From Gillisia sp. (GTDB lineage Bacteria > Bacteroidota > Bacteroidia > Flavobacteriales > Flavobacteriaceae), in contig JAGXIL010000019.1 in the NCBI GenBank assembly GCA_024635655.1, positions 1 to 64,000 on the forward strand: a DNA stretch of 64,000 nucleotides, given 5' to 3'. Positions 1 to 64,000 of the stretch are shown here, piece after piece. The first letter of the stretch is position 1, and the number at the start of each line of letters is the position of its first letter. The notes beneath the pieces were generated by a model. It saw only the letters and a list, made by a program, of their open reading frames with translations. It made no database searches and was not told the DNA's origin. The translations under genes were made by a program, and so were the position numbers.

Positions 1-693
1 AATGTCGGGAACAGCATTTCCGGTTTCAGGGATATTGAGGTTTAGCGTATCCATATATTCAGGAAAATCTTCATAGAGCGAAAACAAGGTGCCCATGGTA
101 ATTCCGCTGTTGACAATGTATTTGTTATAATCTCCTGCATCATACCAACCACCGGCACCAGAAAGTGTTGATCCGGTGGGGCGGGTAGCTGTGGCTGCAG
201 AATTATGCACTTTCACTTCATTGTCAGGATGCCCGGCTTCCCTGGCCCATTTTCCTGCATATTTTTCCGGAAGTTCAGTAGAAACTCTTTGAAAATAGAA
301 GGCTTTTAAACTGGCTTTGGCCGGTTCAAAATGAACATCCTCCTGAATTTCAAAAGGATGGCTTTCTCCTATTCCCGGCACATGCAGTACATACTCCCCC
401 GGCGAGTCAAATTCTGAAAAATCTGCCTGCTTCGCGACCTCTTCACTATGTGGCCATTCATTAGCTTCACTTAACCGGCCGGAATATAATTCATTTTTCG
501 CATCGGCTGAAAGAATGGTAAAATCCATTGCATCTTCAGAAACTACCACTGCTATTTTCGGCCCCTGCGGATAAAAACCAATCTGGTTAAGCCTGATTTT
601 TTCTGATCCGCTTTTTTCCTGCGTTTGAGAAAAAGTGAAACATCCAATGAACAGAGAAACTAGAAAGAGCAAACGAGTTTTAGAAAAAGGCAT
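1..693 (-). CDS. Glycoside hydrolase family 9 endoglucanase (N-terminal part; runs off the window)
   Basis: Only the first 231 codons are in the window; the gene continues past base 1. The protein starts with a hydrophobic export signal and a FIGC stretch around residues 15-18 that could be a lipobox, although cleavage after FSQ (residue 23) is also possible. Residues 31-120 read like the immunoglobulin-like domain that precedes the catalytic domain in CelD-type GH9 enzymes (starting KIRLNQIGFYP). Residues 181-192, GGWYDAGDYNKY, match the conserved GH9 catalytic aspartate region, followed by a TMGTLFSLYEDFPEY helix. GH9 enzymes cut beta-1,4-glucans. The predicted location is outside the cytoplasm. 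Family call is strong; exact substrate cannot be read from this fragment. Confidence 0.88.
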   Translation of the reverse strand, partial: MPFSKTRLLFLVSLFIGCFTFSQTQEKSGSEKIRLNQIGFYPQGPKIAVVVSEDAMDFTILSADAKNELYSGRLSEANEWPHSEEVAKQADFSEFDSPGEYVLHVPGIGESHPFEIQEDVHFEPAKASLKAFYFQRVSTELPEKYAGKWAREAGHPDNEVKVHNSAATATRPTGSTLSGAGGWYDAGDYNKYIVNSGITMGTLFSLYEDFPEYMDTLNLNIPETGNAVPDI

Positions 694-853
694 ACAATAG
701 TTTTAAAATATTAATGAAGTTCTTCTGAAATTTAAAGTTAAACCTCCCCGGTTAATTTTAGGTAAAATTTCATGTTTTTTTAATGTTTTACAGATTAGAG
801 CTGTTGTTTCTGTTACTTTAAAGCAGTAGAAAAGGGAAGATTGAGGAATAATT

Positions 854-882
854 TTTGGAATTTGGAATTTGGAATTTGGTGC
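854..882 (+). repeat. GGAATTTGGTGC-type dispersed intergenic repeat, copy 1
   Basis: Three tandem GGAATTTG units followed by GTGC. The same word combination recurs near 22712-22745 (opposite orientation) and near 50982-51010, each time in non-coding DNA next to a gene end, so it is a dispersed family and not a chance A/T-rich run. Confidence 0.55.
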
Positions 883-947
883 TTTTATTTTGAAGGAGCA
901 GGTTTTTAGAACAGGCTCAGTAGGAGGAGGAATTTCATTACTAATTA

Positions 948-977
948 CGTTAGATGCTGAAACAAGTCCAGCATGAC
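948..977 (+). repeat. Short palindromic repeat of the CGTTAGATnCTGAAACAAG family
   Basis: Reads CGTTAGATGCTGAAACAAG, then TCCAGCATGAC, with ATGCTG (954-959) pairing with CAGCAT (969-974). A longer relative with the same ends sits inside mfd at 19486-19536. This copy is intergenic. Confidence 0.6.
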
Positions 978-1019
978 GGTTTAAGGACATTGTTATTGTT
1001 TAATTTTTTTAGCAGATAC

Positions 1020-1922
1020 TTAAAACCAGATCTCCTGTGCCAACCTATAAGTATTGGCATGGGCTTCAATTATAGTTTTGATCTCCGGGGAGTAACCGCC
1101 ACCCATACTCACCTCAACAGGAATTTTAAGGTCTTTGCACATTTGAAGTACAAACAGGTCACGCTGTTTACAACCTTCTACAGTGCATCCCAGCTTGCCC
1201 AATTTATCAGAGGAAATAATATCTACCCCACTTAGATAAAAAATGAAATCTGGTCGCTGCTCTTCGATTAGCTTCGGAAGGTTTTCGTTGAGTATAGAAA
1301 GATATTCCTCATCTCCGGTGCCATCGGGAAACTCAATATCCAGATCTGATCTTTCCTTTTTGAACGGATAATTGTTCTTCCCATGCATGGAAAAGGTAAA
1401 TACAGAATCATCACCTTCAAAGATCTCTGCCGTTCCATTTCCCTGGTGTACGTCAAGGTCTACAATGAGAATTTTCTCTGCAAGTTTCTTCTGCTGAAGG
1501 TATCTCGCCGCTATTGCCTGGTCATTTAATAAACAAAAAGCTTCCCCATGGCCGGAATAGGCGTGATGGGTGCCGCCGGCAATGTTCATGGCTACTCCGT
1601 GCTCCAGGGCATATTCACAGGCACGAATAGTACCTCCTGCAATTATGATCTCCCTTTTTACCAAAGCCTTGGAGAGCGGAAAGCCTGTTTTTCTCACCGC
1701 CCGTGCATCTAAATCCAGGTTTACCAGATCCCGGTAATAATCTTCAGTATGGGCATTTAAGATATATTGTTCTTGTGCTGCTACAGGTTCAAAAAAGTTT
1801 TCTGCTTTACAGGTGCCTTCGTGCAGTAATTGCCTGGGAAGCAGCTCATACTTCTCCATCGGGAAGCGGTGGCCTTCGGGGAGAGGATGTTTATAGATGG
1901 GATGGTAAGCAATTTTAAGCAT
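1020..1922 (-). CDS. Histone deacetylase-fold amidohydrolase
   Basis: A 300-residue zinc-dependent deacetylase of the arginase/deacetylase fold, the group that includes bacterial AcuC and polyamine amidohydrolases. Seen in sequence: the N-terminal KIAYHPIYKHPLPEGHRFP motif, the active-site histidine pair and glycines in THHAYSGHGEAFCLLND (about 118-134), the zinc ligands in DLDVHQGNGT (about 155-164), and a C-terminal LSGVDI segment where the last metal-binding aspartate lies. Length fits the family. I chose the ATG at 1922; the longer reading needs a TTG five codons upstream. Members remove acetyl or acyl groups from small amines or protein lysines; the substrate here is unknown. It stands alone, downstream of metG on the same strand with about 190 bases between. 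Confidence 0.85.
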   Translation of the reverse strand: MLKIAYHPIYKHPLPEGHRFPMEKYELLPRQLLHEGTCKAENFFEPVAAQEQYILNAHTEDYYRDLVNLDLDARAVRKTGFPLSKALVKREIIIAGGTIRACEYALEHGVAMNIAGGTHHAYSGHGEAFCLLNDQAIAARYLQQKKLAEKILIVDLDVHQGNGTAEIFEGDDSVFTFSMHGKNNYPFKKERSDLDIEFPDGTGDEEYLSILNENLPKLIEEQRPDFIFYLSGVDIISSDKLGKLGCTVEGCKQRDLFVLQMCKDLKIPVEVSMGGGYSPEIKTIIEAHANTYRLAQEIWF

Positions 1923-1997
1923 TAATTTTTTTCTCAATGGTCAGTTTGGATGCGAGCTTATTCTGCAATGCAAGAAAATTTGAGATTGGGAATTTAA

Positions 1998-2087
1998 ACA
2001 CAGAGTATTCAGAGGTTTTCACAAAGTTAGCAGAGAAAACTCTGTGTAACTCTGTGCTAAACTCCGTTCCCTCCGTGGTTAAAAAAC
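1998..2087 (+). repeat. Dispersed 'CTCTGTGTAACTCTGTG' intergenic repeat
   Basis: The stretch is made of imperfectly repeated CACAGAG, TTCACAAAG, CTCTGTGTAAC and CTCTGTGCTAA words ending in CTCCGTGGTTAAAAA. I recognise this type of sequence as an intergenic repeat found in many unrelated bacterial genomes. No gene is present. Confidence 0.45.
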
Positions 2088-2114
2088 AGTACGTTCCAAG
2101 CTCCTCTTAACCTC

Positions 2115-4196
2115 CTAAGATATCACCGCCCCATTTTCAACTCCCTCCACATCAGGATTCAAAAATACCAGCTTCCCTTTGGCATCTTCAGTCATTAAGA
2201 TCATACCTTCACTTTCTACTCCCCGTAATTTTCGCGGGGCAAGATTTAAAAGAACAGTCACTTTTTTCCCAATAATATCCTCAGGTTTAAAACTTTCGGC
2301 AATTCCTGAAACGATGGTTCTTGTATCCAGTCCGGTATTTATCTTGAGAACTAATAGTTTATCTGCTTTTGGCATTTTTGTAGCTTCAACAATGGTTCCC
2401 ACCCGAAGGTCCATTTTAGTAAAATCCTCAAAGGTTGCAGTTTCTTTTTGTGGTTCTACTTTTTTGTTTTCGGCAGCATTTGCTGCTTTTGTGGCTTCTA
2501 GTTTTTCCAATTGATGCTGAATTTGTTCATCTTCTATTTTACTAAAAAGCAATTCTGCTTTTCCTATGTGGTGACCGGCATTTAGTAAGGATTTCTTGGT
2601 AGAGATCTCTGTCCATAGCGTTCCCTCATCACCCGGAGCATTTTCCTGTTCCATATTCAGAATCTTTTTCAATTTTGCCGATGTAAATGGCAAAAACGGC
2701 TCACTTAGAGTTGCAAGCGCAGCGGCAATTTGAAGGGCCACGTACATTACTGTTTTCACCCTTTCCTCATCGGTTTTGATCATTTTCCACGGCTCCTCAT
2801 CGGCAAGGTATTTATTTCCCAGCCGGGCCAGATTCATTAATTCTCCCTGCGCTTCCCGGAATCTGTACTTTTCAATAGAACTTGCTATTACTGAAGGATA
2901 GGCCCTAAGGGTTACGATGGTTTGTTCATCAACATCAGAGTATTGACCCGGTTGAGGCACTTCCCCACTGTAGTATTTATCGGTAAGCACCACTACCCTA
3001 TTGATGAAATTTCCGAAGATCGCAACCAGTTCATTGTTGTTCCTGGCCTGAAAATCTTTCCAGGTAAAATCGTTGTCTTTGGTTTCGGGAGCGTTTGCTG
3101 TTAGCGCATATCGCAATACATCCTGCTGGCCCGGAAATTCCACAAGGTATTCATGCAGCCACACAGCCCAGTTCTTTGAAGTAGAGAGTTTATTTCCCTC
3201 CAGGTTTAAAAATTCATTGGCGGGAACATTATCAGGTAGAATATAACTTCCTTCAGCCTTAAGAATGATTGGAAAGATCAAGCAATGGAAAACGATATTG
3301 TCCTTACCAATAAAATGTACCAGTTTAGTGTCTTTTGCCTTCCAGTAGTCTTCCCAGTTCTTACCTTCCCGGGCAGCCCATTCTTTGGTAGAAGAAATAT
3401 AACCAATGGGGGCATCAAACCAAACATACAGAACCTTTCCCTCGGCTCCTTCAACAGGCACGGGAATTCCCCATTCGAGATCCCTTGTTACGGCACGCGC
3501 CCGTAAGCCATCATCGATCCAGGATTTTACCTGCCCATACACATTGGTTTTCCAGTCTCGTTTATGTCCTACCAGGATCCACTCTTTTAGCCAGTCTTGG
3601 TATTGATCTAAGGGTAAAAACCAGTGTCTGGTTTCTTTCATCGATGGTACGGCACCCGTTATAGCCGATCTTGGATCGATGAGGTCTGTAGCATTTAAGG
3701 AACTCCCGCAGGTTTCGCACTGGTCTCCGTAAGCTTCAGGATTACCGCATTTAGGACAGGTTCCCGTTACAAATCTATCTGCTAAGAATTGATTGGCTTC
3801 AGCATCAAATAACTGCGCTGTAGTCTCCTCAATGAATTTTCCCTCTTCGTATAATTTTCTGAAAATTTCTGAAGCTGTTTTATGATGGATTTCAGCAGAA
3901 GTACGGGAGTAATTATCAAAAGAAATTCCAAAATCCAGAAAAGACTGTTTGATGATCCCGTGATATTTATCTATAAGTTGTTGAGGAGTAACACCCTCTT
4001 TTTTTGCCTTCATGGGAATTGCTACCCCGTGTTCATCGCTTCCGCATACAAAAGCCACATCTTTGCCCTGCATTCTTAAAAACCGTGCATATATATCGGC
4101 AGGCACATAAACTCCTGCGAGGTGGCCTATATGAAGAGGCCCGTTTGTATAAGGCAATGCTGCGGTAACAGTGTAACGTTGTGGCGTAGTATTCAT
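2115..4196 (-). CDS. metG: Methionyl-tRNA synthetase
   Basis: Charges tRNA-Met with methionine in the cytoplasm (class I synthetase). The 693-residue protein has the HIGH signature (PLHIGH near residue 20), a four-cysteine zinc knuckle ([18 protein letters not shown], about 147-164), the KMSKS-type loop as [10 protein letters not shown], and a C-terminal tRNA-binding domain of the EMAP/Trbp111 type beginning [19 protein letters not shown], as in the long dimeric MetG enzymes. Length is normal. Starts at the ATG at 4196. Monocistronic by appearance. Confidence 0.98.
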
Positions 4197-4396
4197 TAAT
4201 TCTTTTGGTTTTACTGGCCGTAAAGGTAAGCAACTGCGAAATATTACACGTTAAATTCTTGTAAAAGACAATAGCGGTGCGGGAAATGTATCTACTTTAT
4301 CGGTACGTAACAATAGCAAAGAGTATAGTAATAATTTGTTAGATTTGGATTTTCCGAAAATTACCTTTGCTTCAAATTGCTAATAACCCCAACCAA

Positions 4397-4978
4397 ATGA
4401 AAAAATTGATATTACTTTTCATCCTACTTGGAATAGTTTCCTGTAAAAGCACAAAACAACCCACTACGACAGCGGTTTCAGAAAACAATTTTATAGTGGA
4501 AAATCTACTGCAACTTAATGCTGAAGAAATCCGTCAACAATATGCTGATGCCAAGATAAAAGAAGATGTAGGCATGTTTGATGAAGGCACTGAGGAGCTA
4601 TATTACACTATTTTATACGGTGGCACTCCCAATGAGATCCAGATCACCTGGACAGATGCCGGCAGAACAGATATCAATGACATAAGATTCACCACAGCCG
4701 GAAAATGGCAATCCTCAACCGGAATAAAAATAGGAACCACCTACGAGGAACTGAATGCCCTTAATGAAAAACCTGTCTCTTTCTACGGTTTTGGATGGGA
4801 TTACAGCGGTGCGGTGATGTGGAATGACGGAAAAATGGAAGATAGCAACTTAAGGGTTTTTCTTGCACCTGAACAGGAACCCCAACCTAAATACTACGGT
4901 GACCATATAATTAAAGCTACCCCAAAAGAAATTAAAAATATGAATTTAAAGGTACAGACGATCATATATAAAGCTTAA
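4397..4978 (+). CDS. Putative lipoprotein of unknown function
   Basis: A 193-residue protein with a lipoprotein signal: MKKLILLFILLGIVSC, where C16 would be lipidated. The rest is soluble, rich in acidic residues and tyrosines, with no motif I recognise. The ATG at 4397 is preferred over an upstream codon ten residues earlier because it puts the signal peptide at the N-terminus. A TACCTTTG word 27 bases upstream of the start resembles a Bacteroidetes -7 promoter box, without a well-spaced -33 partner. Followed 81 bases later by yraN on the same strand. Confidence 0.75.
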   Translation: MKKLILLFILLGIVSCKSTKQPTTTAVSENNFIVENLLQLNAEEIRQQYADAKIKEDVGMFDEGTEELYYTILYGGTPNEIQITWTDAGRTDINDIRFTTAGKWQSSTGIKIGTTYEELNALNEKPVSFYGFGWDYSGAVMWNDGKMEDSNLRVFLAPEQEPQPKYYGDHIIKATPKEIKNMNLKVQTIIYKA

Positions 4979-5059
4979 TTATCTGTCTTGATGCATTATA
5001 TGTTTTTTTAATTAGGTATATTTAATAGCCCCAAAATTATAATTAATTCCTGCTAAGGA

Positions 5060-5422
5060 ATGGCAGCACATAATGATTTGGGTAGATTAGGGGAAGATCT
5101 GGCCGTAGAGTTCTTAATAAAAAATGGCTATAAAATTGTAGCCCGTAACTTCATATACCAAAAAGCAGAAGTAGATATTATTGCGAGAAAAGAAAATACT
5201 CTTGCTATAATAGAAGTGAAAACCCGCAGTACTCCCGATTTTGGAAATCCCCAGGAATTTGTAAAAGGCCGGCAGATCCAGCGCATGGTGAAAGCAGTAG
5301 ATTTTTTTGTAAATGAACATCATATGGATGTAGAAGTTCGTTTTGACATTGTCGCCATTATTAAAAACAAAGCCGGAACCAGGCTGGAACATTTAAAGGA
5401 CGCTTTCCTGCATTTTGAATAA
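5060..5422 (+). CDS. YraN family protein (UPF0102, predicted endonuclease-like fold)
   Basis: A 120-residue protein of the UPF0102/YraN family. It opens with AHNDLGRLGEDLAVEFL, then the fold signature of restriction-endonuclease-like proteins: EVDIIARKENTLAIIEVKTR (about 37-56), i.e. a D...ExK arrangement. Family length is about 120 residues. The biological role is not established. The start ATG follows a short TAAGGA. Confidence 0.92.
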   Translation: MAAHNDLGRLGEDLAVEFLIKNGYKIVARNFIYQKAEVDIIARKENTLAIIEVKTRSTPDFGNPQEFVKGRQIQRMVKAVDFFVNEHHMDVEVRFDIVAIIKNKAGTRLEHLKDAFLHFE

Positions 5423-5834
5423 TATCTTACCGAAACAAAATAATATTAAAAAAGATTTCCCACTGCGATGCGTGGAAAATTTCTACAGAACCTGTGGAAA
5501 AAACTTGATTATTTTAACAGAATTTGATAACTTCAGGAAAGCAATTTGACCTCTCACCTTTTTTACATTATCTAAAAAAAGGTTGCTATTAATTTTGATG
5601 CTGTACCCTTAGCGCTCTATAGTTCCTGAAAAACACAGTTTTATAAAATTCCCGGTCCCCGCCTCCCTTTGATTAAGAATTTTTAATGAAAAACAGATTA
5701 TACCTTACGGAAATTAATTGAATTGTATTCTTGATTGGAATAGTCCTTGCCCAATGAGGAAAAAATCTAAAAAAAGAAAAAGTTTATGATGCTTAATTTT
5801 ATTTTTGAGGATTTATAAAAGCAAAAAAAATAAT
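5423..5834. other. Intergenic stretch, nothing recognised
   Basis: About 410 A/T-rich bases between yraN and the next gene. No open frame of note, no clear terminator or repeat. It presumably contains the promoter of the downstream envelope genes, but I could not identify a full -33/-7 pair. Confidence 0.5.
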
Positions 5835-7781
5835 ATGTATAATTCTTTACATTTTAATACCATTTCATTTATCATAGGATGTCTCTTTATGTGTGGAAAT
5901 GCTGCATCACAGGAACTCCAAACCTATGATAGTATCTACCAGCCTATTCCGGGTTATGAAGGGCATGCGGAGTTTACCTATATCGAGGATAACGATGGGA
6001 ACAGAATCAAATCAGGTGATTTTATTTTTACCAGGGAGGTTCGGCTTCTTGACACTCAAACCAAAGCAACTTATAACTATTGGGAAGGTTCTTATGAAGA
6101 GAACCTGAAAGAGGGGCCCTGGTTTTACGAAACAAAAAACCATAGAGTAGCAATTGACGAAATATCTGATGTTGACCTGGATTACACTATATATACTGAA
6201 GATGAAATCCTGGAGATCACTTATAGTAATGGAGTTCCTATAGAGAATATCACATTGGAAAGTATTTTATATGCAGATAAAGTAAGACAGAAAAGATTGA
6301 AATACTTCGATTCCGGAGTTGTTGAAGGCAGAATGGATGGCAAATTTGAATTCTTTTTTGCCAACGAAGATGAAGATATAGCAGCTGTTAAGGGACAGGC
6401 AAATAACGGATTGATGGAAGGTTTCTGGGAATTTACTTTTTTTGAAACCGATACACGGGAAAGAAGAGAATATCAAAATGGTGTTCTTCTAAAATTAACA
6501 AGGACTGTAAATGATCAACTTACAGAAGAAATAGAATTTCCTTTGAGCGAAGGTTTACAGGCCAGTTTAAACAATGAAGAGGGCGCCCTGGAATTGGCAA
6601 ATAAACCTCTTAGTCTAAGTTTTAGTGATGGATATCCCAGAAACTCTAAGTACCTCCAGGTGCAGGAGCAAGGAGAAGAGATCCTGGAAATGATCTTTAC
6701 GGAAATCTTTAAATTTGACGAAAATTTAGATCCTTCAGAACGACTTCCCCTGGGCACAAACCGGGCTTACTATACCCTTTCTTCAGAAGAAACCGCGGCA
6801 CTAAAAGATTGGGTAGTTGAGCATGCCGATTTCCGAAATAAAATACAGGCTATAAATGCAATGGAAATTGATAACCCTGCTTTGATCCAGGATCAGGATC
6901 TGGAAGTTATTATCAATTGGGCACAAAAACAGGAGGAGATCAGGAATTATATAAAACCATGGAACAATATTTTATCAAAAGATCAAATCGAGTTTTACAA
7001 CAGAGAGGGACTTTTGGTAGATTACGCCCACAACCTGCTCTCCAGTGATACTATTACCGTAAATTCTGAAACCACCATCTTCGATTATGAACCCGATGAA
7101 AAAGGAGAAAATTTTCTGTTATATATCGTGGAAAATTTCACTGACCGAAACCGAGTTGCCGATTCTCTGATCCAGGTTTTGACAGAAAGGCTGGATGAAC
7201 TCCAGGTAAACAGGGAAATATCAGATTTGCACAATGAAATAGTTGATAAAAAAGAAAATCTGGACAGCTTATATACTAATCAAACACAGCATAATCAGGT
7301 AAACTATATGCTGAGAAAAATTGAAAATCAATTTACAAATACCTCATACCCAAAAATGCTTTCGGAATTTGTTGATGCCGAAGATCTTTCTGAACAAATC
7401 TCATACGGGCAGGACCTTATTTTACATCTGGACCTCTTACAAAGGATTTATAACTTGGGAGAAGACATTGCACAGAAGGAAGATGAAATTGATAGTTTGT
7501 ATACCGAGCTGACTTTTGATCCCTTTACCTTTACTGAGGTACCGGCACGAAAGAAACGCAGGCTTTATAATATTGTTACTAATGAGGTTATCCAGGAACT
7601 AATAATCGCAGCAGGCAAAAATTCCGATGAACCAAAAGAAGCTTTAAAGCACCTGCAGCAGGCATCCCAAATGCAGGAACGTCTTATTTTTCTTGAAGAT
7701 AAAAATACCAGTCGCCTGGAAAGACGTCTGGCAAGAAGTAATTCTTTAAGTGACCAGGTAGAATTACTAAATAGTATTTAG
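5835..7781 (+). CDS. Exported protein with YwqK/MORN-like repeats and a coiled-coil C-terminus
   Basis: A 648-residue protein with an N-terminal export signal ending around CGNAASQ. Residues about 30-220 contain repeating 'G.W.(Y/F)(E/F)...G' units (EGPWFYE, MDGKFEFFF, MEGFWEFTFFE, REYQNGV) typical of YwqK/MORN-2 repeat proteins. The last 200 residues are rich in E, K, L and S, with long stretches that look helical or coiled-coil (TERLDELQVNREISDLHNEI). Start: ATG at 5835, ten codons inside a longer TTG reading, because it gives the signal peptide. Only one base separates its stop from the GTG of the next gene, so the two are probably cotranscribed. Function unknown. Confidence 0.7.
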   Translation: MYNSLHFNTISFIIGCLFMCGNAASQELQTYDSIYQPIPGYEGHAEFTYIEDNDGNRIKSGDFIFTREVRLLDTQTKATYNYWEGSYEENLKEGPWFYETKNHRVAIDEISDVDLDYTIYTEDEILEITYSNGVPIENITLESILYADKVRQKRLKYFDSGVVEGRMDGKFEFFFANEDEDIAAVKGQANNGLMEGFWEFTFFETDTRERREYQNGVLLKLTRTVNDQLTEEIEFPLSEGLQASLNNEEGALELANKPLSLSFSDGYPRNSKYLQVQEQGEEILEMIFTEIFKFDENLDPSERLPLGTNRAYYTLSSEETAALKDWVVEHADFRNKIQAINAMEIDNPALIQDQDLEVIINWAQKQEEIRNYIKPWNNILSKDQIEFYNREGLLVDYAHNLLSSDTITVNSETTIFDYEPDEKGENFLLYIVENFTDRNRVADSLIQVLTERLDELQVNREISDLHNEIVDKKENLDSLYTNQTQHNQVNYMLRKIENQFTNTSYPKMLSEFVDAEDLSEQISYGQDLILHLDLLQRIYNLGEDIAQKEDEIDSLYTELTFDPFTFTEVPARKKRRLYNIVTNEVIQELIIAAGKNSDEPKEALKHLQQASQMQERLIFLEDKNTSRLERRLARSNSLSDQVELLNSI

Positions 7782-7782
7782 C

Positions 7783-8610
7783 GTGAAAAATTTTAAGTAC
7801 ATCCTTGGCCTCCTGTTTCTTCTCAGCACCCAAACAGGAGCGCAGGAACTGTCGTACGATTTGCAGGAAGACGCTGCACCTCAAAAGGAATACCGGCATA
7901 CCACCGGCTTGTGGTTAGGGAGCTACACCAAATACAGGCTTACCGAAAAAATGTTCTATTACGGAGAATATCATGTGCGCCGTACAAATAATTTTGTAGA
8001 TGATATGGCCCAAATATATCTGCGATTTGGCCTAACTTATTTGGCAAACCAGCAACTGGAATTAACTGCAGGTATAGTTACCCCGTTCTACTGGGCTCCT
8101 GAGCAGGACCTGCCTAACCAGGACAACATAGTGCCGCAGTACAGGCTGTGGCAACAGCTCCTTCTGGTGCAACCTTTTGATCGCCTTAAACTTTATCACA
8201 CCTTCCGGTTTGAACAGCGCTGGAAACGGGATTATATAGAAGATTCTCCTTTTATACTTTCTCATAGATTTAGATATAAGATCTCAGGCTACTATCCGTT
8301 GAATAACTACAAACTTGTAAACAAGACCCTGTTCTTTTCCTTTTATGAGGAAATATTTGTACAAGCCGGAAAGAAGATCACTTACAATTACCTCGAAGAC
8401 AACCGGGTATTTGTGGGGCTTGGTTATATCCTGAATGAAAATATTCAAATTCAGGCCGGCTATATGTGGACCTTTAGATATGATACCGGACCAACTAACT
8501 TTGAGCACAGGCATATCCCGCGAATTAGTGTTTATCACAACCTGGATTTTTACAAGAAGCGGCAGCAAAAAAGAAGGGAAAGAACCACAATATTACCTCT
8601 GGATTTTTAA
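7783..8610 (+). CDS. DUF2490-type outer membrane beta-barrel protein
   Basis: A 275-residue protein with a signal peptide (KYILGLLFLLSTQTGAQ) and alternating aromatic strands through to the end, as in the DUF2490 family: TGLWLGSYTKYRLTEKMFYY, then HRFRYKISGYYP and NIQIQAGYMWTFRYDTG. The start is GTG at 7783, one base after the previous stop; no ATG would retain the signal peptide. Predicted to sit in the outer membrane. Function of the family is not known. Confidence 0.8.
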   Translation: MKNFKYILGLLFLLSTQTGAQELSYDLQEDAAPQKEYRHTTGLWLGSYTKYRLTEKMFYYGEYHVRRTNNFVDDMAQIYLRFGLTYLANQQLELTAGIVTPFYWAPEQDLPNQDNIVPQYRLWQQLLLVQPFDRLKLYHTFRFEQRWKRDYIEDSPFILSHRFRYKISGYYPLNNYKLVNKTLFFSFYEEIFVQAGKKITYNYLEDNRVFVGLGYILNENIQIQAGYMWTFRYDTGPTNFEHRHIPRISVYHNLDFYKKRQQKRRERTTILPLDF

Positions 8611-8778
8611 AGAAAATTTCCTACTGAAAACGTTTTTCCTTTTAAATAGCTAAGACATAATTTTTTAGTAAAAACTAAAATTTCCAAAAATTAAACAGCT
8701 CTTCTTTATAAGATATATATTTATACATTCTAAGTTTGCCATACCAGGTTGCTATAATATATCTTGCGTTTTAAAGTC

Positions 8779-10665
8779 ATGAAGATCATAAATTATTTTC
8801 CCCTCCTGATAATTTATCTTTGCTCCGGCTTCACTGTTTATGCTCAGGAAGAGGAGGAAACAGCTAAAGACTCCATTAAAATATACCGGCAAATAGAGGA
8901 GTTTTCAGGGAAAAAAAAGTTTACCAAAATGCTTCACAACCTGGTATTCCGGCCCACCAGAAAAAATAAGAATGCCACCATCAGGGTGCGGGAATTTAGG
9001 AATTACAACCGGTTTAAGGGGAAGATCATTAGGAATATTACTATAGAGACCCTTGATCCTTTCGGTCACTCAATTTCTGACACCCTCGCCAAGCCCCGCA
9101 ATTGGGCAGAATCTACCGGAAACAAAATTCACATAAGCACCAACCGGGCTACTATAAATGGTTTGCTGTTAATTGAGGAAAATATGCCTCTGGACCCGCT
9201 GCTAGTAAGAGAATCTGAACGTTTGATCAGGTCGCAGCCCTATATCAGGAGCGCACTCATTACAGTAGAAAACACCGAAGCCGGCATAAGATCAGATTCC
9301 GTAGATGTAAATGTAAGGGTGCTTGATTCCTGGAGTATTACCCCCGTAGGTGCATTCTCGGGTACGCAAACCACCATAGGCCTGAGGGAACGAAATTTTG
9401 TAGGTACAGGCCATGAAGTTAGGTTCCGGTTTAGCAGACGGTTTGATATTGGCAACAATGCTTATGATGCGAGCTATACCATCCCCAACTTAAGAAATAC
9501 CTTCATTAGGACCTACGTGGGATACAGGAGATATTTAGACGATTCCTATTACAAAGGAGTGAACATCGAAAGGAATTTTTACTCCCCTGTTACCCGGTGG
9601 GCAGGTGGTATTTATGTAGACCAGCAGTTTAGAAAAGACCTGTTTCCCGATCGGGATTTTGAAATGAGCATTGAAAGCCTGAAATATAACACCTACGACT
9701 TTTGGGGAGGACACTCTTTCAAATTATTTGAAGGAGGTTCTGACAATGACCGTACTACCAATCTCATAACTTCAGCCAGAATGCTGAATGTAGATTTTAG
9801 AGAAAAACCACCCGCAGCATATGATGAGGCAAATTTCTTTGCGAGCGAAACCTTTTATATGGGTAGCATCGGGATTGCCTCCCGGCAATACGTAAAAGAC
9901 GAATATATTTTCAACTATGGTTTTGTTGAAGATGTTCCGGTAGGCACCGTTTACGGACTTACCGGTGGTTATCAAAGGAAAAATCAAAATGAGCGACTGT
10001 ATTTAGGCGGGCGGGTAGCCTACGGAAATTACTTTAGCTGGGGCTTTTTAAGCACAAATTTTGAGGCTGGAAGTTTTTTCAGAGGTCAAAAAGCTGAACA
10101 AACCACCTATTCATTTCAGGCCAACTATTTTACAAATCTCATTAATATCGGTAGCGTTTGGAAGGTGCGGCAGTTTGTAAAGCCTCAGGTCATTTGGGGT
10201 AAGAATCGACTGGACTCATTTGGGGACAGAATTACGATCAATGAACACGGAAATCTTTTAGGTGATTATGGTTCAGACTTTGCTGAGCTGAACGCAATGG
10301 GCCTCCAGGGTTTTAATAGTTCCCTATACGGTACCAGGAAGTTCTTGCTCACATTTCAAACCCAGTTTTATGCACCCTGGAACCTTTGGGGCTTCCGCCT
10401 CAATCCCTTTCTCAATTATTCCGTTGCCATGATTGGAGATGAAAACCACAGGATTACCCACAGCAAAATGTACACCTCCGTAGGAGCCGGGGTGATCATC
10501 AGTAATGACTACCTGGTCTTCAATACTTTCCAGTTCTCCGTTGCTTTTTACCCGGAGATCCCGGGACAGGGTCAAAATCTTATCAGGACCAATTCCTTTC
10601 ATACTTCCGATTTTGGATTCCAGGATTATAATTTCGGAAAGCCGCGCCCGGTGATCTTTAAATAA
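8779..10665 (+). CDS. BamA/TamA-type outer membrane protein with POTRA-like N-terminus
   Basis: A 628-residue exported protein (signal ends around FTVYAQ). Residues about 60-190 look like POTRA-type domains: FKGKIIRNITIETLDPFG, then LIRSQPYIRSALITVEN, the typical spacing of a POTRA strand-helix-helix-strand unit. From about 200 onward it is an antiparallel barrel of alternating hydrophobic residues, ending in a short aromatic-rich segment. Such proteins insert or export proteins or lipids at the outer membrane; which one applies here is unknown. Starts at ATG 8779; a TTG five codons upstream also opens the frame. It converges with asnB and is separated from it by a perfect palindrome. Confidence 0.75.
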   Translation: MKIINYFPLLIIYLCSGFTVYAQEEEETAKDSIKIYRQIEEFSGKKKFTKMLHNLVFRPTRKNKNATIRVREFRNYNRFKGKIIRNITIETLDPFGHSISDTLAKPRNWAESTGNKIHISTNRATINGLLLIEENMPLDPLLVRESERLIRSQPYIRSALITVENTEAGIRSDSVDVNVRVLDSWSITPVGAFSGTQTTIGLRERNFVGTGHEVRFRFSRRFDIGNNAYDASYTIPNLRNTFIRTYVGYRRYLDDSYYKGVNIERNFYSPVTRWAGGIYVDQQFRKDLFPDRDFEMSIESLKYNTYDFWGGHSFKLFEGGSDNDRTTNLITSARMLNVDFREKPPAAYDEANFFASETFYMGSIGIASRQYVKDEYIFNYGFVEDVPVGTVYGLTGGYQRKNQNERLYLGGRVAYGNYFSWGFLSTNFEAGSFFRGQKAEQTTYSFQANYFTNLINIGSVWKVRQFVKPQVIWGKNRLDSFGDRITINEHGNLLGDYGSDFAELNAMGLQGFNSSLYGTRKFLLTFQTQFYAPWNLWGFRLNPFLNYSVAMIGDENHRITHSKMYTSVGAGVIISNDYLVFNTFQFSVAFYPEIPGQGQNLIRTNSFHTSDFGFQDYNFGKPRPVIFK

Positions 10666-10699
10666 AAAAAATATAGACTATACTTGAATAAAAACAAGA

Positions 10700-10730
10700 G
10701 ACCTCACAGGTTTTGAAAACCTGTGAGGTC
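10700..10730. terminator. Perfect 15-bp inverted repeat between convergent genes
   Basis: Arms GACCTCACAGGTTTT (10700-10714) and AAAACCTGTGAGGTC (10716-10730) around a single central base. It lies between the convergent BamA-like gene and asnB, so it can act as a bidirectional terminator. I also recognise this word as a palindrome that recurs in flavobacterial genomes, so it may be a dispersed element used as a terminator. Confidence 0.6.
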
Positions 10731-10762
10731 TGAGCTCCTATTATTTTAACTCTGCTATTTAC

Positions 10763-12463
10763 TTACTCTGCTTTTAAAGCTTCTTTTTTCAATTCCTTCT
10801 TATACGCATCAGAATGAACATTGGCCACAGCCCTTCCGGAAGGATCATTCATATTTCTAAAAGATTCATCCCATTCCAGAGCCGTAGGTGTACTACAAGC
10901 CACAGAGGCTACAGAAGGCACCGATAAGGCAGCCGCATCACTTGGGAAATGGCTGGTGAATATCGAGCGGTAAAAATATTCTTCTTTGCTTTTTGGCGGC
11001 TGAAGCGGAAATTTAAAATGGGCATTCTTCAGTTGCTCATCACTTACCTGGGTATTCACCATTTCCTTTAGCGTATCGATCCAGCTATATCCTACCCCGT
11101 CTGAAAATTGTTCTTTTTGTCTCCAGGCAACACTCGCCGGAAGGTAATCTTCAAAAGCTTTACGCAGCACCCATTTCTCCATGCGCTCCCCATTGATCAT
11201 TTTATCCTGCGGATTGATGCTCATAGCAACATCCATGAATTCCTTGTCAAGGAATGGCACCCTGCCTTCGATTCCCCATGCGCAAAGCGATTTATTAGCT
11301 CTAAGGCAATCGTATTGGTGAAGTTTATCCAGCTTTCTCACTGTTTCTTCGTGGAATTCTTTGGCATTAGGTGCTTTGTGAAAATACAGATATCCGCCAA
11401 AGATCTCGTCGGCTCCTTCCCCGCTCAATACCATTTTTATTCCCATTGCCTTAATTGCCCGGGCCATAAGGTACATAGGGGTAGAAGCACGTATTGTGGT
11501 TACATCGTAAGTCTCAAGTTGATAGATAACATCCTTAATAGCATCTATACCTTCCTGAATGGTAAATTTCACTTCGTGATGTACAGTGTCTAAGTACTCC
11601 GCTACTTTTCGAGCCGCAGCAAGATCGGGAGAGCCTTCAAGCCCTGTGGCAAAAGAGTGCAAACGCGGCCACCAGGCAGCATCCTTATCCCCGCTTTCAA
11701 TTCTTTTATCTGAATATTTTTTTGCTAATGCTGAAGTAATGGAAGAATCGAGTCCGCCGGAAAGTAATACCCCGTAAGGCACATCACTCATTAACTGACG
11801 GTGTACTGCGGCTTCAAGGGCATCCCGGAGTTCAGCAATACTGGTCTCATTATCCTTCACATTTTCATATTCCATCCAGTCCCGCTCATACCATTTCTGG
11901 TATCCATCTTCTTTACTGGACAGGTAGTGCCCCGGTGGAAACAACTCAATTTTATTGCAATGTTCTTCCAGGGCTTTTAATTCTGAAGCGACATAAAAAG
12001 TTCCGTTCTGGTCCCAACCTATGTATAGCGGAATAATTCCCATATGATCACGGGCAATGAAATACTCGTCCTTCTCCACATCATAAAGTGCAAATCCGAA
12101 GATCCCGTTAAGCTCATCCAGAAATCCTGTTCCTTTTTCCTGATACATGGCCAGGATCACTTCACAATCAGATTGTGTCTGGAAATTATATTTGCCATCA
12201 AACTGCTTTCGCAATTCCTGGTGATTATAGATCTCACCATTAGCAGCAAGAATTAAATTTTTATTCTCACTAACCAATGGTTGTTTTCCTGAAGTAGGAT
12301 CAACAATAGCCAGGCGTTCATGGGCTAAAATGGCTTTTTCGTTGCTATATATTCCGCTCCAGTCCGGGCCGCGGTGGCGCAGGCATTTCGCCATGTTTAG
12401 TAATTGGGGCCTCAGCGTTTCAGAGGCTTCTTTTAATTCAAACGCACATACAATTCCGCACAC
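10763..12463 (-). CDS. asnB: Asparagine synthase B, glutamine-hydrolysing
   Basis: Makes asparagine from aspartate, ATP and glutamine. The 566-residue protein has the N-terminal class II glutaminase domain, whose catalytic nucleophile is Cys2 (CGIVCAFELK), with LRHRGPDWSG and AANGEIYNHQELR motifs. It is followed by the ATP-pyrophosphatase synthetase domain with the SGGLDSS P-loop (about 236-242) and SGEGADEIFGGYLYFH. The start is decided by the chemistry: the GTG at 12463 is the only start that leaves the cysteine at position 2. Length is normal. Confidence 0.96.
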   Translation of the reverse strand: MCGIVCAFELKEASETLRPQLLNMAKCLRHRGPDWSGIYSNEKAILAHERLAIVDPTSGKQPLVSENKNLILAANGEIYNHQELRKQFDGKYNFQTQSDCEVILAMYQEKGTGFLDELNGIFGFALYDVEKDEYFIARDHMGIIPLYIGWDQNGTFYVASELKALEEHCNKIELFPPGHYLSSKEDGYQKWYERDWMEYENVKDNETSIAELRDALEAAVHRQLMSDVPYGVLLSGGLDSSITSALAKKYSDKRIESGDKDAAWWPRLHSFATGLEGSPDLAAARKVAEYLDTVHHEVKFTIQEGIDAIKDVIYQLETYDVTTIRASTPMYLMARAIKAMGIKMVLSGEGADEIFGGYLYFHKAPNAKEFHEETVRKLDKLHQYDCLRANKSLCAWGIEGRVPFLDKEFMDVAMSINPQDKMINGERMEKWVLRKAFEDYLPASVAWRQKEQFSDGVGYSWIDTLKEMVNTQVSDEQLKNAHFKFPLQPPKSKEEYFYRSIFTSHFPSDAAALSVPSVASVACSTPTALEWDESFRNMNDPSGRAVANVHSDAYKKELKKEALKAE

Positions 12464-12728
12464 AATACTTCAATTTAAATTAGTACTCATTAATTCGCAA
12501 ATATCGAAGAAAATTTGGAACGGCGTCATTTTCAGAAAGAAAATTTCCGATGTCAGGTGTTATTTTTTTTGTCCTTTACGCCTGAATCAAAGCAACTTAT
12601 GCAATCTTTTTTTGTGCTGCCCGGTATATTTTATCGGTTTCATAATTTACATCCATATTATAATGAAATTAGGATTTCTAAAGGCTGATAATCCCGAATT
12701 GAGCAATAATCAGAAATGAGCATAATTT

Positions 12729-13745
12729 TTAAAAGCTAATAACATTTTTCCCAATTGATTTCCCGGATTCCTGTATTTGGTGAACTTTTTTAAAGGTTTC
12801 GGGTTTGAGGCCGTGAAAAGTTTCTTTTAAAGTAGATCTTATGCTGCCTTTATCCATCATCATTGCAGAAAGATCTTCAAGGATCTCGTGCTGCCGGGAC
12901 AAATCTTTTGTTCCGAACATGGGGCGGGTGAACATAAGTTCCCAATGAAAGGAAACGCTTTTGTTCTTTAGTTTATTGAGATCTACGTTCTCTTTTGTTT
13001 CAACTATTGAACAAATATGACCCTGGGGTTTTATAATAGTTGCCATGGCCTCCCAGTGCAATTCTGTATTTGAAAAATTGAGAATATAATCAACTTCTGT
13101 TATTCCATTTTCTTTTAGCTCTTCAACCAGATTATGATGGTTCACCACCACATCTGCTCCCATTTCCAGACACCAATTTTCGGTTTCCCGGCGCGAAGCA
13201 GTTGCGATCACGGTAAGTTGCGTTAGTTCATTCAGCAGTTGAATTCCTATAGAACCCACTCCCCCGGCTCCTCCTATTACAAGTATCTTCTGGTCTTCAC
13301 CTCCATTTTCTTTTATTAGCAGCCTGTCAAAAATACATTCAAAAGCAGTTATAGAAGTTAGCGGCATTGCGGCTGCTTCCTCAAAAGTGGATTTTTTTGG
13401 TTTATGCCCAACAATTCGCTCATCAACTACCTGGTATTCTGCATTGCTTCCCGGGCGGGTTATGTCTCCTGCGTAAAAGACTTCATCCCCTTCTTTAAAG
13501 TATTCGACCTCAGCTCCTGTGGCCTCCACAATTCCCGAGGCATCCCAGCCAAGGATCTTGGGCTCATCCAGTTCTTTCCCTTTTGCTGAACTGCTTCGCA
13601 CTTTATAATCTACAGGGTTTACAGATACAGCTTTTATCTTAACAAGGAGATCACGGGAACCAGGCTTAGGTTTGGCAGTTTCAAACGCAATAAAACTTTC
13701 TTTTTCTTCAATGGGGAGGGATGTCCTTATTCCAACAGCTTTCAT
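12729..13745 (-). CDS. Zinc-type alcohol dehydrogenase-like / quinone oxidoreductase family protein
   Basis: A 338-residue medium-chain dehydrogenase/reductase. Residues 1-120 form the GroES-like domain (KIKAVSVNPVDYKVR, GWDASGIVEATG); then a Rossmann domain with VIGGAGGVGSIGIQLL. The catalytic zinc ligands of true alcohol dehydrogenases are not visible at the usual places, so it is better described as an NADPH-dependent oxidoreductase of the zinc-binding ADH-like (YogA/quinone oxidoreductase) branch. ATG at 13745 chosen; the frame is open 11 codons further upstream. Substrate unknown. Confidence 0.85.
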   Translation of the reverse strand: MKAVGIRTSLPIEEKESFIAFETAKPKPGSRDLLVKIKAVSVNPVDYKVRSSSAKGKELDEPKILGWDASGIVEATGAEVEYFKEGDEVFYAGDITRPGSNAEYQVVDERIVGHKPKKSTFEEAAAMPLTSITAFECIFDRLLIKENGGEDQKILVIGGAGGVGSIGIQLLNELTQLTVIATASRRETENWCLEMGADVVVNHHNLVEELKENGITEVDYILNFSNTELHWEAMATIIKPQGHICSIVETKENVDLNKLKNKSVSFHWELMFTRPMFGTKDLSRQHEILEDLSAMMMDKGSIRSTLKETFHGLKPETFKKVHQIQESGKSIGKNVISF

Positions 13746-13894
13746 TTTTCGCTTATTTAATTTGAGACAAAATACCACAATTCAAATGGAAAGGAGCCGG
13801 TAACATATATAAGCTTTTGCTAATATTGCTGCATTAGAAGTGCATTTAAGAAATTTTTTCTCTTAATCAGAATTTTACGTTCTCAAGGTTGGTT

Positions 13895-14155
13895 TTATTT
13901 CCCGTAATGGTAGCGGCAGGCTGCTATTAGTAATTCCTTATTTTCATATTTATATACCAATCGATGTTCTGATGTTATTCGTCTAGACCAATAACCTGTA
14001 GATCATCTTTTTAAAGTTTCCGGCTTACCTGGTCCTTCAAAAGGTGTGCGCATACAGCACTTAATAAGTTCATTGATTCGTCTTACTATTTTCTTGTCGG
14101 TTTTGTGCCAGTACAAATAGTCATCCCAGGAAGAAGTGGACCAGGTTAATTTCAT
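13895..14155 (-). pseudogene. YoeB/Txe-family toxin, interrupted by an in-frame TGA
   Basis: The frame from ATG 14155 to TAA 13895 spells an 86-residue YoeB-type mRNA interferase (WDDYLYWHKTDKKIVRRINELI, then GYWSRRI, SEHRLVYKY, CRYHYGK), the full length of the family. Codon 51 is TGA (14003-14005), just before GYWSRRI, so the C-terminal half with the catalytic residues cannot be made by normal translation. Reading the codons around the stop one base out of phase gives DDL, which fits the usual LKxxLxGYW pattern, so a compensating pair of indels is one possible cause. Begins on the base after the antitoxin's stop codon. Confidence 0.85.
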
Positions 14156-14404
14156 CTATTCAATTAGATCTTTTTGAGCACCTTTGCCGCTTTCAAGTTC
14201 TTTAATAGAATTTAATAAAACATCCCTGTTTTTTCCTGTTATTAAGTAAGTGGTTTCCTTTAAGGAGTTATATTCATCTAAGGATATTAAAACAAGATCT
14301 TTCCCGTTTTTGCGCTTAATAATGATATCACTTACATCATTAACTGCTTTATCGAACCAATGCTTTAGATTAGCACGAAATTCAGAATAGTTTACTGTTT
14401 CCAT
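14156..14404 (-). CDS. Phd/YefM family antitoxin
   Basis: An 82-residue antitoxin: METVNYSEFRANLKHWFDKA at the start, then DIIIKRKNGKDLVLISLDEYNSLKET, the conserved YefM DNA-binding and dimerisation core; the C-terminal tail would wrap the toxin. The ATG at 14404 is preferred over an upstream start 18 codons earlier because it matches the family N-terminus. The stop directly abuts the ATG of the decayed yoeB. YefM proteins repress their own operon; a TTAAAGTACTTAAATAAGTACTTTAAA palindromic stretch just upstream (about 14418-14444) is a candidate operator. Confidence 0.88.
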   Translation of the reverse strand: METVNYSEFRANLKHWFDKAVNDVSDIIIKRKNGKDLVLISLDEYNSLKETTYLITGKNRDVLLNSIKELESGKGAQKDLIE

Positions 14405-14417
14405 AATGCAAAGATAT

Positions 14418-14444
14418 TTAAAGTACTTAAATAAGTACTTTAAA
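14418..14444. promoter_or_regulatory. Candidate antitoxin operator palindrome
   Basis: Two AAGTACTT words, themselves palindromic, flank AAATA about 15-40 bases upstream of the yefM-like start codon. YefM/YoeB complexes bind paired short palindromes of the TGTACA type in known systems, so this position and symmetry are suggestive. Inference only. Confidence 0.45.
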
Positions 14445-14556
14445 TTAATCTTCAACAAAATTATAATTTTCGTCTAAATGCTTTTTTATCCTAAAGTTAA
14501 CATTGAAAATTAAATCAGCAAAGAAATAATAAATACATTAAAAGATACAGCTAATT

Positions 14557-14588
14557 AGCCCTCACAGATTTTAACTTTGTGGGGGGCT
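14557..14588. terminator. Hairpin beside the degenerate mfd tail copy
   Basis: AGCCCTCACA (14557-14566) pairs imperfectly with TGTGGGGGGCT (14578-14588). A similar AGCCCT...AGGGCT hairpin lies in the same relative place beyond the real mfd end (16996-17024), so this appears to be the duplicated mfd terminator. Confidence 0.5.
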
Positions 14589-14639
14589 TTATACTTTTAA
14601 AGATGAAATTTTCAGTTAAGGACAAGATGTTCACAGTCC

Positions 14640-14753
14640 CTATCTTTGGGTTAAGAGGCTCATTTCCTCTTTAATTCTCAAATCCAACGGCTCCAAAACT
14701 TTGAATGCCCGCTTAATAGAAGTTATCTTTTAAAAAATGAGCAACAATCTCAG
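14640..14753 (-). pseudogene. Degenerate duplicate of the mfd 3' end
   Basis: On the minus strand these 38 codons read LRLLLIF, stop, KITSIKRAFKVLEPLDLRIK, EEMSLLTQR, stop. The tail at the true mfd locus (17057-17160) reads LRLLLTFEKITSVDRALKV, LEPLDLRVKEEIAP, stop. The match is clear in both protein and DNA; one Glu codon has become TAA here. The fragment has no start and no upstream mfd sequence. Confidence 0.85.
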
Positions 14754-14923
14754 TCATTGGGGTATTTTTCTACTGAAAATATGATAAATTTCAAAATAAA
14801 TTAGGAAGTCTAATATATATATATATTGCCAATTCAAAATCCGCTTTCTGCTGCTTTTTAAGCTTCATGTCCCTACACATTTAAATACAGAATTTTTAAT
14901 TAAATTTTAAAAATTCATATAAA
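14754..14923. other. A/T-rich gap at the left edge of the island
   Basis: Non-coding, with a run of alternating A and T at 14813-14826. It is where the mfd-like sequence ends and the island genes begin. No terminal inverted repeat or integrase is visible. Confidence 0.5.
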
Positions 14924-16033
14924 ATGAAGAAAATTTACATTTACCTACCCTTTATTCTTTTTTTTATTATTGGATGTGAAAAGGAGGAAATTTTAGATAC
15001 GCCCGATTTTCAAAATCAGTATTCGACGGTATCCAAAAAAGAAGCCCTTGAACATTTAACAACCTTGAATTCAAAAAATAAACAACAAAATTCAAATCTT
15101 GAAATATATTATGATCAAATAAGACAACAACCCATATTTAACAGCGATGAATTAATTACAATAATTCCTGCTCAAATTAAGAATACAAGTATTGAAAGTG
15201 AAATTTATGTTCTATATATAAATGGAAAAATCGAACATGTTCTTTTTAGTAAAATTTCTAACGGTGCTCAAGAAAATTATCTATTCAGCGGAATATTAAG
15301 TATTACCGATTTAAATGGTAAGTTTTTGAAAAGGTATCGTGTAAAAGATGGATTATTTACATCCCAATTTTTCTTAAAAGATAAAAACAACAAGCTTGAG
15401 GATTGTACTGGCGATGGTTGGGGAGATGGACTGGGTTGTGAACAGGAATTAGAAGAAGTTGTACTTATTGCGCCCGAACAACCTGCAAACACAGTTCCTG
15501 TAGCTGGAATTTATGATTCTCCTGATTATCAGGATTCCTCACTTTATGAGGACCAAAGTGGATATATTGGTTATAATAGTGATGAAAAAAAAGATATTGG
15601 ACCCAGCTGTGAAAGTTTTAACTTTACAAAAATTCATGAAGAATCAACTTGGCAAGAAGCAGCGGTTAAAAATGTAACATTCAAAGTAGTTGTTCTAACG
15701 CCAGAGGGTTTAAAAAAAACTTATGATATTTCATTCCCTCAACCTATTCTATTTGGAATGCCTGCAAATATGATAAACGGTGGAGATATATCCCCAGGAT
15801 TAGCAGCAGAATTATCTGCACAAGCATTACAATTAAGCATGAATGAAACTGTAAGTAGATATGGTAATACGCAATTCCCTCAATCAATTGTAGAATCATA
15901 TTTTAAAGAGAGGTTGAAATACAATTACCCTCTTGTCACAAATGGTGGAAGGGTTAATTTTAATCCTATGGCCTATGATGTAATTCCAACGGAATTTGAA
16001 ACTAATATGTTTGGCAATGGAAACTGCGATTGA
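14924..16033 (+). CDS. Lipoprotein of unknown function with an EEVVLIAP linker (possible surface effector)
   Basis: A 369-residue protein with a clear lipoprotein signal, KKIYIYLPFILFFIIGC (C18). Residues about 20-155 form an N-terminal domain; at about 163-190 there is a low-complexity cysteine/glycine segment, CTGDGWGDGLGCEQ followed by ELEEVVLIAP, like the ELEEVVVTA linkers I know from Bacteroidetes surface or toxin-like proteins. The C-terminal part (from about 215) is distinct: SCESFNFTKIHEESTWQEA, then a 150-residue region with no motif I recognise. Codon use and base composition are visibly richer in A/T than the flanking genes. The next gene overlaps its 3' end, as in effector/immunity pairs. 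That reading is inference. Confidence 0.72.
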   Translation: MKKIYIYLPFILFFIIGCEKEEILDTPDFQNQYSTVSKKEALEHLTTLNSKNKQQNSNLEIYYDQIRQQPIFNSDELITIIPAQIKNTSIESEIYVLYINGKIEHVLFSKISNGAQENYLFSGILSITDLNGKFLKRYRVKDGLFTSQFFLKDKNNKLEDCTGDGWGDGLGCEQELEEVVLIAPEQPANTVPVAGIYDSPDYQDSSLYEDQSGYIGYNSDEKKDIGPSCESFNFTKIHEESTWQEAAVKNVTFKVVVLTPEGLKKTYDISFPQPILFGMPANMINGGDISPGLAAELSAQALQLSMNETVSRYGNTQFPQSIVESYFKERLKYNYPLVTNGGRVNFNPMAYDVIPTEFETNMFGNGNCD

Positions 16034-16616
16034 AAATAAAAATTACGAATTAGAGATTTTAAAAAATTTAGCATATTCTTTTTATCCAAAAGGTATATGC
16101 TCCATAAAACAACTTCCTAAATATAAAAGTACACCACAATTCAAATTACTTGATGAAATAATACAAAAGCATAAAGCAAAACCTTTACTTCCATTCATCA
16201 AGGATTTTAAACAACTCCCTACTAATAAAATTGCAAGTGATGTTACGCGCTTTTCATGGAAAGATAGGGCTTATAACTTTCAGCTCATAGAGGTGAAAGA
16301 AAAATTTTTAATAAGTATATGCCTTAATATAAGCATTCTCATTCCTTACTATACAATTTATGTGGTCCGTGTGGAATTAAAAGAAAATACCCAAGAATGG
16401 TTAACTCTTCCCAATAAGTTAAATTCTTTTGAAGAACAGATTCATAAAAACGACATAGATCTGATTGAAGATTTGGTAGAAAAAAAATTAAATTTAAAAA
16501 AACTACCTATTAGCGCATTTTCTACCCACATAGAGGACATTAATTTTCAAGATCAAAGGATGGGAGATTTTTCAATATTTAATGCCTTTTTTTTAAACGA
16601 TTTTTTTATTCAATAA
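16017..16616 (+). CDS. Hypothetical protein overlapping the lipoprotein gene
   Basis: About 199 residues from the ATG at 16017, which overlaps the previous stop by 17 bases; a TTG seven codons upstream also opens the frame. No signal peptide. One hydrophobic stretch (FLISICLNISILIPYYTIYVV, about 100-120) could be a buried strand pair or a membrane segment. Rich in lysine, phenylalanine and isoleucine. I do not recognise a family. The overlap implies translational coupling with the lipoprotein, so the two products probably work together, perhaps as protection against it. Confidence 0.65.
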   Translation: METAIENKNYELEILKNLAYSFYPKGICSIKQLPKYKSTPQFKLLDEIIQKHKAKPLLPFIKDFKQLPTNKIASDVTRFSWKDRAYNFQLIEVKEKFLISICLNISILIPYYTIYVVRVELKENTQEWLTLPNKLNSFEEQIHKNDIDLIEDLVEKKLNLKKLPISAFSTHIEDINFQDQRMGDFSIFNAFFLNDFFIQ

Positions 16617-16618
16617 TT

Positions 16619-16804
16619 ATGCGCTCATATTTAATTTTTTCTGCGATAGTAATTATTCTGGGATTTTTATTAAAAGGTAAAATACTTACTATAAATATTT
16701 ATTCTTTTTATTTTTTAATTGATTATTTATTTATCAGTCTAATTATTATAATTTTAATTAATTTATTTTACATCAGTTTTAAAATTTTCAAAAAGTTTAA
16801 CTGA
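16619..16804 (+). CDS. Small membrane protein, 61 residues
   Basis: Starts two bases after the previous stop. The sequence is almost entirely hydrophobic, with two predicted membrane helices (LIFSAIVIILGFLLKG and IDYLFISLIIIILINLFYI) and a basic C-terminal end (KIFKKFN). No family recognised. Its tight spacing places it in one transcription unit with the two preceding genes. Confidence 0.5.
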   Translation: MRSYLIFSAIVIILGFLLKGKILTINIYSFYFLIDYLFISLIIIILINLFYISFKIFKKFN

Positions 16805-16995
16805 TAGAATAATATTTTTTTAAAATAACTTTTTTATTCTTCTCCTTTAACTGATTTCTCCTATTCGAAAATTATATTGAAAGCAGAATGAATGAAAACC
16901 AGTATGCAAAGATTCTGTATGGCTGTTATAATATCTATGAAAAGTGTGCCATCCACCCCGGTTAAGATTAGTCAATCAATAATTTAATTTTCAGC

Positions 16996-17024
16996 AGCCC
17001 TTATGGATTAAAAATGTGAGGGCT
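16996..17024. terminator. Hairpin between the island and the mfd end
   Basis: AGCCCT (16996-17001) pairs with AGGGCT (17019-17024). On the plus strand it is followed by ATTTATTTATTTTT, so it can end transcription of the island genes; on the other strand it lies beyond the mfd tail. A related hairpin flanks the duplicate tail at 14557-14588. Confidence 0.5.
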
Positions 17025-17056
17025 ATTTATTTATTTTTACTGTTTCCCTTTGGGGG

Positions 17057-17224
17057 CTAGGGGGCTATTTCCTCCTTCACCCGCAAATCCAGCGGCTCCA
17101 GCACCTTAAGCGCCCTATCTACAGAAGTGATCTTTTCAAATGTCAACAACAACCTCAACCCTGCCCGGGTCTTCTTTTCCTTCATCGTGCAGGAGTGGGA
17201 ATGGGTTTGCACGTATTGCAGTAA
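17057..17224 (-). other. Conserved mfd C-terminal codons beyond an in-frame amber stop
   Basis: Directly after the TAG that ends the mfd frame, the same frame stays open for 55 codons to a TAG at 17057-17059: LLQYVQTHSHSCTMKEKKTR, AGLRLLLTFEKITSVDRALK, VLEPLDLRVKEEIAP. This is the ordinary C-terminal end of Bacteroidetes Mfd proteins, so the stop lies inside the ancestral gene. Without readthrough these residues are lost. Confidence 0.85.
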
Positions 17225-20200
17225 CTAAGTGAAAGCATTTGTATGATAGAAACCGGATTGTTGATCGGCAATGAAATAGCCTATTAATTTGCCCTGCTTC
17301 ATCACCACTTTTTCCAAACCTATATGCGAGGCGATCCATTTGATTCGTACGCTGTTTAATAAGTCAATTGCCTGTGTTGGCAGTTCTCCAAATCTATCTA
17401 CCAGTTTGGCTTCGAATTTTTGCAGCTCCTCCTCGGTTTTAATACTGTTTAATTCAGTGTAAAGATTTAATCTTTCTGAAATGTTGTTGATATAATCATC
17501 AGGGAATAAAAGTTCAAAATCGGAATCTATTTGGGTGTCTTTGACAAAGGTTTTGTCCTCGACATCTTCGTTTTTCTGGTACAGATCCTTAAACTCATTT
17601 TCCTTGAGTTCTTCAATAGCTTCGTTTAATATTTTTTGATAGGTATCAAATCCTATTTCATTAATAAATCCGCTTTGTTCCCCACCTAAAAGATCTCCTG
17701 CCCCACGTATCTCCAGATCCTTCATCGCAATGTTAAACCCGCTGCCCAGTTCGCTGAACTGTTCTAGAGCAGTTATTCGCTTCCTGGCATCATCGGTCAT
17801 TGCTGAAAATGGTGGTGTGATAAAGTAACAGAAAGCTTTTTTATTGCTTCGGCCTACACGTCCTCGCATTTGGTGCAGGTCTGAAAGTCCGAAGTTGTTG
17901 GCGTTATTGATAAAGATGGTGTTGGCATTGGTCACATCGAGTCCGCTTTCAACGATGGTGGTAGAGACCAGCACATCAAATTCATTATTCATAAAGGAAA
18001 GCATCAAATTCTCCAGCTTTTTTCCTTCCATTTGTCCGTGGCCTACTCCCACTTTGGCATCTGGCACCAGGCGCTGGATCATTCCGGCGACAACTTTAAT
18101 ATTTTCAATTCGGTTATGGATAAAGAACACCTGCCCCCCCCGCTGTATCTCATAAGAAATGGCATCGCGTATGGTTTCTTCGGTAAATCGTACCACGTGA
18201 GTTTCAATCGGGTAACGGTTTGGTGGCGCAGTGGTAATGGTAGAGAGATCCCGGGCTGCCATTAAACTGAATTGTAATGTACGCGGGATAGGCGTTGCCG
18301 TTAAGGTCAAGGTATCTACATTTTCCTTGATAGTTTTAAGTTTATCCTTTACCGCAACTCCAAATTTTTGTTCCTCATCTACAATGAGCAATCCCAGATC
18401 TTTGAACTTCACAGTTTTGCTCACCAACTGGTGGGTTCCAATGATGATATCAACTCTTCCATTCTCAAGGTCGGCAAGGGTGTCCCGCCGCTCTTTTGCA
18501 GTTCTAAACCTGTTGAGATAATCTACGGTTACAGGAAAATCCTTCAGTCTTTCGGTAAAAGTTTTATGATGCTGAAATGCAAGGATGGTAGTAGGCACCA
18601 AAACTGCAACTTGTTTTCCGTTATCTACTGCCTTAAAGGCGGCCCGGATAGCAACTTCTGTCTTTCCGAAACCTACATCCCCACAAACCAGGCGGTCCAT
18701 GGGACGTTCGTTTTCCATATCTTCCTTTACCGCAGCCGTAGCTGTGGTCTGATCCGGCGTGTCTTCGTAAATAAAAGAAGCTTCCAGCTCGTGCTGCAAA
18801 TAAGAATCGGGACCATAAGCAAAGCCCTTTTGCAGCCTTCGCTTGGCATATAGTTCAATTAAATTATAGGCGATATGCTTTACGCGGGACTTTGTCTTTT
18901 CTTTTAAGTTCTTCCAGGCGTTGCTGCCCAGCTTGTATATTTTGGGAGGTTTTCCATCCTTCCCGTTGAATTTGGAGATCTTGTGCAGCGAGTGAATGCT
19001 CAGGTACAAAATATCGCGCTCCCCGTACACCAGCTTGATCGCTTCCTGCATTTTGCCCTCCACTTCGATCTTCTGAAGTCCGCCAAATTTTCCTATTCCG
19101 TGGTCAATGTGGGTCACATAATCGCCAACTTCTAAATTGGTGAGTTCCTTGAGCGTGATCGCCTGTTTCTTGGCGTAACCGTTCTTAAGCTGGAATTTGT
19201 GATAGCGCTCAAAGATCTGGTGATCGGTATAACAGGCCATTTTTGACACCTCATCAATAAATCCCTGAAACATGGAAAGTACCACGGTATGATATTTCAC
19301 CTCCCGGTCCTGGTCATCAAAGATATCGTGAAAGCGCTTCGCCTGCTGATCGCTAACGCAAAAAATATAGTTGGTGTACCCGGCTTCAGAATTTTCAATT
19401 AGGTTATCGATCAAAAGATCAAATTGCTTATTGAATGAAGGCTGGGGTTTGGTGTTGTACTCGATAATGTTTTGAGTATCATTCACGTTAGATCCTGAAA
19501 CAAGCCTGCCTGCCGGCAAGGCAGGTTCAGGATGACCTGAAAAGGAGAATCCAGAACCAAGTAAATACGCCTGCGTACTCAATTCCACTACGCTGAACTC
19601 TACCAACTGCCGTTTGATCATTTCGGCATTGCAGAAAAGTTCTTCGGGTTTGCTGTGTTTTATTTCTTCGGAAATGGTTTTAAACGCTTCTTCGGCTTTG
19701 CTGAAAAGTTTATCCATTTGTGCCGTGAACAGGTCGAGATCTTTCATAAAGATCACGGTATTGGCCGAAATATATTTTAGAAAGCTTTCCCGGATCTCAT
19801 CCAGCTTCTTGTTCTCCACATTGGGCATTACAGAGATCTTCTTCACCTGCTCTGTAGAAAGCTGGGTCTCTACATCAAAGCTTCGTATGCTATCTACCTC
19901 ATCTCCAAAAAACTCGATTCTATAAGGTTCGTCATTACTGAAAGAAAAAACATCTATGATCCCACCCCGCACTGAAAACTCCCCCGGTTCGGTGACAAAA
20001 TCCACTCTTTTAAATTTGTACTCAAACAATATCTCGTTGACAAAATCTATGGAGAGGTTGTCGTTCAATGATATCTTAAGCGTGCTGCGGTCCAGCTCCT
20101 TCCGGGTGACCACTTTTTCAAAAAGCGCATCGGGGTAAGTGACAATGATCGCCGGTTTTTTACGGGAGTTTATCCGGTTCAAAACTTCAGCCCGCAGCAG

Positions 20201-20515
20201 CACATTGGCGTTATCAGTCTCCTCCATTTGGTAGGGCCTGCGATAACTTCCGGGATAGAAAAGTACATTCTTTTCCCCTACCAGCTGCTCCAGATCATTG
20301 AGGTAATATGCAGCTTCTTCCTTGTCATTAAATACCAGCATAAAAGGCTTGTCGGCTTCCTCAAAAGCATTGGCAACCGCAAAGGAAAAGGCAGAACCTA
20401 TAAGGCCTTTGAGGTGAATTTTAGCTGAATTATCTGGTGACTGGACAAGGGAATCCCTAAGTTTCTGTTGTTGCAGAGACTTCGCGAAATTTTGGGTGAT
20501 AGTAGTTTTGCTCAT
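17225..20515 (-). CDS. mfd: Transcription-repair coupling factor Mfd, ending early at an amber codon
   Basis: Mfd pushes stalled RNA polymerase off DNA lesions and recruits UvrA. The 1096-codon frame has the UvrB-like N-terminal module, the RNA-polymerase-interacting domain with GDYVTHIDHGIGKFGGL (about 463-480), helicase motif I GDVGFGKTEVAIRAAFKAV (about 608), DEEQ motif II (about 712), TATPIPRTLQF, and MRGRVGRSNKKAFCYF, then most of the TRCF domain. Two oddities: residues about 327-344 are encoded by an in-frame palindromic repeat (19486-19536), and the frame stops at TAG 17225-17227, 55 codons short of the family's natural end, which is still present downstream. A promoter ends only five bases before the ATG at 20515. 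Core function may be kept; the C-terminal domain, which in E. coli is autoinhibitory, would be incomplete. Confidence 0.93.
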   Translation of the reverse strand: MSKTTITQNFAKSLQQQKLRDSLVQSPDNSAKIHLKGLIGSAFSFAVANAFEEADKPFMLVFNDKEEAAYYLNDLEQLVGEKNVLFYPGSYRRPYQMEETDNANVLLRAEVLNRINSRKKPAIIVTYPDALFEKVVTRKELDRSTLKISLNDNLSIDFVNEILFEYKFKRVDFVTEPGEFSVRGGIIDVFSFSNDEPYRIEFFGDEVDSIRSFDVETQLSTEQVKKISVMPNVENKKLDEIRESFLKYISANTVIFMKDLDLFTAQMDKLFSKAEEAFKTISEEIKHSKPEELFCNAEMIKRQLVEFSVVELSTQAYLLGSGFSFSGHPEPALPAGRLVSGSNVNDTQNIIEYNTKPQPSFNKQFDLLIDNLIENSEAGYTNYIFCVSDQQAKRFHDIFDDQDREVKYHTVVLSMFQGFIDEVSKMACYTDHQIFERYHKFQLKNGYAKKQAITLKELTNLEVGDYVTHIDHGIGKFGGLQKIEVEGKMQEAIKLVYGERDILYLSIHSLHKISKFNGKDGKPPKIYKLGSNAWKNLKEKTKSRVKHIAYNLIELYAKRRLQKGFAYGPDSYLQHELEASFIYEDTPDQTTATAAVKEDMENERPMDRLVCGDVGFGKTEVAIRAAFKAVDNGKQVAVLVPTTILAFQHHKTFTERLKDFPVTVDYLNRFRTAKERRDTLADLENGRVDIIIGTHQLVSKTVKFKDLGLLIVDEEQKFGVAVKDKLKTIKENVDTLTLTATPIPRTLQFSLMAARDLSTITTAPPNRYPIETHVVRFTEETIRDAISYEIQRGGQVFFIHNRIENIKVVAGMIQRLVPDAKVGVGHGQMEGKKLENLMLSFMNNEFDVLVSTTIVESGLDVTNANTIFINNANNFGLSDLHQMRGRVGRSNKKAFCYFITPPFSAMTDDARKRITALEQFSELGSGFNIAMKDLEIRGAGDLLGGEQSGFINEIGFDTYQKILNEAIEELKENEFKDLYQKNEDVEDKTFVKDTQIDSDFELLFPDDYINNISERLNLYTELNSIKTEEELQKFEAKLVDRFGELPTQAIDLLNSVRIKWIASHIGLEKVVMKQGKLIGYFIADQQSGFYHTNAFT
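19486..19536 (+). repeat. Palindromic repeat inserted in frame inside mfd
   Basis: 51 bases: CGTTAGATCCTGAAACAAG, a CCTGCCTGCC/GGCAAGGCAGG inner hairpin, then TTCAGGATGAC. ATCCTGAA pairs with TTCAGGAT, making a long nested hairpin. Ends match the intergenic copy at 948-977. Because the length is 17 codons and the frame stays open, Mfd gains the segment GHPEPALPAGRLVSGSNV, in a poorly conserved linker between the N-terminal module and the polymerase-interacting domain. Confidence 0.8.
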
Positions 20516-20520
20516 TGAGG

Positions 20521-20551
20521 CAAAGGTAATTGCATCCTTTTGCCTTTACAA
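20521..20551 (-). promoter_or_regulatory. Bacteroidetes-type promoter of mfd
   Basis: On the minus strand: TTG (20551-20549), 20 bases, TACCTTTG (20528-20521), an exact match to the TTG-N19-21-TAnnTTTG consensus of the Bacteroidetes primary sigma factor. Only five bases lie between the -7 box and the mfd ATG, so the transcript would be leaderless or nearly so. Confidence 0.6.
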
Positions 20552-20647
20552 CACCTCAACTGTTTTTTAACTTTTGATTAAGCAGAAAAATATTTTGGAC
20601 TAATTTTTTGGAAAAAATAATTTAGCTGAACACTTAGAATTTAAAAT

Positions 20648-20937
20648 TCAAATCCTTTTCTTCTCATGGTCTTGCCATGTATTAAAAACTGAATCCAATT
20701 ATACTGTTATTCTTGATTTCGAAAATGATCAGGAAAGGAAATCTTGGAATAAAGGCTTCCCGAAACGAAATCATTCTTTGGTGGGAATTGCTCTGGGTTT
20801 GCAGTAATTCTCTCGAAATAGGTATCAAGATGTTCTAAAAATTTCTCTCCTAGTCCTGGCTTTCTATTTTCGTAATAATTATAAGCTTCAGTAATTTCCT
20901 CTTTAGCTTTTCGAATGAATTTCAGGTCATAGATCAT
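20648..20937 (-). pseudogene. RelE/ParE-family toxin with two frameshifts
   Basis: From ATG 20937 the frame reads as a ParE/RelE toxin (MIYDLKFIRKAKEEITEAYN, YYENRKPGLGEKFLEHLDTY, FERITANPEQFP) and then leaves the family pattern. Shifting frame around 20775 recovers SFREAFIPRFPFLIIFEI, KNNSIIGFSF; shifting again near 20680 recovers FNTWQDHEKKRI and a TGA at 20648-20650. These are the missing C-terminal strands of the toxin in the right order. Unshifted, the product is 76 residues with a wrong tail. Overlaps the antitoxin by four bases (ATGA). Confidence 0.85.
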
Positions 20938-21173
20938 TTTTTAGATGCATTTCTTATATTTTCCTTTACCTCTTCCCACGTATATATATCCTCGGGATCT
21001 TCTAAATATTCCATCCGGCGACGATTAATTATCCTGTAGTATTCTTCATTTAAGGTGGAAGGATATGCTTCTTCCTCATTGTAACTCTCTACTAAAGCTT
21101 TGATCATCTTCAGCAACCGCTCATCTGCATTTTCCAGAGATTTAATAACAGTTTCTTTGAGTTCAGGTTTCAT
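20934..21173 (-). CDS. Antitoxin of a RelE/ParE-type pair
   Basis: A 79-residue acidic protein: MKPELKETVIKSLENADERL, LKMIKALVESYNEEE, then a NRRRMEYLEDPEDIYTWEEV segment and a basic end. This is the layout of small flavobacterial antitoxins (addiction-module family next to ParE/RelE). The ATG at 21173 is chosen; the frame is open six codons further. The stop overlaps the toxin ATG by four bases, the normal coupling in such pairs. The reading frame is intact although its toxin is broken. Confidence 0.78.
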   Translation of the reverse strand: MKPELKETVIKSLENADERLLKMIKALVESYNEEEAYPSTLNEEYYRIINRRRMEYLEDPEDIYTWEEVKENIRNASKK

Positions 21174-21354
21174 AAAATCATAAAATATCATCTTATTAAG
21201 ACTACGATAATTATTTTATTTTTTGACAGACTTTTAAATAAGCTTGCTAGCGGGGATTTGCAATCCGTGCCAACACACATACTAACTTTACCATTTCCAT
21301 AACAGCAATTCCCGGCAGGGATGGTTACTTTCCACAAATTCTAATTTCCCCTTA

Positions 21355-22710
21355 ATGGCCTTCAAAGAATACGATGTTTTTATAATTGGAACCGGAACTG
21401 CCGGAAAGAATGTTGCTAAAGATTGTGTTGCCTCCGGCCTTAAAGTGGGTATTGCCGATAACCGCGAATACGGCGGCACCTGCGCCAACCGTGGCTGCGA
21501 TCCTAAAAAAGTGCTTTTGGGCATCACCGAGATCCTTGACCGGGCCGCAAAGATGAAAGGAAAAGGCATCACCAAAGCCCCGGAAGTGAGCTGGGAAGAT
21601 GCCATGGCCTTCAAAGAAACCTTTGTCAATGCCGTTCCCGCTTATACCGAAAAAAATCTTGATAAACTGGGAATTGATCTTTACCACCAATCCCCGCGTT
21701 TTCTCAATGAAAATACCCTTTCTGTAGAAGGGAAAACCATTACCGCTAAAAAAATAGTTATCGCCACCGGCCAGATTCCTATGGAATTGAGGATCCCCGG
21801 CAGGGAATACGCCCTATTAAGCGATGATTTTCTCAATCTAAAATCCCTTCCGGAAAGTATGCTTTTCATTGGCGCCGGTTATATAGGAATGGAATTCGCT
21901 CATATGGCCGCCCGCTTCGGAGTAAAAGTCACTATGATGGACTTTGCTCCGCGGCCGCTCACTAATTTTGATGAAGATATGGTGCAGCACCTGCTCGAAG
22001 CTTCAGAAGAATTGGGCATAGATTTTATTTTCAATGCTGAAGTTACCGGGATTGAAAAACTTCAGAAAAACTTTAAAGTAAAAGCAAAACAGAAGGGTAA
22101 GGAGATATCAGCTACTGCAGCCATGATTTTCAATACTGCCGGTAGAGTGCCATCCATAGCGGATTTGGATCTTGAAACAGGCAATGTCGCGTCCTCTAAG
22201 AAAGGAATTGAGGTAAATGAATTTCTCCAGAGTACCACTAATGAACGTGTTTATGCCTGCGGAGATGTTTCTGCCACTGAAGGACTTCCGCTTACTCCGC
22301 TATCTTCAGAAGAAGCCCGAATAGTTTCGGTCAATATTCTGAACAAAAACAATTCTGAAAAAGCGGTGTATCCTCCTCAACCTTCCATAGTATTTACACT
22401 TCCCAACCTGGCCAGTGTGGGACTTTCCGAAGAACAAGCCGTAGAAAAAGGATTGGATTTCACTTTGGAACACAAAATGGTGCCGCAGTGGTTCAATGCC
22501 AAAAGGCTCAACGAAAAAGGCTATGCCTATAAAACTTTGGTAGACAATAAAACCGGAGAGATCCTGGGAGCTCATCTCCTGGGGCCAGAGGCATCTGAGG
22601 TCATTAATTTAATTTCTATGGCGATGTTTGCCAAAATGCAGCATTCAGATTTCAAAAAAATGATCTTCGCCTATCCTACGTGGGGCAATGATATTAAGGG
22701 GATGGTGTGA
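21355..22710 (+). CDS. FAD-dependent pyridine nucleotide-disulphide oxidoreductase, class I
   Basis: A 451-residue flavoprotein of the glutathione reductase / lipoamide dehydrogenase / mercuric reductase family. Seen: FAD GxGxxG motif (DVFIIGTGTAGKNVAK, about 8-23), the redox disulphide CANRGC (about 43-48), the NAD(P) motif LFIGAGYIGMEFAHMAARFG (about 175-194), and the FAD-binding YACGDVSATEGLPLTP. The C-terminal region, where the family usually has the catalytic HPT(L/S)xE, here reads FAYPTWGNDIKGMV: the histidine is replaced by tyrosine and the tail is short. It is therefore not a standard lipoamide dehydrogenase or glutathione reductase. Substrate unknown. Convergent with the third toxin-antitoxin locus. 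Confidence 0.85.
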   Translation: MAFKEYDVFIIGTGTAGKNVAKDCVASGLKVGIADNREYGGTCANRGCDPKKVLLGITEILDRAAKMKGKGITKAPEVSWEDAMAFKETFVNAVPAYTEKNLDKLGIDLYHQSPRFLNENTLSVEGKTITAKKIVIATGQIPMELRIPGREYALLSDDFLNLKSLPESMLFIGAGYIGMEFAHMAARFGVKVTMMDFAPRPLTNFDEDMVQHLLEASEELGIDFIFNAEVTGIEKLQKNFKVKAKQKGKEISATAAMIFNTAGRVPSIADLDLETGNVASSKKGIEVNEFLQSTTNERVYACGDVSATEGLPLTPLSSEEARIVSVNILNKNNSEKAVYPPQPSIVFTLPNLASVGLSEEQAVEKGLDFTLEHKMVPQWFNAKRLNEKGYAYKTLVDNKTGEILGAHLLGPEASEVINLISMAMFAKMQHSDFKKMIFAYPTWGNDIKGMV

Positions 22711-22711
22711 G

Positions 22712-22745
22712 GGAAATTCCAAAAATCAAGCACCAAATTCCAGAA
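22712..22745 (-). repeat. GGAATTTGGTGC-type dispersed repeat, copy 2
   Basis: On the minus strand: TTCTGGAATTTGGTGCTTG, then ATTTTTGGAATTTCC. Matches the words in copies at 854-882 and 50982-51010. Sits just after the stop of the oxidoreductase gene. Confidence 0.5.
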
Positions 22746-22837
22746 TTTAAAGGTGGGAGCTGCTAAACCAACAAGAATTTTCAATTAAAGCATAAAATTT
22801 TAATATGACTAAGGTAAAAATACCTCTATAAACAGTT

Positions 22838-23117
22838 TTAAAGCTTCTCCTCTTCTTTATTTAATCCGAATACCTCTATAGTTTTTTCAGAAGGTAATAT
22901 GCGATATACAATTTTATAAGATTGAAAAATCAAATCTCTAATGTTTTCATCTTCAAAATAAATTGATTTTCTATTTTGTAAGGCATTTTTTCTAACTCCT
23001 TAAAGCTTTAAGAATGCCTTTTTTAATCCTCCGGGAAGCTTGTGGTTTATCCTTAGCTATATATTCGGCCTGATCTGCGAGTTTGAGAGAAAAAACATCG
23101 AGAATTTTAAATTTCAT
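22838..23117 (-). pseudogene. RelE/ParE-type toxin broken by frameshifts
   Basis: From ATG 23117 the frame gives MKFKILDVFSLKLADQAEYI, AKDKPQASRRIKKGILKALR and stops at TAG. The second frame then reads ELEKMPYK over the break, and the third reads NRKSIYFEDENIRDLIFQSY, KIVYRILPSEKTIEVFGLN, KEEEKL, stop at 22838. Together they make one ParE/RelE-type toxin of about 93 residues; at least two indels are needed, and the total of 280 bases is not a multiple of three. Overlaps the antitoxin end by 11 bases. Confidence 0.82.
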
Positions 23118-23328
23118 ACTTTTTAATTCTCTCTTCTAAAACAGCATCCAATTCTTCAATTGAAACAAAATTGCCTCTACCCTGGTCTATTGTGGCTAAT
23201 TGTTCATTGAGGTACTTTTTATTTACACTATCTGTCACTATAACCAGATCTTCAGGTTTAAATTGACTCAACAACCAGAGTACCTTATCATAGATCTTTT
23301 TATTTACTTTAATTTCCAGCGATTTCAA
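23107..23328 (-). CDS. Antitoxin of a ParE/RelE-type pair
   Basis: A 73-residue protein beginning (M)KSLEIKVNKKIYDKVLWLLS and ending in an acidic helix, VSIEELDAVLEERIKKYEI, the usual layout of flavobacterial antitoxins partnered with RelE/ParE toxins. The start is TTG at 23328: there is no in-frame ATG, and the TTG position matches the expected N-terminus. Frame intact; overlaps the decayed toxin by 11 bases. Confidence 0.7.
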   Translation of the reverse strand: MKSLEIKVNKKIYDKVLWLLSQFKPEDLVIVTDSVNKKYLNEQLATIDQGRGNFVSIEELDAVLEERIKKYEI

Positions 23329-23573
23329 AATTCCTGTTTTTACATTTCAAAATTTCTATTTGTTAGCTTTCTGTCTCTTCTTTTAATCTAGAAGTTCCCG
23401 ATTAGCTACCCCCAAACTTTTTCCAAATCCTCAACAGCTTTCGCTTTTAGGATTTAAAGCATTTTTATGGCTTAAAATCGTGCACAAGTCCACTTTCCAT
23501 TCCATTCTAGTTCCCATCTCTTATTGCTCCAAAATTCCAAAAATTGAATAAATTTTAACTACATATCCAAAGG

Positions 23574-24392
23574 TTATGCATTAGCATTAGAAGCACCTTT
23601 CTCCCCATGGATTATCCTATACATAGGATTTGTTTTTCGGTTTACATACCCGTGATAAGCAGTATAACCCAATAAAACTATCGCCCCACCCAATGCTACA
23701 TAAGCGATCGCAGGATATTTTTCTGTATGCCTCACATAAATAGCAAATAAAGCCCATATACCTACAACGGCAAACTCCCGCATATTTCTTCTGTAAACCA
23801 TCAAAAGATTGATTATTACCGCAACTAAAAGCATAATGATTGTCCACTGTCTTTCTGAAAAAATCCAGCCATCCCAGCCTATTTTTACAAGGTAGGCCGC
23901 AACATTGGCAATAGTAGCCACGGTGATCCAGCCGGCATAAAAACATATGGGCCACCACACAAATGCAATGATACTAAGAGGAGCATCCCACCGCTCCATA
24001 TTGGTTTTCCTGATCACCATAATTAACGAGAACAGGATCACAAACATAAGGATCACAGAGAGCAACGTGTGTTCGTAAAGCCATACTACCACCCAGGCGG
24101 CATTCGCAAAATTGGCTATTGCAAACCAGGGGCCGGTCTTAGCTATAAAATCTGTTTCTTCATCGCTAAAGAAGGACCTGTAGATCTGAAATCCCACGTA
24201 GGCAAAAAGTGCTATGTATATAAGACCCCAAATTGAAAAAGCATATCCCTGGGGGGTAAATAAAGTGCTGTATTCATCGCTAAGGCTTCCAATGGTATTG
24301 TTGTTAAGCCGCAGTACCTGGGAAAAATAGTTCACAGTGACGACCAGTACCAATGAAATAAAATTTAAAAGGCTAAGGTTACGGTCCATCAT
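23574..24392 (-). CDS. TspO/MBR-like tryptophan-rich membrane protein
   Basis: A 272-residue polytopic membrane protein with about eight hydrophobic segments. The motif TPQGYAFSIWGLIYIALFAY (about 47-66) and the many tryptophans in the membrane segments (AAWVVVWLYEH, FVWWPICFYAGW) fit the long TspO/MBR-like group of Bacteroidetes, in which the five-helix TspO core is extended. Ligand and role unknown. It follows the repair operon on the same strand, 13 bases after pdeM, so it may be cotranscribed. Confidence 0.72.
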   Translation of the reverse strand: MMDRNLSLLNFISLVLVVTVNYFSQVLRLNNNTIGSLSDEYSTLFTPQGYAFSIWGLIYIALFAYVGFQIYRSFFSDEETDFIAKTGPWFAIANFANAAWVVVWLYEHTLLSVILMFVILFSLIMVIRKTNMERWDAPLSIIAFVWWPICFYAGWITVATIANVAAYLVKIGWDGWIFSERQWTIIMLLVAVIINLLMVYRRNMREFAVVGIWALFAIYVRHTEKYPAIAYVALGGAIVLLGYTAYHGYVNRKTNPMYRIIHGEKGASNANA

Positions 24393-24405
24393 TAAGAGGT
24401 TTAGG

Positions 24406-25041
24406 CTAATACACTAAAATTACCTCTTTTTTTGTTATTGCATATACCTGATCTCCAACATTTGGCGAAATCCAGAAATTTCCGGTAAATTCTCCAAAAG
24501 CCGGCAGGATCATTTGATCTTCACTCTTGTAAAAACAAGGCAATTTTACCTGTTGCCTCCCGGTGCCATTAAGCTTGTACCCCGGGTGCAAATGCCCACA
24601 GATATTAAAGTAATTTTCCCTTTCTTCCGGATGATGAGTAAGCAGAAGACCATCAAGTATTAGTTCTGAAGTGATTTTAATTCCAAGGGCTTCGTATTTT
24701 AATTCTGAAATGATATCGTGATTTCCCACCACCAGCATTACCTCAGCAGAAATTTCCTGCATCCAGTTTTCAAATAGATCCCATTCAAGGTTAAGGGAAC
24801 TGTGAAAAAGGTCCCCTAAAAAACAGATCTTTTTCGGCTGAAAAAGGTCCACCACGCGGGATAAGCGCTCAAAATTTTCAGCAATGGCTTTTTGGGGCAC
24901 TGCACTTCCGTATTTTCTGAAATGCGAGATCTTTCCCAAATGTACATCGCTAATGAGCAGCATATTTTGTTCTTCCCAAAACATAGCTCCTGAGGAATGT
25001 AAACTGAAATTTTGCCGGCGAATCTTAATCTTTTCTATCAC
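24406..25041 (-). CDS. pdeM: Ligase-associated DNA damage response endonuclease PdeM (metallophosphoesterase)
   Basis: Last repair gene of the ligase-associated operon. The 211-residue calcineurin-like phosphoesterase shows all metal motifs: LLISDVHLGKISHFRKYG (about 27-44), CFLGDLFHSS, VVGNHD, THHPEE and CGHLHPGYK. The start is GTG at 25041; the next ATG would remove the first 19 residues, which match the family N-terminus. Starts 24 bases after the helicase gene ends. Confidence 0.9.
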   Translation of the reverse strand: MIEKIKIRRQNFSLHSSGAMFWEEQNMLLISDVHLGKISHFRKYGSAVPQKAIAENFERLSRVVDLFQPKKICFLGDLFHSSLNLEWDLFENWMQEISAEVMLVVGNHDIISELKYEALGIKITSELILDGLLLTHHPEERENYFNICGHLHPGYKLNGTGRQQVKLPCFYKSEDQMILPAFGEFTGNFWISPNVGDQVYAITKKEVILVY

Positions 25042-25065
25042 CCTGCAAAAATATCATTTTTCCTT

Positions 25066-27537
25066 CTATTTTTCCCACTGAAGCAACATCCGTTTGATGC
25101 GATCTTCCAGTTTTTCTGAAGATAATTTTTCCCGAAGCCTGTCGGTAATGATTGGAAATGAGAACGGAGTAGGTTTTTTACAGGCTTTCCACAGGATCTT
25201 CTGCCTGGAGATCCTTTCCAATGCCAGCCGTAAACGGCCTTCTTCCAGCTGATGTTCAAATGTTTCCCTGAAAGCCTGCAGGAATAACAAATTGTCGGGT
25301 TCATAATCCCGAAATACACTAAACAGCAACTGCGAATTTGCCTGCAGGTGTTTGCTCTTGATAAGTTTATTGGGAAAACCTGTAAACACCATCCCGGCGA
25401 TAACGGCAATATCTCGAAATTTTCGCCTTGCCATTTCGGTTGCATTTAAACTATTGTTGAGATCATCCATCAGGTAAGCGGGAGAAAACAGGTCATTATC
25501 CAGCACTTGCTGCATATCGATTTCCTGGTCGCTGAGGAGCTCAAATCCATAATCGTTAAAGGCGAGGGTAAAACTGATGGGGGATAACAAACTTATTCGA
25601 TAAGCGAGCAGACTGCTTAAAGCTTCGTGGACAAACCTACCTTCAAAAGGATAAAAAATGGCGTGGTAACCCTCCCGCGTTTTAAAGGTTTCAATAAGAA
25701 ATTCATCCTTACCGGGAATAATAGATTCCCGCTGCTGCCGCTCAAAGATGGGCTGTAATGCTTTGAGCTCTAAAGATCCTCCCCCGCCTGATTCTGCCGA
25801 TTCCCGGGCTGCGTACATTTCAGCCCGAAGCAGCTCACTCATCTGTGCCGAAAATCCCATCCTTCCGCCCATCCAGCTGGGAACTTTAGAATTTTTCTTC
25901 TTCGAGGGCCGCACCAGCACCTGCATCCCTTTGATCCTGGCCAGTTCAAGGTTTCTTCCTGCAAAAGTAAAAGCATCTCCGGGAGCTAATTTGGATATGA
26001 ACCACTCTTCAATGGTACCTATATACCCGCCGCTCATATATTTCACACTCAACATCGCATCGCTAACAATAGTCCCTATTTGCAGCCGGTGCCGCATGGC
26101 TACCCCGCGATCATTTACTTTGAACAAGCCATTCTCTTCTATTTCAACTTTTTTGTATTCATCGTAAGCCTGAAGGCTCTGACTTCCTTTGGTCACAAAA
26201 TTGAGCAGCCATTTCCACTGTTCATCTGTTATTCCCTGGAAGCAGAAGGTAGATTTGATCTCGGGATAAATATCCTTCGGAAAAAAACCGTTGGAAACGG
26301 CGAGGGTAGTTAAATACTGCACCAAAACATCAAAACTTAGTAAGTACGGAATGCGATCTTCAACTACCGTTTCCTTTACCGCTTTTTGCAGTGCTGAAGC
26401 TTCTATAAGTTCTATGGCATGGGTTGGTAAAAAGTAAATAACACTTTCTTTCCCCGGCTGATGGCCGCTTCGCCCAGCCCGCTGAATAAATCGGGCCACC
26501 CCCTTAGGCCCGCCGATTTGAATAATAGTTTCTACCGGAGCAAAGTCAACTCCAAGATCCAGACTGGAAGTACACACGACGGCTTTAAGGCTTTCATTAC
26601 GTATCGCCTGTTCTACCCAAAGCCGGGTTTCCTTGTTGATACTTCCATGGTGCATCGCCACCTCCCCGGCAAATTCAGGATATTTATGCATTAGTTTTTG
26701 AAACCACAATTCACATTGTGAGCGGGTATTGGTGAAAAGTAAAGTGGTCTTAGAATTTCGAATAATTGGCACCACCTCATCAATAAGATGCATCCCCAAA
26801 TGTCCGCGCCAGGGAAATTTTTCCATTTTCTCGGGAATGATGGATCGCACCGTGATCTTCTTATTAAGATTGGCCCTTATTAATTCCGAATTTTTAAAAG
26901 CATCAGAACCTGTCCCAAGCAATACTTCCCGGGCCTCCTGAAGATTTCCGATAGTTGCCGAAATTCCCCAAATCTTCAATTTCTTTGAAACAGTCTTTAA
27001 CCTGGATAGCCCCAGCTCCACCTGAACCCCGCGTTTTGTTCCCAGCAGTTCGTGCCACTCGTCAATAATTATCGCGTTAAGACCCTTAAAAGTCTTATCG
27101 TATTCTTTGGAAGACAACAGCAGCTGCAGACTTTCGGGCGTGGTGATCAAGAGATCGGGCATTGATTTTTTCTGAGCCGCCCGGTCTTTCATAGAAGTAT
27201 CGCCTGTTCTTATTCCTACTGTCAATTGTGTTCCCATCTCTTCCGCAAATCGGCTTGCTGCGTGTTCAATTTCAACAGAAAGCGCCCGCAGCGGTGTGAT
27301 CCAAATCGCTTTTAGCCCTTTTTTGTGTTTGGTCTTGTAATCAGGATTGTTCTTAATGTACTCCAACACAACCGGGATCCATAAAGCATAGGTTTTTCCG
27401 CTTCCCGTAGGCGCGTTCAGAAGCCCGTGCTTTCCTTTAAAATAATCCTTCCATGTTTGTTTTTGAAAAGCAAAAGGCTTCCACCCCTGCCCCTCAAACC
27501 AGGATTCTGCTAATTTTATAAGTTGTGTTTGGTTCAT
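25066..27537 (-). CDS. Ligase-associated DNA damage response DEXH-box helicase (Lhr-like)
   Basis: An 823-residue superfamily 2 helicase of the Lhr group. Motif I is NAPTGSGKTYALWIP (about 40-54), motif II is DEWH in IIDEWHELLGTKRGVQ, motif III SATIGN, and motif VI RFIQRAGRSGHQPGK; the Lhr-type winged-helix and C-terminal region follow. In this family the gene is always next to an ATP-dependent ligase, an MBL exonuclease and PdeM, as here. Proposed to act in repair of DNA ends or crosslinks together with them. Confidence 0.93.
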   Translation of the reverse strand: MNQTQLIKLAESWFEGQGWKPFAFQKQTWKDYFKGKHGLLNAPTGSGKTYALWIPVVLEYIKNNPDYKTKHKKGLKAIWITPLRALSVEIEHAASRFAEEMGTQLTVGIRTGDTSMKDRAAQKKSMPDLLITTPESLQLLLSSKEYDKTFKGLNAIIIDEWHELLGTKRGVQVELGLSRLKTVSKKLKIWGISATIGNLQEAREVLLGTGSDAFKNSELIRANLNKKITVRSIIPEKMEKFPWRGHLGMHLIDEVVPIIRNSKTTLLFTNTRSQCELWFQKLMHKYPEFAGEVAMHHGSINKETRLWVEQAIRNESLKAVVCTSSLDLGVDFAPVETIIQIGGPKGVARFIQRAGRSGHQPGKESVIYFLPTHAIELIEASALQKAVKETVVEDRIPYLLSFDVLVQYLTTLAVSNGFFPKDIYPEIKSTFCFQGITDEQWKWLLNFVTKGSQSLQAYDEYKKVEIEENGLFKVNDRGVAMRHRLQIGTIVSDAMLSVKYMSGGYIGTIEEWFISKLAPGDAFTFAGRNLELARIKGMQVLVRPSKKKNSKVPSWMGGRMGFSAQMSELLRAEMYAARESAESGGGGSLELKALQPIFERQQRESIIPGKDEFLIETFKTREGYHAIFYPFEGRFVHEALSSLLAYRISLLSPISFTLAFNDYGFELLSDQEIDMQQVLDNDLFSPAYLMDDLNNSLNATEMARRKFRDIAVIAGMVFTGFPNKLIKSKHLQANSQLLFSVFRDYEPDNLLFLQAFRETFEHQLEEGRLRLALERISRQKILWKACKKPTPFSFPIITDRLREKLSSEKLEDRIKRMLLQWEK

Positions 27538-27546
27538 TTGATTTTT

Positions 27547-27890
27547 TAAAAGCTCCCCTCCTTTTTTTAAGAAGGGGTGGCCGCTTTAGCGGGCGGGGTG
27601 GTTGCGCGAAATAATTTTCTTGTTACCTCTAATTTCAAGAGTATATTTTTTTAGATACTATTGATATTATCCTTAAAAACACATTTCAACTAACCAAGTA
27701 ACCCTTCCGTCTTGAGCGGTAAGACGATTGAATTTCAATATTATTCCGACCCGCTCAATCCACCTTCCCTTGAAAAAGGGAAGGAGCCGGTACTTTTTTC
27801 TATTTGAATTAAGTCGCTCATTAGCACAATTTAAAAGCTCCCATCCTTATTCAAGGAGGGGTGGCCGCTTTAGCGGACGGGGTGGTTGCG
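27547..27890. repeat. Pair of direct 60-bp repeats with a central hairpin, inside the repair operon
   Basis: 27547-27607 and 27832-27890 both read TAAAAGCTCC, C/A-TCC, AAG(A/G)(A/G)GGGGTGG, CCGCTTTAGCGG, (G)CGGGGTGGTTGCG. Each contains the small hairpin CCGC-TTTA-GCGG. Between them is CCTTCCCTT-GAAA-AAGGGAAGG (27763-27784), a 9-bp stem. The 360-base gap between ligase and helicase genes holds no open frame, so the operon is interrupted only by this repeat pair. Confidence 0.75.
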
Positions 27891-27897
27891 TGATAAT

Positions 27898-29502
27898 TTA
27901 TTGAATCAACCCCTTCAAATCCTCCAGCGTATTAGCATCTTCTATCTTCTTATCCTGCCTCCACCTCAGGATCCTTGGAAATCTTGTGGCTACTCCGCTT
28001 TTGTGTCTTTTTGATTCTGCTACTCCTTCAAAGGCTATTTCGAAAACGTGATGGGGTACCACACTTCGCACCGGGCCGAATCGCTCCAGGGTGTTCTTTT
28101 TGATCCAGGCATCTACTTTTCTGAACTCCGCATCTGTTAATCCTGAATAGGCTTTGGCGAAAGTAACCAGCTCTTTTTTCTCCTCATCCCATAGTCCGAA
28201 GGTGTAATCGGTAAAAAGGTTGGTGCGGCGGCCGTGGCCTCGCATAGCGTATGTAAGCACGGCATCTATAGTGAGCGGGGCTACCTTCCACTTCCACCAG
28301 TCCCCCTTTTTCCGGCCGACGAGATACGGGGAATCCAGGCGCTTCAGCATTAATCCTTCCGAGCGTTCTTCGCGGGCACGGTCTCTTTCAGCAGCCACTT
28401 CATCCCAATTTTGAAAGGATATGGTTTCTGAAAGATGCAACGGAAAATCATCTCCGGCCATTTCTGCACTTACTTCAGAATACAATTTTTCTAAGATCTT
28501 CCTTCTTTCCGCGTAAGCGAGTACACGGATATCCTTTGCTTCCCATTCCAGGATATCATAGGCTTTCAGGATCACCGGAGTTTTTTTCAGCAGGGCCTTA
28601 GAGACCGTTTTTCGGCCTATTCGGGTTTGCAGGTCATTGAAGGTGCCTATTTCCTCCTCTATATATGGCAGGATCTCCCCGTCAAGCACGGTGCCATTGG
28701 GAATTGCCTTTACAAATGCCTCAAATTCGGGATATTTATCGGTTACCAGCTCCTCGCCACGGCTCCACACAAATAGTTCATTGTTGCGAATGATCACCTG
28801 TGAACGAATGCCGTCCCATTTATGCTCTGCCGTCCATTCCCGTACATCACCCAGGGATTCCACTTCTCCTTCAATGGCATAGGCAAGGTAAAACGGGTAA
28901 GGTTTTGACAGGTAGTCCTCTTCATTCTCCTCCAGAACCAGTTGGGTGAATGTGATCCTTTCCGGATCCCAATTACCCATGAGCTTATAGGCCAAAATAT
29001 CTTCTTCTATTCCTGTGGCTTTAGACAGGGCCCGGGTCATCAATTTTTGACTCACTCCAATCCTGAAACTTCCGGTTATGAGCTTACTGAAAACAAACCT
29101 TTCATAATAGTTAAGCAGCTTCCAGTTCTCAAACAAATATTCTTTCTTCTCTTCATCTGTTCGGGTTTTGAGGTCTATCATTTCCTCCAGAAACTGGGTT
29201 AATGTTTTCTCTGAGTTGGCTTCTGATACAGGGATCACCAACGCAATGGTTTCCGCCAGATCTCCCACAATGTGATATGATTCCTCAAACAGCCATAACG
29301 GAATATTGGCAAGCTGGGAGGCCCATGTTCGCAATAGCGTAGTATTGACAGGCCTTGGAGGTCTACGATGAGATAATATGGCGATAGCCCAAACCTTGTC
29401 CCTGTCCTGAGCAACTTTAAAATAATCTGTAAGTGCCTCTACTTTTAAGGAGGTTTTATTGGTACTGTCCAGGGTTCTAATAAGCTCTGCAAAATCTCTC
29501 AT
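27898..29502 (-). CDS. ATP-dependent DNA ligase of the ligase-associated DNA damage operon
   Basis: A 534-residue ATP-dependent ligase. The adenylated lysine is K228 in EHKWDGIRSQVI; other nucleotidyltransferase motifs are DGEILPY, FNDLQTRIGRK, RSEGLMLKRLDSPY and WWKWK. An N-terminal DNA-binding domain (1-200) and C-terminal OB-fold (SGLTDAEFRKVDAWIKK) complete the LigB-like layout. Starts 33 bases after the exonuclease stop. Confidence 0.94.
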   Translation of the reverse strand: MRDFAELIRTLDSTNKTSLKVEALTDYFKVAQDRDKVWAIAILSHRRPPRPVNTTLLRTWASQLANIPLWLFEESYHIVGDLAETIALVIPVSEANSEKTLTQFLEEMIDLKTRTDEEKKEYLFENWKLLNYYERFVFSKLITGSFRIGVSQKLMTRALSKATGIEEDILAYKLMGNWDPERITFTQLVLEENEEDYLSKPYPFYLAYAIEGEVESLGDVREWTAEHKWDGIRSQVIIRNNELFVWSRGEELVTDKYPEFEAFVKAIPNGTVLDGEILPYIEEEIGTFNDLQTRIGRKTVSKALLKKTPVILKAYDILEWEAKDIRVLAYAERRKILEKLYSEVSAEMAGDDFPLHLSETISFQNWDEVAAERDRAREERSEGLMLKRLDSPYLVGRKKGDWWKWKVAPLTIDAVLTYAMRGHGRRTNLFTDYTFGLWDEEKKELVTFAKAYSGLTDAEFRKVDAWIKKNTLERFGPVRSVVPHHVFEIAFEGVAESKRHKSGVATRFPRILRWRQDKKIEDANTLEDLKGLIQ

Positions 29503-29535
29503 ATTGTCTTCTCAACCTCCTCCTTGGGTAAAGGT

Positions 29536-30612
29536 TTATTTTTTTGATTTTATACTGTTGATGCTACCGGCTTTTTCCTCATCCGGAACTAAATCATCCA
29601 CACGCTCTACGGTAGCCTCCAGGTCTCCCATCTCGCCTTCATATTGGGTTTCCTCAGTACGGGCGTCATAGCCCTGCTCACCTAAGTACCTGGAAAAAAT
29701 ATCGGTGTACCCGTGGGTGCAGATCACTTTTTCACAACCTGTGGCTTTTATAGAACTTAAAAGACCCTGCCAGTCACAATGATCAGACATTACAAAACCT
29801 TTGTCTATTGCCCTCCTTCTCCTTGCTCCCCGAAAGGTCATCCAGCCACTGGCAGATGCAGTAACATAGGGTACCATTTTCCTTATCCAGGGAGTCCCGT
29901 GGGCACTGGGTGGCGCAAGTACTATGTTTCCTTTTAATTCATCTTTTTTGGTTTCCCTGGTAACACGGGTTGTTTCGGGAAAACTCAATTGAGGCCGAAG
30001 AACTTCTGTCATATTTTCTATCGCACCATGGGTAAATATTTTACCTATAGAGGGATCAAGATGTTTTAATAATCGCTGTGCTTTACCCAGGGAGTATCCA
30101 AAAAGTATGGATGTGCGTCCATCTTCCTTGTTTCCCTGCCACCATTCATTAATTTCAGAAATCACCTGTTGCTGCGGGAGCCATTTGAACGCGGGAAGTC
30201 CAAATGTGCATTCGGTAATAAAGGTATGGCATTTTACTACTTCGTAAGGCACGGCAACACCATCATCTTCAGTTTTATAATCCCCGGTAAAAACCCATAT
30301 CTCTCCTTTATATTCTACCCTGATCTGGGAAGAGCCTATAATATGTCCCGCCGGGTGAAATGAAAAAGTGACTTCATTGATCGTGAATGTTTCATTCCAT
30401 TCCTTTCCTGCGACCTCAATATCCCCAAGACGATGTTTAATTATAGGAACATTGGAATGATGGGTGATATATTTTTTATGGCCCCAGCGGGAATGGTCGG
30501 CATGGCCGTGGGAGATAATCGCATGATCAACAGGTTTCCAGGGATCAAGATAAACGTTGGCCTGGGCGCAGTAAATTCCATTTTCATTAAAAGCGAGGAG
30601 CGGAGTATTCAT
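29536..30612 (-). CDS. Ligase-associated DNA damage response exonuclease (metallo-beta-lactamase fold)
   Basis: First gene of the repair operon. The 358-residue protein has the metal-binding HGHADH motif (residues 35-40), further ligands in FHPAGHIIGSSQI and TGDYK, and the beta-CASP signature seen in SNM1/Pso2-type nucleases, ending with SDHCDWQGLLSSI and CTHGYTDIFSRYLGE. SNM1-type enzymes trim DNA ends and process crosslinks. No upstream gene on this strand for more than a kilobase, so the operon promoter must lie between 30613 and 30770. Confidence 0.92.
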   Translation of the reverse strand: MNTPLLAFNENGIYCAQANVYLDPWKPVDHAIISHGHADHSRWGHKKYITHHSNVPIIKHRLGDIEVAGKEWNETFTINEVTFSFHPAGHIIGSSQIRVEYKGEIWVFTGDYKTEDDGVAVPYEVVKCHTFITECTFGLPAFKWLPQQQVISEINEWWQGNKEDGRTSILFGYSLGKAQRLLKHLDPSIGKIFTHGAIENMTEVLRPQLSFPETTRVTRETKKDELKGNIVLAPPSAHGTPWIRKMVPYVTASASGWMTFRGARRRRAIDKGFVMSDHCDWQGLLSSIKATGCEKVICTHGYTDIFSRYLGEQGYDARTEETQYEGEMGDLEATVERVDDLVPDEEKAGSINSIKSKK

Positions 30613-30714
30613 TCAGTTTAAATATGCTCTGAAATTAAGGAAATAACCAAGTAATATAAAGTGATTAAGAAAAGATTAGCGATTGTAAAAGCTTACAAAT
30701 CCTGATCATTATCA

Positions 30715-30745
30715 TTGAATTGCTATCTTGTCTAAGTTAATTTTG
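30715..30745 (+). promoter_or_regulatory. Bacteroidetes-type promoter of the TerB-like gene
   Basis: TTG (30715-30717), exactly 20 bases, TAATTTTG (30738-30745): a full match to the TTG-N20-TAnnTTTG consensus. The start codon is 25 bases downstream. Confidence 0.55.
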
Positions 30746-30769
30746 TGGAATAAATTTAAATTTAAAACC

Positions 30770-31192
30770 ATGGCAATATCAGATCTTTACGGTACCGGGG
30801 AGCATCTTAGGAACCTGGGACATTTTGCAGCTTTAGTGAGTCTTGCAACTGTTGATGGCGAATTAAACAAACACGAAACAGAATTATTAAAACGCTTTGC
30901 TCATAAACTCAATATAAGTGAAGAAGAATATTCAAGAATTCTTGAAAAACCCACAGATTATCCCATCCATCCCAATAACACATATGAAGGAAGGCTGGAG
31001 AGGTTGCATGACTTGTTCGCCATCATATATTCAGATGCTGAAGTTGACCAGGATGAGATAGGGTTGTTGCGAAAATATGCCATAGCCATTGGTTTTTCTG
31101 CGTCTACCGCTGAAAAGCTTATTAAACGATCCATACAGATCTTTAGCGGGAAAATAAGTTTTGAAGATTACCAGTGCCTTCTGGACCGTTAA
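30770..31192 (+). CDS. TerB-like (tellurite-resistance TerB fold) protein
   Basis: A 140-residue all-helical protein. ALVSLATVDGELNKHETELL and LFAIIYSDAEVDQDEIGLL are the two acidic loop-helix repeats typical of the TerB fold, where aspartates and glutamates can bind metal. No membrane segment. ATG at 30770 used; the frame is open 14 codons upstream from TTG. The name refers to the fold, not to proven tellurite resistance. Stops three bases before the end of the convergent fbp gene. Confidence 0.75.
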   Translation: MAISDLYGTGEHLRNLGHFAALVSLATVDGELNKHETELLKRFAHKLNISEEEYSRILEKPTDYPIHPNNTYEGRLERLHDLFAIIYSDAEVDQDEIGLLRKYAIAIGFSASTAEKLIKRSIQIFSGKISFEDYQCLLDR

Positions 31193-31195
31193 TTA

Positions 31196-32206
31196 TTAAT
31201 CTCCATATTGGGCCATAAATTCTTCAGCTTTTTCTACCATCCTGGTGCTGCCGCAAAAGAAAGGCACGCGTTGATGCAATTCTTCGGGTTTGATTTCAAG
31301 GATCCGTTTAAATCCATCTGTGGCTTTTCCACCGGCCTGCTCTACAATAAATGCCATGGGATTGCATTCATACAGTAATCGCAATTTCCCGTTCGTGGCT
31401 TTAGAGCTTTTTGGATAAATGAATATCCCACCCTTGATCATATTCCGGTGAATGTCACTAACCATGGAACCTATATATCTTGATGTGTAGGGACGATCTT
31501 CTTTTTCCTCCTGGCAATATTTGATATAGTCTTTCACTCCCTGCGGAAAATGCACATAGTTTCCTTCATTTATAGAATATATCTTTCCGGTTGTTGGAAT
31601 TTTCATATCTGGATGTGATAAATACCAGGATCCAAGAGCCGGATTCAGTGTGAAACCATTAACTCCGTTTCCGGTGGTATAGACCAGCATGGTAGAGGTT
31701 CCGTAAATGATATAACCTGCAGCTACCTGATTGTTCCCCGCCTGCAAAAAATCATCTTTGGTCACCGGTGTTCCTATTGGGGAGACTCTGCGGTAGATCG
31801 AAAAAATCGTACCTACAGAAACATTGACATCTATGTTTGAACTTCCGTCAAGAGGATCAATAAGAACAACATATTTATTTTGATGATCTCTGTCGCAACC
31901 GGCAATGGTAATAAAATCATCGTTCTCTTCAGAAGCGATCCCGCAAACAATTTCCCTGTTGGTAAGGGTTTGAATAAAGGTTTCATTTGCCATAACATCC
32001 AGCTTTTGCTGATCTTCTCCCTGAATGTTTGTCTCGCCATAACCGCCAATAATATCTACAAGCCCGGCCTTATTCACTTCATGGTTTACCACCTTTGCGG
32101 CTAAACGCAAGGAGTTTATCAATCGGGATAATTCTCCCGAAGAATAGGCAAAATCGGCCTGATTTTCAATTATAAACTCACCTAAGGTCTGATTTCTTTT
32201 GGGCAT
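31196..32206 (-). CDS. fbp: Fructose-1,6-bisphosphatase, class I
   Basis: A 336-residue gluconeogenic phosphatase. Signatures: IASEEND (metal ligands), [20 protein letters not shown] (about 110-130), and the substrate-binding region near [22 protein letters not shown]. Length is normal. ATG at 32206 is preferred; the frame is open 13 codons upstream with a TTG. Divergent from the GNAT genes. Cytoplasmic. Confidence 0.96.
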
Positions 32207-32322
32207 TTTATTGGTTTCTTTATTTGTGGCGGTAAAAATATTCAAAATTAATAAGGTACTATAACGTTTTCGTGATTTATATAAGTTTGAGGTTCCTTAT
32301 TTTTGAAACAATTAACAGATGT

Positions 32323-32805
32323 ATGGAAAACGTTATAAGAAAATCAAACAAAGAAGATCTTCCTCAGATCCTGGAACTCATTAAAGAATTGGCCGAATTT
32401 GAAAAGGAGCCCGATGCCGTGGAGGTCACTCTGCAGGATCTGGAAAAGGAAGGTTTTGGGGAGCAGCCTTTATTTACCTGCTTCGTCGCAGAAGTAAAGG
32501 GGAAAATAGAAGGAATGGCTTTGTGTTATTTCAGGTATTCTACCTGGAAAGGCCGCACGGTTCATTTGGAAGATCTCATAGTCCGGGAACAAAAACGAGG
32601 TACCGGCCTGGGAAGTGCTCTCTATAAAAAGGTAATAGAATACGCACTGGAACAGGGAGTAAAACGCTGCGAATGGGTAGTGCTGGACTGGAATCAGCCC
32701 GCCATAGATTTTTATAAACGCAGCGGGGCTACTGTTTTTGAAAACTGGAATACGGTGCAAATGAATGAAACAGCAATGAAAAACCTCCTGGGGAAACCAT
32801 TGTAA
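32323..32805 (+). CDS. GNAT N-acetyltransferase, diamine acetyltransferase-like (first of a tandem pair)
   Basis: A 160-residue GNAT protein with the acetyl-CoA loop REQKRGTGLGSALYKKVIEY (about 87-106), preceded by STWKGRTVHLEDLIV and followed by WVVLDWNQPAIDFYKRSGA. The TWKGRT..LED and LDWNQxAxxxY words are those of eukaryotic and bacterial spermidine/diamine acetyltransferases. The substrate is inferred only. ATG 32323 chosen; the frame is open 17 codons upstream. Next gene starts 82 bases on and is a paralogue. Confidence 0.85.
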   Translation: MENVIRKSNKEDLPQILELIKELAEFEKEPDAVEVTLQDLEKEGFGEQPLFTCFVAEVKGKIEGMALCYFRYSTWKGRTVHLEDLIVREQKRGTGLGSALYKKVIEYALEQGVKRCEWVVLDWNQPAIDFYKRSGATVFENWNTVQMNETAMKNLLGKPL

Positions 32806-32887
32806 ACATTTCTTTAAGTTCTTCTTGACCCGGGAATCAATTTGTATTGCTAAATTTGCTTGAAAGGCCTGAGAAAAAACAGAAAAT

Positions 32888-33361
32888 ATGGAATTTACAA
32901 TCAGACAAGCAGAAAGAAAAGATATGCCACAGGTTCTTGATTTGATCAAAGAATTGGCGGCTTATGAAAATGCTTCAGATGAAGTAGAGATTGAAGTGAA
33001 AGATCTTGAAAAAGAAGGTTTTGACGAAGGAAATTTTAAATGCTTTGTTGCCGATGTCAACGGAAAAATTGAAGGTATGGCATTAGTCTATTTCAGGTTT
33101 TCTACCTGGAAAGGCCGGACTGTACACCTGGAAGACCTTATTGTACGGGAGTCTATGCGGGGCACCGGACTTGGAGGTGCTCTTTATCGGAAAGTCGTGG
33201 AATATGGCCATGAAAATGGGGTACGACGTGTGGAATGGGTAGTTTCAGAAGGCAACAAGAACGCTATTGAATTTTACGAAAACACCGGTGCCGACATTAA
33301 AAAGAATTGGTTTACAGTACATATGGATGAACGGGGAATTCAGAAGAATATCAAAAAATAA
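32888..33361 (+). CDS. GNAT N-acetyltransferase (second of a tandem pair)
   Basis: A 157-residue paralogue of the preceding gene: the same STWKGRTVHLEDLIVRE and RGTGLGGALYRKVVEYGHENG blocks in the same places. The LDWNQ word of the first copy has become SEGNKNAIEFYENTGA, so the substrate pocket may have changed. Ends two bases before the aspartate kinase ATG. A TAAATTTG box at 32851-32858 may belong to its promoter. Confidence 0.85.
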   Translation: MEFTIRQAERKDMPQVLDLIKELAAYENASDEVEIEVKDLEKEGFDEGNFKCFVADVNGKIEGMALVYFRFSTWKGRTVHLEDLIVRESMRGTGLGGALYRKVVEYGHENGVRRVEWVVSEGNKNAIEFYENTGADIKKNWFTVHMDERGIQKNIKK

Positions 33362-33363
33362 CT

Positions 33364-34617
33364 ATGGAAATATTTAAATTTGGAGGAGCCTCGGTCAAAG
33401 ATGCTGCTTCAGTTAAAAATGTATTTCAGGTATTAAAAACTACTGGATTTCAAAATAAGGTCGTGGTAATTTCGGCCATGGGAAAAATGACCAATGCTTT
33501 TGAAGTGGTTGTAAAGCAATATCTCCTGCAGGGCGAAATTCCCCAAGAAAGTCTTTCCGAAGTAAAAGAATACCACCTGGAGCTGGTTTCAGAACTTTTT
33601 AACTCGCAGCACTCTCCCGTCTTTAAAATTATTGAAACATTGTTCACGGAACTGGAGAATTTCATAAGTCATAACAAATCTACCCAATATGACTTTGTTT
33701 ATGATCAAATTGTATGCTACGGGGAGTTGGCTTCCTCAACCATAGTGAGTGAATATTTAAAGCAACAGGATATTTCCCATGAATGGCTTGATGCGCGGAT
33801 GCTTATTAAAACCAACAGCACATATCGCGATGCCTCAGTAAACTGGATAGAGACGCAGGAAAAAATTGCAGCCGCCGTGAAACCTGGAAAATTGTACCTC
33901 ACCCAGGGATTTATAGCTTCAGATCCCAATAATTTCACCACCACCCTTGGCAGGGAAGGAAGTGATTATACGGCTGCTATTTTTGCCTATTGTCTCAATG
34001 CCGCAAAGGTGATTATTTGGAAAGATGTTCCCGGGGTGCTGAATGCAGATCCCAGGGTATTTGAAAATCCGCAGTTATTGAACCAGATCTCTTATGAAGA
34101 AGCCATTGAACTTGCATTTTTTGGAGCTTCTGTGATTCACCCAAAGACACTTCAACCCTTGCAGCGTAAGGAGATCCCTTTGTACGTTAAATCTTTCATA
34201 GATCCTGAAGGGGCCGGGACAGCTGTTAGCAAAGGTCAGCCTCTGATTCCGGCAGTGCCCTGTTTTATTGTCAAGAAAGACCAGGTTTTAATTTCTTTAT
34301 CTACCCTGGACTTTTCGTTTATGGTAGAGGAAAATATTAGTGAGATCTTCAGGTTATTTCATCAATATCAAATGAAAGTGGATCTCATCCAAAATTCTGC
34401 CATAAGTTTTGCAGTGTGTGTAGATAACAGGTTCAATAATCTTGAAAAACTTATTCAGCATTTAAAAGCCAGGTTCAAGGTGAGTTTTATACCCGGGGTC
34501 TCGCTATACACCATCAGGCATTTTAATGATGCTGCTTTAAAAACTTTGGAAAAAGATAAAGATATTTTGCTGAAGCAGGTTATGCAAAACACAGTACAAT
34601 TGGTTTCCAGGGAATAG
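33364..34617 (+). CDS. Aspartate kinase
   Basis: Phosphorylates aspartate, the first step to lysine, threonine and methionine. The 417-residue protein has FKFGGASVKDAASVKNV at the start, TTLGREGSDYTAAIFAYCLN (about 195-214) and KDVPGVLNADPR in the kinase domain, then a C-terminal ACT-like regulatory region (from about 310). It is monofunctional: no homoserine dehydrogenase is attached. Starts two bases after the second GNAT gene. Confidence 0.93.
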   Translation: MEIFKFGGASVKDAASVKNVFQVLKTTGFQNKVVVISAMGKMTNAFEVVVKQYLLQGEIPQESLSEVKEYHLELVSELFNSQHSPVFKIIETLFTELENFISHNKSTQYDFVYDQIVCYGELASSTIVSEYLKQQDISHEWLDARMLIKTNSTYRDASVNWIETQEKIAAAVKPGKLYLTQGFIASDPNNFTTTLGREGSDYTAAIFAYCLNAAKVIIWKDVPGVLNADPRVFENPQLLNQISYEEAIELAFFGASVIHPKTLQPLQRKEIPLYVKSFIDPEGAGTAVSKGQPLIPAVPCFIVKKDQVLISLSTLDFSFMVEENISEIFRLFHQYQMKVDLIQNSAISFAVCVDNRFNNLEKLIQHLKARFKVSFIPGVSLYTIRHFNDAALKTLEKDKDILLKQVMQNTVQLVSRE

Positions 34618-34678
34618 AAGTGACAGAAAGTTTCATTCCCAATTTAATATATTTTAAAAATTAAAATCGAAAACATCA

Positions 34679-36487
34679 ATGGGTATTGTCTCCGCAAAAG
34701 AAGTAGCTAAAGTGATGAACCTGGATAAACTGGGACCTTTGGGCACATCTATTGGCTGGATGATCTTGCATACTACAAGGCTATCTACAATTAACAAGGA
34801 ATACGAGAAACGCAAGAATCTAAAGGGGGAGGATTTTATTTCATCTATTCTTGAAGGATTTGAGATAAAATTTGAGATCCCTGAAAAAGATCTTAAACGC
34901 ATTCCTAAAACAGGGGCGTTTATTACCATTTCCAACCACCCTCTGGGTGGCATAGATGGAATGATCCTTTTAAAGACCTTACTTGCCCAACGCAGTGATT
35001 ATAAGGTAATAGCTAATTTCCTGTTACACCGGCTGGAACCTGTACGGCCTTATATTATGCCTGTAAATCCTTTTGAGGAACACAAGGATGCCAAATCCAG
35101 CATTTCCGGAATAAAGCAGGCTATTGCTCATCTTAAAGACGGCCATGCGCTGGGAATTTTTCCCGCCGGGGAAGTGTCAACCTATATTCAGGAGCGAAGA
35201 ATAGTTGATAAACCCTGGGAGCCGGGTGCCATGAAGCTCATCCAAAAAGCTAATGTCCCCGTAATCCCAATTTATTTTCATGCAAAGAACAGCACCTTTT
35301 TTTACCGACTGGCAGGCCTAAGTGACATTTTACGCACGGCTAAACTCCCCAGTGAAATGCTTACTCAAAAGAAGCGTAAGATAAAAGTTCGAATTGGGAA
35401 TGCGATTTCGCCGGAAGAACAGGCTGCACATCCTAACCTGGAAACTTTTACTGCTTTTTTACGCCGGAAAACATATATGCTGGCCAATTCTTTTGAGAAA
35501 AAACGACTATTAGACAACATAAATAAAAGCCTTAAATTACCCAAAGCTGCTCCTAAAAATATTGCCGTAGAAACCCAACAGGAGCTTATTGAAGCAGAAA
35601 TTCAAACCTGCAGAATATTGGATAAACGCCTGCTGGAAAGTAAAAATTACGAGGTTTTTCTGGCCAAAAAAGAAATCGTTCCTTATATTGTTAAGGAGCT
35701 GGGGCGGCTTCGGGAGATCACCTTCCGGGAGATTGGAGAAGGCACCAACAAGGCCATTGATCTTGACAGATTTGATGACTATTATTACCATATGTTTCTT
35801 TGGGACAATGATGCCAGGAAAGTAGCTGGTGCTTATCGTATGGGAATGGGAGCTGAAATCTATAAAAAATACGGGATAGACGGATTTTACCTGCAGGATC
35901 TTTTTCGTTTTGAACCAGAACTTCACAAGATGATGAGCCAGTCTATAGAAATGGGTAGAGCTTTCATTATAAAAGAATATCAACAACGACCTATGCCCCT
36001 GTTCTTACTGTGGAAGGGGATCGTGCACTGTACCTTACGCTTTCCGGAGCACAAATTCCTTATAGGCGGAGTAACGATCAGTGATAAATTTTCCAATTTT
36101 TCAAAATCCCTAATGATAGAGTTCATGCGATCAAATTTTTATGATCAGGAAGTAGCTCAATACATTCGGCCTAAAAAAGAATTTAAGGTAAAGCTGAAAG
36201 ATGAAGACAAGGAGATGATCTTTGATTCCAGTGAGGCAGACCTCAACAAATTTGACAAATTTATAGAAGAACTAGAGCCGGACAGCCTTAGGCTCCCCGT
36301 TTTGATCAAAAAATATATCAAGCAAAATGCAAGGGTTGTAGCTTTTAATGTAGATCCATTATTCAATAATGCCGTAGACGGATTAATGTACATTAAAATT
36401 GCCGATCTTCCGGAAAGTACTGTTAAACCGGTGATGGAGGAGCTCCAAAAAGAGCTGGAACAAAAATCAACCTCCTCAAGCCTGTAA
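34679..36487 (+). CDS. Bifunctional acyltransferase, OlsF-like aminolipid synthase
   Basis: A 602-residue fusion. Residues about 60-290 are a PlsC-type lysophospholipid acyltransferase with the HX4D motif as SNHPLGGIDG and a GIFPAGEVSTY block. Residues about 310-580 are an OlsB/hemolysin-like GNAT domain (GRLREITFREIGEGTNKAID, DYYYHMFLWDN, GAYRMGMG, FYLQDLFRFEP). This order, O-acyltransferase then N-acyltransferase, is that of OlsF, which makes ornithine lipid from ornithine in two steps; Bacteroidetes also make glycine lipids with separate GlsA/GlsB. The amino acid used here cannot be told from sequence. Acts at the inner membrane. Confidence 0.8.
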   Translation: MGIVSAKEVAKVMNLDKLGPLGTSIGWMILHTTRLSTINKEYEKRKNLKGEDFISSILEGFEIKFEIPEKDLKRIPKTGAFITISNHPLGGIDGMILLKTLLAQRSDYKVIANFLLHRLEPVRPYIMPVNPFEEHKDAKSSISGIKQAIAHLKDGHALGIFPAGEVSTYIQERRIVDKPWEPGAMKLIQKANVPVIPIYFHAKNSTFFYRLAGLSDILRTAKLPSEMLTQKKRKIKVRIGNAISPEEQAAHPNLETFTAFLRRKTYMLANSFEKKRLLDNINKSLKLPKAAPKNIAVETQQELIEAEIQTCRILDKRLLESKNYEVFLAKKEIVPYIVKELGRLREITFREIGEGTNKAIDLDRFDDYYYHMFLWDNDARKVAGAYRMGMGAEIYKKYGIDGFYLQDLFRFEPELHKMMSQSIEMGRAFIIKEYQQRPMPLFLLWKGIVHCTLRFPEHKFLIGGVTISDKFSNFSKSLMIEFMRSNFYDQEVAQYIRPKKEFKVKLKDEDKEMIFDSSEADLNKFDKFIEELEPDSLRLPVLIKKYIKQNARVVAFNVDPLFNNAVDGLMYIKIADLPESTVKPVMEELQKELEQKSTSSSL

Positions 36488-36581
36488 ATCCCATCTCACG
36501 TGTTAATCTCTTGTTATTCCAATGCCGGGTTTTGGCATTGGGCTGGCTGATGCTTATATTCCATTATTAAATCTTATTACA

Positions 36582-37226
36582 ATGGAAAAAGTATTAGTTA
36601 TAGGCGCAACAGGCCAAACTGGCAAAAGAGTCATTGAGATCCTGAACAGTTCTGAAAGTTTCAAACCTATTGCCATGATAAGGAAAGAGGAGCAAAAGGA
36701 GATCTTTGATGATATGGAGGTAGAAACGGTGATGGGCGATCTGGAAAAAGAGGTAGATCACGCGTTGAAGGGAATTGATAAAGTGATATTTGCAGCAGGT
36801 TCCGGAGGTGATACAGGGGAAGACAAAACCATTTCTGTAGATCAGCAGGGAGCTATTAAAGTTATAGATGCCGCTAAAAAGGCGAAGGTTAAAAAATTTG
36901 TCATGCTTAGTGCCATGGGTGCCGATGATCCTTCGCAGCACAAGAAACTGGAAGTGTACCTGGAAGCGAAGAAAAAAGCCGATGAACATTTACGGGAAAG
37001 CGGAATTCCATATACCATTCTGCGTCCCGGAGCATTAACTGATGATATGGGGCTGGCCAAGGTAAAACTTGCGGAAAAACTAAATGAGCAAGGGGAGATC
37101 TCGCGCGACGATGTAGCTTTTCTACTGGTGATGAGCCTGGCAGATCCACTGGTAAAGAATAAAACAATTGAGGCCCTGGAAGGAAAGGAGTCTATAAAAT
37201 CGGCTATTATTGAAGCCAGCAGGTAA
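36582..37226 (+). CDS. Atypical short-chain dehydrogenase, NAD(P)-binding (NmrA/YwnB-like)
   Basis: A 214-residue Rossmann protein: KVLVIGATGQTGKRVIEIL (GxxGxxG, residues 3-21), AAGSGGDTGEDKT, KKFVMLSAMGADDP, YTILRPGALTDD. This is the pattern of atypical SDR proteins that sense or bind NAD(P) and often lack a classical YxxxK. ATG at 36582 chosen, 20 codons inside a longer reading. Ends 7 bases before the ywbE-like gene, so the two are probably cotranscribed. Confidence 0.85.
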   Translation: MEKVLVIGATGQTGKRVIEILNSSESFKPIAMIRKEEQKEIFDDMEVETVMGDLEKEVDHALKGIDKVIFAAGSGGDTGEDKTISVDQQGAIKVIDAAKKAKVKKFVMLSAMGADDPSQHKKLEVYLEAKKKADEHLRESGIPYTILRPGALTDDMGLAKVKLAEKLNEQGEISRDDVAFLLVMSLADPLVKNKTIEALEGKESIKSAIIEASR

Positions 37227-37233
37227 CATTTAT

Positions 37234-37434
37234 ATGAAACCTACAAGAAAAGAAATAAGCCCCGGTACCCAGGTGGCGATCGTACAAAAACAAGATCAGC
37301 GGGCGGGAATTTTGACAGAAGGTACAGTAGCAGATATTCTCACCAATTCTCCGGCTCATCCGCACGGGATAAAGGTTAGGCTGGAATCTGGAGAAGTAGG
37401 AAGAGTGCAGAAGATTATAAGTAAGATTGCGTGA
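37234..37434 (+). CDS. YwbE family protein
   Basis: A 66-residue protein matching the small YwbE family: KPTRKEISPGTQVAIVQKQD, then GTVADILTNSPAHPHGIKVR and LESGEVGRVQKI. The role of the family is not established. ATG at 37234; an earlier start in the same frame overlaps the preceding gene and is not needed. Confidence 0.88.
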   Translation: MKPTRKEISPGTQVAIVQKQDQRAGILTEGTVADILTNSPAHPHGIKVRLESGEVGRVQKIISKIA

Positions 37435-37499
37435 GCAGTTATAAATCAATGAATGCCGTTCATTAAAAGACTCAACGTGACTTTTCGGAAAGAGAGCTG

Positions 37500-37657
37500 T
37501 GTCAGGCTGAGCTGGCGATAGCAAAAGGTCGAAGCCGGGTTGTAAATGAGAGTTTAGAAGTAAATAGATTACCTTTTCTTTCAAAAGCATCCTTCGACCA
37601 GGCCTCCAGACATTATTAACATAAAAGATGCTCTTGGTTCGGCCGCTCAGGACGACA
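37500..37657. repeat. MITE-like repeat unit with TGTCA...GCTGAGC ends
   Basis: Starts TGTCAGGCTGAGC (37500-37512) and ends GCTCAGGACGACA (37645-37657), which is the reverse complement of the start at 10 of 13 positions. The 158 bases contain no gene. The end type resembles the units at 47975-48117 and 48667 onward (TGTCA...GCGCAGTCGAG). Confidence 0.5.
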
Positions 37658-37687
37658 TTTTGCTAAGCAGACTATCACAACCAGCCC

Positions 37688-38635
37688 CTACTTCCCCTTC
37701 CCAAACCTGGCAAGGATCTTATCAACAATGGTTTGAGCCAGCTTTTCAAGAGATTCCTCAGTCCAGCCGGCGACGTGGGGGGTGAAGAGAACGTTCTCTA
37801 AAAACATGAGTTCCTGCAGGGCTTCAGGTATTTCCTTTTCTGCAAACAGGCTTTCAAATGATGATTTTTCATACTCCAATACATCCAGGCCGGCGCCAAG
37901 GATCTTGCCTTCAATCAATGCCTGTACAAGATCTGCGGTTACTACACTTTTTCCACGGGCGGTATTAATAAACCAAAATGGGTTTTTGAAACCATTGATG
38001 AAGTGGGAGTCTACCATCATATTAGTTTCAGCTGTCCAGGGAGTATGCAGACTTAGTACCTCTACTTTTTCCTGAAATTCAGCAAATTCCACCTGCCGGG
38101 CATTTATGTCTCCCACCCCGGGTTTGATATCATAACACAGCACCTCAACCTCAAATCCGCGTAATTTTTTTGCAAAGGCTTTTCCCATATTACCATAGCC
38201 CAATATTCCCACAGTTTTTCCGTCAAGTTCTATTCCGCGATTGGCTTCGCGGTGCCAGTAACCCTTGCGGACTTCCCTGTCGGCTTTATTGAATTTATTG
38301 AAAAGGGAAAGGATCATTCCCAAAGCGTGTTCTGCTACAGCGTTTCGGTTTCCCTCGGGAGCTGAGAAGAGGGAGATCCCTTTTTCTTTAGCATACTCCA
38401 CATCAATACTTTCAAGCCCTGCTCCTACTCTACCAATGAATTTCAGGTTCGGGGTAGCATCCAGGAATTCCCTGCCAATATAAAATCTGCTTCTGATAAC
38501 CAGGCCATCGATAAGATGTCCGTTCTCAAGGATCTCTTCAACCGTCTGGTTATATGCGACAATATTACGATGCCCTGCTTCCTCAAGTTTTTTCAGCAAT
38601 AAAGGGTGATTACTATCGGCATGAAGTATGATCAT
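37688..38635 (-). CDS. D-isomer-specific 2-hydroxyacid dehydrogenase
   Basis: A 315-residue NAD-dependent dehydrogenase of the SerA/GyaR family. Cofactor motif GILGYGNMGKAFAKKL (about 147-162), catalytic Arg in NTARGKSVV, Glu in AGLDVLEYEK and His in TPHVAGWTEES. Shorter than most phosphoglycerate dehydrogenases and without an ACT domain, so the exact substrate (3-phosphoglycerate, glyoxylate or another 2-oxoacid) is open. Eight bases downstream of the cupin gene. Confidence 0.88.
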   Translation of the reverse strand: MIILHADSNHPLLLKKLEEAGHRNIVAYNQTVEEILENGHLIDGLVIRSRFYIGREFLDATPNLKFIGRVGAGLESIDVEYAKEKGISLFSAPEGNRNAVAEHALGMILSLFNKFNKADREVRKGYWHREANRGIELDGKTVGILGYGNMGKAFAKKLRGFEVEVLCYDIKPGVGDINARQVEFAEFQEKVEVLSLHTPWTAETNMMVDSHFINGFKNPFWFINTARGKSVVTADLVQALIEGKILGAGLDVLEYEKSSFESLFAEKEIPEALQELMFLENVLFTPHVAGWTEESLEKLAQTIVDKILARFGKGK

Positions 38636-38643
38636 CTTATTTT

Positions 38644-39009
38644 CTAAATTTTTGGATAGTCATCTACAGTAAGGGAATTTTGAGTGTCCCCGGTGTGTTT
38701 TACACTTAGTTTTTCAAAAAGCATGATATGAACTTCTTCATCATTTTTGGTCATCGGGCAATGTTTTACTCCCCTTGGAACCACAATGATCTCCCCCTGA
38801 TTTACCTCTACAGTACGATCTTCAAACTGGATGTAAAGCGTCCCTTTTACAACCTGAAAAAGCTCGTCTTCTTCATCGTGCTGATGCCAGACAAACTCTC
38901 CTTTTACTTTTGCCAACAGTACCTGCATTTCATTCACCGTAGCAATTTGATGCGGGTGCCAGTGTTTACTGAATTGTTCTAATTTTTGTAAAGGATCAAT
39001 CGGGTTCAT
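38644..39009 (-). CDS. Small cupin-domain protein
   Basis: A 121-residue single cupin. Metal-binding residues are seen in VWHQHDEEDELFQVVKGTL (about 56-74) and in PRGVKHCP. Such proteins are sugar isomerases, dioxygenases or sensors; the substrate is unknown. Lies between mgtE and the 2-hydroxyacid dehydrogenase, with short gaps on both sides, so it may be in one operon with them. Confidence 0.85.
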   Translation of the reverse strand: MNPIDPLQKLEQFSKHWHPHQIATVNEMQVLLAKVKGEFVWHQHDEEDELFQVVKGTLYIQFEDRTVEVNQGEIIVVPRGVKHCPMTKNDEEVHIMLFEKLSVKHTGDTQNSLTVDDYPKI

Positions 39010-39030
39010 TGGAATAAGTTGCTTTAAAGA

Positions 39031-40383
39031 TTAAAATCCGAAAATGAGTTTTGCTATTGAAAAATAGATCAATATTCCAAAAATGTCATTGCTGGTTGTG
39101 ATAAAGGGTCCGGTAGCCATCGCCGGATCGATTCCCTGTTTGTCAAGAATAATGGGGACAAACGTTCCAATTAGGGAGGCAATAATAATAACAGAGATAA
39201 GGGAAATTCCTACCGTAAGGCCAAAAATCATTGGGAATCCAAGCACGTAATACGCACCTAAACACAAGATAATGGCTAAGACCACTCCATTGAACAAGCT
39301 TAGTCCCACCTCTTTTAAAAGTCTTTTGACTAAGGTCCCCCGCAGGCTGTTATTGGCAAGACCCTGAAGTACAATAGCCGAAGATTGAACGCCCACATTT
39401 CCTGCCATTGCGGCAATAAGAGGTACAAAAAAGAAGAGTTCGCCATATTTTTCCATGGCACCCTCAAAAGTTCCCAGTACCGTGACACTTACAAATCCTC
39501 CGAACAAGGCAAGAACCAGCCATGGTAACCGGGCGCGTGTTAACCTCCAGATGCTGTCATCGGCCTCTACATCTTCCGAAATACCAGCCGCCATCTGGTA
39601 ATCTTTTTCAGCTTCATCTTTTATAAAATCTACAATATCATCAATAGTAATTCTACCTACAAGACGATTCATTTCATCTACTACCGGGATGGCTTCCAAA
39701 TCATACTTCTGCATGATCTGTGCAACCTCCTCGGCCGGGGTATGCACATTTACATAGTCAACCTTGGGTATATAAATGTCTTGAATGTGGGCATTACTGG
39801 GAGCAGTGATGAGGTCTTTTAACGAAAGCCTGCCTTTAAGTTTATTTTTATCATCTACCACGTAGATGGAATGCACCCGGGTAACATCCTCGGCCTGCGC
39901 GCGCATTTCAGCCATGCAGCCGGTAACGCTCCAGTTTTCATTCACTTTCACCAACTCTTTGGCCATTAATCCCCCTGCAGAATCTTCAGCAAAGCGGAGC
40001 AGTTCCACAATATTATCGGCGTGTTCCTCATCCAGGATCTCGGCAATTACACTTTGCTGGCGCTCCTCCGATAATTCTGCGATAATATCGGCAGCGTCAT
40101 CAGTATCCATCTCCTCCAGCTCCTCTGCGATCTCTTTGGCTGAAAGGTTTTCGAGTATACGTTCCCGTACCCCCTCTTCCAGCTCCATTAAAGCTTCGGC
40201 AGTCTTTACACTGTCCAACAATTTAATGATATAGGTCGCTTCATCCAAATCCAGCTCTGAAATGATCTCGGCAATATCTGCCGGGTGAACCTCCTCCAAT
40301 ACCAATTGTAACTCTTTATCGTTTTTTTGCTCGATAAATGTTTCAATTTGTTGGATTAATTCATCATTCAGTTGAAATTGCAT
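39031..40383 (-). CDS. mgtE: Magnesium transporter MgtE
   Basis: A 450-residue Mg2+ channel/transporter. Residues about 1-130 form the acidic MgtE N domain ([20 protein letters not shown] type repeats), 135-260 are two CBS domains ([40 protein letters not shown]), and the last 170 residues are five membrane helices with the conserved [20 protein letters not shown] stretch. The family closes when cytoplasmic Mg2+ binds the N and CBS domains. Its ATG lies inside the rsmA 3' end (20-base overlap). Confidence 0.95.
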
Positions 40384-41203
40384 GGGGCTGTATTTTTAAG
40401 GTAAGCTCAATAAATTGTTCTGTGCTAAGTTGTTCCGGACGCTGACCAAAGATAGCATCTTCGCGCAAATTATCGGGTAACTGGAAAATTTTTAAACTGT
40501 TCCTCAAAGTTTTTCTTCGTTGCTGAAAAGCCGTCTTTACCACCCTGAAGAAAAGGGCTTCATTACAGGGCAGGGAGTATTCTGCTTTTCGCTGCAAGCG
40601 TATTACTCCGCTTTCCACTTTGGGTGGTGGATCAAAGACCGTTGGGGGCACGGTGAACAAATAGGTGATCTCGTAAAAAGCCTGGGCTAAAACAGAGAGG
40701 ATCCCATAGGTTTTATTACCGTGTTTAGAGGCGATGCGCTGGGCTACCTCTTTCTGGAACATACCCGAAAATTCGGGTACCTGGTCCCGGTTCTCCAAAG
40801 TCTTAAATACAATTTGAGTGGAAATATTGTAAGGGAAATTCCCAATGATAGCAAATGGCTCTCCGTTGAAGATCGAGGGAACATCAAATTTTAAGAAATC
40901 TGCTTCAAGAATATTACCTTTTAAATCGGGAAAGTTTTCTTTGAGATAAGCCACGCTGTCCCAGTCTATTTCAATAACCTTGAGATCAATATCCTTTTTG
41001 ACAAGGTATTTAGTTAAAACGCCCATGCCCGGGCCTATTTCCAAAACATTTCTGTAACCATTATAGGTGAGCGCATCTGCAATATCCTTTGCGGTTTGCT
41101 CATCCTTCAGAAAATGCTGCCCCAAATGCTTTTTAGCCCTTACTTCTCCTTCGTTTTTTTCCTGCTGATTATATGGGGTACTCTTTTGATTATTCTTTTT
41201 CAT
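40364..41203 (-). CDS. rsmA: 16S rRNA dimethyladenosine transferase
   Basis: A 279-residue SAM methyltransferase that dimethylates A1518 and A1519 of 16S rRNA (KsgA). Motifs: [19 protein letters not shown] (about 24-42), [19 protein letters not shown] (SAM loop), [10 protein letters not shown] (NxPY catalytic motif) and the C-terminal helical domain. Overlaps mgtE by 20 bases. Confidence 0.96.
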
Positions 41204-41330
41204 TTTTAATTTTTCTCAATTCTCCTGGCTTTTAATGGCTTCAGAAAATAATGTTGGGGTGCATCTCAACGCAACTATCGGCAAAAATAGCCTTTGCATA
41301 TAAGTAAAGGAAATAACAGCATCTAATACT

Positions 41331-41645
41331 TTAGGAATCAAGTTCCTTCACAACTTCCATTTCTGTCCTGAAAGCAACAAACTTTCCATCAAAAGCTTTG
41401 GAGCGGGATCTCAGGTCGGCGGCATTTTCGTCATAATATTTTTGCAACATTTCTTTGCTCTCTGCTGTGTATTGTACAGAATAGGTGATCCCTCCCATTT
41501 CTTCCTTCACCATCACGCGGGACATTAAAACTTTTGTGAATTTGCCGGTGTTTAGCATGTCAGGAATATGCTCATTTTTCATCCATTCTACCCACTTCTC
41601 GTGAACATCTTCCTGAATGTTTGTCGTTACGTTGTATATGTACAT
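41331..41645 (-). CDS. DUF4286 family protein
   Basis: A 104-residue cytoplasmic protein: MYIYNVTTNIQEDVHEKWVE, WMKNEHIPDMLNTGKF, then YSVQYTAESKEMLQKYYDE. This matches the DUF4286 family of Bacteroidetes. Fold is probably a dimeric ferredoxin-like barrel; function unknown. It lies about 110 bases downstream of the TPR gene on the same strand. Confidence 0.85.
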   Translation of the reverse strand: MYIYNVTTNIQEDVHEKWVEWMKNEHIPDMLNTGKFTKVLMSRVMVKEEMGGITYSVQYTAESKEMLQKYYDENAADLRSRSKAFDGKFVAFRTEMEVVKELDS

Positions 41646-41731
41646 CTTTTAAATTGTCATTTTATTGGTAGTTGATGATTTATTTATTTAAAGTTTCTTT
41701 GTCTAAAAACCTTTTTTCGCTCTCCGCCTTT

Positions 41732-41757
41732 ACTCCCCCTTCGGGGGTTGGGGGGCT
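41732..41757. repeat. CCCCCTTCGGGGGTTGGGGGG intergenic repeat
   Basis: A CCCC-CTTC-GGGG hairpin followed by TTGGGGGGC, at the end of the TPR gene. A related TTTGGGGGCTAGGGGGCT run abuts the mfd tail at 17050-17066. I recognise the word as common in flavobacterial intergenic DNA. Confidence 0.45.
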
Positions 41758-43541
41758 TATTCTATAGAATCTCCCCGCAGCTGCCTGTAATTTTTTCTAG
41801 AATCGACAAAATAAATACTGTCAGAAAAATTAAAGATTATCTGCTCATAATATTCTTTCGCTTTGTCCGGATTTTCCAGGTGGGTATTGTAAAGTTCTGC
41901 CAATTGATAGGTAGCATTATCAGCAAGAATATCATCAGAAAAGAATTCGAGTATTTTCAAATAATTTGCTTCTGCCTGGCTCCATTTCTCTTCGACTTCG
42001 TAAATCTCTGCCTGCTTCAGCAAAGCTTCATCTTCTATCTTTTCGCCTTTGTGGTTCTTCAGGATATCCTCAAGCACATCAATAGCCTCCTGAGGTTTAT
42101 TCTGAAAAGCAAGCAGATCAGCCCGGGCAAACTTTTTAAGTGCAGTTTGGGTAGAATCTTCAAGAGAATTATCTTTTATCAACAGGCTTAGCTCCATTGC
42201 ATCATTGGCGATCAACTGGGAAGCTGAAGCTTTTAACACGTCCAGCTGATTTTGAGCCCATTCAAAATCTCCTTTATAATAACTGGTTTTTGCCACTTTA
42301 TACCTGGCCTCCTGAGACATTTCATCATTTTTCACAAGGTTCTGTACCTGGGAATAATAGATAAGCGCCTGGTTAAATTTTTCTTCCAGTACAAGTACAT
42401 CGGCAAGTACCATTTTAACCGCTGCAACGTCAAAATTAGAGAGATTTTTTTCGGAAAGTTCTTTCATAAGGTTAATGGCTTCGGAAGGTTCTTCCATTTC
42501 AAAAGCCAAAAACCGGGCATAATCCAGTTGCAGTCTTATTGTTTCCGGACCTGTACCAAAGCGGGTAAAGAGTTCCTGAAATTCCTTCTTAATAGCGGCA
42601 TAATCTGAAGTTTTTGCAGTCTCTATCTTCATCTCAAGCAGTAACTGATATGCCTGAAGCAGGATATTATCTGAAGGCGTTTCTTCAATAATAAAGCTTA
42701 CCAGGTCTTTTGCGGTTTCCAGGTCCCCATCGTTCTTGGCAATTATGGTGAGCTGAATAATACGCTGCAGATCTCCATTATTACGCCGATAGATCGCCTT
42801 TTCCTGGGCAAAGGATTTGTTGTATTCCTTTTGTTGTACAAACAACCAGGCCAGCATTTCATTATACACCATATCCTGGTTTTCCTGAAGCCGCTGTAAT
42901 AATAATTTTCTTAAGGCCATGTTGGCAGGATTTGATGCATCTTCAAGAATGTACCGGTCAAATTCCCGTACCAGGTTATAACTTAGTTCCGGCTCCTTTT
43001 CCATAAGGTCAAGGTAGGAAGTGAACATCTCCTCGAGTTTTCCCTGTTCCCCGTAGATGCGGGCCAGAGGAAGGTCAAATTTCATCTCTGTACTAGCCGC
43101 AATTCCCAATTTATAAGCTTCGGCAGCCTCATCAAGTAAGCTGTATTTCTCAAAAGTACGGGCAACAGAGTAGGTGTAATTGGGATTTTCTTTTAGTTCC
43201 TCCAGGGCCATTTGATAATATTCCTTAGCTTTTTCCTGCTGCTGTTGCATGGCTGCGTTATTTCCTAGCTCAATAAGTATATTTGGACTGCTCGAAAGCC
43301 GCTTTTGCCTTTCCAGCAGAAGATTGCCTGCGGTCGCGAAATCTTCCAGTTGTTGATGTGCCGTAATCAATCCGTAGAAGTAGGTAGAATTCCCGGGATT
43401 TTCCTTTACCAGTTGCTGATAAGTTTGAAGCGCTTTTTCATATTCTCCCTGGTCAAGATAATTGCGCGCAAGCTGGTCGCTCTGTGCAAACAGACCGAAA
43501 CTGATAAAAAAACAGCCCGCTATGAAAATGAAAAAACGCAT
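41757..43541 (-). CDS. Exported tetratricopeptide-repeat protein
   Basis: A 594-residue protein with a signal peptide (FFIFIAGCFFISFGLFAQ; the internal cysteine at residue 10 is not in a convincing lipobox). It is almost entirely TPR helices: YEKALQTYQQLVKENPGNST, QEKAKEYYQMALEELKENPN, NQALIYYSQVQNLVKNDEMS, SQAEANYLKILEFFSDDILA. Likely periplasmic scaffold or adaptor. Ligand unknown. Follows serS on the same strand, 44 bases away. Confidence 0.85.
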   Translation of the reverse strand: MRFFIFIAGCFFISFGLFAQSDQLARNYLDQGEYEKALQTYQQLVKENPGNSTYFYGLITAHQQLEDFATAGNLLLERQKRLSSSPNILIELGNNAAMQQQQEKAKEYYQMALEELKENPNYTYSVARTFEKYSLLDEAAEAYKLGIAASTEMKFDLPLARIYGEQGKLEEMFTSYLDLMEKEPELSYNLVREFDRYILEDASNPANMALRKLLLQRLQENQDMVYNEMLAWLFVQQKEYNKSFAQEKAIYRRNNGDLQRIIQLTIIAKNDGDLETAKDLVSFIIEETPSDNILLQAYQLLLEMKIETAKTSDYAAIKKEFQELFTRFGTGPETIRLQLDYARFLAFEMEEPSEAINLMKELSEKNLSNFDVAAVKMVLADVLVLEEKFNQALIYYSQVQNLVKNDEMSQEARYKVAKTSYYKGDFEWAQNQLDVLKASASQLIANDAMELSLLIKDNSLEDSTQTALKKFARADLLAFQNKPQEAIDVLEDILKNHKGEKIEDEALLKQAEIYEVEEKWSQAEANYLKILEFFSDDILADNATYQLAELYNTHLENPDKAKEYYEQIIFNFSDSIYFVDSRKNYRQLRGDSIE

Positions 43542-43585
43542 GTTGTAAAGATAACAAAATGCGTTGTTAGTAAAATTTAAAAATG

Positions 43586-44857
43586 TTAATCTATCCTGTC
43601 AAAACCGGTGTAGGGAATAAGCACTTCAGGCACCATAATTCCTTCAGGAGTTTGGTAGTTTTCCAGAATTCCGGCAAGAACACGGGGTAATGCAAGAGCA
43701 CTTCCGTTAAGAGTATGTAACAATTGTTTATTCCCGTCCTTGTCTTTATAACGGAGTTTGAGTCGGTTAGTTTGGAAAGTTTCAAAATTGGAAACAGAGC
43801 TTATCTCCAGCCAACGATCCTGAGCCGTTGAGAAGACTTCAAAATCATAAGTAAGGGCAGCCGTGAATCCCATATCCCCTCCACACAATCTTAAAATGCG
43901 GTAGGGAAGTTTTAATTCCTCCAGCAATTCTTTTACATGATCTACCATCCCTTCTAAAGCAGCAAAAGAATTCTCAGGCTTTTCAATTCGAACGAGCTCG
44001 ACCTTATCAAACTGGTGCAGCCTGTTCAACCCTCTAACGTGAGCGCCGTAAGAACCTGCTTCCCGTCTGAAACAGGGAGTATATCCCGTGCAGGTAACAG
44101 GAAGGTCAGATTCCGAAAGCATTTGATCCCTGAACATATTTGTCAACGGAACTTCGGCTGTGGGAATAAGGTAGAGGTCTTCTTCGGTGACATGGTACAT
44201 TTGCCCTTCTTTATCGGGCAACTGCCCAGTTCCATATCCTGAAGCTTCGTTTACCAGCAATGGTAATTGATATTCTTTATATCCGCTCGTCGCTGCCTTA
44301 TCCAGAAAATATGCGATAAGAGCACGTTGCATCCTGGCTCCTTTTCCTTTATACACGGGAAATCCAGCTCCGGTGATCTTGTTGCCCAGCTCAAAATCTA
44401 TAATATCATATTTCTTTGCCAGCTCCCAGTGAGGCATAGAACCTTCAGCAAGAACCGGGATATCCCCGGCTTTGAAAATCTCTTCATTATCCTCTTCTGA
44501 AGTTCCTGCAGGTACAGATTCATGGGGTATATTTGGGATGCTATACAGCAATTGATCAAGTTTAGCCACGGCATCTGTAAGCTCTTCAGAAAGAGATCTG
44601 GATGCCTCCTTGAGTTGAGCCGATTGCTCTTTTAAAGCTCCGGCTTTTAAATGTTCGCCCGTTTTGAACAACAAGCCTATTTCCTTTGAAAGTTGATTTG
44701 CCTCGGCAAGGGTGTCATCCAGCCGGGATTGGGTAGAGCGGCGGGTTTCATCAAGTTGCAGTACCCGGGTGAAAATATCTTCGGCATCAAAATTCCTTTT
44801 CGCAAGTGCCGCGATATATTTCTCTTTATTCGCTCTTATATTGCTTACCTGTAACAT
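43586..44857 (-). CDS. serS: Seryl-tRNA synthetase
   Basis: A 423-residue class II synthetase. The N-terminal coiled-coil arm (residues about 30-105) is followed by the catalytic domain with TAEVPLTNMFRD, motif 2 GYTPCFRREAGSYGAHVRGL (about 260-280) and motif 3 TLNGSALALPRVLAGILENY (about 378-397). Length is normal. A TACATTTG word just upstream (44893-44886, minus strand) resembles a -7 box, but a good -33 partner is not visible. Confidence 0.97.
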   Translation of the reverse strand: MLQVSNIRANKEKYIAALAKRNFDAEDIFTRVLQLDETRRSTQSRLDDTLAEANQLSKEIGLLFKTGEHLKAGALKEQSAQLKEASRSLSEELTDAVAKLDQLLYSIPNIPHESVPAGTSEEDNEEIFKAGDIPVLAEGSMPHWELAKKYDIIDFELGNKITGAGFPVYKGKGARMQRALIAYFLDKAATSGYKEYQLPLLVNEASGYGTGQLPDKEGQMYHVTEEDLYLIPTAEVPLTNMFRDQMLSESDLPVTCTGYTPCFRREAGSYGAHVRGLNRLHQFDKVELVRIEKPENSFAALEGMVDHVKELLEELKLPYRILRLCGGDMGFTAALTYDFEVFSTAQDRWLEISSVSNFETFQTNRLKLRYKDKDGNKQLLHTLNGSALALPRVLAGILENYQTPEGIMVPEVLIPYTGFDRID

Positions 44858-44909
44858 TTGGCCTTCTTAAATTTAAAATAAGGCACAAATGTAGCAAAAG
44901 CTCAGAACA

Positions 44910-46232
44910 CTACTCGTCTAAATTGGAAGGTAAAATCCAGTCATGGTGTTTAAAATGCTGCCATTTTTCATTTGCAAGATCTACTTTAGGATCTATAAAT
45001 GGTTGATAAGGCCTGCCATTCACACTTACCACGGAATTCACATAAACCTGGATATCCTTGCCCTCTGCGGCATATTCCCGTTTAAGACGCTGGGAAAACT
45101 GCCAGATCATATCGGGTTTTGAGTTGATCGCCCTGAGCTGTTTGGCACTTAAATAATTCTCCTTTTGAACGTAAATAGTGTCTGTAGTTCCCTTTTCCAC
45201 CACTTTAAAAAAGGTTCTTCCACCTTTGCTGCGCAACATCATTCTCCAGCTCAACCGGTGGCCCTCCTCAGTCCACAGCACATTATCTTCAAAAAAATGA
45301 TGCCGTACCGGGAGCGAGATCTGCACAACGAACCAGATCACGAATATCGCCACCAAAGGCTTTTTATAAGCAGGTGTTATGATCTCATTGCCATCATAAA
45401 AAGGTTTCCTGCCCTTTAAGAATACACGGTGAACCTGCTTTGTTGGAAAAAAGAAGATAGCAAGTGCAAGCGCGAGGTATGGAAATATTCCGATGTGGAA
45501 TATAAAACTGTTGAAGAGGTGAAAAAAGATCGCGGCCAGAAAAGCCGGGATCCTGGTCTTTCTCCACAGCAAAAAGGGAATGATCAAAAGGTCAAAGAAA
45601 AATCCGAACCAGGTTATGCTGTAATGCACCCAGGTTTGTTGTAGAAGGTCCCCCACCAGCCAATAATTTTTCTTGGCACTCATCAAAAGTGCGGGAAAAG
45701 TTCCGTTAAACCAATCGGGGTATATTTTTGCAATGGCAGCGTAGGTGTATACGATCCACATTTGCAGCACAATGCTTACCCATACCCACCGGGGCATGGA
45801 GATGGAGCGAATAGCAGGATTCTGTTTTGCATCTATGGACAGGTACCTGTTTGCCGGCAGAAATGCCATGATGATACAGAGCAGCATTAATAAATAATAG
45901 TGATTATTATAGGAGGATTTCTGCATCAGGTAAACGCCTGTCCACATTATTGCGTAGGCAATTATACTGAAGCGGTATTTATAGCCAACAGTGACCAAAA
46001 CCCCAAACAGGCCCATAACCCCATAATAGTAAAGCATTCCGTATCCCGGCAAAGGCTGCAGAAATTCAAATCCTATAAAATTAAAAGTTTCCTGCGGCTC
46101 AATGAGGGTGCGTTGTATCCAGCCGGTAAAAATGGCTCCCCAGGCTTCTACAGTGATCAAAAACCCGAAAAGAATACGGAACACCACCAGTGCACTGTTA
46201 TCTATGCGGGTGAACAACCATTTATTCAGCAT
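44910..46232 (-). CDS. HTTM domain membrane protein (vitamin K-dependent carboxylase-like)
   Basis: A 440-residue polytopic membrane protein. Residues about 1-280 have the four-helix-type HTTM arrangement with aromatic-rich loops (NSALVVFRILFGFLITVEAW, TPAYKKPLVAIFVIWFVVQI), then a soluble C-terminal domain. The HTTM module is the membrane part of vitamin K-dependent gamma-glutamyl carboxylase; bacterial relatives have mostly unknown function. Overlaps the ribF 3' end by 11 bases and precedes serS. Confidence 0.82.
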   Translation of the reverse strand: MLNKWLFTRIDNSALVVFRILFGFLITVEAWGAIFTGWIQRTLIEPQETFNFIGFEFLQPLPGYGMLYYYGVMGLFGVLVTVGYKYRFSIIAYAIMWTGVYLMQKSSYNNHYYLLMLLCIIMAFLPANRYLSIDAKQNPAIRSISMPRWVWVSIVLQMWIVYTYAAIAKIYPDWFNGTFPALLMSAKKNYWLVGDLLQQTWVHYSITWFGFFFDLLIIPFLLWRKTRIPAFLAAIFFHLFNSFIFHIGIFPYLALALAIFFFPTKQVHRVFLKGRKPFYDGNEIITPAYKKPLVAIFVIWFVVQISLPVRHHFFEDNVLWTEEGHRLSWRMMLRSKGGRTFFKVVEKGTTDTIYVQKENYLSAKQLRAINSKPDMIWQFSQRLKREYAAEGKDIQVYVNSVVSVNGRPYQPFIDPKVDLANEKWQHFKHHDWILPSNLDE

Positions 46233-47160
46233 AATTATCTCTTATGTATCTCTCACTAAAAGCTTCATCCTGCTTCATTGCTGTTTTAAGGGCTTCAATA
46301 GAATCAAAATTTTTCTCATCTCTTATCCTGGTAAGCAATTCAATCTGGAGTTTTTGTCCGTAGAGGTCTTTATCCAGCAGGAAAAAGTAAGTTTCAATAG
46401 TTATGTCTGTACCTCCTACCGTAGGATTCGTGCCTATATTCATCATTCCGAAATAAGGGATCTCCTCAATATTTGCACGCACAACATACACTCCGTTCTT
46501 AGGAATAAGTTTGTATTCTTCCTCAATAAATAAATTGGCAGTTGGGTATCCGAAGTCTTTTCCAAGGCCTTTGCCTTTTACTACTTTTCCCGTTAAAGAA
46601 AAAGGGTGCTGAAGGTAATTATTTGCTTTTTCTACCTTTCCTTCCTGCAAGGCTTTCCTTATTTTCGTCGAGCTTACGGCGACATCCTCTATTTCCTGTT
46701 TGCTTATTTCTTCCACCTCAAAGTCATATTTGCCTCCAAATTCTCTGAGGGTATTGATATCTGCGGTTCGGTTACGGCCGAAACGATGGTCGTATCCAAT
46801 AATGATCTTTTTCGCCTTCAATTTGTTCACCAGGATATCTCTTACAAATTCTTTGGCAGTAAGACGCGAAAACTGTTGGGTAAACGGATGTATGATAAGA
46901 TGATCAATTCCGGATTTCTCAAGGATCTGCTTACGCTCTTCAATGGTATTTATAAGTTTGATATCGCTTTCCTTTTGCAATACCATCCTTGGATGAGGAA
47001 AGAATGTAAGGATAGCCGACTCCAGTTGGCTAGCTGCGGCTGTAGCCACCAGGCGTTCAATAATTTTCTGGTGCCCGGTGTGAACTCCGTCAAAAGTGCC
47101 AATGGTAATTACAGTGGGATTCTCGCTTTGAAAAGCATTTGCTCCTTTGTGTTCTTTCAA
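46222..47160 (-). CDS. ribF: Bifunctional riboflavin kinase / FAD synthetase
   Basis: Makes FMN from riboflavin and FAD from FMN. The 312-residue protein has the FAD synthetase nucleotidyltransferase site TVITIGTFDGVHTGHQKIIE (about 16-35), GYDHRFGRNRTADINTL, and the flavokinase domain with GLGKDFGYPTANLFIEEEYK and NGVYVVRANI. The start is TTG at 47160: no ATG exists before the catalytic motif, and the encoded N-terminus (KEHKGANAFQSENP) matches the family. Seven bases separate it from pth. Confidence 0.95.
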   Translation of the reverse strand: MKEHKGANAFQSENPTVITIGTFDGVHTGHQKIIERLVATAAASQLESAILTFFPHPRMVLQKESDIKLINTIEERKQILEKSGIDHLIIHPFTQQFSRLTAKEFVRDILVNKLKAKKIIIGYDHRFGRNRTADINTLREFGGKYDFEVEEISKQEIEDVAVSSTKIRKALQEGKVEKANNYLQHPFSLTGKVVKGKGLGKDFGYPTANLFIEEEYKLIPKNGVYVVRANIEEIPYFGMMNIGTNPTVGGTDITIETYFFLLDKDLYGQKLQIELLTRIRDEKNFDSIEALKTAMKQDEAFSERYIRDNYAE

Positions 47161-47167
47161 GAGAAAT

Positions 47168-47794
47168 TTATTTACCGTTAAAAGTATTCATTGTATTGTT
47201 AATTCCTGCTGTACCAAAGGATTTTATCAGTTCTGCCGATTTATCCAGGCGCTCCGGCATTTGTTTTTCTTCCTCTTCACCCCATTCGCCCAACACATAA
47301 TCCACCTGCCTGCCTTTAGAAAACTCATCACTTATTCCAAACCGGAAGCGATTATATTCGGTGGTATTCAAATGTGCCTGAATATCTTTCAGTCCGTTAT
47401 GTCCGCCGTCACTGCCTTTTGTCTTTACCCTAATGGAACCAAAGCTCAGATTAAGATCGTCTGTAACCACCAGCAGATTTTCCAGGGGAACCTTTTCCTT
47501 GGTGAGCCAGTAGCTAACAGATTTTCCGCTAAGGTTCATATAGGTAGAAGGTTTAAGCAGAATAAAGGTGCGACCTTTAAATTTAAAAGTGGCGATATCT
47601 CCCAGCTTCTGTGTGGAAAAGGCAACTTCTTCTTTTTGAGCCAGGTGATCCAGGATCCTGAAACCAATATTGTGGCGGGTGTTATGGTATTTAGGTCCGA
47701 TATTTCCCAGTCCTGCAATCAAAAATTTTTTCATAGGATCTATCTGTTCCTGTGGTTGTTTTTTGCCCAATAACCTTCCGAAGAATGCCAGCAT
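47168..47794 (-). CDS. pth: Peptidyl-tRNA hydrolase
   Basis: Recycles tRNA from dropped peptidyl-tRNA. The 208-residue protein has LIAGLGNIGPKYHNTRHNIG (about 25-44, with the catalytic His), TFILLKPSTYMNLSGKSVSY and the DDLNLSFGSIRVKTKGSDGG, HNGLKDIQ block. An N-terminal 20-residue extension (AFFGRLLGKKQPQEQIDP) precedes the core, as is common in flavobacteria. Upstream is the repeat/GIY-YIG/IS110 cluster. Confidence 0.96.
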   Translation of the reverse strand: MLAFFGRLLGKKQPQEQIDPMKKFLIAGLGNIGPKYHNTRHNIGFRILDHLAQKEEVAFSTQKLGDIATFKFKGRTFILLKPSTYMNLSGKSVSYWLTKEKVPLENLLVVTDDLNLSFGSIRVKTKGSDGGHNGLKDIQAHLNTTEYNRFRFGISDEFSKGRQVDYVLGEWGEEEEKQMPERLDKSAELIKSFGTAGINNTMNTFNGK

Positions 47795-47974
47795 GAATTT
47801 TGTTTTGGTAAAGATAAAATTTATAAGATTCTTTTCTCCTACTTTTTAACTCTTAACATTCCATTTGTGGTCGTGGTTGGGATTGCTCTGCAATCTGACT
47901 TTTAGATAGGTTAAAATTTATATGGAGGTTACGACTGGTTCAACCTGCCAAGGATCACCTTCTAACTATGACAG

Positions 47975-48117
47975 TGTCTCCCCGAGCGCAGTCGAGGGGT
48001 CCATCGAAAGAGGAAGCGTTGTCTTAACAAGATTGTATCTCCAGGTTCTTTATTTATTACGTCCAATTAAACTTTATCTGATGTTCTAAAGAGGTCTCGA
48101 CTGCGCCCGACCTGACA
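47975..48117. repeat. MITE-like repeat unit 1 with terminal inverted repeats
   Basis: 143 bases. The left end TGTCTCCCCGAGCGCAGTCGA and the reverse complement of the right end, TGTCAGGTCGGGCGCAGTCGA, agree at 17 of 23 positions over 47975-47997 and 48095-48117, with an identical GCGCAGTCGAG core. No coding capacity. A second unit with the same ends and internal words (GTTCTAAxGAGGTCTCGACTG) begins at 48667. Confidence 0.75.
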
Positions 48118-48257
48118 TGGTATTTAATACCTAATTGTAGAAAATAGTTTTTTAGAGGAAGGTCTTCACATTTTTTCTTTTTAACTTAAAGATTATACTT
48201 CCTGAAAAAGTGAATTAAAACTAAAATGGGAGATAACGGAAGCCTTAAACGGAAATT

Positions 48258-48584
48258 ATGAAACAGTACTACGTTTATATATTGGAATGTTCAGATCAAT
48301 TGCTATATACAGGTATTACAAATGATATTAACCGCAGAATTGTAGAACACAATTCAGGTTTGAACAAAGGCTGTTTCACCTACAAAAGAAGACCGGTAAC
48401 CTTTAAATTCTATCAAAATTTCAACGATGTGAATCAGGCCATTTATTTTGAAAAGAAAATAAAAAAGTGGAGTGCACAAAAGAAGCGGTCCCTAATCCAT
48501 GGGAATTTTGATCTATTAAAATTTCTCTCACAATGCCGAAATGCTACTCATTACACCTACAGACCAGGAAAAGGTGATTATTGA
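48258..48584 (+). CDS. GIY-YIG domain nuclease
   Basis: A 108-residue single-domain GIY-YIG protein of the UPF0213/YhbQ-like type: the motif is YYVYILECSDQLLYTGITND (tyrosines of 'YVY' and 'YTG'), the catalytic Arg is in INRRIVEHNSG, and the Glu in IYFEKKIKKWS. It lies between two copies of the same repeat unit, 140 bases from one and 82 from the other, with no other gene in the cluster except the IS110 transposase. Proteins of this kind occur in many copies in flavobacterial genomes; role not established. Confidence 0.88.
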   Translation: MKQYYVYILECSDQLLYTGITNDINRRIVEHNSGLNKGCFTYKRRPVTFKFYQNFNDVNQAIYFEKKIKKWSAQKKRSLIHGNFDLLKFLSQCRNATHYTYRPGKGDY

Positions 48585-48666
48585 GAAAACTCAATAATTG
48601 TATGTCTGGAAGGTCTCTACTGCTCGCGACTTATCTGGGTTGCCAAATCATTACTCTAAACAACCG

Positions 48667-48806
48667 TGTCACCCCGAGCGCAGTCGAGGGGTTCTTCAAA
48701 GGAAGGGGGCGGTGATTTAACAGGAACCACCTCTGCATTATTTCTTTTTTAAAAAAGTTGGAATTGAAAACCCGACTGAAGTTCTAAGGAGGTCTCGACT
48801 GCGCTC
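48667..48806. repeat. MITE-like repeat unit 2, interrupted by IS110
   Basis: Starts TGTCACCCCGAGCGCAGTCGA (48667) and runs to CTCGACTGCGCTC (48806), where the matching end of unit 1 would continue with GACCTGAC. Those bases, TCGACCTGAC, are found at 50016-50025, after the transposase gene. The unit would be about 148 bases when rejoined. Confidence 0.7.
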
Positions 48807-48840
48807 CTTTAGACTTGCTTTATTATATTTATTGGAAGTT

Positions 48841-49000
48841 TAACAAAGAAAAGAGAGCTGAACTTAAGTACACTAAAAACGCTCAGAATTTGCAGATTCA
48901 TAGGTCGATTCAGACTTAAGTTCAGACTTTCATCAACAATCTCAAATAGAAATTCGGGATGTAAAGCCCATTATTAAGGAGTTGAGTTATTGATGAAATT
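48841..49000 (+). ncRNA. Candidate IS110 bridge RNA region (two long stem-loops)
   Basis: In the non-coding left end of the element, CTGAACTTAAGT (48858-48869) pairs perfectly with ACTTAAGTTCAG (48914-48925), leaving a 44-base loop. Then TTTCATCAA (48928-48936) pairs with TTGATGAAA (48990-48998), extended inside by CTCAA (48941-48945) and TTGAG (48982-48986). Two stem-loops with large internal loops just 5' of the transposase is the arrangement of IS110 bridge RNAs, whose loops base-pair with target and donor DNA. Transcription is not shown. Confidence 0.55.
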
Positions 49001-49028
49001 CCCTCTTTACTAAAAGAATAACAAAGTT

Positions 49029-50012
49029 ATGAAAAGAATTTTTGTTGGTATTGATGTAAGTAAAAGGACCCTTGATTTTTGTATAAAAAGTCCTGACGGT
49101 GTACAGTATTTTAAAATTGACAACAACGTAAAAAGCATTAGGAAACTTTTTCAGGAATTAAAAAAGGTTGATGGTCAAGCTCTTGTTGCTATGGAGAATA
49201 CGGGTCATTATAATCATCAGCTTTATAGAGTCCTGGCCAAGTTTAGTTTTAATGTATATGTCGTGGATCCAAAACATATAAAAAGAAGCATTGGGCTGGT
49301 CCGGGGTAAGAATGATAAGGTTGACGCTAAACGAATTGCCACCTTTATAGAAAGGAATAATCAAGATCTTGACGCCTGGGAGCCGCTGACTGAGAGTATC
49401 TATTCTTTAAAGATTTTAATGAGTGAACGAAGAGCAGAAGTTGACCGGAAAAGAGCTTTAAAACAAAGGATAGATGGTTTAAAGCAACAGAAATCAGTGA
49501 GCTCAGTTCAGAAGCTTATCTCGAGAAATAAAACGGAGATCCAGAGGACAAAAAATCGAATCAAAGAAATTGAGAAACTAATAAGGGAAGAGATTGCTAA
49601 GGATATTGAATTAAAACGAGAAATAGCCAGAATAATGACAGTACCTGGAATAGGAGAGATTACTGCCTGGATGATTGCTGTAAAGACCCACGGTTTCAAA
49701 CGTTTACTGGACCCAAGAAAATTAGCCTGCTTCGCAGGAGTGGTTCCTTTTGACCAACAGAGCGGAAGCAGCCTAAAGACTAAACCAAGGGTATCTAAAA
49801 TGGCAGATCGTTCATTAAAAACTGTATTACAAATGGCAGCAATGAGGTCAGTAAGAATGAATAATGAATTACAGAAATACTATCAACGAAAGGTCGATGA
49901 AGGTAAAAATAAAATGAGTGTATTAAATGCAGTAAGAAACAAGTTGATCCATATAACGATGGCTCTAATTAAAAATAAAACTTATTATGAAAATCGTTTG
50001 GAATTGTCATAG
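49029..50012 (+). CDS. IS110-family transposase (recombinase)
   Basis: A 327-residue DEDD recombinase. The RuvC-like acidic residues are D9 (VGIDVSK), E56 (AMENTGHY), D96 and D99 (KNDKVDAKRIA). A coiled-coil (about 130-200) links to the Transposase_20 domain, MTVPGIGEITAWMIAVKTHG (about 203-222), and FAGVVPFDQQSGSS, which contains the candidate catalytic serine (S245). Length is normal and the frame is intact, so the element may be active. Confidence 0.93.
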   Translation: MKRIFVGIDVSKRTLDFCIKSPDGVQYFKIDNNVKSIRKLFQELKKVDGQALVAMENTGHYNHQLYRVLAKFSFNVYVVDPKHIKRSIGLVRGKNDKVDAKRIATFIERNNQDLDAWEPLTESIYSLKILMSERRAEVDRKRALKQRIDGLKQQKSVSSVQKLISRNKTEIQRTKNRIKEIEKLIREEIAKDIELKREIARIMTVPGIGEITAWMIAVKTHGFKRLLDPRKLACFAGVVPFDQQSGSSLKTKPRVSKMADRSLKTVLQMAAMRSVRMNNELQKYYQRKVDEGKNKMSVLNAVRNKLIHITMALIKNKTYYENRLELS

Positions 50013-50075
50013 AAATCGACCTGACCTCGTGTTGATGGGTGGACTTAACTGCGCTAGTTCTCAAGGGAACGACCC

Positions 50076-50116
50076 AAAAAAAAACATCCCAAACCTTTTC
50101 AGGATTGGGATGTTTT
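50076..50116 (-). terminator. Intrinsic terminator of rplY
   Basis: On the minus strand: AAAACATCCCA / TGGGATGTTTT stem (arms 50106-50116 and 50081-50091) with a 14-base loop, followed by a run of nine T. Lies about 20 bases after the rplY stop. Confidence 0.85.
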
Positions 50117-50137
50117 AAAATTATTATTAAAGGTAAT

Positions 50138-50803
50138 TTATCCTTTCGCGTCAGTAGCTTCTTTTCCACCTTCCTGCTCAGCTGATCCTTCAGCAGAAGC
50201 CTCAGTAGCCGGCACTTCACCTGCTGGTACTTCTTCTTCCTCTTCCACATCTGCAATAAGGTTACGAGAGGTTTTCACCTGGCATATAACAGTATTTTCA
50301 GGATGTTGAATCTTATAGTCATCACTTTCTACAGCAGTAACATAAAGTTTGTTACCAATTTTAAGATTGGTCACATCGGCTTCAATAAAATCGGGAAGAT
50401 CTCCCGGAAGTCCTTTAACTTTTAAACGACGAAGGTTGTAACGCAATACCCCACCATTTTTAACTCCACGAGCTATACCTTTAGTATGAATTGGAATTTC
50501 CATAGAAATTTCCTTGTCTTCAAATATCTGATAGAAATCCATGTGAAGGATAGCATCGGTTACAGGGTGAAACTGGATGTCCTGCAATACCGCGTCAAGC
50601 TTATCACCATTTAAATCCAGCACTACAGTATGCACATCTGGGGTATAAACCAGGTCTTTGAAGGCAATTTGTTCTGCTGAAAAATGTAATGGTTCTCCCC
50701 CTCCGTAAATTACGCAAGGAACCTGTCCAGCATTACGTAGGGCTTTTGTTGCCTTTTTGCCCACGCTTTCTCTTTTAGATCCGTTGATCGTTAATGATTT
50801 CAT
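50138..50803 (-). CDS. rplY: 50S ribosomal protein L25/general stress protein Ctc
   Basis: Binds 5S rRNA in the large subunit. The 221-residue form has the L25 domain ([35 protein letters not shown]) and the C-terminal TL5/Ctc beta domain ([40 protein letters not shown]), then an acidic, low-complexity tail rich in E, A and G (about 185-221). Monocistronic in appearance, with its own terminator at 50076-50116. Confidence 0.96.
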
Positions 50804-50981
50804 TTTATAAAATTTTAGGGTGCAAAGGTGCGATATATTTTTGTGTTATGAAACACTGAGGGAGAAATAATTACAGGTATGGAGAATAGAGATTAGTTGT
50901 TGGTGGAGGTTATAATAAATATATAGTTTAGGGTTTGAGTTTGGAGTGCCTCCGCACCTTGTCACTCCGTAACTTCTTTGA

Positions 50982-51010
50982 AATTTGGTGCCTGGAATTT
51001 GGAATTTTTA
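50982..51010 (+). repeat. GGAATTTGGTGC-type dispersed repeat, copy 3
   Basis: Reads AAATTTGGTGCCTGGAATTT, GGAATTTTT, beside the end of the M20 peptidase gene. See the copies at 854-882 and 22712-22745. Confidence 0.5.
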
Positions 51011-51011
51011 T

Positions 51012-52529
51012 TTACATCTCCTGGGTGAGAATGGCCAGCATAGTCTTTAGACCTTCTTTAAAATTCCCCAGGCGTATATTCTCGTTTGGGGAGTGCTGAT
51101 TATTATCGGGATTTACAGTTACTACTGTCACCGCCGGAATTCCCAGGGCGTCCACAAAGGGAGAAATGGGAATAGATCCCCCGCCCATTCTTATTTTTAC
51201 AGGGCTTTTCCCAAAAGCTCTTTGGTATGCCTTGTCAAGCCAAACTCCCGGAGCCGAATCAAAAGAAGTCCTAAAGGCCTGATAGGCGATTTTTCCCTCC
51301 CATTTTAAAAGTTTCGGATGTTTCATCCGCTCTTCCTCTGTAGGATCTTCGGATAAAATATGATATCCCTGCTCCCGGATATGGTTTCTAAGCAGAGAAA
51401 AGAGTCGGTTGGGGTCACTTTCAGGAACCAACCTGATGTCAATTTCGGCAATTGATTCTGAAGGAACTATGGTACGGGCCTCATTTCCCACATACCCCGA
51501 TGATAATCCGCGAATATTCAACGACGGAAACTGAATAGATTCCTGATAGGAATTTCCAACTTTATCTGCAGCAGCAATTCCAAGCTTTTTGTTGATCTCC
51601 TCTTCCTCATCCGGAACCTGTTCCAGAATGGCTTTTTCCTCTCCGGTTAAGTTGATATTATCGTTAAACCCCCTGATAGTTACCCGGCCGTGATCATCTT
51701 TCATGGAAGCAAGCAGTCTTGCCATACGAAGAGCCGGATTGGGGGCGTAATTTCCGTAGTGGCCGCTATGCTGCGGATTTTTAGGCCCATAAGTGGTTAG
51801 AGTGACGGTAGATATTCCCCTGGCCCCAAATGTGAGGGTGGGTTCATTACTTTGATGTCTTGGGCCGTCCATGATGAGCATCATATCTGCTGTCAAGCTT
51901 TCTTTATGCTCAAGAACCGCCGCAGGTAAACTCGGCGAACCCAGTTCCTCCTCAAAATCCAGAATGACCTTTAGATTATATTCCAGTTCCTGTCCATTTT
52001 CCTGCAATGCATCCAAGGCAGTAAGGAACATGGCCAGCGGGCCTTTATCATCTGATGTTGACCTGCCAAAGATCCTCCATTCTTCATTATAGGAAGTCTT
52101 AAGAGTGTCCATGGGAATTACAGTCCAGGAGGATCCGTCTGGTTTTTTCAGGACCGGGGTATATGGATCTTCCTGTTCCCATTTTTCAGGATCTACAGAT
52201 TGCCCGTCGACGTGAAAATAGAAAAGAACAGTTTTTGTTGGCGCGGGATGTTTCTTTTCTGCCAATAAAATCGGCAGGGTTTCAGTTTCAAGGCTGCTTA
52301 CTTCCCAGCCTCTTTCCTCAAAATTCCTTTTACTCCACTCCAGGTTTTTTGCCATTTGCTCAGGATAATGGGAGTCGTTGGGGATTGCAACCATTTCATT
52401 GAGCATGGTAATGCCTTGCAGGAAGTGATCTTCTGTAAGGGCCTCCAAATTTGTATCAGAGGCTTGTTGTGCATTTACAGCTATAGATAGCAGAGCGAAA
52501 ATCAGATAAACAGGGTAGAATTTTTTCAA
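51012..52529 (-). CDS. Exported M20-family metallopeptidase
   Basis: About 505 residues when started at the TTG at 52529, which places a good signal peptide at the N-terminus (KKFYPVYLIFALLSIAVNAQ). A longer reading from GTG 52610 adds 27 polar residues before the signal and is less likely. Zinc-site motifs of the M20/M28 peptidases: FYFHVDGQSVDPEKW, STSDDKGPLAMFL, DFEEELGSP, and a dimerisation domain in the middle; HSPNENIRLGNF at the end supplies the last ligand. Members cut dipeptides or acylated amino acids. Predicted periplasmic. Confidence 0.85.
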   Translation of the reverse strand: MKKFYPVYLIFALLSIAVNAQQASDTNLEALTEDHFLQGITMLNEMVAIPNDSHYPEQMAKNLEWSKRNFEERGWEVSSLETETLPILLAEKKHPAPTKTVLFYFHVDGQSVDPEKWEQEDPYTPVLKKPDGSSWTVIPMDTLKTSYNEEWRIFGRSTSDDKGPLAMFLTALDALQENGQELEYNLKVILDFEEELGSPSLPAAVLEHKESLTADMMLIMDGPRHQSNEPTLTFGARGISTVTLTTYGPKNPQHSGHYGNYAPNPALRMARLLASMKDDHGRVTIRGFNDNINLTGEEKAILEQVPDEEEEINKKLGIAAADKVGNSYQESIQFPSLNIRGLSSGYVGNEARTIVPSESIAEIDIRLVPESDPNRLFSLLRNHIREQGYHILSEDPTEEERMKHPKLLKWEGKIAYQAFRTSFDSAPGVWLDKAYQRAFGKSPVKIRMGGGSIPISPFVDALGIPAVTVVTVNPDNNQHSPNENIRLGNFKEGLKTMLAILTQEM

Positions 52530-52743
52530 GGAATAAGTTATTGATGATGATCTAAAGTATGGAAAAATTACGGTTTTCTTTGATCTGAAAAAAATAGCCA
52601 CGAATGGCACGAATAATATATTAGTTCTTTTTTCTTTTCGGAAAAACCGGACTAGCGGCTACCGTCTTTATCTTTTCAGGTCAAAACCCATATTTCTTCA
52701 CCTTATATCACCTAATAATTTTCGCCTTATACCTTTAAACCTG

Positions 52744-53685
52744 TTACATTATAAATTTTGAACTGATGGATCTGTTCTGATGTACCCGTTGCATTACATC
52801 GGCAAAAAGTTCCGCGCAGCTAACCACTCTTATTTTTCTTGATTCTTGTTTCAGCGGAATGGAATCGGTTACGATAAGCTCCTGAAGTTTTGATTTTTCA
52901 ATACGCTCATAGGCATTTCCTGAAAGGATAGGATGAGTACAAATGGCCCTTACACTTATTGCACCGCGCTCCATCATAAGATCGGCTGCGGTGGTAAGAG
53001 TTCCGGCAGTATCTACCATATCATCAACCAGCACCACATTCTTCCCCGTCACATCCCCGATAAGTTCCATATGGGAGATAGTATTTGCTTTTGCTCGTTG
53101 CTTGTAACAAATTACCACATCGCTCTCTAAAGCCTTGGAATAGGCATACGCTCGTTTGGAGCCTCCCATATCTGGAGACGCAATGGTAAGGTTACTAAGG
53201 TTAAGGCTTCGCAAATAAGGCAAAAACACAGTAGACGCAAATAAATGATCTACAGGCCGTTCAAAAAATCCCTGAATCTGGTCTGCGTGAAGGTCCATTG
53301 TAATGATCCTTGTGGCACCTGCTGTTTCCAGGATGCTTGCCACCATTTTGGCTGCAATTGGAACTCTGGGTTTGTCTTTGCGATCCTGGCGGGCCCAGCC
53401 AAAATAAGGTAATACTGCTGTTATATGTCTTGCCGAAGCTCGTTTTGCAGCGTCCAGCATAAGCAGCATCTCCATAAGATGGTCTGCCCCGGGATGTGTA
53501 GACCCAATAATAAAAACCCTTGAACCACGTACAGATTCTTCAAAAGAAGGCTGAAATTCACCGTCGCTGTATGTGCTGGTGATAACCTTTCCCATCGGGG
53601 TTCCAAAGGCCTCGGCGATCTTAGCTGCCAGTTCCTGGCTTTGATTACAGGAAAAGATCTTCGCTTCGGTAATTACATTTGGCAT
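52744..53685 (-). CDS. prs: Ribose-phosphate pyrophosphokinase
   Basis: Makes PRPP for nucleotide, histidine and NAD synthesis. A 313-residue class I enzyme with KVITSTYSDGEFQPSFEESV, the flexible-loop motif YFGWARQDRKDKPRVPI, DLHADQIQGFFERPVDHLFA, and the PRPP-binding loop VVLVDDMVDTAGTL (about 216-229). Length is normal. A TAAATTTG word at 53737-53730 (minus strand) may be its -7 box. Confidence 0.97.
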   Translation of the reverse strand: MPNVITEAKIFSCNQSQELAAKIAEAFGTPMGKVITSTYSDGEFQPSFEESVRGSRVFIIGSTHPGADHLMEMLLMLDAAKRASARHITAVLPYFGWARQDRKDKPRVPIAAKMVASILETAGATRIITMDLHADQIQGFFERPVDHLFASTVFLPYLRSLNLSNLTIASPDMGGSKRAYAYSKALESDVVICYKQRAKANTISHMELIGDVTGKNVVLVDDMVDTAGTLTTAADLMMERGAISVRAICTHPILSGNAYERIEKSKLQELIVTDSIPLKQESRKIRVVSCAELFADVMQRVHQNRSISSKFIM

Positions 53686-54180
53686 GTTATGAGGTTTTAG
53701 GGTTACTGTTGGGTTTGAATTGCGTGCTCCAAATTTATAAATTAATTTTTACCAAATGCCCTAAGGTGGAAACTACTTCCGGAAAATCAAATTTGACCCT
53801 CCAAAATCAAAATATTCAAACATCTTCAAATCATTTTACGGCAGGAACTAAGAAAGCTTATTCGCCTGGGATGATCATAGGGGAGGTAACATAGCGGAAG
53901 AAAAAAATAAGGAAACAGATATGAAACTCCAGCTCCTTATTCAGGATATTCAATATTTCTGAAATTCCACCCACAATTGTTGCACGGTTAAATTTACCTT
54001 TTAATAGTTTATGCACTGAAATTGAAAAGTTCTCAAAACCTCTGTGGAAGCAGAGGAGGATAAGTTGAAAAGAATTACGCAAAACATACCGAATTTCCTG
54101 CGGATAACCCCGGCAAACCTATTACAGCTTACGTATGTAGATAAAATTTAAATACAAAACAGTAGTATTGCTCCTGACTT
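53686..54180. other. Intergenic stretch, no supported gene
   Basis: About 495 bases upstream of prs. Short open frames on both strands have no family resemblance and no good start. A prs promoter should lie here. Confidence 0.5.
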
Positions 54181-54330
54181 TTACACCCCGTATAAAATGA
54201 CATTTAAAAAGGCACTTACCACAGTAAAAGCAATAAGGGCAAAAACCAGGGCTACAAAAATTTTGATAAAAATGTTTAAACCTTCTGTTGTTGTTTTGTA
54301 ATTGTTGACCAGAACATTAAGAAATTCCAT
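54181..54330 (-). CDS. Possible 49-residue membrane protein
   Basis: From ATG 54330 to TAA 54181. MEFLNVLVNNYKTTTEGLNI is followed by one long hydrophobic segment, FIKIFVALVFALIAFTVVSA, and a short FLNVILYGV end. Such single-span microproteins are easily missed. The frame could also be chance; no second member of the family is in the window to test it. Confidence 0.4.
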   Translation of the reverse strand: MEFLNVLVNNYKTTTEGLNIFIKIFVALVFALIAFTVVSAFLNVILYGV

Positions 54331-55083
54331 AGGGGATAATTTTGAAGGTGAATAGTGATTTATAACTGTCTTAAATTTAAGTTAATAAAACAGGAGTGTC
54401 AAATCTTTTCGTTGAAGGAACAATTTAATAGCCAAACAACCGTTTCCCGGATTTTGCCTTTCTTTTCCAACGTAATTTGGATTGCATCAGGGATTATAAA
54501 TTGAAATTCTGCACTTTACCAGAATAGATATTGACTTCCTCGTTGCCTCCTGAATTTTTTCCACCACTTCCAAAACCTGCTTTCTGCTACTTCAGAATAA
54601 AATGTTTTTTATAGCAATTTATTGAGCTGAAAAATAGAATCTTTTTCTAAAATCCAGACAGATCATCTTCCAAGTCTCAATACTCCAACTCTACTATTTT
54701 TTCAAGCTTTTTCAGAAGATATTATAAAGCGTATTGTCCTGGTTGTAAACAATTTAATAACATTTCTTTACCATTTTTTTAACCCCTTTGATTTTCTATG
54801 ATGTTTAACTTTAAGATAGCTAAAAAGGAAATAATTATCTATCTCCCTCCTCCTTTTCCTGTGTCGGCAGAAAAACAAGCCGAAGGTAAAAACTAGAAAT
54901 TTTAACAACAAAATTCACCTCCATGTCAAGAGCTTCCATTTCTACTCCGGGTTCTTAAGGCGTGCAAGAAGATTCTTTGACCCGAAAAGATTTAAGAAAC
55001 AGGAGGTGAATAAGGTTGAAATTTTTTAAGTAATGAAAGGTGGTTCCTGGGAACTTCTAAAAATAAAACATAAATATAATAAT
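54331..55083. other. Long leader region of the TonB receptor gene
   Basis: About 750 non-coding, A/T-rich bases. The last part contains TTCACCTCC (54914-54922) and GGAGGTGAA (55002-55010), a perfect 9-bp inverted repeat enclosing 79 bases, just upstream of the receptor start. No known riboswitch core was recognised. Confidence 0.45.
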
Positions 55084-57825
55084 ATGAGAAAATTATTAGC
55101 ATTAGCATTTTTCTTAACGACTGCTGGAATTTTTGCTCAGGGAACTATAACCGGGACGGTTATGGATTCAGAAATGAATGCGCCTTTACCCGGGGCAAAT
55201 GTTATTGTGGGAGGCACAAGCAATGGAACCACTACAGATTTTGACGGAAGGTTTTCCCTCAATGTTGCCAAGGCCAGCGGAGCATTAGAAATAAGTTTCG
55301 TAGGCTTCGATAGCAGATCGATAAAATTTGAAGTCACCGGCGGGGGAACCGTGGATCTGGGAGAAATTACGTTGGAAAGTGATGCAGATGCTCTATCAGA
55401 AGTAGTCGTTACAGGGGTTGCCGATCTGGCAAAAGACAGGCAAACTCCTGTGGCAGTATCTACAGTAAGAGCAGCAGAAATTCAGGAAAGATTAGGGTCA
55501 CAGGAATTCCCCGAAATACTGAATAACACCCCTTCCATCTATGCTACCAAACAAGGAGGTGGTTTTGGGGATGCGCGAATCAACATCAGGGGCTTTGACA
55601 CAAATAACTCTGCTGTAATGATCAACGGAGTTCCTATAAATGATATGGAAAATGGAAATGTATACTGGAGTAACTGGGCGGGTCTCAGTGACGTGGCTTC
55701 TGCTATTCAGGTTCAAAGGGGTTTGGGTTCATCTAAACTTGCTGTCTCCTCTGTAGGTGGAACTATTAACGTTGTCACCAGGTCTGCAGATAGAGCTGAA
55801 GGAGGTTTTGTTTCTGCCATAACAGGAAACGATGCATATTCTAAAACCGTTGTCTCCTACAACACCGGATTAATGGACAATAATTTTGCTGCAACAGTTT
55901 TATTAAGCCAAACCCATGGAGACGGATACATTGATGGTACAGAATTCCAGGGATATAATTATTTTTTAGGCCTGGGATATAAACCAAATGACATACACGA
56001 GTTTCAATTTACCGTAACCGGAGCCCCTCAATGGCACCATCAAAGAAGCAGAAGCAGTTCTATTGAACAGTATATTCAGTACAGCAATTCTGATGAGCCA
56101 AATATTAAATACAATGAAAATTGGGGTTTAAGGAACGGGGAGGAATATTCATTTACCAAAAACTTCTATCACAAACCTATACTATCTATAAACTGGGAAT
56201 ATAACATTAACCCGGTTACTACCCTTTCTTCATCCTTCTACGCTTCTTTTGGTCGAGGTGGAGGTACAGGAGAAATTGGAACTATAAATGGAAGACGGCA
56301 ATTTGCCCTTCCCAGAACTGAAGATGGGCTTATAAGAATAGACGATATTATAAGGTACAACAGCGGGCAGACCGTTCCCGATTTTGCAAGTGAATCTAAT
56401 CCAGAAGGCCAAAGAACACAAACAGACGGCATATACTTAAACCAGGGAAATAGCGACGGAAGCTCAGCAAATGGAATTACCAGAAGAGCTTCTATAAATT
56501 CTCACAACTGGTTTGGGGTCCTTGCGAATTTAAGCAACCAGTTGACTGACAACCTTACCCTTGATGTTGGAATTGATCTAAGGTCCTATAAAGGTATTCA
56601 CTATAGAAGGGTTAATGATTTGTTGGGAGGGGACGCTTATTTACAAACAGACAATATTAACAACACTCCCAATCCCGTTTTAAGGGAGACCTATTCTGCC
56701 GAACCCAACTTCTGGGTATTTGCAGACATTGATAAGGAAGAGAAGATCGATTATTACAATGACGGATTGGTTCGCTGGGCCGGGGCCTTTGGTCAGCTTG
56801 AATATGTAAGTGATCAGATTTCAGCTTTTGTACAAGGTTCCATTTCCAATCAGGGATTTAAAAGAGTTGAATATTTCCTTGAAGAACCAGCCAATCAGGA
56901 AACAGATTGGGAGAATATATTAGGCGGAAATATAAAAGGAGGATTAAACTGGAATATTGATGAGAACCATAATGTGTATGCAAATGCAGGTTACTATTCT
57001 AAACAACCTCTGTTTGACGCAGTTTATATCAATTTCAGCAATGACTTAAATCCGGATCTGCAAAATGAAAAAGTAATTGGAACAGAAATAGGATATGGAT
57101 TCAGATCATATTTTCTTAGTGCTAATGTGAACCTGTACAGAACCTCCTGGGCAGATAGGTTTGAAAGCGTTGGAACTACTTTATTCTTCGATACCCCAAA
57201 CGAAATAAGGGGTAATGCAAATTTAGAAGGAATTAAACAAGTACATAAGGGAATTGAAGTTGATTTTACCGGGAGAGTGACAAACAGATTGAATTTTAGA
57301 GGCATGTTTTCGCTGGGGGATTGGGAGTACGAAGGAGACGTAGAGGCCGCCTATTTTGATAATGACCAAACCCCAATTCTTGATCCTGAAGGAAATCCGG
57401 TAACGGCTGTATTGGAACTCGATGGAGTAAAAGTTGGTGATGCAGCCCAACTAACTGCCAGTCTGGGTGCAGATTTGGAAATAGTTCGTAATTTTAAATT
57501 AGATGTGAATTATCGTTATGTAGATAACCTGTATGCTGATTTTGATGCGACACAGGCATTGGGTAATGAAGACTTCAGAGCATTGGAATTACCTTCTTTT
57601 AATTTGGTTGATGCAGGAGCCTCCTTTAGATTGAATTTGGGTGAGAATGCTTTAGCCTTCAGGTTAAATGTCAATAACGTCTTTGACACCATGTATATTT
57701 CTGAAGCAGATACGAATCTCCTTCCTGCTGATGGTGTTGATACTTACGATGGTATAAATGTAAGAAACAGGGTTTTCTTTGGCTTCGGAAGGACCTGGAA
57801 TCTTGGAGCAACTTATAATTTCTAA
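55084..57825 (+). CDS. TonB-dependent outer membrane receptor
   Basis: A 913-residue receptor. Signal peptide RKLLALAFFLTTAGIFAQ; residues about 20-105 are a carboxypeptidase-regulatory-like domain (GTITGTVMDSEMNAPLPGAN, TTDFDGRFSL); the plug (about 120-235) contains RINIRGFDTNNSAVMINGVP and a VQRGLGSSKLAVSSVGGTIN block; the remainder is a 22-strand barrel, ending in aromatic F (NLGATYNF). Not followed by a SusD-type gene, so it is not a classical SusC/D pair. Ligand unknown. ATG at 55084 chosen, 17 codons inside the longer frame. Confidence 0.9.
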   Translation: MRKLLALAFFLTTAGIFAQGTITGTVMDSEMNAPLPGANVIVGGTSNGTTTDFDGRFSLNVAKASGALEISFVGFDSRSIKFEVTGGGTVDLGEITLESDADALSEVVVTGVADLAKDRQTPVAVSTVRAAEIQERLGSQEFPEILNNTPSIYATKQGGGFGDARINIRGFDTNNSAVMINGVPINDMENGNVYWSNWAGLSDVASAIQVQRGLGSSKLAVSSVGGTINVVTRSADRAEGGFVSAITGNDAYSKTVVSYNTGLMDNNFAATVLLSQTHGDGYIDGTEFQGYNYFLGLGYKPNDIHEFQFTVTGAPQWHHQRSRSSSIEQYIQYSNSDEPNIKYNENWGLRNGEEYSFTKNFYHKPILSINWEYNINPVTTLSSSFYASFGRGGGTGEIGTINGRRQFALPRTEDGLIRIDDIIRYNSGQTVPDFASESNPEGQRTQTDGIYLNQGNSDGSSANGITRRASINSHNWFGVLANLSNQLTDNLTLDVGIDLRSYKGIHYRRVNDLLGGDAYLQTDNINNTPNPVLRETYSAEPNFWVFADIDKEEKIDYYNDGLVRWAGAFGQLEYVSDQISAFVQGSISNQGFKRVEYFLEEPANQETDWENILGGNIKGGLNWNIDENHNVYANAGYYSKQPLFDAVYINFSNDLNPDLQNEKVIGTEIGYGFRSYFLSANVNLYRTSWADRFESVGTTLFFDTPNEIRGNANLEGIKQVHKGIEVDFTGRVTNRLNFRGMFSLGDWEYEGDVEAAYFDNDQTPILDPEGNPVTAVLELDGVKVGDAAQLTASLGADLEIVRNFKLDVNYRYVDNLYADFDATQALGNEDFRALELPSFNLVDAGASFRLNLGENALAFRLNVNNVFDTMYISEADTNLLPADGVDTYDGINVRNRVFFGFGRTWNLGATYNF

Positions 57826-58122
57826 TAATTGCTTTTATCTTGTAGCATTTTCATTTAAACGCTACAGGATGCCACGGTTAATTGTTTCTATGATAAATAA
57901 ACATATTGAACCTGCGGTAAGTCTCACCATACACAACCTAAAAATAATATCGAACTAATTATCGAGTAACATATTAATCCTTATTTCAGACCTTTTGTAG
58001 TTCTTCCCAGCTACTTTATTCCAGAGCAGGTACATATACTTTTTATTTATTATTTTCTGACATTTCTTTATGTCAATCATTTTTAAATTACACTTATCTT
58101 GGTCCAAAATTATAAGGATTTT

Positions 58123-59013
58123 ATGGCATCAGGATTTTTTGCCCTACTGGATGATATCGCTGCGTTAATGGATGATGTGGCAGTAATGGGAAAACTTGCC
58201 GGGAAGAAGACCGCCGGAATATTGGGAGATGATCTCGCCGTTAATGCCGAGAAGGCATCAGGTTTCATGTCTGCGCGGGAGATCCCGGTTCTTTGGGCCA
58301 TAACAAAAGGGTCTTTCCTTAATAAGATCATCATTTTGCCACTGGCATTCCTGTTAAGCTGGCTGGTACCTCCTGCTGTTACGGTTATTTTAATTATCGG
58401 CGGAATTTACTTAGCCTATGAGGGTGCTGAAAAAATATACGAATACATTTTCCCTCACGCGCATAAGACTGAAGCTCCGGTGCTGAGGGAGATAACAGAA
58501 GAAGAGGCCCTAAGCCTGGAGAAAGAAAAAATCAAATCGGCGGTTGTAACCGATTTTATACTTTCGGTTGAAATTATCATTATTGCTCTGGGCACCGTGG
58601 CAGAGGAAACTTTACTTATTCAAATTCTTGTGGTTTCTCTTATCGCTTTGGTCGCCACTGTGGGAGTTTATGGAATTGTTGCCCTGATCATAAGAATGGA
58701 TGAATTTGGCGCTAAGCTGATAGAGCTGAACGACAGAGAAAACAGCATTTCTGATATTATTGGCCAATTCCTGGTGAATGCCCTGCCCTGGGTGATCAAA
58801 AGCCTCTCTGTAATTGGTACCCTTGCACTGCTTTTAGTGTCCGGCGGAATCTTTGTACATGCCATACATTATCTGCACGACCTAACTGAAAAAATTCCCG
58901 GTATAATTGTGGAGTTTCTGGCGGGGTTGATCATTGGAATTATCGCTGTGTTTGTTGTGAAAATGTTTATAAAAATCAGGAATTCATTTTCAAAAGAGCC
59001 TAAGAAAGCATAA
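58123..59013 (+). CDS. DUF808 (YedI-type) membrane protein
   Basis: A 296-residue inner-membrane protein: MASGFFALLDDIAALMDDVA at the start, KASGFMSAREIPVLWAITKG, then several hydrophobic helices (IIILPLAFLLSWLVPPAVTV, LALLLVSGGIFVHAIHYLHD) with a short cytoplasmic acidic segment in the middle. This is the DUF808/YedI pattern. Function unknown. ATG at 58123, eight codons inside a longer frame. Confidence 0.88.
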   Translation: MASGFFALLDDIAALMDDVAVMGKLAGKKTAGILGDDLAVNAEKASGFMSAREIPVLWAITKGSFLNKIIILPLAFLLSWLVPPAVTVILIIGGIYLAYEGAEKIYEYIFPHAHKTEAPVLREITEEEALSLEKEKIKSAVVTDFILSVEIIIIALGTVAEETLLIQILVVSLIALVATVGVYGIVALIIRMDEFGAKLIELNDRENSISDIIGQFLVNALPWVIKSLSVIGTLALLLVSGGIFVHAIHYLHDLTEKIPGIIVEFLAGLIIGIIAVFVVKMFIKIRNSFSKEPKKA

Positions 59014-59119
59014 CAGAAAGAGGAAATGCAGTGATCTGTATTTTTAATGGCAGTATCAGTTTATCTTCTTTCCGATTACTACCGTATTAAAATTTTTATT
59101 GCAGAACCTGCAGGTTTTT

Positions 59120-59965
59120 TTATTTCTCAAAATGTGCCATAAAATTATCCGGATGAGCACCTGTACGTTCCTCCTTATCAAGGGAATCTATTTTGTCGAT
59201 ATCGTCTTTTTTTATTTCAAAATCAAAAATTCCTGCATTTTCAACAATGCGTTCCCTGTGACTACTTTTGGGAATAGTACTTACCCCCTTTTGCAGATCC
59301 CACCGGAGGATAATTTGGGCGACAGTCTTTCCATATTTATCAGCCAGATCCCTGAGAATTGCATTTTCGAGTATCCTGCCCCGCATTAATGGAGACCAGC
59401 CCTGATACTGTATCTGGTTTTCTTTACAAAAATCCAGCAATGGTTGCTGGACCAGCCTTGGATGAAATTCATTTTGCAGTACCATAGGTTTAATACTGCT
59501 CTGATCTATTATATCCAGAAGATGGTGTTCCATACAATTACACACGCCAATGGCTTTTACCCGGCCATCCTTATATATTTTTTCCAATGCTTTCCAGGTT
59601 TCAACATATTTCCCGGGCACCGGCCAATGGATCAGGTAAAGGTCTAGATAATCGAGGCCGAGGAGCTCCTGGGATGCATTGAAAGCCTGAAGAGTATTTT
59701 CGTAACCATGGTCACTGTTCCAGACCTTGGATGTAATAAAAAGTTTTTCCCTTGGAATTGATGATGTTCTAACAGCTTCCCCAACCCCTTTTTCATTGTT
59801 GTAAAAACTTGCAGTATCTATTAATCTATACCCGGCCTCCATCGCATTATGAACAGCATTGATCACCTCCTCCCCGTCATCTAATTTATAGACTCCAAGA
59901 CCCAGCACGGGCATCTTTACCCCGTTATACATTGAAAAAGTATGGTTGTTATCCCTGATGTCCAT
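59120..59965 (-). CDS. Aldo-keto reductase
   Basis: A 281-residue NADPH-dependent reductase of the AKR5-like branch (2,5-diketo-gluconate reductase type). Catalytic residues: Asp and Tyr in LIDTASFYNNEKGVGEAVR, Lys in LFITSKVWNS, His in LYLIHWPVPG. Cofactor-binding IPKSSHRERIVENA near the end. Small-aldehyde or ketone substrate unknown. Convergent with the DUF808 gene. Confidence 0.9.
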   Translation of the reverse strand: MDIRDNNHTFSMYNGVKMPVLGLGVYKLDDGEEVINAVHNAMEAGYRLIDTASFYNNEKGVGEAVRTSSIPREKLFITSKVWNSDHGYENTLQAFNASQELLGLDYLDLYLIHWPVPGKYVETWKALEKIYKDGRVKAIGVCNCMEHHLLDIIDQSSIKPMVLQNEFHPRLVQQPLLDFCKENQIQYQGWSPLMRGRILENAILRDLADKYGKTVAQIILRWDLQKGVSTIPKSSHRERIVENAGIFDFEIKKDDIDKIDSLDKEERTGAHPDNFMAHFEK

Positions 59966-60102
59966 CTGGTAATTTTTTATTTCCGGTATTTAACAGGTCC
60001 AAACCCATTTTACAAATTTAATAATTAGATAAAATAATTATGCAGAAACTGTAAATTGTAATAGAATCGGTGCAGGGTTGACATCTTCACAAGAATCAAA
60101 AT

Positions 60103-60888
60103 TTATTGGTTACTGATAGCCAACAAATTTTCAAGTTCAACCTCTGCCAGAGAATTGACTATAAGGTCTGGTTTAAAGGCATAATCATTCATATTTTCCC
60201 GGGTTGAGACGCCGCTTAAGGTTAAGATGGTAGTATATCCCAACTGTACCCCGCCGAGAATATCTGTATCCATGGTATCTCCAATGATTATAGTTTCCCT
60301 TGCCTCCAGGCCAAGGTATTTCCTTGCTGCCCGCATCATAACAGGACTGGGTTTACCTACAGAAAAAGCCTTTTTACCGGAAGCCTCCTCGATCATTTTT
60401 ACAACAGCCTTAATTCCCAAATTTGTCCATCCGGTCTTTTTTGGAGAAGGATCAAGATTAGTGGCAATAAATTTGGAACCGGATAAGATCATATCCACCG
60501 CACTGTTTACCATTTCCAAAGTAAAATTCCTGCCTTCACCCACTACTACAAAATCCGGATTGTGGTTGACCAGGTTGTAACCTTCTTTGGCAAGGCTGGT
60601 AATTAAACCACCTTCTCCCAAAACATAGGCACTGCCTCCCGGTTTCATAAAAGAGAGAAAAGATGCAGTGGCCATGGCACTTGTATAAACGTTCTCTTCC
60701 TTGATCTTGATTCCCATTTTTGCCACTTTATTGACCGTATCCAGCGGGGTACGCTGGCTGTTATTGGTCATAAATAAAAATGGAATCTTTTTCTTCTGAA
60801 GCTGGGCTATAAATTTATCGGCTCCGGGAATAAGCGTATCGTTTCCGTAAATTACCCCATCCATATCAATTAAAAATCCCTTTTTCAT
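60103..60888 (-). CDS. HAD-superfamily hydrolase, class IIA (NagD-like)
   Basis: A 261-residue phosphatase. Nucleophile motif LIDMDGVIYGNDTLIPGAD (about 6-24), motif II FMTNNSQRTP (about 39-48), class II cap in the middle, and motif IV IIGDTMDTDILGGVQLGYTT. The NagD group acts on nucleotide or sugar phosphates. Monocistronic in appearance. Confidence 0.9.
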   Translation of the reverse strand: MKKGFLIDMDGVIYGNDTLIPGADKFIAQLQKKKIPFLFMTNNSQRTPLDTVNKVAKMGIKIKEENVYTSAMATASFLSFMKPGGSAYVLGEGGLITSLAKEGYNLVNHNPDFVVVGEGRNFTLEMVNSAVDMILSGSKFIATNLDPSPKKTGWTNLGIKAVVKMIEEASGKKAFSVGKPSPVMMRAARKYLGLEARETIIIGDTMDTDILGGVQLGYTTILTLSGVSTRENMNDYAFKPDLIVNSLAEVELENLLAISNQ

Positions 60889-61058
60889 ATTTTCTTTTTT
60901 TAGTTAAGCTAAAAGCTGTTCAAAATTTTATAGGTCCACAAAAGATCAAAGGATAATTTGTTTACTGTTTACCATCTATATTACAATTTATGAAGGTTTC
61001 AAGGGCAACTAAGGATTGTCATTATATTATCTTATTTGTGTGCTTATTTGCTTCAGCT

Positions 61059-62012
61059 TTATTTTCTTTCGATAACTTTTTGAGCAGCTTTAACTATGGC
61101 ATCGCTGTTAAGACCATACTTTTCCATAAGCTTCTCGGGAACTCCACTTTCTCCAAATGTATCCATGGTAGCTATAAACTCCTGAGGGGTAGGTTTGTTC
61201 CTTGCCAGGAATCCTGCAACACTTTCCCCAAGGCCTCCCAGGTAATTGTGCTCCTCTGCGGTGACCACACATCCGGTCTTATTAACCGACTTCAGGATAG
61301 CCTCCTCATCGAGGGGTTTGATGGTATGTATATTTATGACTTCAGCTGAAACTCCTTTGCTCTCCAATTCTTCTGCCGCCTGAAGCGCTTCCCACACCAA
61401 ATGGCCTGTAGCGATAATAGTGACATCTGTTCCTTCATTGAGCATCACGGCCTTACCTATTTCAAATTTTTGATCGGGATCTGTGAATACAGGAACTTTT
61501 GGCCTTCCGAATCTCAGGTACACAGGGCCAACATAATCTGCAATGGCAAGGGTTGCTGCTTTGGTCTGATTGTAATCACAGGGATTTATAACCACCATTC
61601 CCGGCAGCATCTTCATAAGCCCTATATCCTCCAGGATCTGATGCGTGGCACCGTCTTCACCAAGGGTAAGCCCCGCGTGAGATGCACATATCTTTACGTT
61701 CTTATCTGAATAGGCTATAGACTGGCGAATCTGGTCATACACTCTTCCCGTGGAGAAATTGGCAAAAGTCCCTGTAAAGGGTATTTTTCCGCCAATGGTA
61801 AGTCCTGCTGCTATTCCCATCATATTGGCCTCAGCTATTCCCACCTGGAAAAAGCGCTCCGGATTCTCGTCTATAAAATCCTGCATCTTTAATGAACCTA
61901 CAAGATCGGCACAAAGTGCAACCACATTGGGATTGGTTCTGCCCAGCTCTGTAAGGCCGGCTCCAAATCCGCTCCTGGTGTCATTCTTTTCTGTATATGT
62001 GTATTTTTTCAT
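61059..62012 (-). CDS. Transketolase C-terminal subunit
   Basis: A 317-residue split transketolase beta part: pyrimidine-binding domain with VGIAEANMMGIAAGLTIGGK (catalytic Glu, about 58-77), HAGLTLGEDGATHQILEDIG, and the C-terminal swivelling domain (TIKPLDEEAILKSVNKTGCV). In Bacteroidetes this subunit pairs with an N-terminal subunit encoded just upstream; here that partner is truncated (see 62053-62400), so this copy may be non-functional unless another N-terminal subunit exists in the genome. Confidence 0.92.
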   Translation of the reverse strand: MKKYTYTEKNDTRSGFGAGLTELGRTNPNVVALCADLVGSLKMQDFIDENPERFFQVGIAEANMMGIAAGLTIGGKIPFTGTFANFSTGRVYDQIRQSIAYSDKNVKICASHAGLTLGEDGATHQILEDIGLMKMLPGMVVINPCDYNQTKAATLAIADYVGPVYLRFGRPKVPVFTDPDQKFEIGKAVMLNEGTDVTIIATGHLVWEALQAAEELESKGVSAEVINIHTIKPLDEEAILKSVNKTGCVVTAEEHNYLGGLGESVAGFLARNKPTPQEFIATMDTFGESGVPEKLMEKYGLNSDAIVKAAQKVIERK

Positions 62013-62052
62013 CTTTTTGTTTTAGTCATTCACGGCATTATTATTTTTCAGT

Positions 62053-62400
62053 CTAATAATCCCCTAAAGTTTCAGGATTCTGTGCCAGGGCTTTTTCCAG
62101 TTGTTCGTCATTGGGTGCTTTACCATGCCAGGCGTGGGTGTACATCATAAAATCTACCCCGTGGCCCATGACCGTATGCATAAGGATGCAAACAGGTTTT
62201 CCTTTACCTGTACGGGATTTGGCTTCTTTGAGAACATTTGCCACCTCCTGCAGGTCATTGCCCTTTTCAGTCTCCAGCACATCCCAGCCAAAGGCCTCAA
62301 ACTTGGCTTTAAGATCTCCCAGTGGCAATACATTTTCTGTACTTCCATCTATTTGCTGCCCGTTAAGGTCAATGGTAGAAATAAGATTATCCACCTTATT
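62053..62400 (-). pseudogene. Transketolase N-terminal subunit, 5' part deleted
   Basis: The frame reads NKVDNLISTIDLNGQQIDGS, TENVLPLGDLKAKFEAFGWD, ... VMGHGVDFMMYTHAWHGKAP and ends normally. A complete subunit is about 280 residues; only the last 116 remain. Homology to the family appears continuous to the NK at 62395-62400 and then stops; the nearest start codon is GTG at 62394. Missing is the thiamine diphosphate-binding half. Upstream sequence belongs to an unrelated remnant on the other strand. Confidence 0.8.
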
Positions 62401-62580
62401 ACCGGATGAGGATAGGGAGGCAAAAAAACTTCGCCTAACCTATTTTGGAGAAGATAGCGGCCGGAACTTCCCGGACTTGATACTTTTCAGGGAGCTCTTA
62501 TGAACCTGAGGATGATCACCAGTCATATTTTCACCACTGAAGAATTTGAAGAAGCCTTAAATTCAGCTAGTTTAAGGTAA
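62401..62580 (+). pseudogene. Unidentified 3' gene remnant
   Basis: Starts exactly where the transketolase homology breaks. One frame gives LLPDEDREAKKLRLTYFGED, SGRNFPDLILFRELL and stop; a frame overlapping its end continues MNLRMITSHIFTTEEFEEAL, NSASLR, stop. The second piece has a look of the C-terminal end of medium-chain dehydrogenases (ITHxFxxEExxxAL), but that is weak. No start and no upstream part. Confidence 0.35.
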
Positions 62581-62603
62581 TATACAGGCCTACCTGTATA
62601 TAA

Positions 62604-62631
62604 AAAAGGTGCCACGAAAATGGCACCTTTT
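62604..62631. terminator. Bidirectional hairpin terminator
   Basis: AAAAGGTGCCA (62604-62614), loop CGAAAA, TGGCACCTTTT (62621-62631): an 11-bp perfect stem with A and T runs on both sides. It ends the thioredoxin-like gene on the minus strand and any transcript from the plus-strand remnant. Just upstream, TATACAGG-CCTA-CCTGTATA (62581-62600) forms another small palindrome. Confidence 0.8.
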
Positions 62632-62669
62632 GTTTTTCCATATTATTTGTATAATATCAGTATGGAAAA

Positions 62670-63266
62670 TTAATTTTCCACTTCCACTTCCTTTTCTTTC
62701 AGGATCTCTAGAAATTCCTTTTGAAGGCTTAAGCTTTTATCCCTCGCATACCAGGTGTGTAATTCTTTTTCAAAAGCTTCCCAATCCCGGCCTGCAGGTT
62801 CTTTTTTCCAGGCCATAAAGATCTCTTGCGCAGCTGCCGGCCTTGGCCCCCAGGTAAACAATTCCTCTCCTTCAAGGTCATAACTTACCAGTTTAGGAAT
62901 AGATCTGCTGCCGTTGGTCAAATACTTATCCATTAGCTCAGGGTTTTCCTCTCTCATCACGATCTTTAGGTTGATCTTCTCTGATACTGCTGCTATTCTT
63001 GCTATCACCGGAAGACTTTGGGCACTATCACCACACCAGGCCTCGGTAATTACCACCCATTGCTGGGGTTGAGTTATGTTTTGTAAAACGTTTATTAATT
63101 CCGGATGCAAAATCAGGGTCTTGTTCAGCCTGGACATCCTTCGGGCGTTCAAAGCGGTAAACTCTGAAAGCGCCTCGGTTTGGTTGATACCGGAGGTTTT
63201 TCCGGCAATCACCAATTCCAATACCCATTCGTAAAATTCCTCGTAAGAGTAAGATGGTTTATTCAT
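62670..63266 (-). CDS. Thioredoxin-family protein (Thioredoxin_9 type)
   Basis: A 198-residue cytoplasmic protein. The thioredoxin-fold core is QWVVITEAWCGDSAQSLPVI (about 68-87), with a single-cysteine WCGDS site instead of WCxxC, and the cis-proline region SRSIPKLVSYD. The C-terminal YARDKSLSLQKEFLEILKEK is helical. The CGDS motif is typical of this family and suggests a role other than a classical dithiol reductase. Function unknown. Confidence 0.85.
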   Translation of the reverse strand: MNKPSYSYEEFYEWVLELVIAGKTSGINQTEALSEFTALNARRMSRLNKTLILHPELINVLQNITQPQQWVVITEAWCGDSAQSLPVIARIAAVSEKINLKIVMREENPELMDKYLTNGSRSIPKLVSYDLEGEELFTWGPRPAAAQEIFMAWKKEPAGRDWEAFEKELHTWYARDKSLSLQKEFLEILKEKEVEVEN

Positions 63267-63568
63267 TGTAGGGATTTTGTTTTTTGTTGCTGTTTAAAAC
63301 CGGGTTCTTATTTAAAACAATTATTAAGGTGTTTCGGCGCATAAACTTCTGGATCTGTCTGTGTTTTAACCAAAACATTACAAAACCCGAAATCTGCCTG
63401 CAACGTTGATTATTTTAGAATTAAAAAATAATTCTCTGTAATTCTTTACAGATTCAGGTTATTAATAAAGAAATGCTAAAGGTTTTATGGTGTTTATCGA
63501 TTTGAGTAACTTATAGTCAAAGGTTTAAAATAGTGTCCTTTTATAATTTTATTTAAAACTGAAAATAA
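63267..63568. other. Divergent intergenic region
   Basis: About 300 A/T-rich bases between the divergent thioredoxin-like and peroxiredoxin genes, so both promoters lie here. I could not identify a well-spaced -33/-7 pair and see no gene. Confidence 0.5.
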
Positions 63569-64000
63569 ATGAGAAGCGATATAAAAGAAGGGAATAAATT
63601 TCCTGATTATGAACTGCCCGATCACAATGGCCAAAAAAGAAAGTTAAGTGATCTTCAGGAAAAAGATCCGGTTGCTCTTGTTTTGGCACGAGGGGGCTTT
63701 TGTCCCAAGGAAGATCTTCAACATCAATGGATGGCAAAAATGCAGAGGGAGTTAAAAGTTGGGTATTGCAGGTTTATAACCATAAGTACAGATTCAAAAC
63801 TGGAAACCCTGGAATGGCGTACCCGGCTGGGAGCCCACTGGCCTTTTTTGTGCGACGAGGGCAGAATGATTCAAAAGGATCTGGAAATAAAGGAATACAC
63901 AGATCCCAGGCATAACCCAATGATTCCGTATAGTATCATTCTGGAACCGGGATTAAAAATATTTAAGATTTATAATGGTTACTGGTATTGGGGCAGGCCT
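63569..64000 (+). CDS. Peroxiredoxin / redoxin-domain protein (5' part; runs off the window)
   Basis: The first 144 codons of an AhpC/TSA-type redoxin from the ATG at 63569. The peroxidatic-like site is ALVLARGGFCPKEDLQHQW (about 36-54), where the usual P-x-x-x-T/S-x-x-C order is modified (RGGFCPKE). Then ITISTDSKLETLEWRTRLG and WPFLCDEGR fit the fold. The end is missing, so length and a second cysteine cannot be judged. Confidence 0.75.
   Translation, partial: MRSDIKEGNKFPDYELPDHNGQKRKLSDLQEKDPVALVLARGGFCPKEDLQHQWMAKMQRELKVGYCRFITISTDSKLETLEWRTRLGAHWPFLCDEGRMIQKDLEIKEYTDPRHNPMIPYSIILEPGLKIFKIYNGYWYWGRP

What the first reader, a model, noticed from the sequence alone, without database searches (positions are those of the whole stretch)
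14557..17160. Gene island bracketed by two copies of the mfd 3' end and its hairpin
A decayed copy of the last 38 codons of mfd (14640-14753) and a related hairpin (14557-14588) lie on the far side of an A/T-rich three-gene block; the living copy is at 17057-17160 with its hairpin at 16996-17024. This looks like an element that inserted at the mfd 3' end and rebuilt the gene, or a tandem duplication with inserted cargo. Protein-coding 3' ends other than tRNA/tmRNA are less common insertion sites. No integrase is present, so it may have been lost or work in trans.
Basis: partly seen in the sequence, partly recalled or inferred. Interest (0 to 1): 0.75.

Follow-up and report, generated by a model that had tools for sequence, protein, structure and literature searches.

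The report
Toxin-immunity island with displaced mfd tail
A small A/T-rich block of likely rival-killing toxin and immunity genes sits at the end of a DNA-repair gene in a marine bacterium, and comparison with relatives suggests that such blocks arrive with a spare copy of that gene's end and push the old end aside, with no integrase gene found nearby.

Summary
A decayed copy of the mfd 3' end (about 14657-14771, minus strand) lies beyond a block of 28.5% G+C (window 40.5%); its alignment score of 65 compares with at most 31 in 200 shuffles. Of 40 genomes screened in three genera (the window's included), 8 carry such an extra tail downstream of mfd, each with a lipoprotein gene or remnant reading towards mfd. 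A ninth case, in a fourth genus (G407), has an exact 80-nt repeat ending at the mfd stop codon around an unrelated ATPase gene. Several relatives show the empty site.
The window's cargo is most likely a polymorphic toxin: a predicted surface lipoprotein whose C-terminal domain recurs with the 206-aa partner in one other genome of 397 searched.
Readable copies begin about 12-26 nt before one glycine codon. No tyrosine integrase was found near mfd. A recombinase acting in trans, or mfd-anchored recombination, remain open. The window's mfd has an in-frame TAG before its tail.

The parts
17225..20515 (-). mfd main ORF (1096 aa), ends at in-frame TAG 17225-17227
17057..17224 (-). mfd 3' end joined to mfd (T1): 55 open codons after the TAG, then the usual stop
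16996..17024 (.). hairpin after T1, likely mfd terminator (inference)
16619..16804 (+). 61-aa protein, membrane-like by eye; a 69-aa counterpart stands in the same place in G432 (by eye, no significant match computed)
15996..16616 (+). 206-aa protein, no signal peptide by eye, candidate immunity protein; homologue directly downstream of the same C-terminal domain in G432
14924..16033 (+). lipoprotein (369 aa), lipobox followed by EKEE (surface export signal type), N-terminal family A2, C-terminal candidate toxin domain
14820..14923 (+). leader of the lipoprotein gene, related to the leaders in G001, G010 and more weakly G006 (limits by eye)
14657..14771 (-). decayed second copy of the mfd 3' end (T2), with stops in frame; left edge uncertain by about 15 nt
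14557..14588 (.). hairpin after T2, relative of the mfd hairpin
14003..14458 (-). Phd/YefM antitoxin and shortened YoeB toxin ORF; a gene of the same cluster as the antitoxin also follows T2 in G001 and G010 (distal flank)

Best explanation
The block is one of a group of small islands that enter at the 3' end of mfd. Each carries its own version of the last ~30-40 codons of mfd and some cargo. Insertion joins the resident mfd body to the island's tail and leaves the resident tail on the far side, where it decays. In the window's genus, genus g8 and Salegentibacter the cargo is a toxin-immunity cassette: a surface lipoprotein with an exchangeable C-terminal domain, read towards mfd, followed by its immunity gene(s). 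In G407 it is a single AAA_14/DUF4143 ATPase gene. Repeated insertions can stack up next to mfd, as in G010. Shown: anatomy, empty and filled sites, displaced native tail in S. sediminis, copies most of which begin within about 15 nt of one another, no tyrosine integrase found. Inferred: that recombination is focused on that stretch by a recombinase supplied in trans or since lost (about 0.5), and that the lipoprotein is an antibacterial toxin. The confidence below is for anatomy and history, not for the recombinase.
For: Extra tails in 8 of 40 genomes of g1, g8 and g51 and in G407 of g223. Left edge at profile position 74-79 in 6 copies of 5 genomes and 3 genera although 90 nt of mfd were on offer. 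In G407 the two tails are identical for 80 nt, from the glycine codon into the stop codon; left of it they are similar (21 of 26 nt) and then unrelated. The far copy runs on into the flank of empty-site relatives in G454 and G278. In S. sediminis T2 is native and the mfd tail is not. G278: mfd 98% identical to sister G448 in codons -90 to -30, tail 82%. All 8 carry the lipoprotein or a remnant at mfd. The window's C-terminal domain (E 5e-26) and 206-aa partner (E 2e-30; both against 14 ORFs) recur side by side in G432. C-X-K-E-E after the lipobox matches the Capnocytophaga export signal C-X-K-(D/E)2 (PMC5080379, passages).
Against: No recombinase gene is found with the islands. Edges are not identical: G454 begins at profile 52 (clear from about 65), G407 at about -26 nt, G447 is cut at 134, G006 is too decayed for the profile; the window's own edge moves from 74 to the equivalent of 92 when a shorter profile is used. 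In G069 and G278 mismatches to the sister crowd some 15-40 nt upstream of the T2 edge, which a strict reciprocal crossover would not give. In G278, T2 itself is only 67/93 like the sister's tail although its flank is nearly the same. Copies within a genus may share a founder, so events are fewer than copies. The only second locus found for the window's toxin module is G432. Toxin activity rests on gene arrangement alone, and no library names the domain.
Confidence: 0.74

Rival explanations
1. Homology-facilitated illegitimate recombination: incoming DNA pairs with resident mfd, its other end is joined without homology inside the resident tail, and once tail-cargo-tail exists the two tails serve as homology arms for spread by ordinary recombination.
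For: No integrase found; mismatches crowd upstream of the T2 edge in G069 and G278; the same logic was proposed for displaced T6SS effector genes in Vibrio cholerae (PMC5361080, passages); leaders of Gillisia islands are related while the last 75 nt before T2 are not; edges vary by about 15 nt or more.
Against: Illegitimate joints should scatter more widely, but 6 copies from 3 genera begin within 6 nt. In S. sediminis T2 is native almost from its first base. In G407 the island's tail stops at the stop codon instead of carrying a terminator (by eye).
Confidence: 0.4
2. Tandem duplication of the mfd end inside one genome, followed by insertion of cargo between the copies.
For: In G001, G006 and G010 (first copy) the own mfd is the best match of the copy; in G407 the two tails are identical for 80 nt.
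Against: In G069, G454 and G447 the copy is closer to other species than to its own mfd; codon-position bias; similar start of the copies in four genera.
Confidence: 0.08
3. The lipoprotein is not a toxin but a surface protease or other surface protein at a recombination hotspot; the partner is not an immunity protein.
For: HExxH motifs in the seven C-termini that I aligned fit surface proteases; no toxin family is hit over cut-off; unrelated cargo uses the same site in G407.
Against: The window's C-terminal domain and partner are found together behind an N-terminus without detectable similarity; stacked cassettes with small partner genes.
Confidence: 0.25

Closest known systems
Sequential displacement of T6SS effector-immunity modules in Vibrio cholerae (PMC5361080, passages read)
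   Same: New module inserted next to an anchor, older parts pushed downstream, no integrase known.
   Different: Here the anchor is the housekeeping gene mfd, the remnant is mfd's own 3' end, and the joints lie close together.
SitA lipoprotein toxins of myxobacteria (PMC5562445, passages read)
   Same: Toxin is itself a lipoprotein with related N-termini, unrelated C-termini and a downstream immunity gene; several cassettes per genome.
   Different: SitA lies in prophage-like Mx-alpha repeats and acts in a TraA-dependent way; homology to SitA, SitB or TraA was not tested here.
Integrase-borne genomic islands at 3' ends of genes, such as SGI1 at trmE (PMC8409611, start of abstract in the listing; the rest recalled)
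   Same: Insertion at a gene's 3' end, the end restored by the island, a second copy on the far side (recalled for the class).
   Different: No integrase found; site is mfd; about 0.8 to 8 kb between mfd and the copies.
Rhs/CDI orphan C-terminal modules (recalled; mentioned in PMC5361080 passages)
   Same: Displaced 3' pieces mark earlier events.
   Different: There the displaced piece belongs to the toxin gene itself.

Membership tests
integrase-type genomic island at a gene 3' end | direct repeat of the gene end on both sides of the island | tested here: met
   exact over 80 nt in G407
integrase-type genomic island at a gene 3' end | empty site in relatives and rebuilt gene | tested here: met
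   foreign mfd tail shown in S. sediminis, not in the window
integrase-type genomic island at a gene 3' end | integrase gene in or beside the island | tested here: not met
   PF00589 hits of 11 genomes, none within 70 kb of mfd on the contigs held (contig ends come sooner in G000, G447 and G454); 0 of 152 loci with a profile of 12 integrases; none in the 5 kb read of G407; serine recombinases not searched
integrase-type genomic island at a gene 3' end | fixed crossover point | tested here: inconclusive
   6 copies within 6 nt; G454 and G407 further upstream; upstream mismatches in G069 and G278
integrase-type genomic island at a gene 3' end | excision circle | not testable with these tools
   needs PCR or reads
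polymorphic toxin system | related N-terminus with exchangeable C-terminus | tested here: met
   A2 N-termini with HExxH C-termini (G454, G006) or another one (window); window C-terminus in G432 behind a first 160 residues without detectable similarity
polymorphic toxin system | linked immunity gene travelling with the toxin domain | tested here: met
   206-aa partner, E 2e-30, directly downstream in both genomes; one other locus only
polymorphic toxin system | toxicity and neutralisation | not testable with these tools
   bench test needed
SitA/outer-membrane-exchange toxins | TraA-dependent delivery, SitB partner | not tested
   no search for TraA or SitB
homology-facilitated illegitimate recombination | one homologous end in the anchor gene, scattered non-homologous joint | tested here: inconclusive
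   homologous end plausible; joints close together but not identical

The most novel reading that the evidence does not exclude
A site-focused, integrase-free route for loading small gene cassettes, toxin-immunity pairs above all, into one housekeeping gene: a recombinase encoded elsewhere (or a host recombinase) uses the 3' end of mfd as its target in at least four genera, and the discarded mfd ends record successive acquisitions like layers.
Probability: 0.43. Interest if true: 0.78.

Novelty: new variant of a known kind. Interest (0 to 1): 0.63.

Why it matters
It gives a record (old gene ends) of how surface toxins and other cassettes are gained and displaced in marine Flavobacteriaceae. 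It names a protein-gene insertion site, mfd, that my paper searches did not turn up (one search lists 15 of 3,581 papers only). It poses a testable question: what recombines in one short stretch of mfd without a neighbouring integrase. It also points to a lipoprotein family that the libraries used do not name (window proteins against Pfam, NCBIfam and PADLOC; relatives against Pfam, one lipoprotein and one partner also against NCBIfam; PHROGs not used).

Tried and rejected
Recent tandem duplication: disfavoured on tail histories and codon-position bias, though G001, G006, G010 and G407 alone would allow it. Widespread repeat: rejected. Thirteen other loci gave short weak matches to their own mfd tail (19-53 nt or 36 residues, E 3e-4 to 0.007); I took them for chance, and the profile gives none of them below E 0.2. 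G013's hit is its own frame-broken mfd end and was dropped. Of three family genomes with two tail matches that I looked at last, G407 is a real case; G144's two matches are overlapping ends of two contigs (exact overlap 99 nt), not counted; G086 (6% contamination) has a second mfd end on another contig, not counted. Tail or cargo on viruses or plasmids: IMG/VR scan with the tail, 81 pattern matches, no relative; window lipoprotein in PLSDB and INPHARED, no match. A palindrome AACCC...GGGTT at the left edge looked attractive but is partly forced by the codons and weak in G006, so it is not used. Cargo fold: nothing over cut-off in Pfam, NCBIfam, PADLOC or PDB sequences; the HExxH domains only hint at SprT-like (E 0.026, below cut-off; PDB E 0.21). 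AlphaFold of the lipoprotein alone: pLDDT 34.9, unusable, not searched further.
Full report
WHERE IT IS. The window lies in contig C51 of a 3.46-Mb draft assembly (98 contigs, 82% complete). Its genus (g1) holds G008, whose mfd sequence and contig length are those of Gillisia sp. UBA3175. G069 is Salegentibacter sediminis (genus g51).

OBSERVATION. mfd runs on the minus strand from 20515. Its ORF stops at an in-frame TAG at 17225-17227, after which 55 open codons carry the ordinary conserved C-terminus down to 17060 (stop codon to 17057). At about 14657-14771 lies a second, decayed copy of that end on the same strand, followed by a hairpin like the one after mfd. Between them are three genes on the plus strand, reading towards mfd, at 28.5% G+C. 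The copy is unique in the assembly apart from mfd itself.

RELATIVES. I compared the downstream flank of mfd in 152 loci: 118 (80 of them records) and 34. At least G022, G069, G008 and G020 occur twice, and 140 of 152 have 9 kb or more downstream. Extra tail copies on the same strand: g1, 4 of 15 loci (G000, G001, G006, G010 with two); g8, 3 of 11 (G278, G454, G447); g51, 1 of 14 (S. sediminis). Seven of these genomes are found by a profile made from living mfd ends only; G006 by blastn only. Thirteen further loci gave short weak matches that the profile does not support. In an evenly drawn sample of 397 genomes of the family, five showed two tail matches with the window's tail as query, a query that will miss decayed copies in distant genera. 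Two are G000 and S. sediminis.

G407, A FOURTH GENUS. In G407 (genus g223) mfd is followed by one convergent gene of 382 aa (AAA_14 and DUF4143 domains) and then by a second mfd tail. The two tails, 1357 nt apart, are identical from the glycine codon through 80 nt into the stop codon; to the left they share 21 of 26 nt and then nothing; right of the stop they differ at once, and only the far copy is followed by a terminator-like hairpin (hairpin by eye). The contig ends shortly after. The cargo has no lipoprotein match and no integrase match. So the tail duplication is not tied to the lipoprotein cassette.

EMPTY AND FILLED SITES. In G005, G008, G009 and G011 mfd meets yraN tail to tail with little between. 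In g8 the far copy of G454 runs on into the flank seen directly after mfd in empty loci (L190, L193), and that of G278 into the flank of its sister G448 (L195). In S. sediminis the far copy matches the mfd tail of its sister G435 at 52 of 56 nt and its own mfd tail at 39 of 56; the mfd body is closest to G435 (88.8% against 82.4% for the next), while the mfd tail is only 75% like G435 and best matches a Gillisia genome (84%). So there the far copy is the old end and an island supplied the new one. In G278 the body is 98% identical to the sister in codons -90 to -30 before the edge and the tail 82%. Against a simple story: T2 of G278 is itself only 67/93 like the sister's tail; in G001, G006 and G010 (first copy) the own mfd is the best match; in the window the ranking is flat.

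THE EDGE. With 90 nt of mfd upstream on offer, the match of the copies starts at profile positions 74, 77, 77, 74, 79 and 79 (G001, G010 twice, G000, S. sediminis, G278; the glycine codon is at 91). G454 starts at 52, clearly from about 65; G447 is cut at 134. With a shorter profile the window's copy starts at its position 14, about 16 nt further in, so its own edge is soft. G407 starts at about -26 nt. The leader upstream of the lipoprotein gene is related among Gillisia islands, but the last 75 nt before the copy are not, except between the two G010 units and between the two g8 islands. This fits either independent joining in one stretch or fast decay of the spacer.

CARGO. The lipoprotein N-terminal family (A2) was found in 6 of 43 genomes of the three genera: at mfd in five, and on another contig in G011. 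A second query adds G010 and S. sediminis at mfd and a non-mfd locus in G443. All 8 genomes of the three genera with an extra tail carry the family or a remnant at mfd (G447 by its HExxH piece); in S. sediminis the copy is not directly beside the lipoprotein gene. The lipobox is followed by E/Q-K-E-E in six proteins (window, G001, G006, G454, G278, G011), which fits the optimal surface export signal C-X-K-(D/E)2 of Capnocytophaga; the motif derived for Flavobacterium johnsoniae is another, SDDFE (PMC5080379, passages). G010 has CEKDT. C-termini differ: the seven that I aligned have HExxH; the window has another domain. That domain (residues 220-362) occurs in 1 other genome of 397 (G432), in an ORF whose first 160 residues show no detectable similarity and directly before a homologue of the window's 206-aa protein (E 2e-30) and a 69-aa protein (the last by eye). 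A domain and partner that recur together behind different N-termini is what one expects of a polymorphic toxin module; HExxH toxins (Tox-MPTase) are listed in PMC3482391 (passages). No library used names the families.

MECHANISM. No tyrosine integrase: PF00589 hits in 11 genomes with islands or other cargo, none within 70 kb of mfd on the contigs held, though contig ends come sooner in G000, G447 and G454. A profile of 12 integrases from 16 fetched stretches finds none in 152 mfd loci (no separate positive control; serine recombinases not searched). Edges that lie close together in four genera, and in G407 an island tail that ends at the stop codon, argue for a targeted event. Mismatches that crowd 15-40 nt upstream of the edge in G069 and G278 and unequal edges argue for recombination anchored in mfd. 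I hold the first at about 0.5 and the second at 0.4. The closest described process is displacement of effector genes in Vibrio cholerae, for which homology-facilitated illegitimate recombination was proposed (PMC5361080, passages); the closest described product is the SitA lipoprotein toxin family (PMC5562445, passages).

LITERATURE. Searches for mfd as an insertion site or for such islands in Gillisia gave nothing that describes this (the listing is capped, one search gave one unrelated paper); searches on lipoprotein toxins in the phylum gave no matching family among the papers listed. The library holds open-licence papers only.

Noticed in passing
17225-17227: In-frame TAG in mfd, 55 codons before the usual end; the Pfam TRCF match is nearly complete before it (2-91 of 95). 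Real truncation or assembly error not decided.
   Followed up: partly
14003-14155: YoeB-type toxin ORF is short (50 aa, matching the first 45 of 80 profile positions); its antitoxin match covers nearly the whole profile.
   Followed up: no
L264 (G407) 3554-4990: Exact 80-nt repeat of the mfd end around a single AAA_14/DUF4143 gene in a fourth genus; the clearest and youngest-looking case.
   Followed up: partly
L037 (G010), mfd downstream flank: Three lipoprotein cassettes, some broken, with two displaced tails between and behind them: a stack next to mfd.
   Followed up: partly
L143 about 14.7-19.3 kb: Array of several HExxH C-terminal modules with small genes between them downstream of mfd in another Flavobacteriaceae genome, without a tail copy found.
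   Followed up: partly
L032, L034, L039, L040, L046, L051, L188: The gap between mfd and yraN also holds unrelated genes without a tail copy found, so the spot is a general hotspot.
   Followed up: no
mfd ends of G001, G069, G278, G448 and others: A short G/C-rich repeat of the type CCCCCTAACCCCCGAAGGGGG overlaps or follows the mfd stop in some genomes.
   Followed up: no
L017/L046 (G013): mfd lies in two reading frames in this genome.
   Followed up: no
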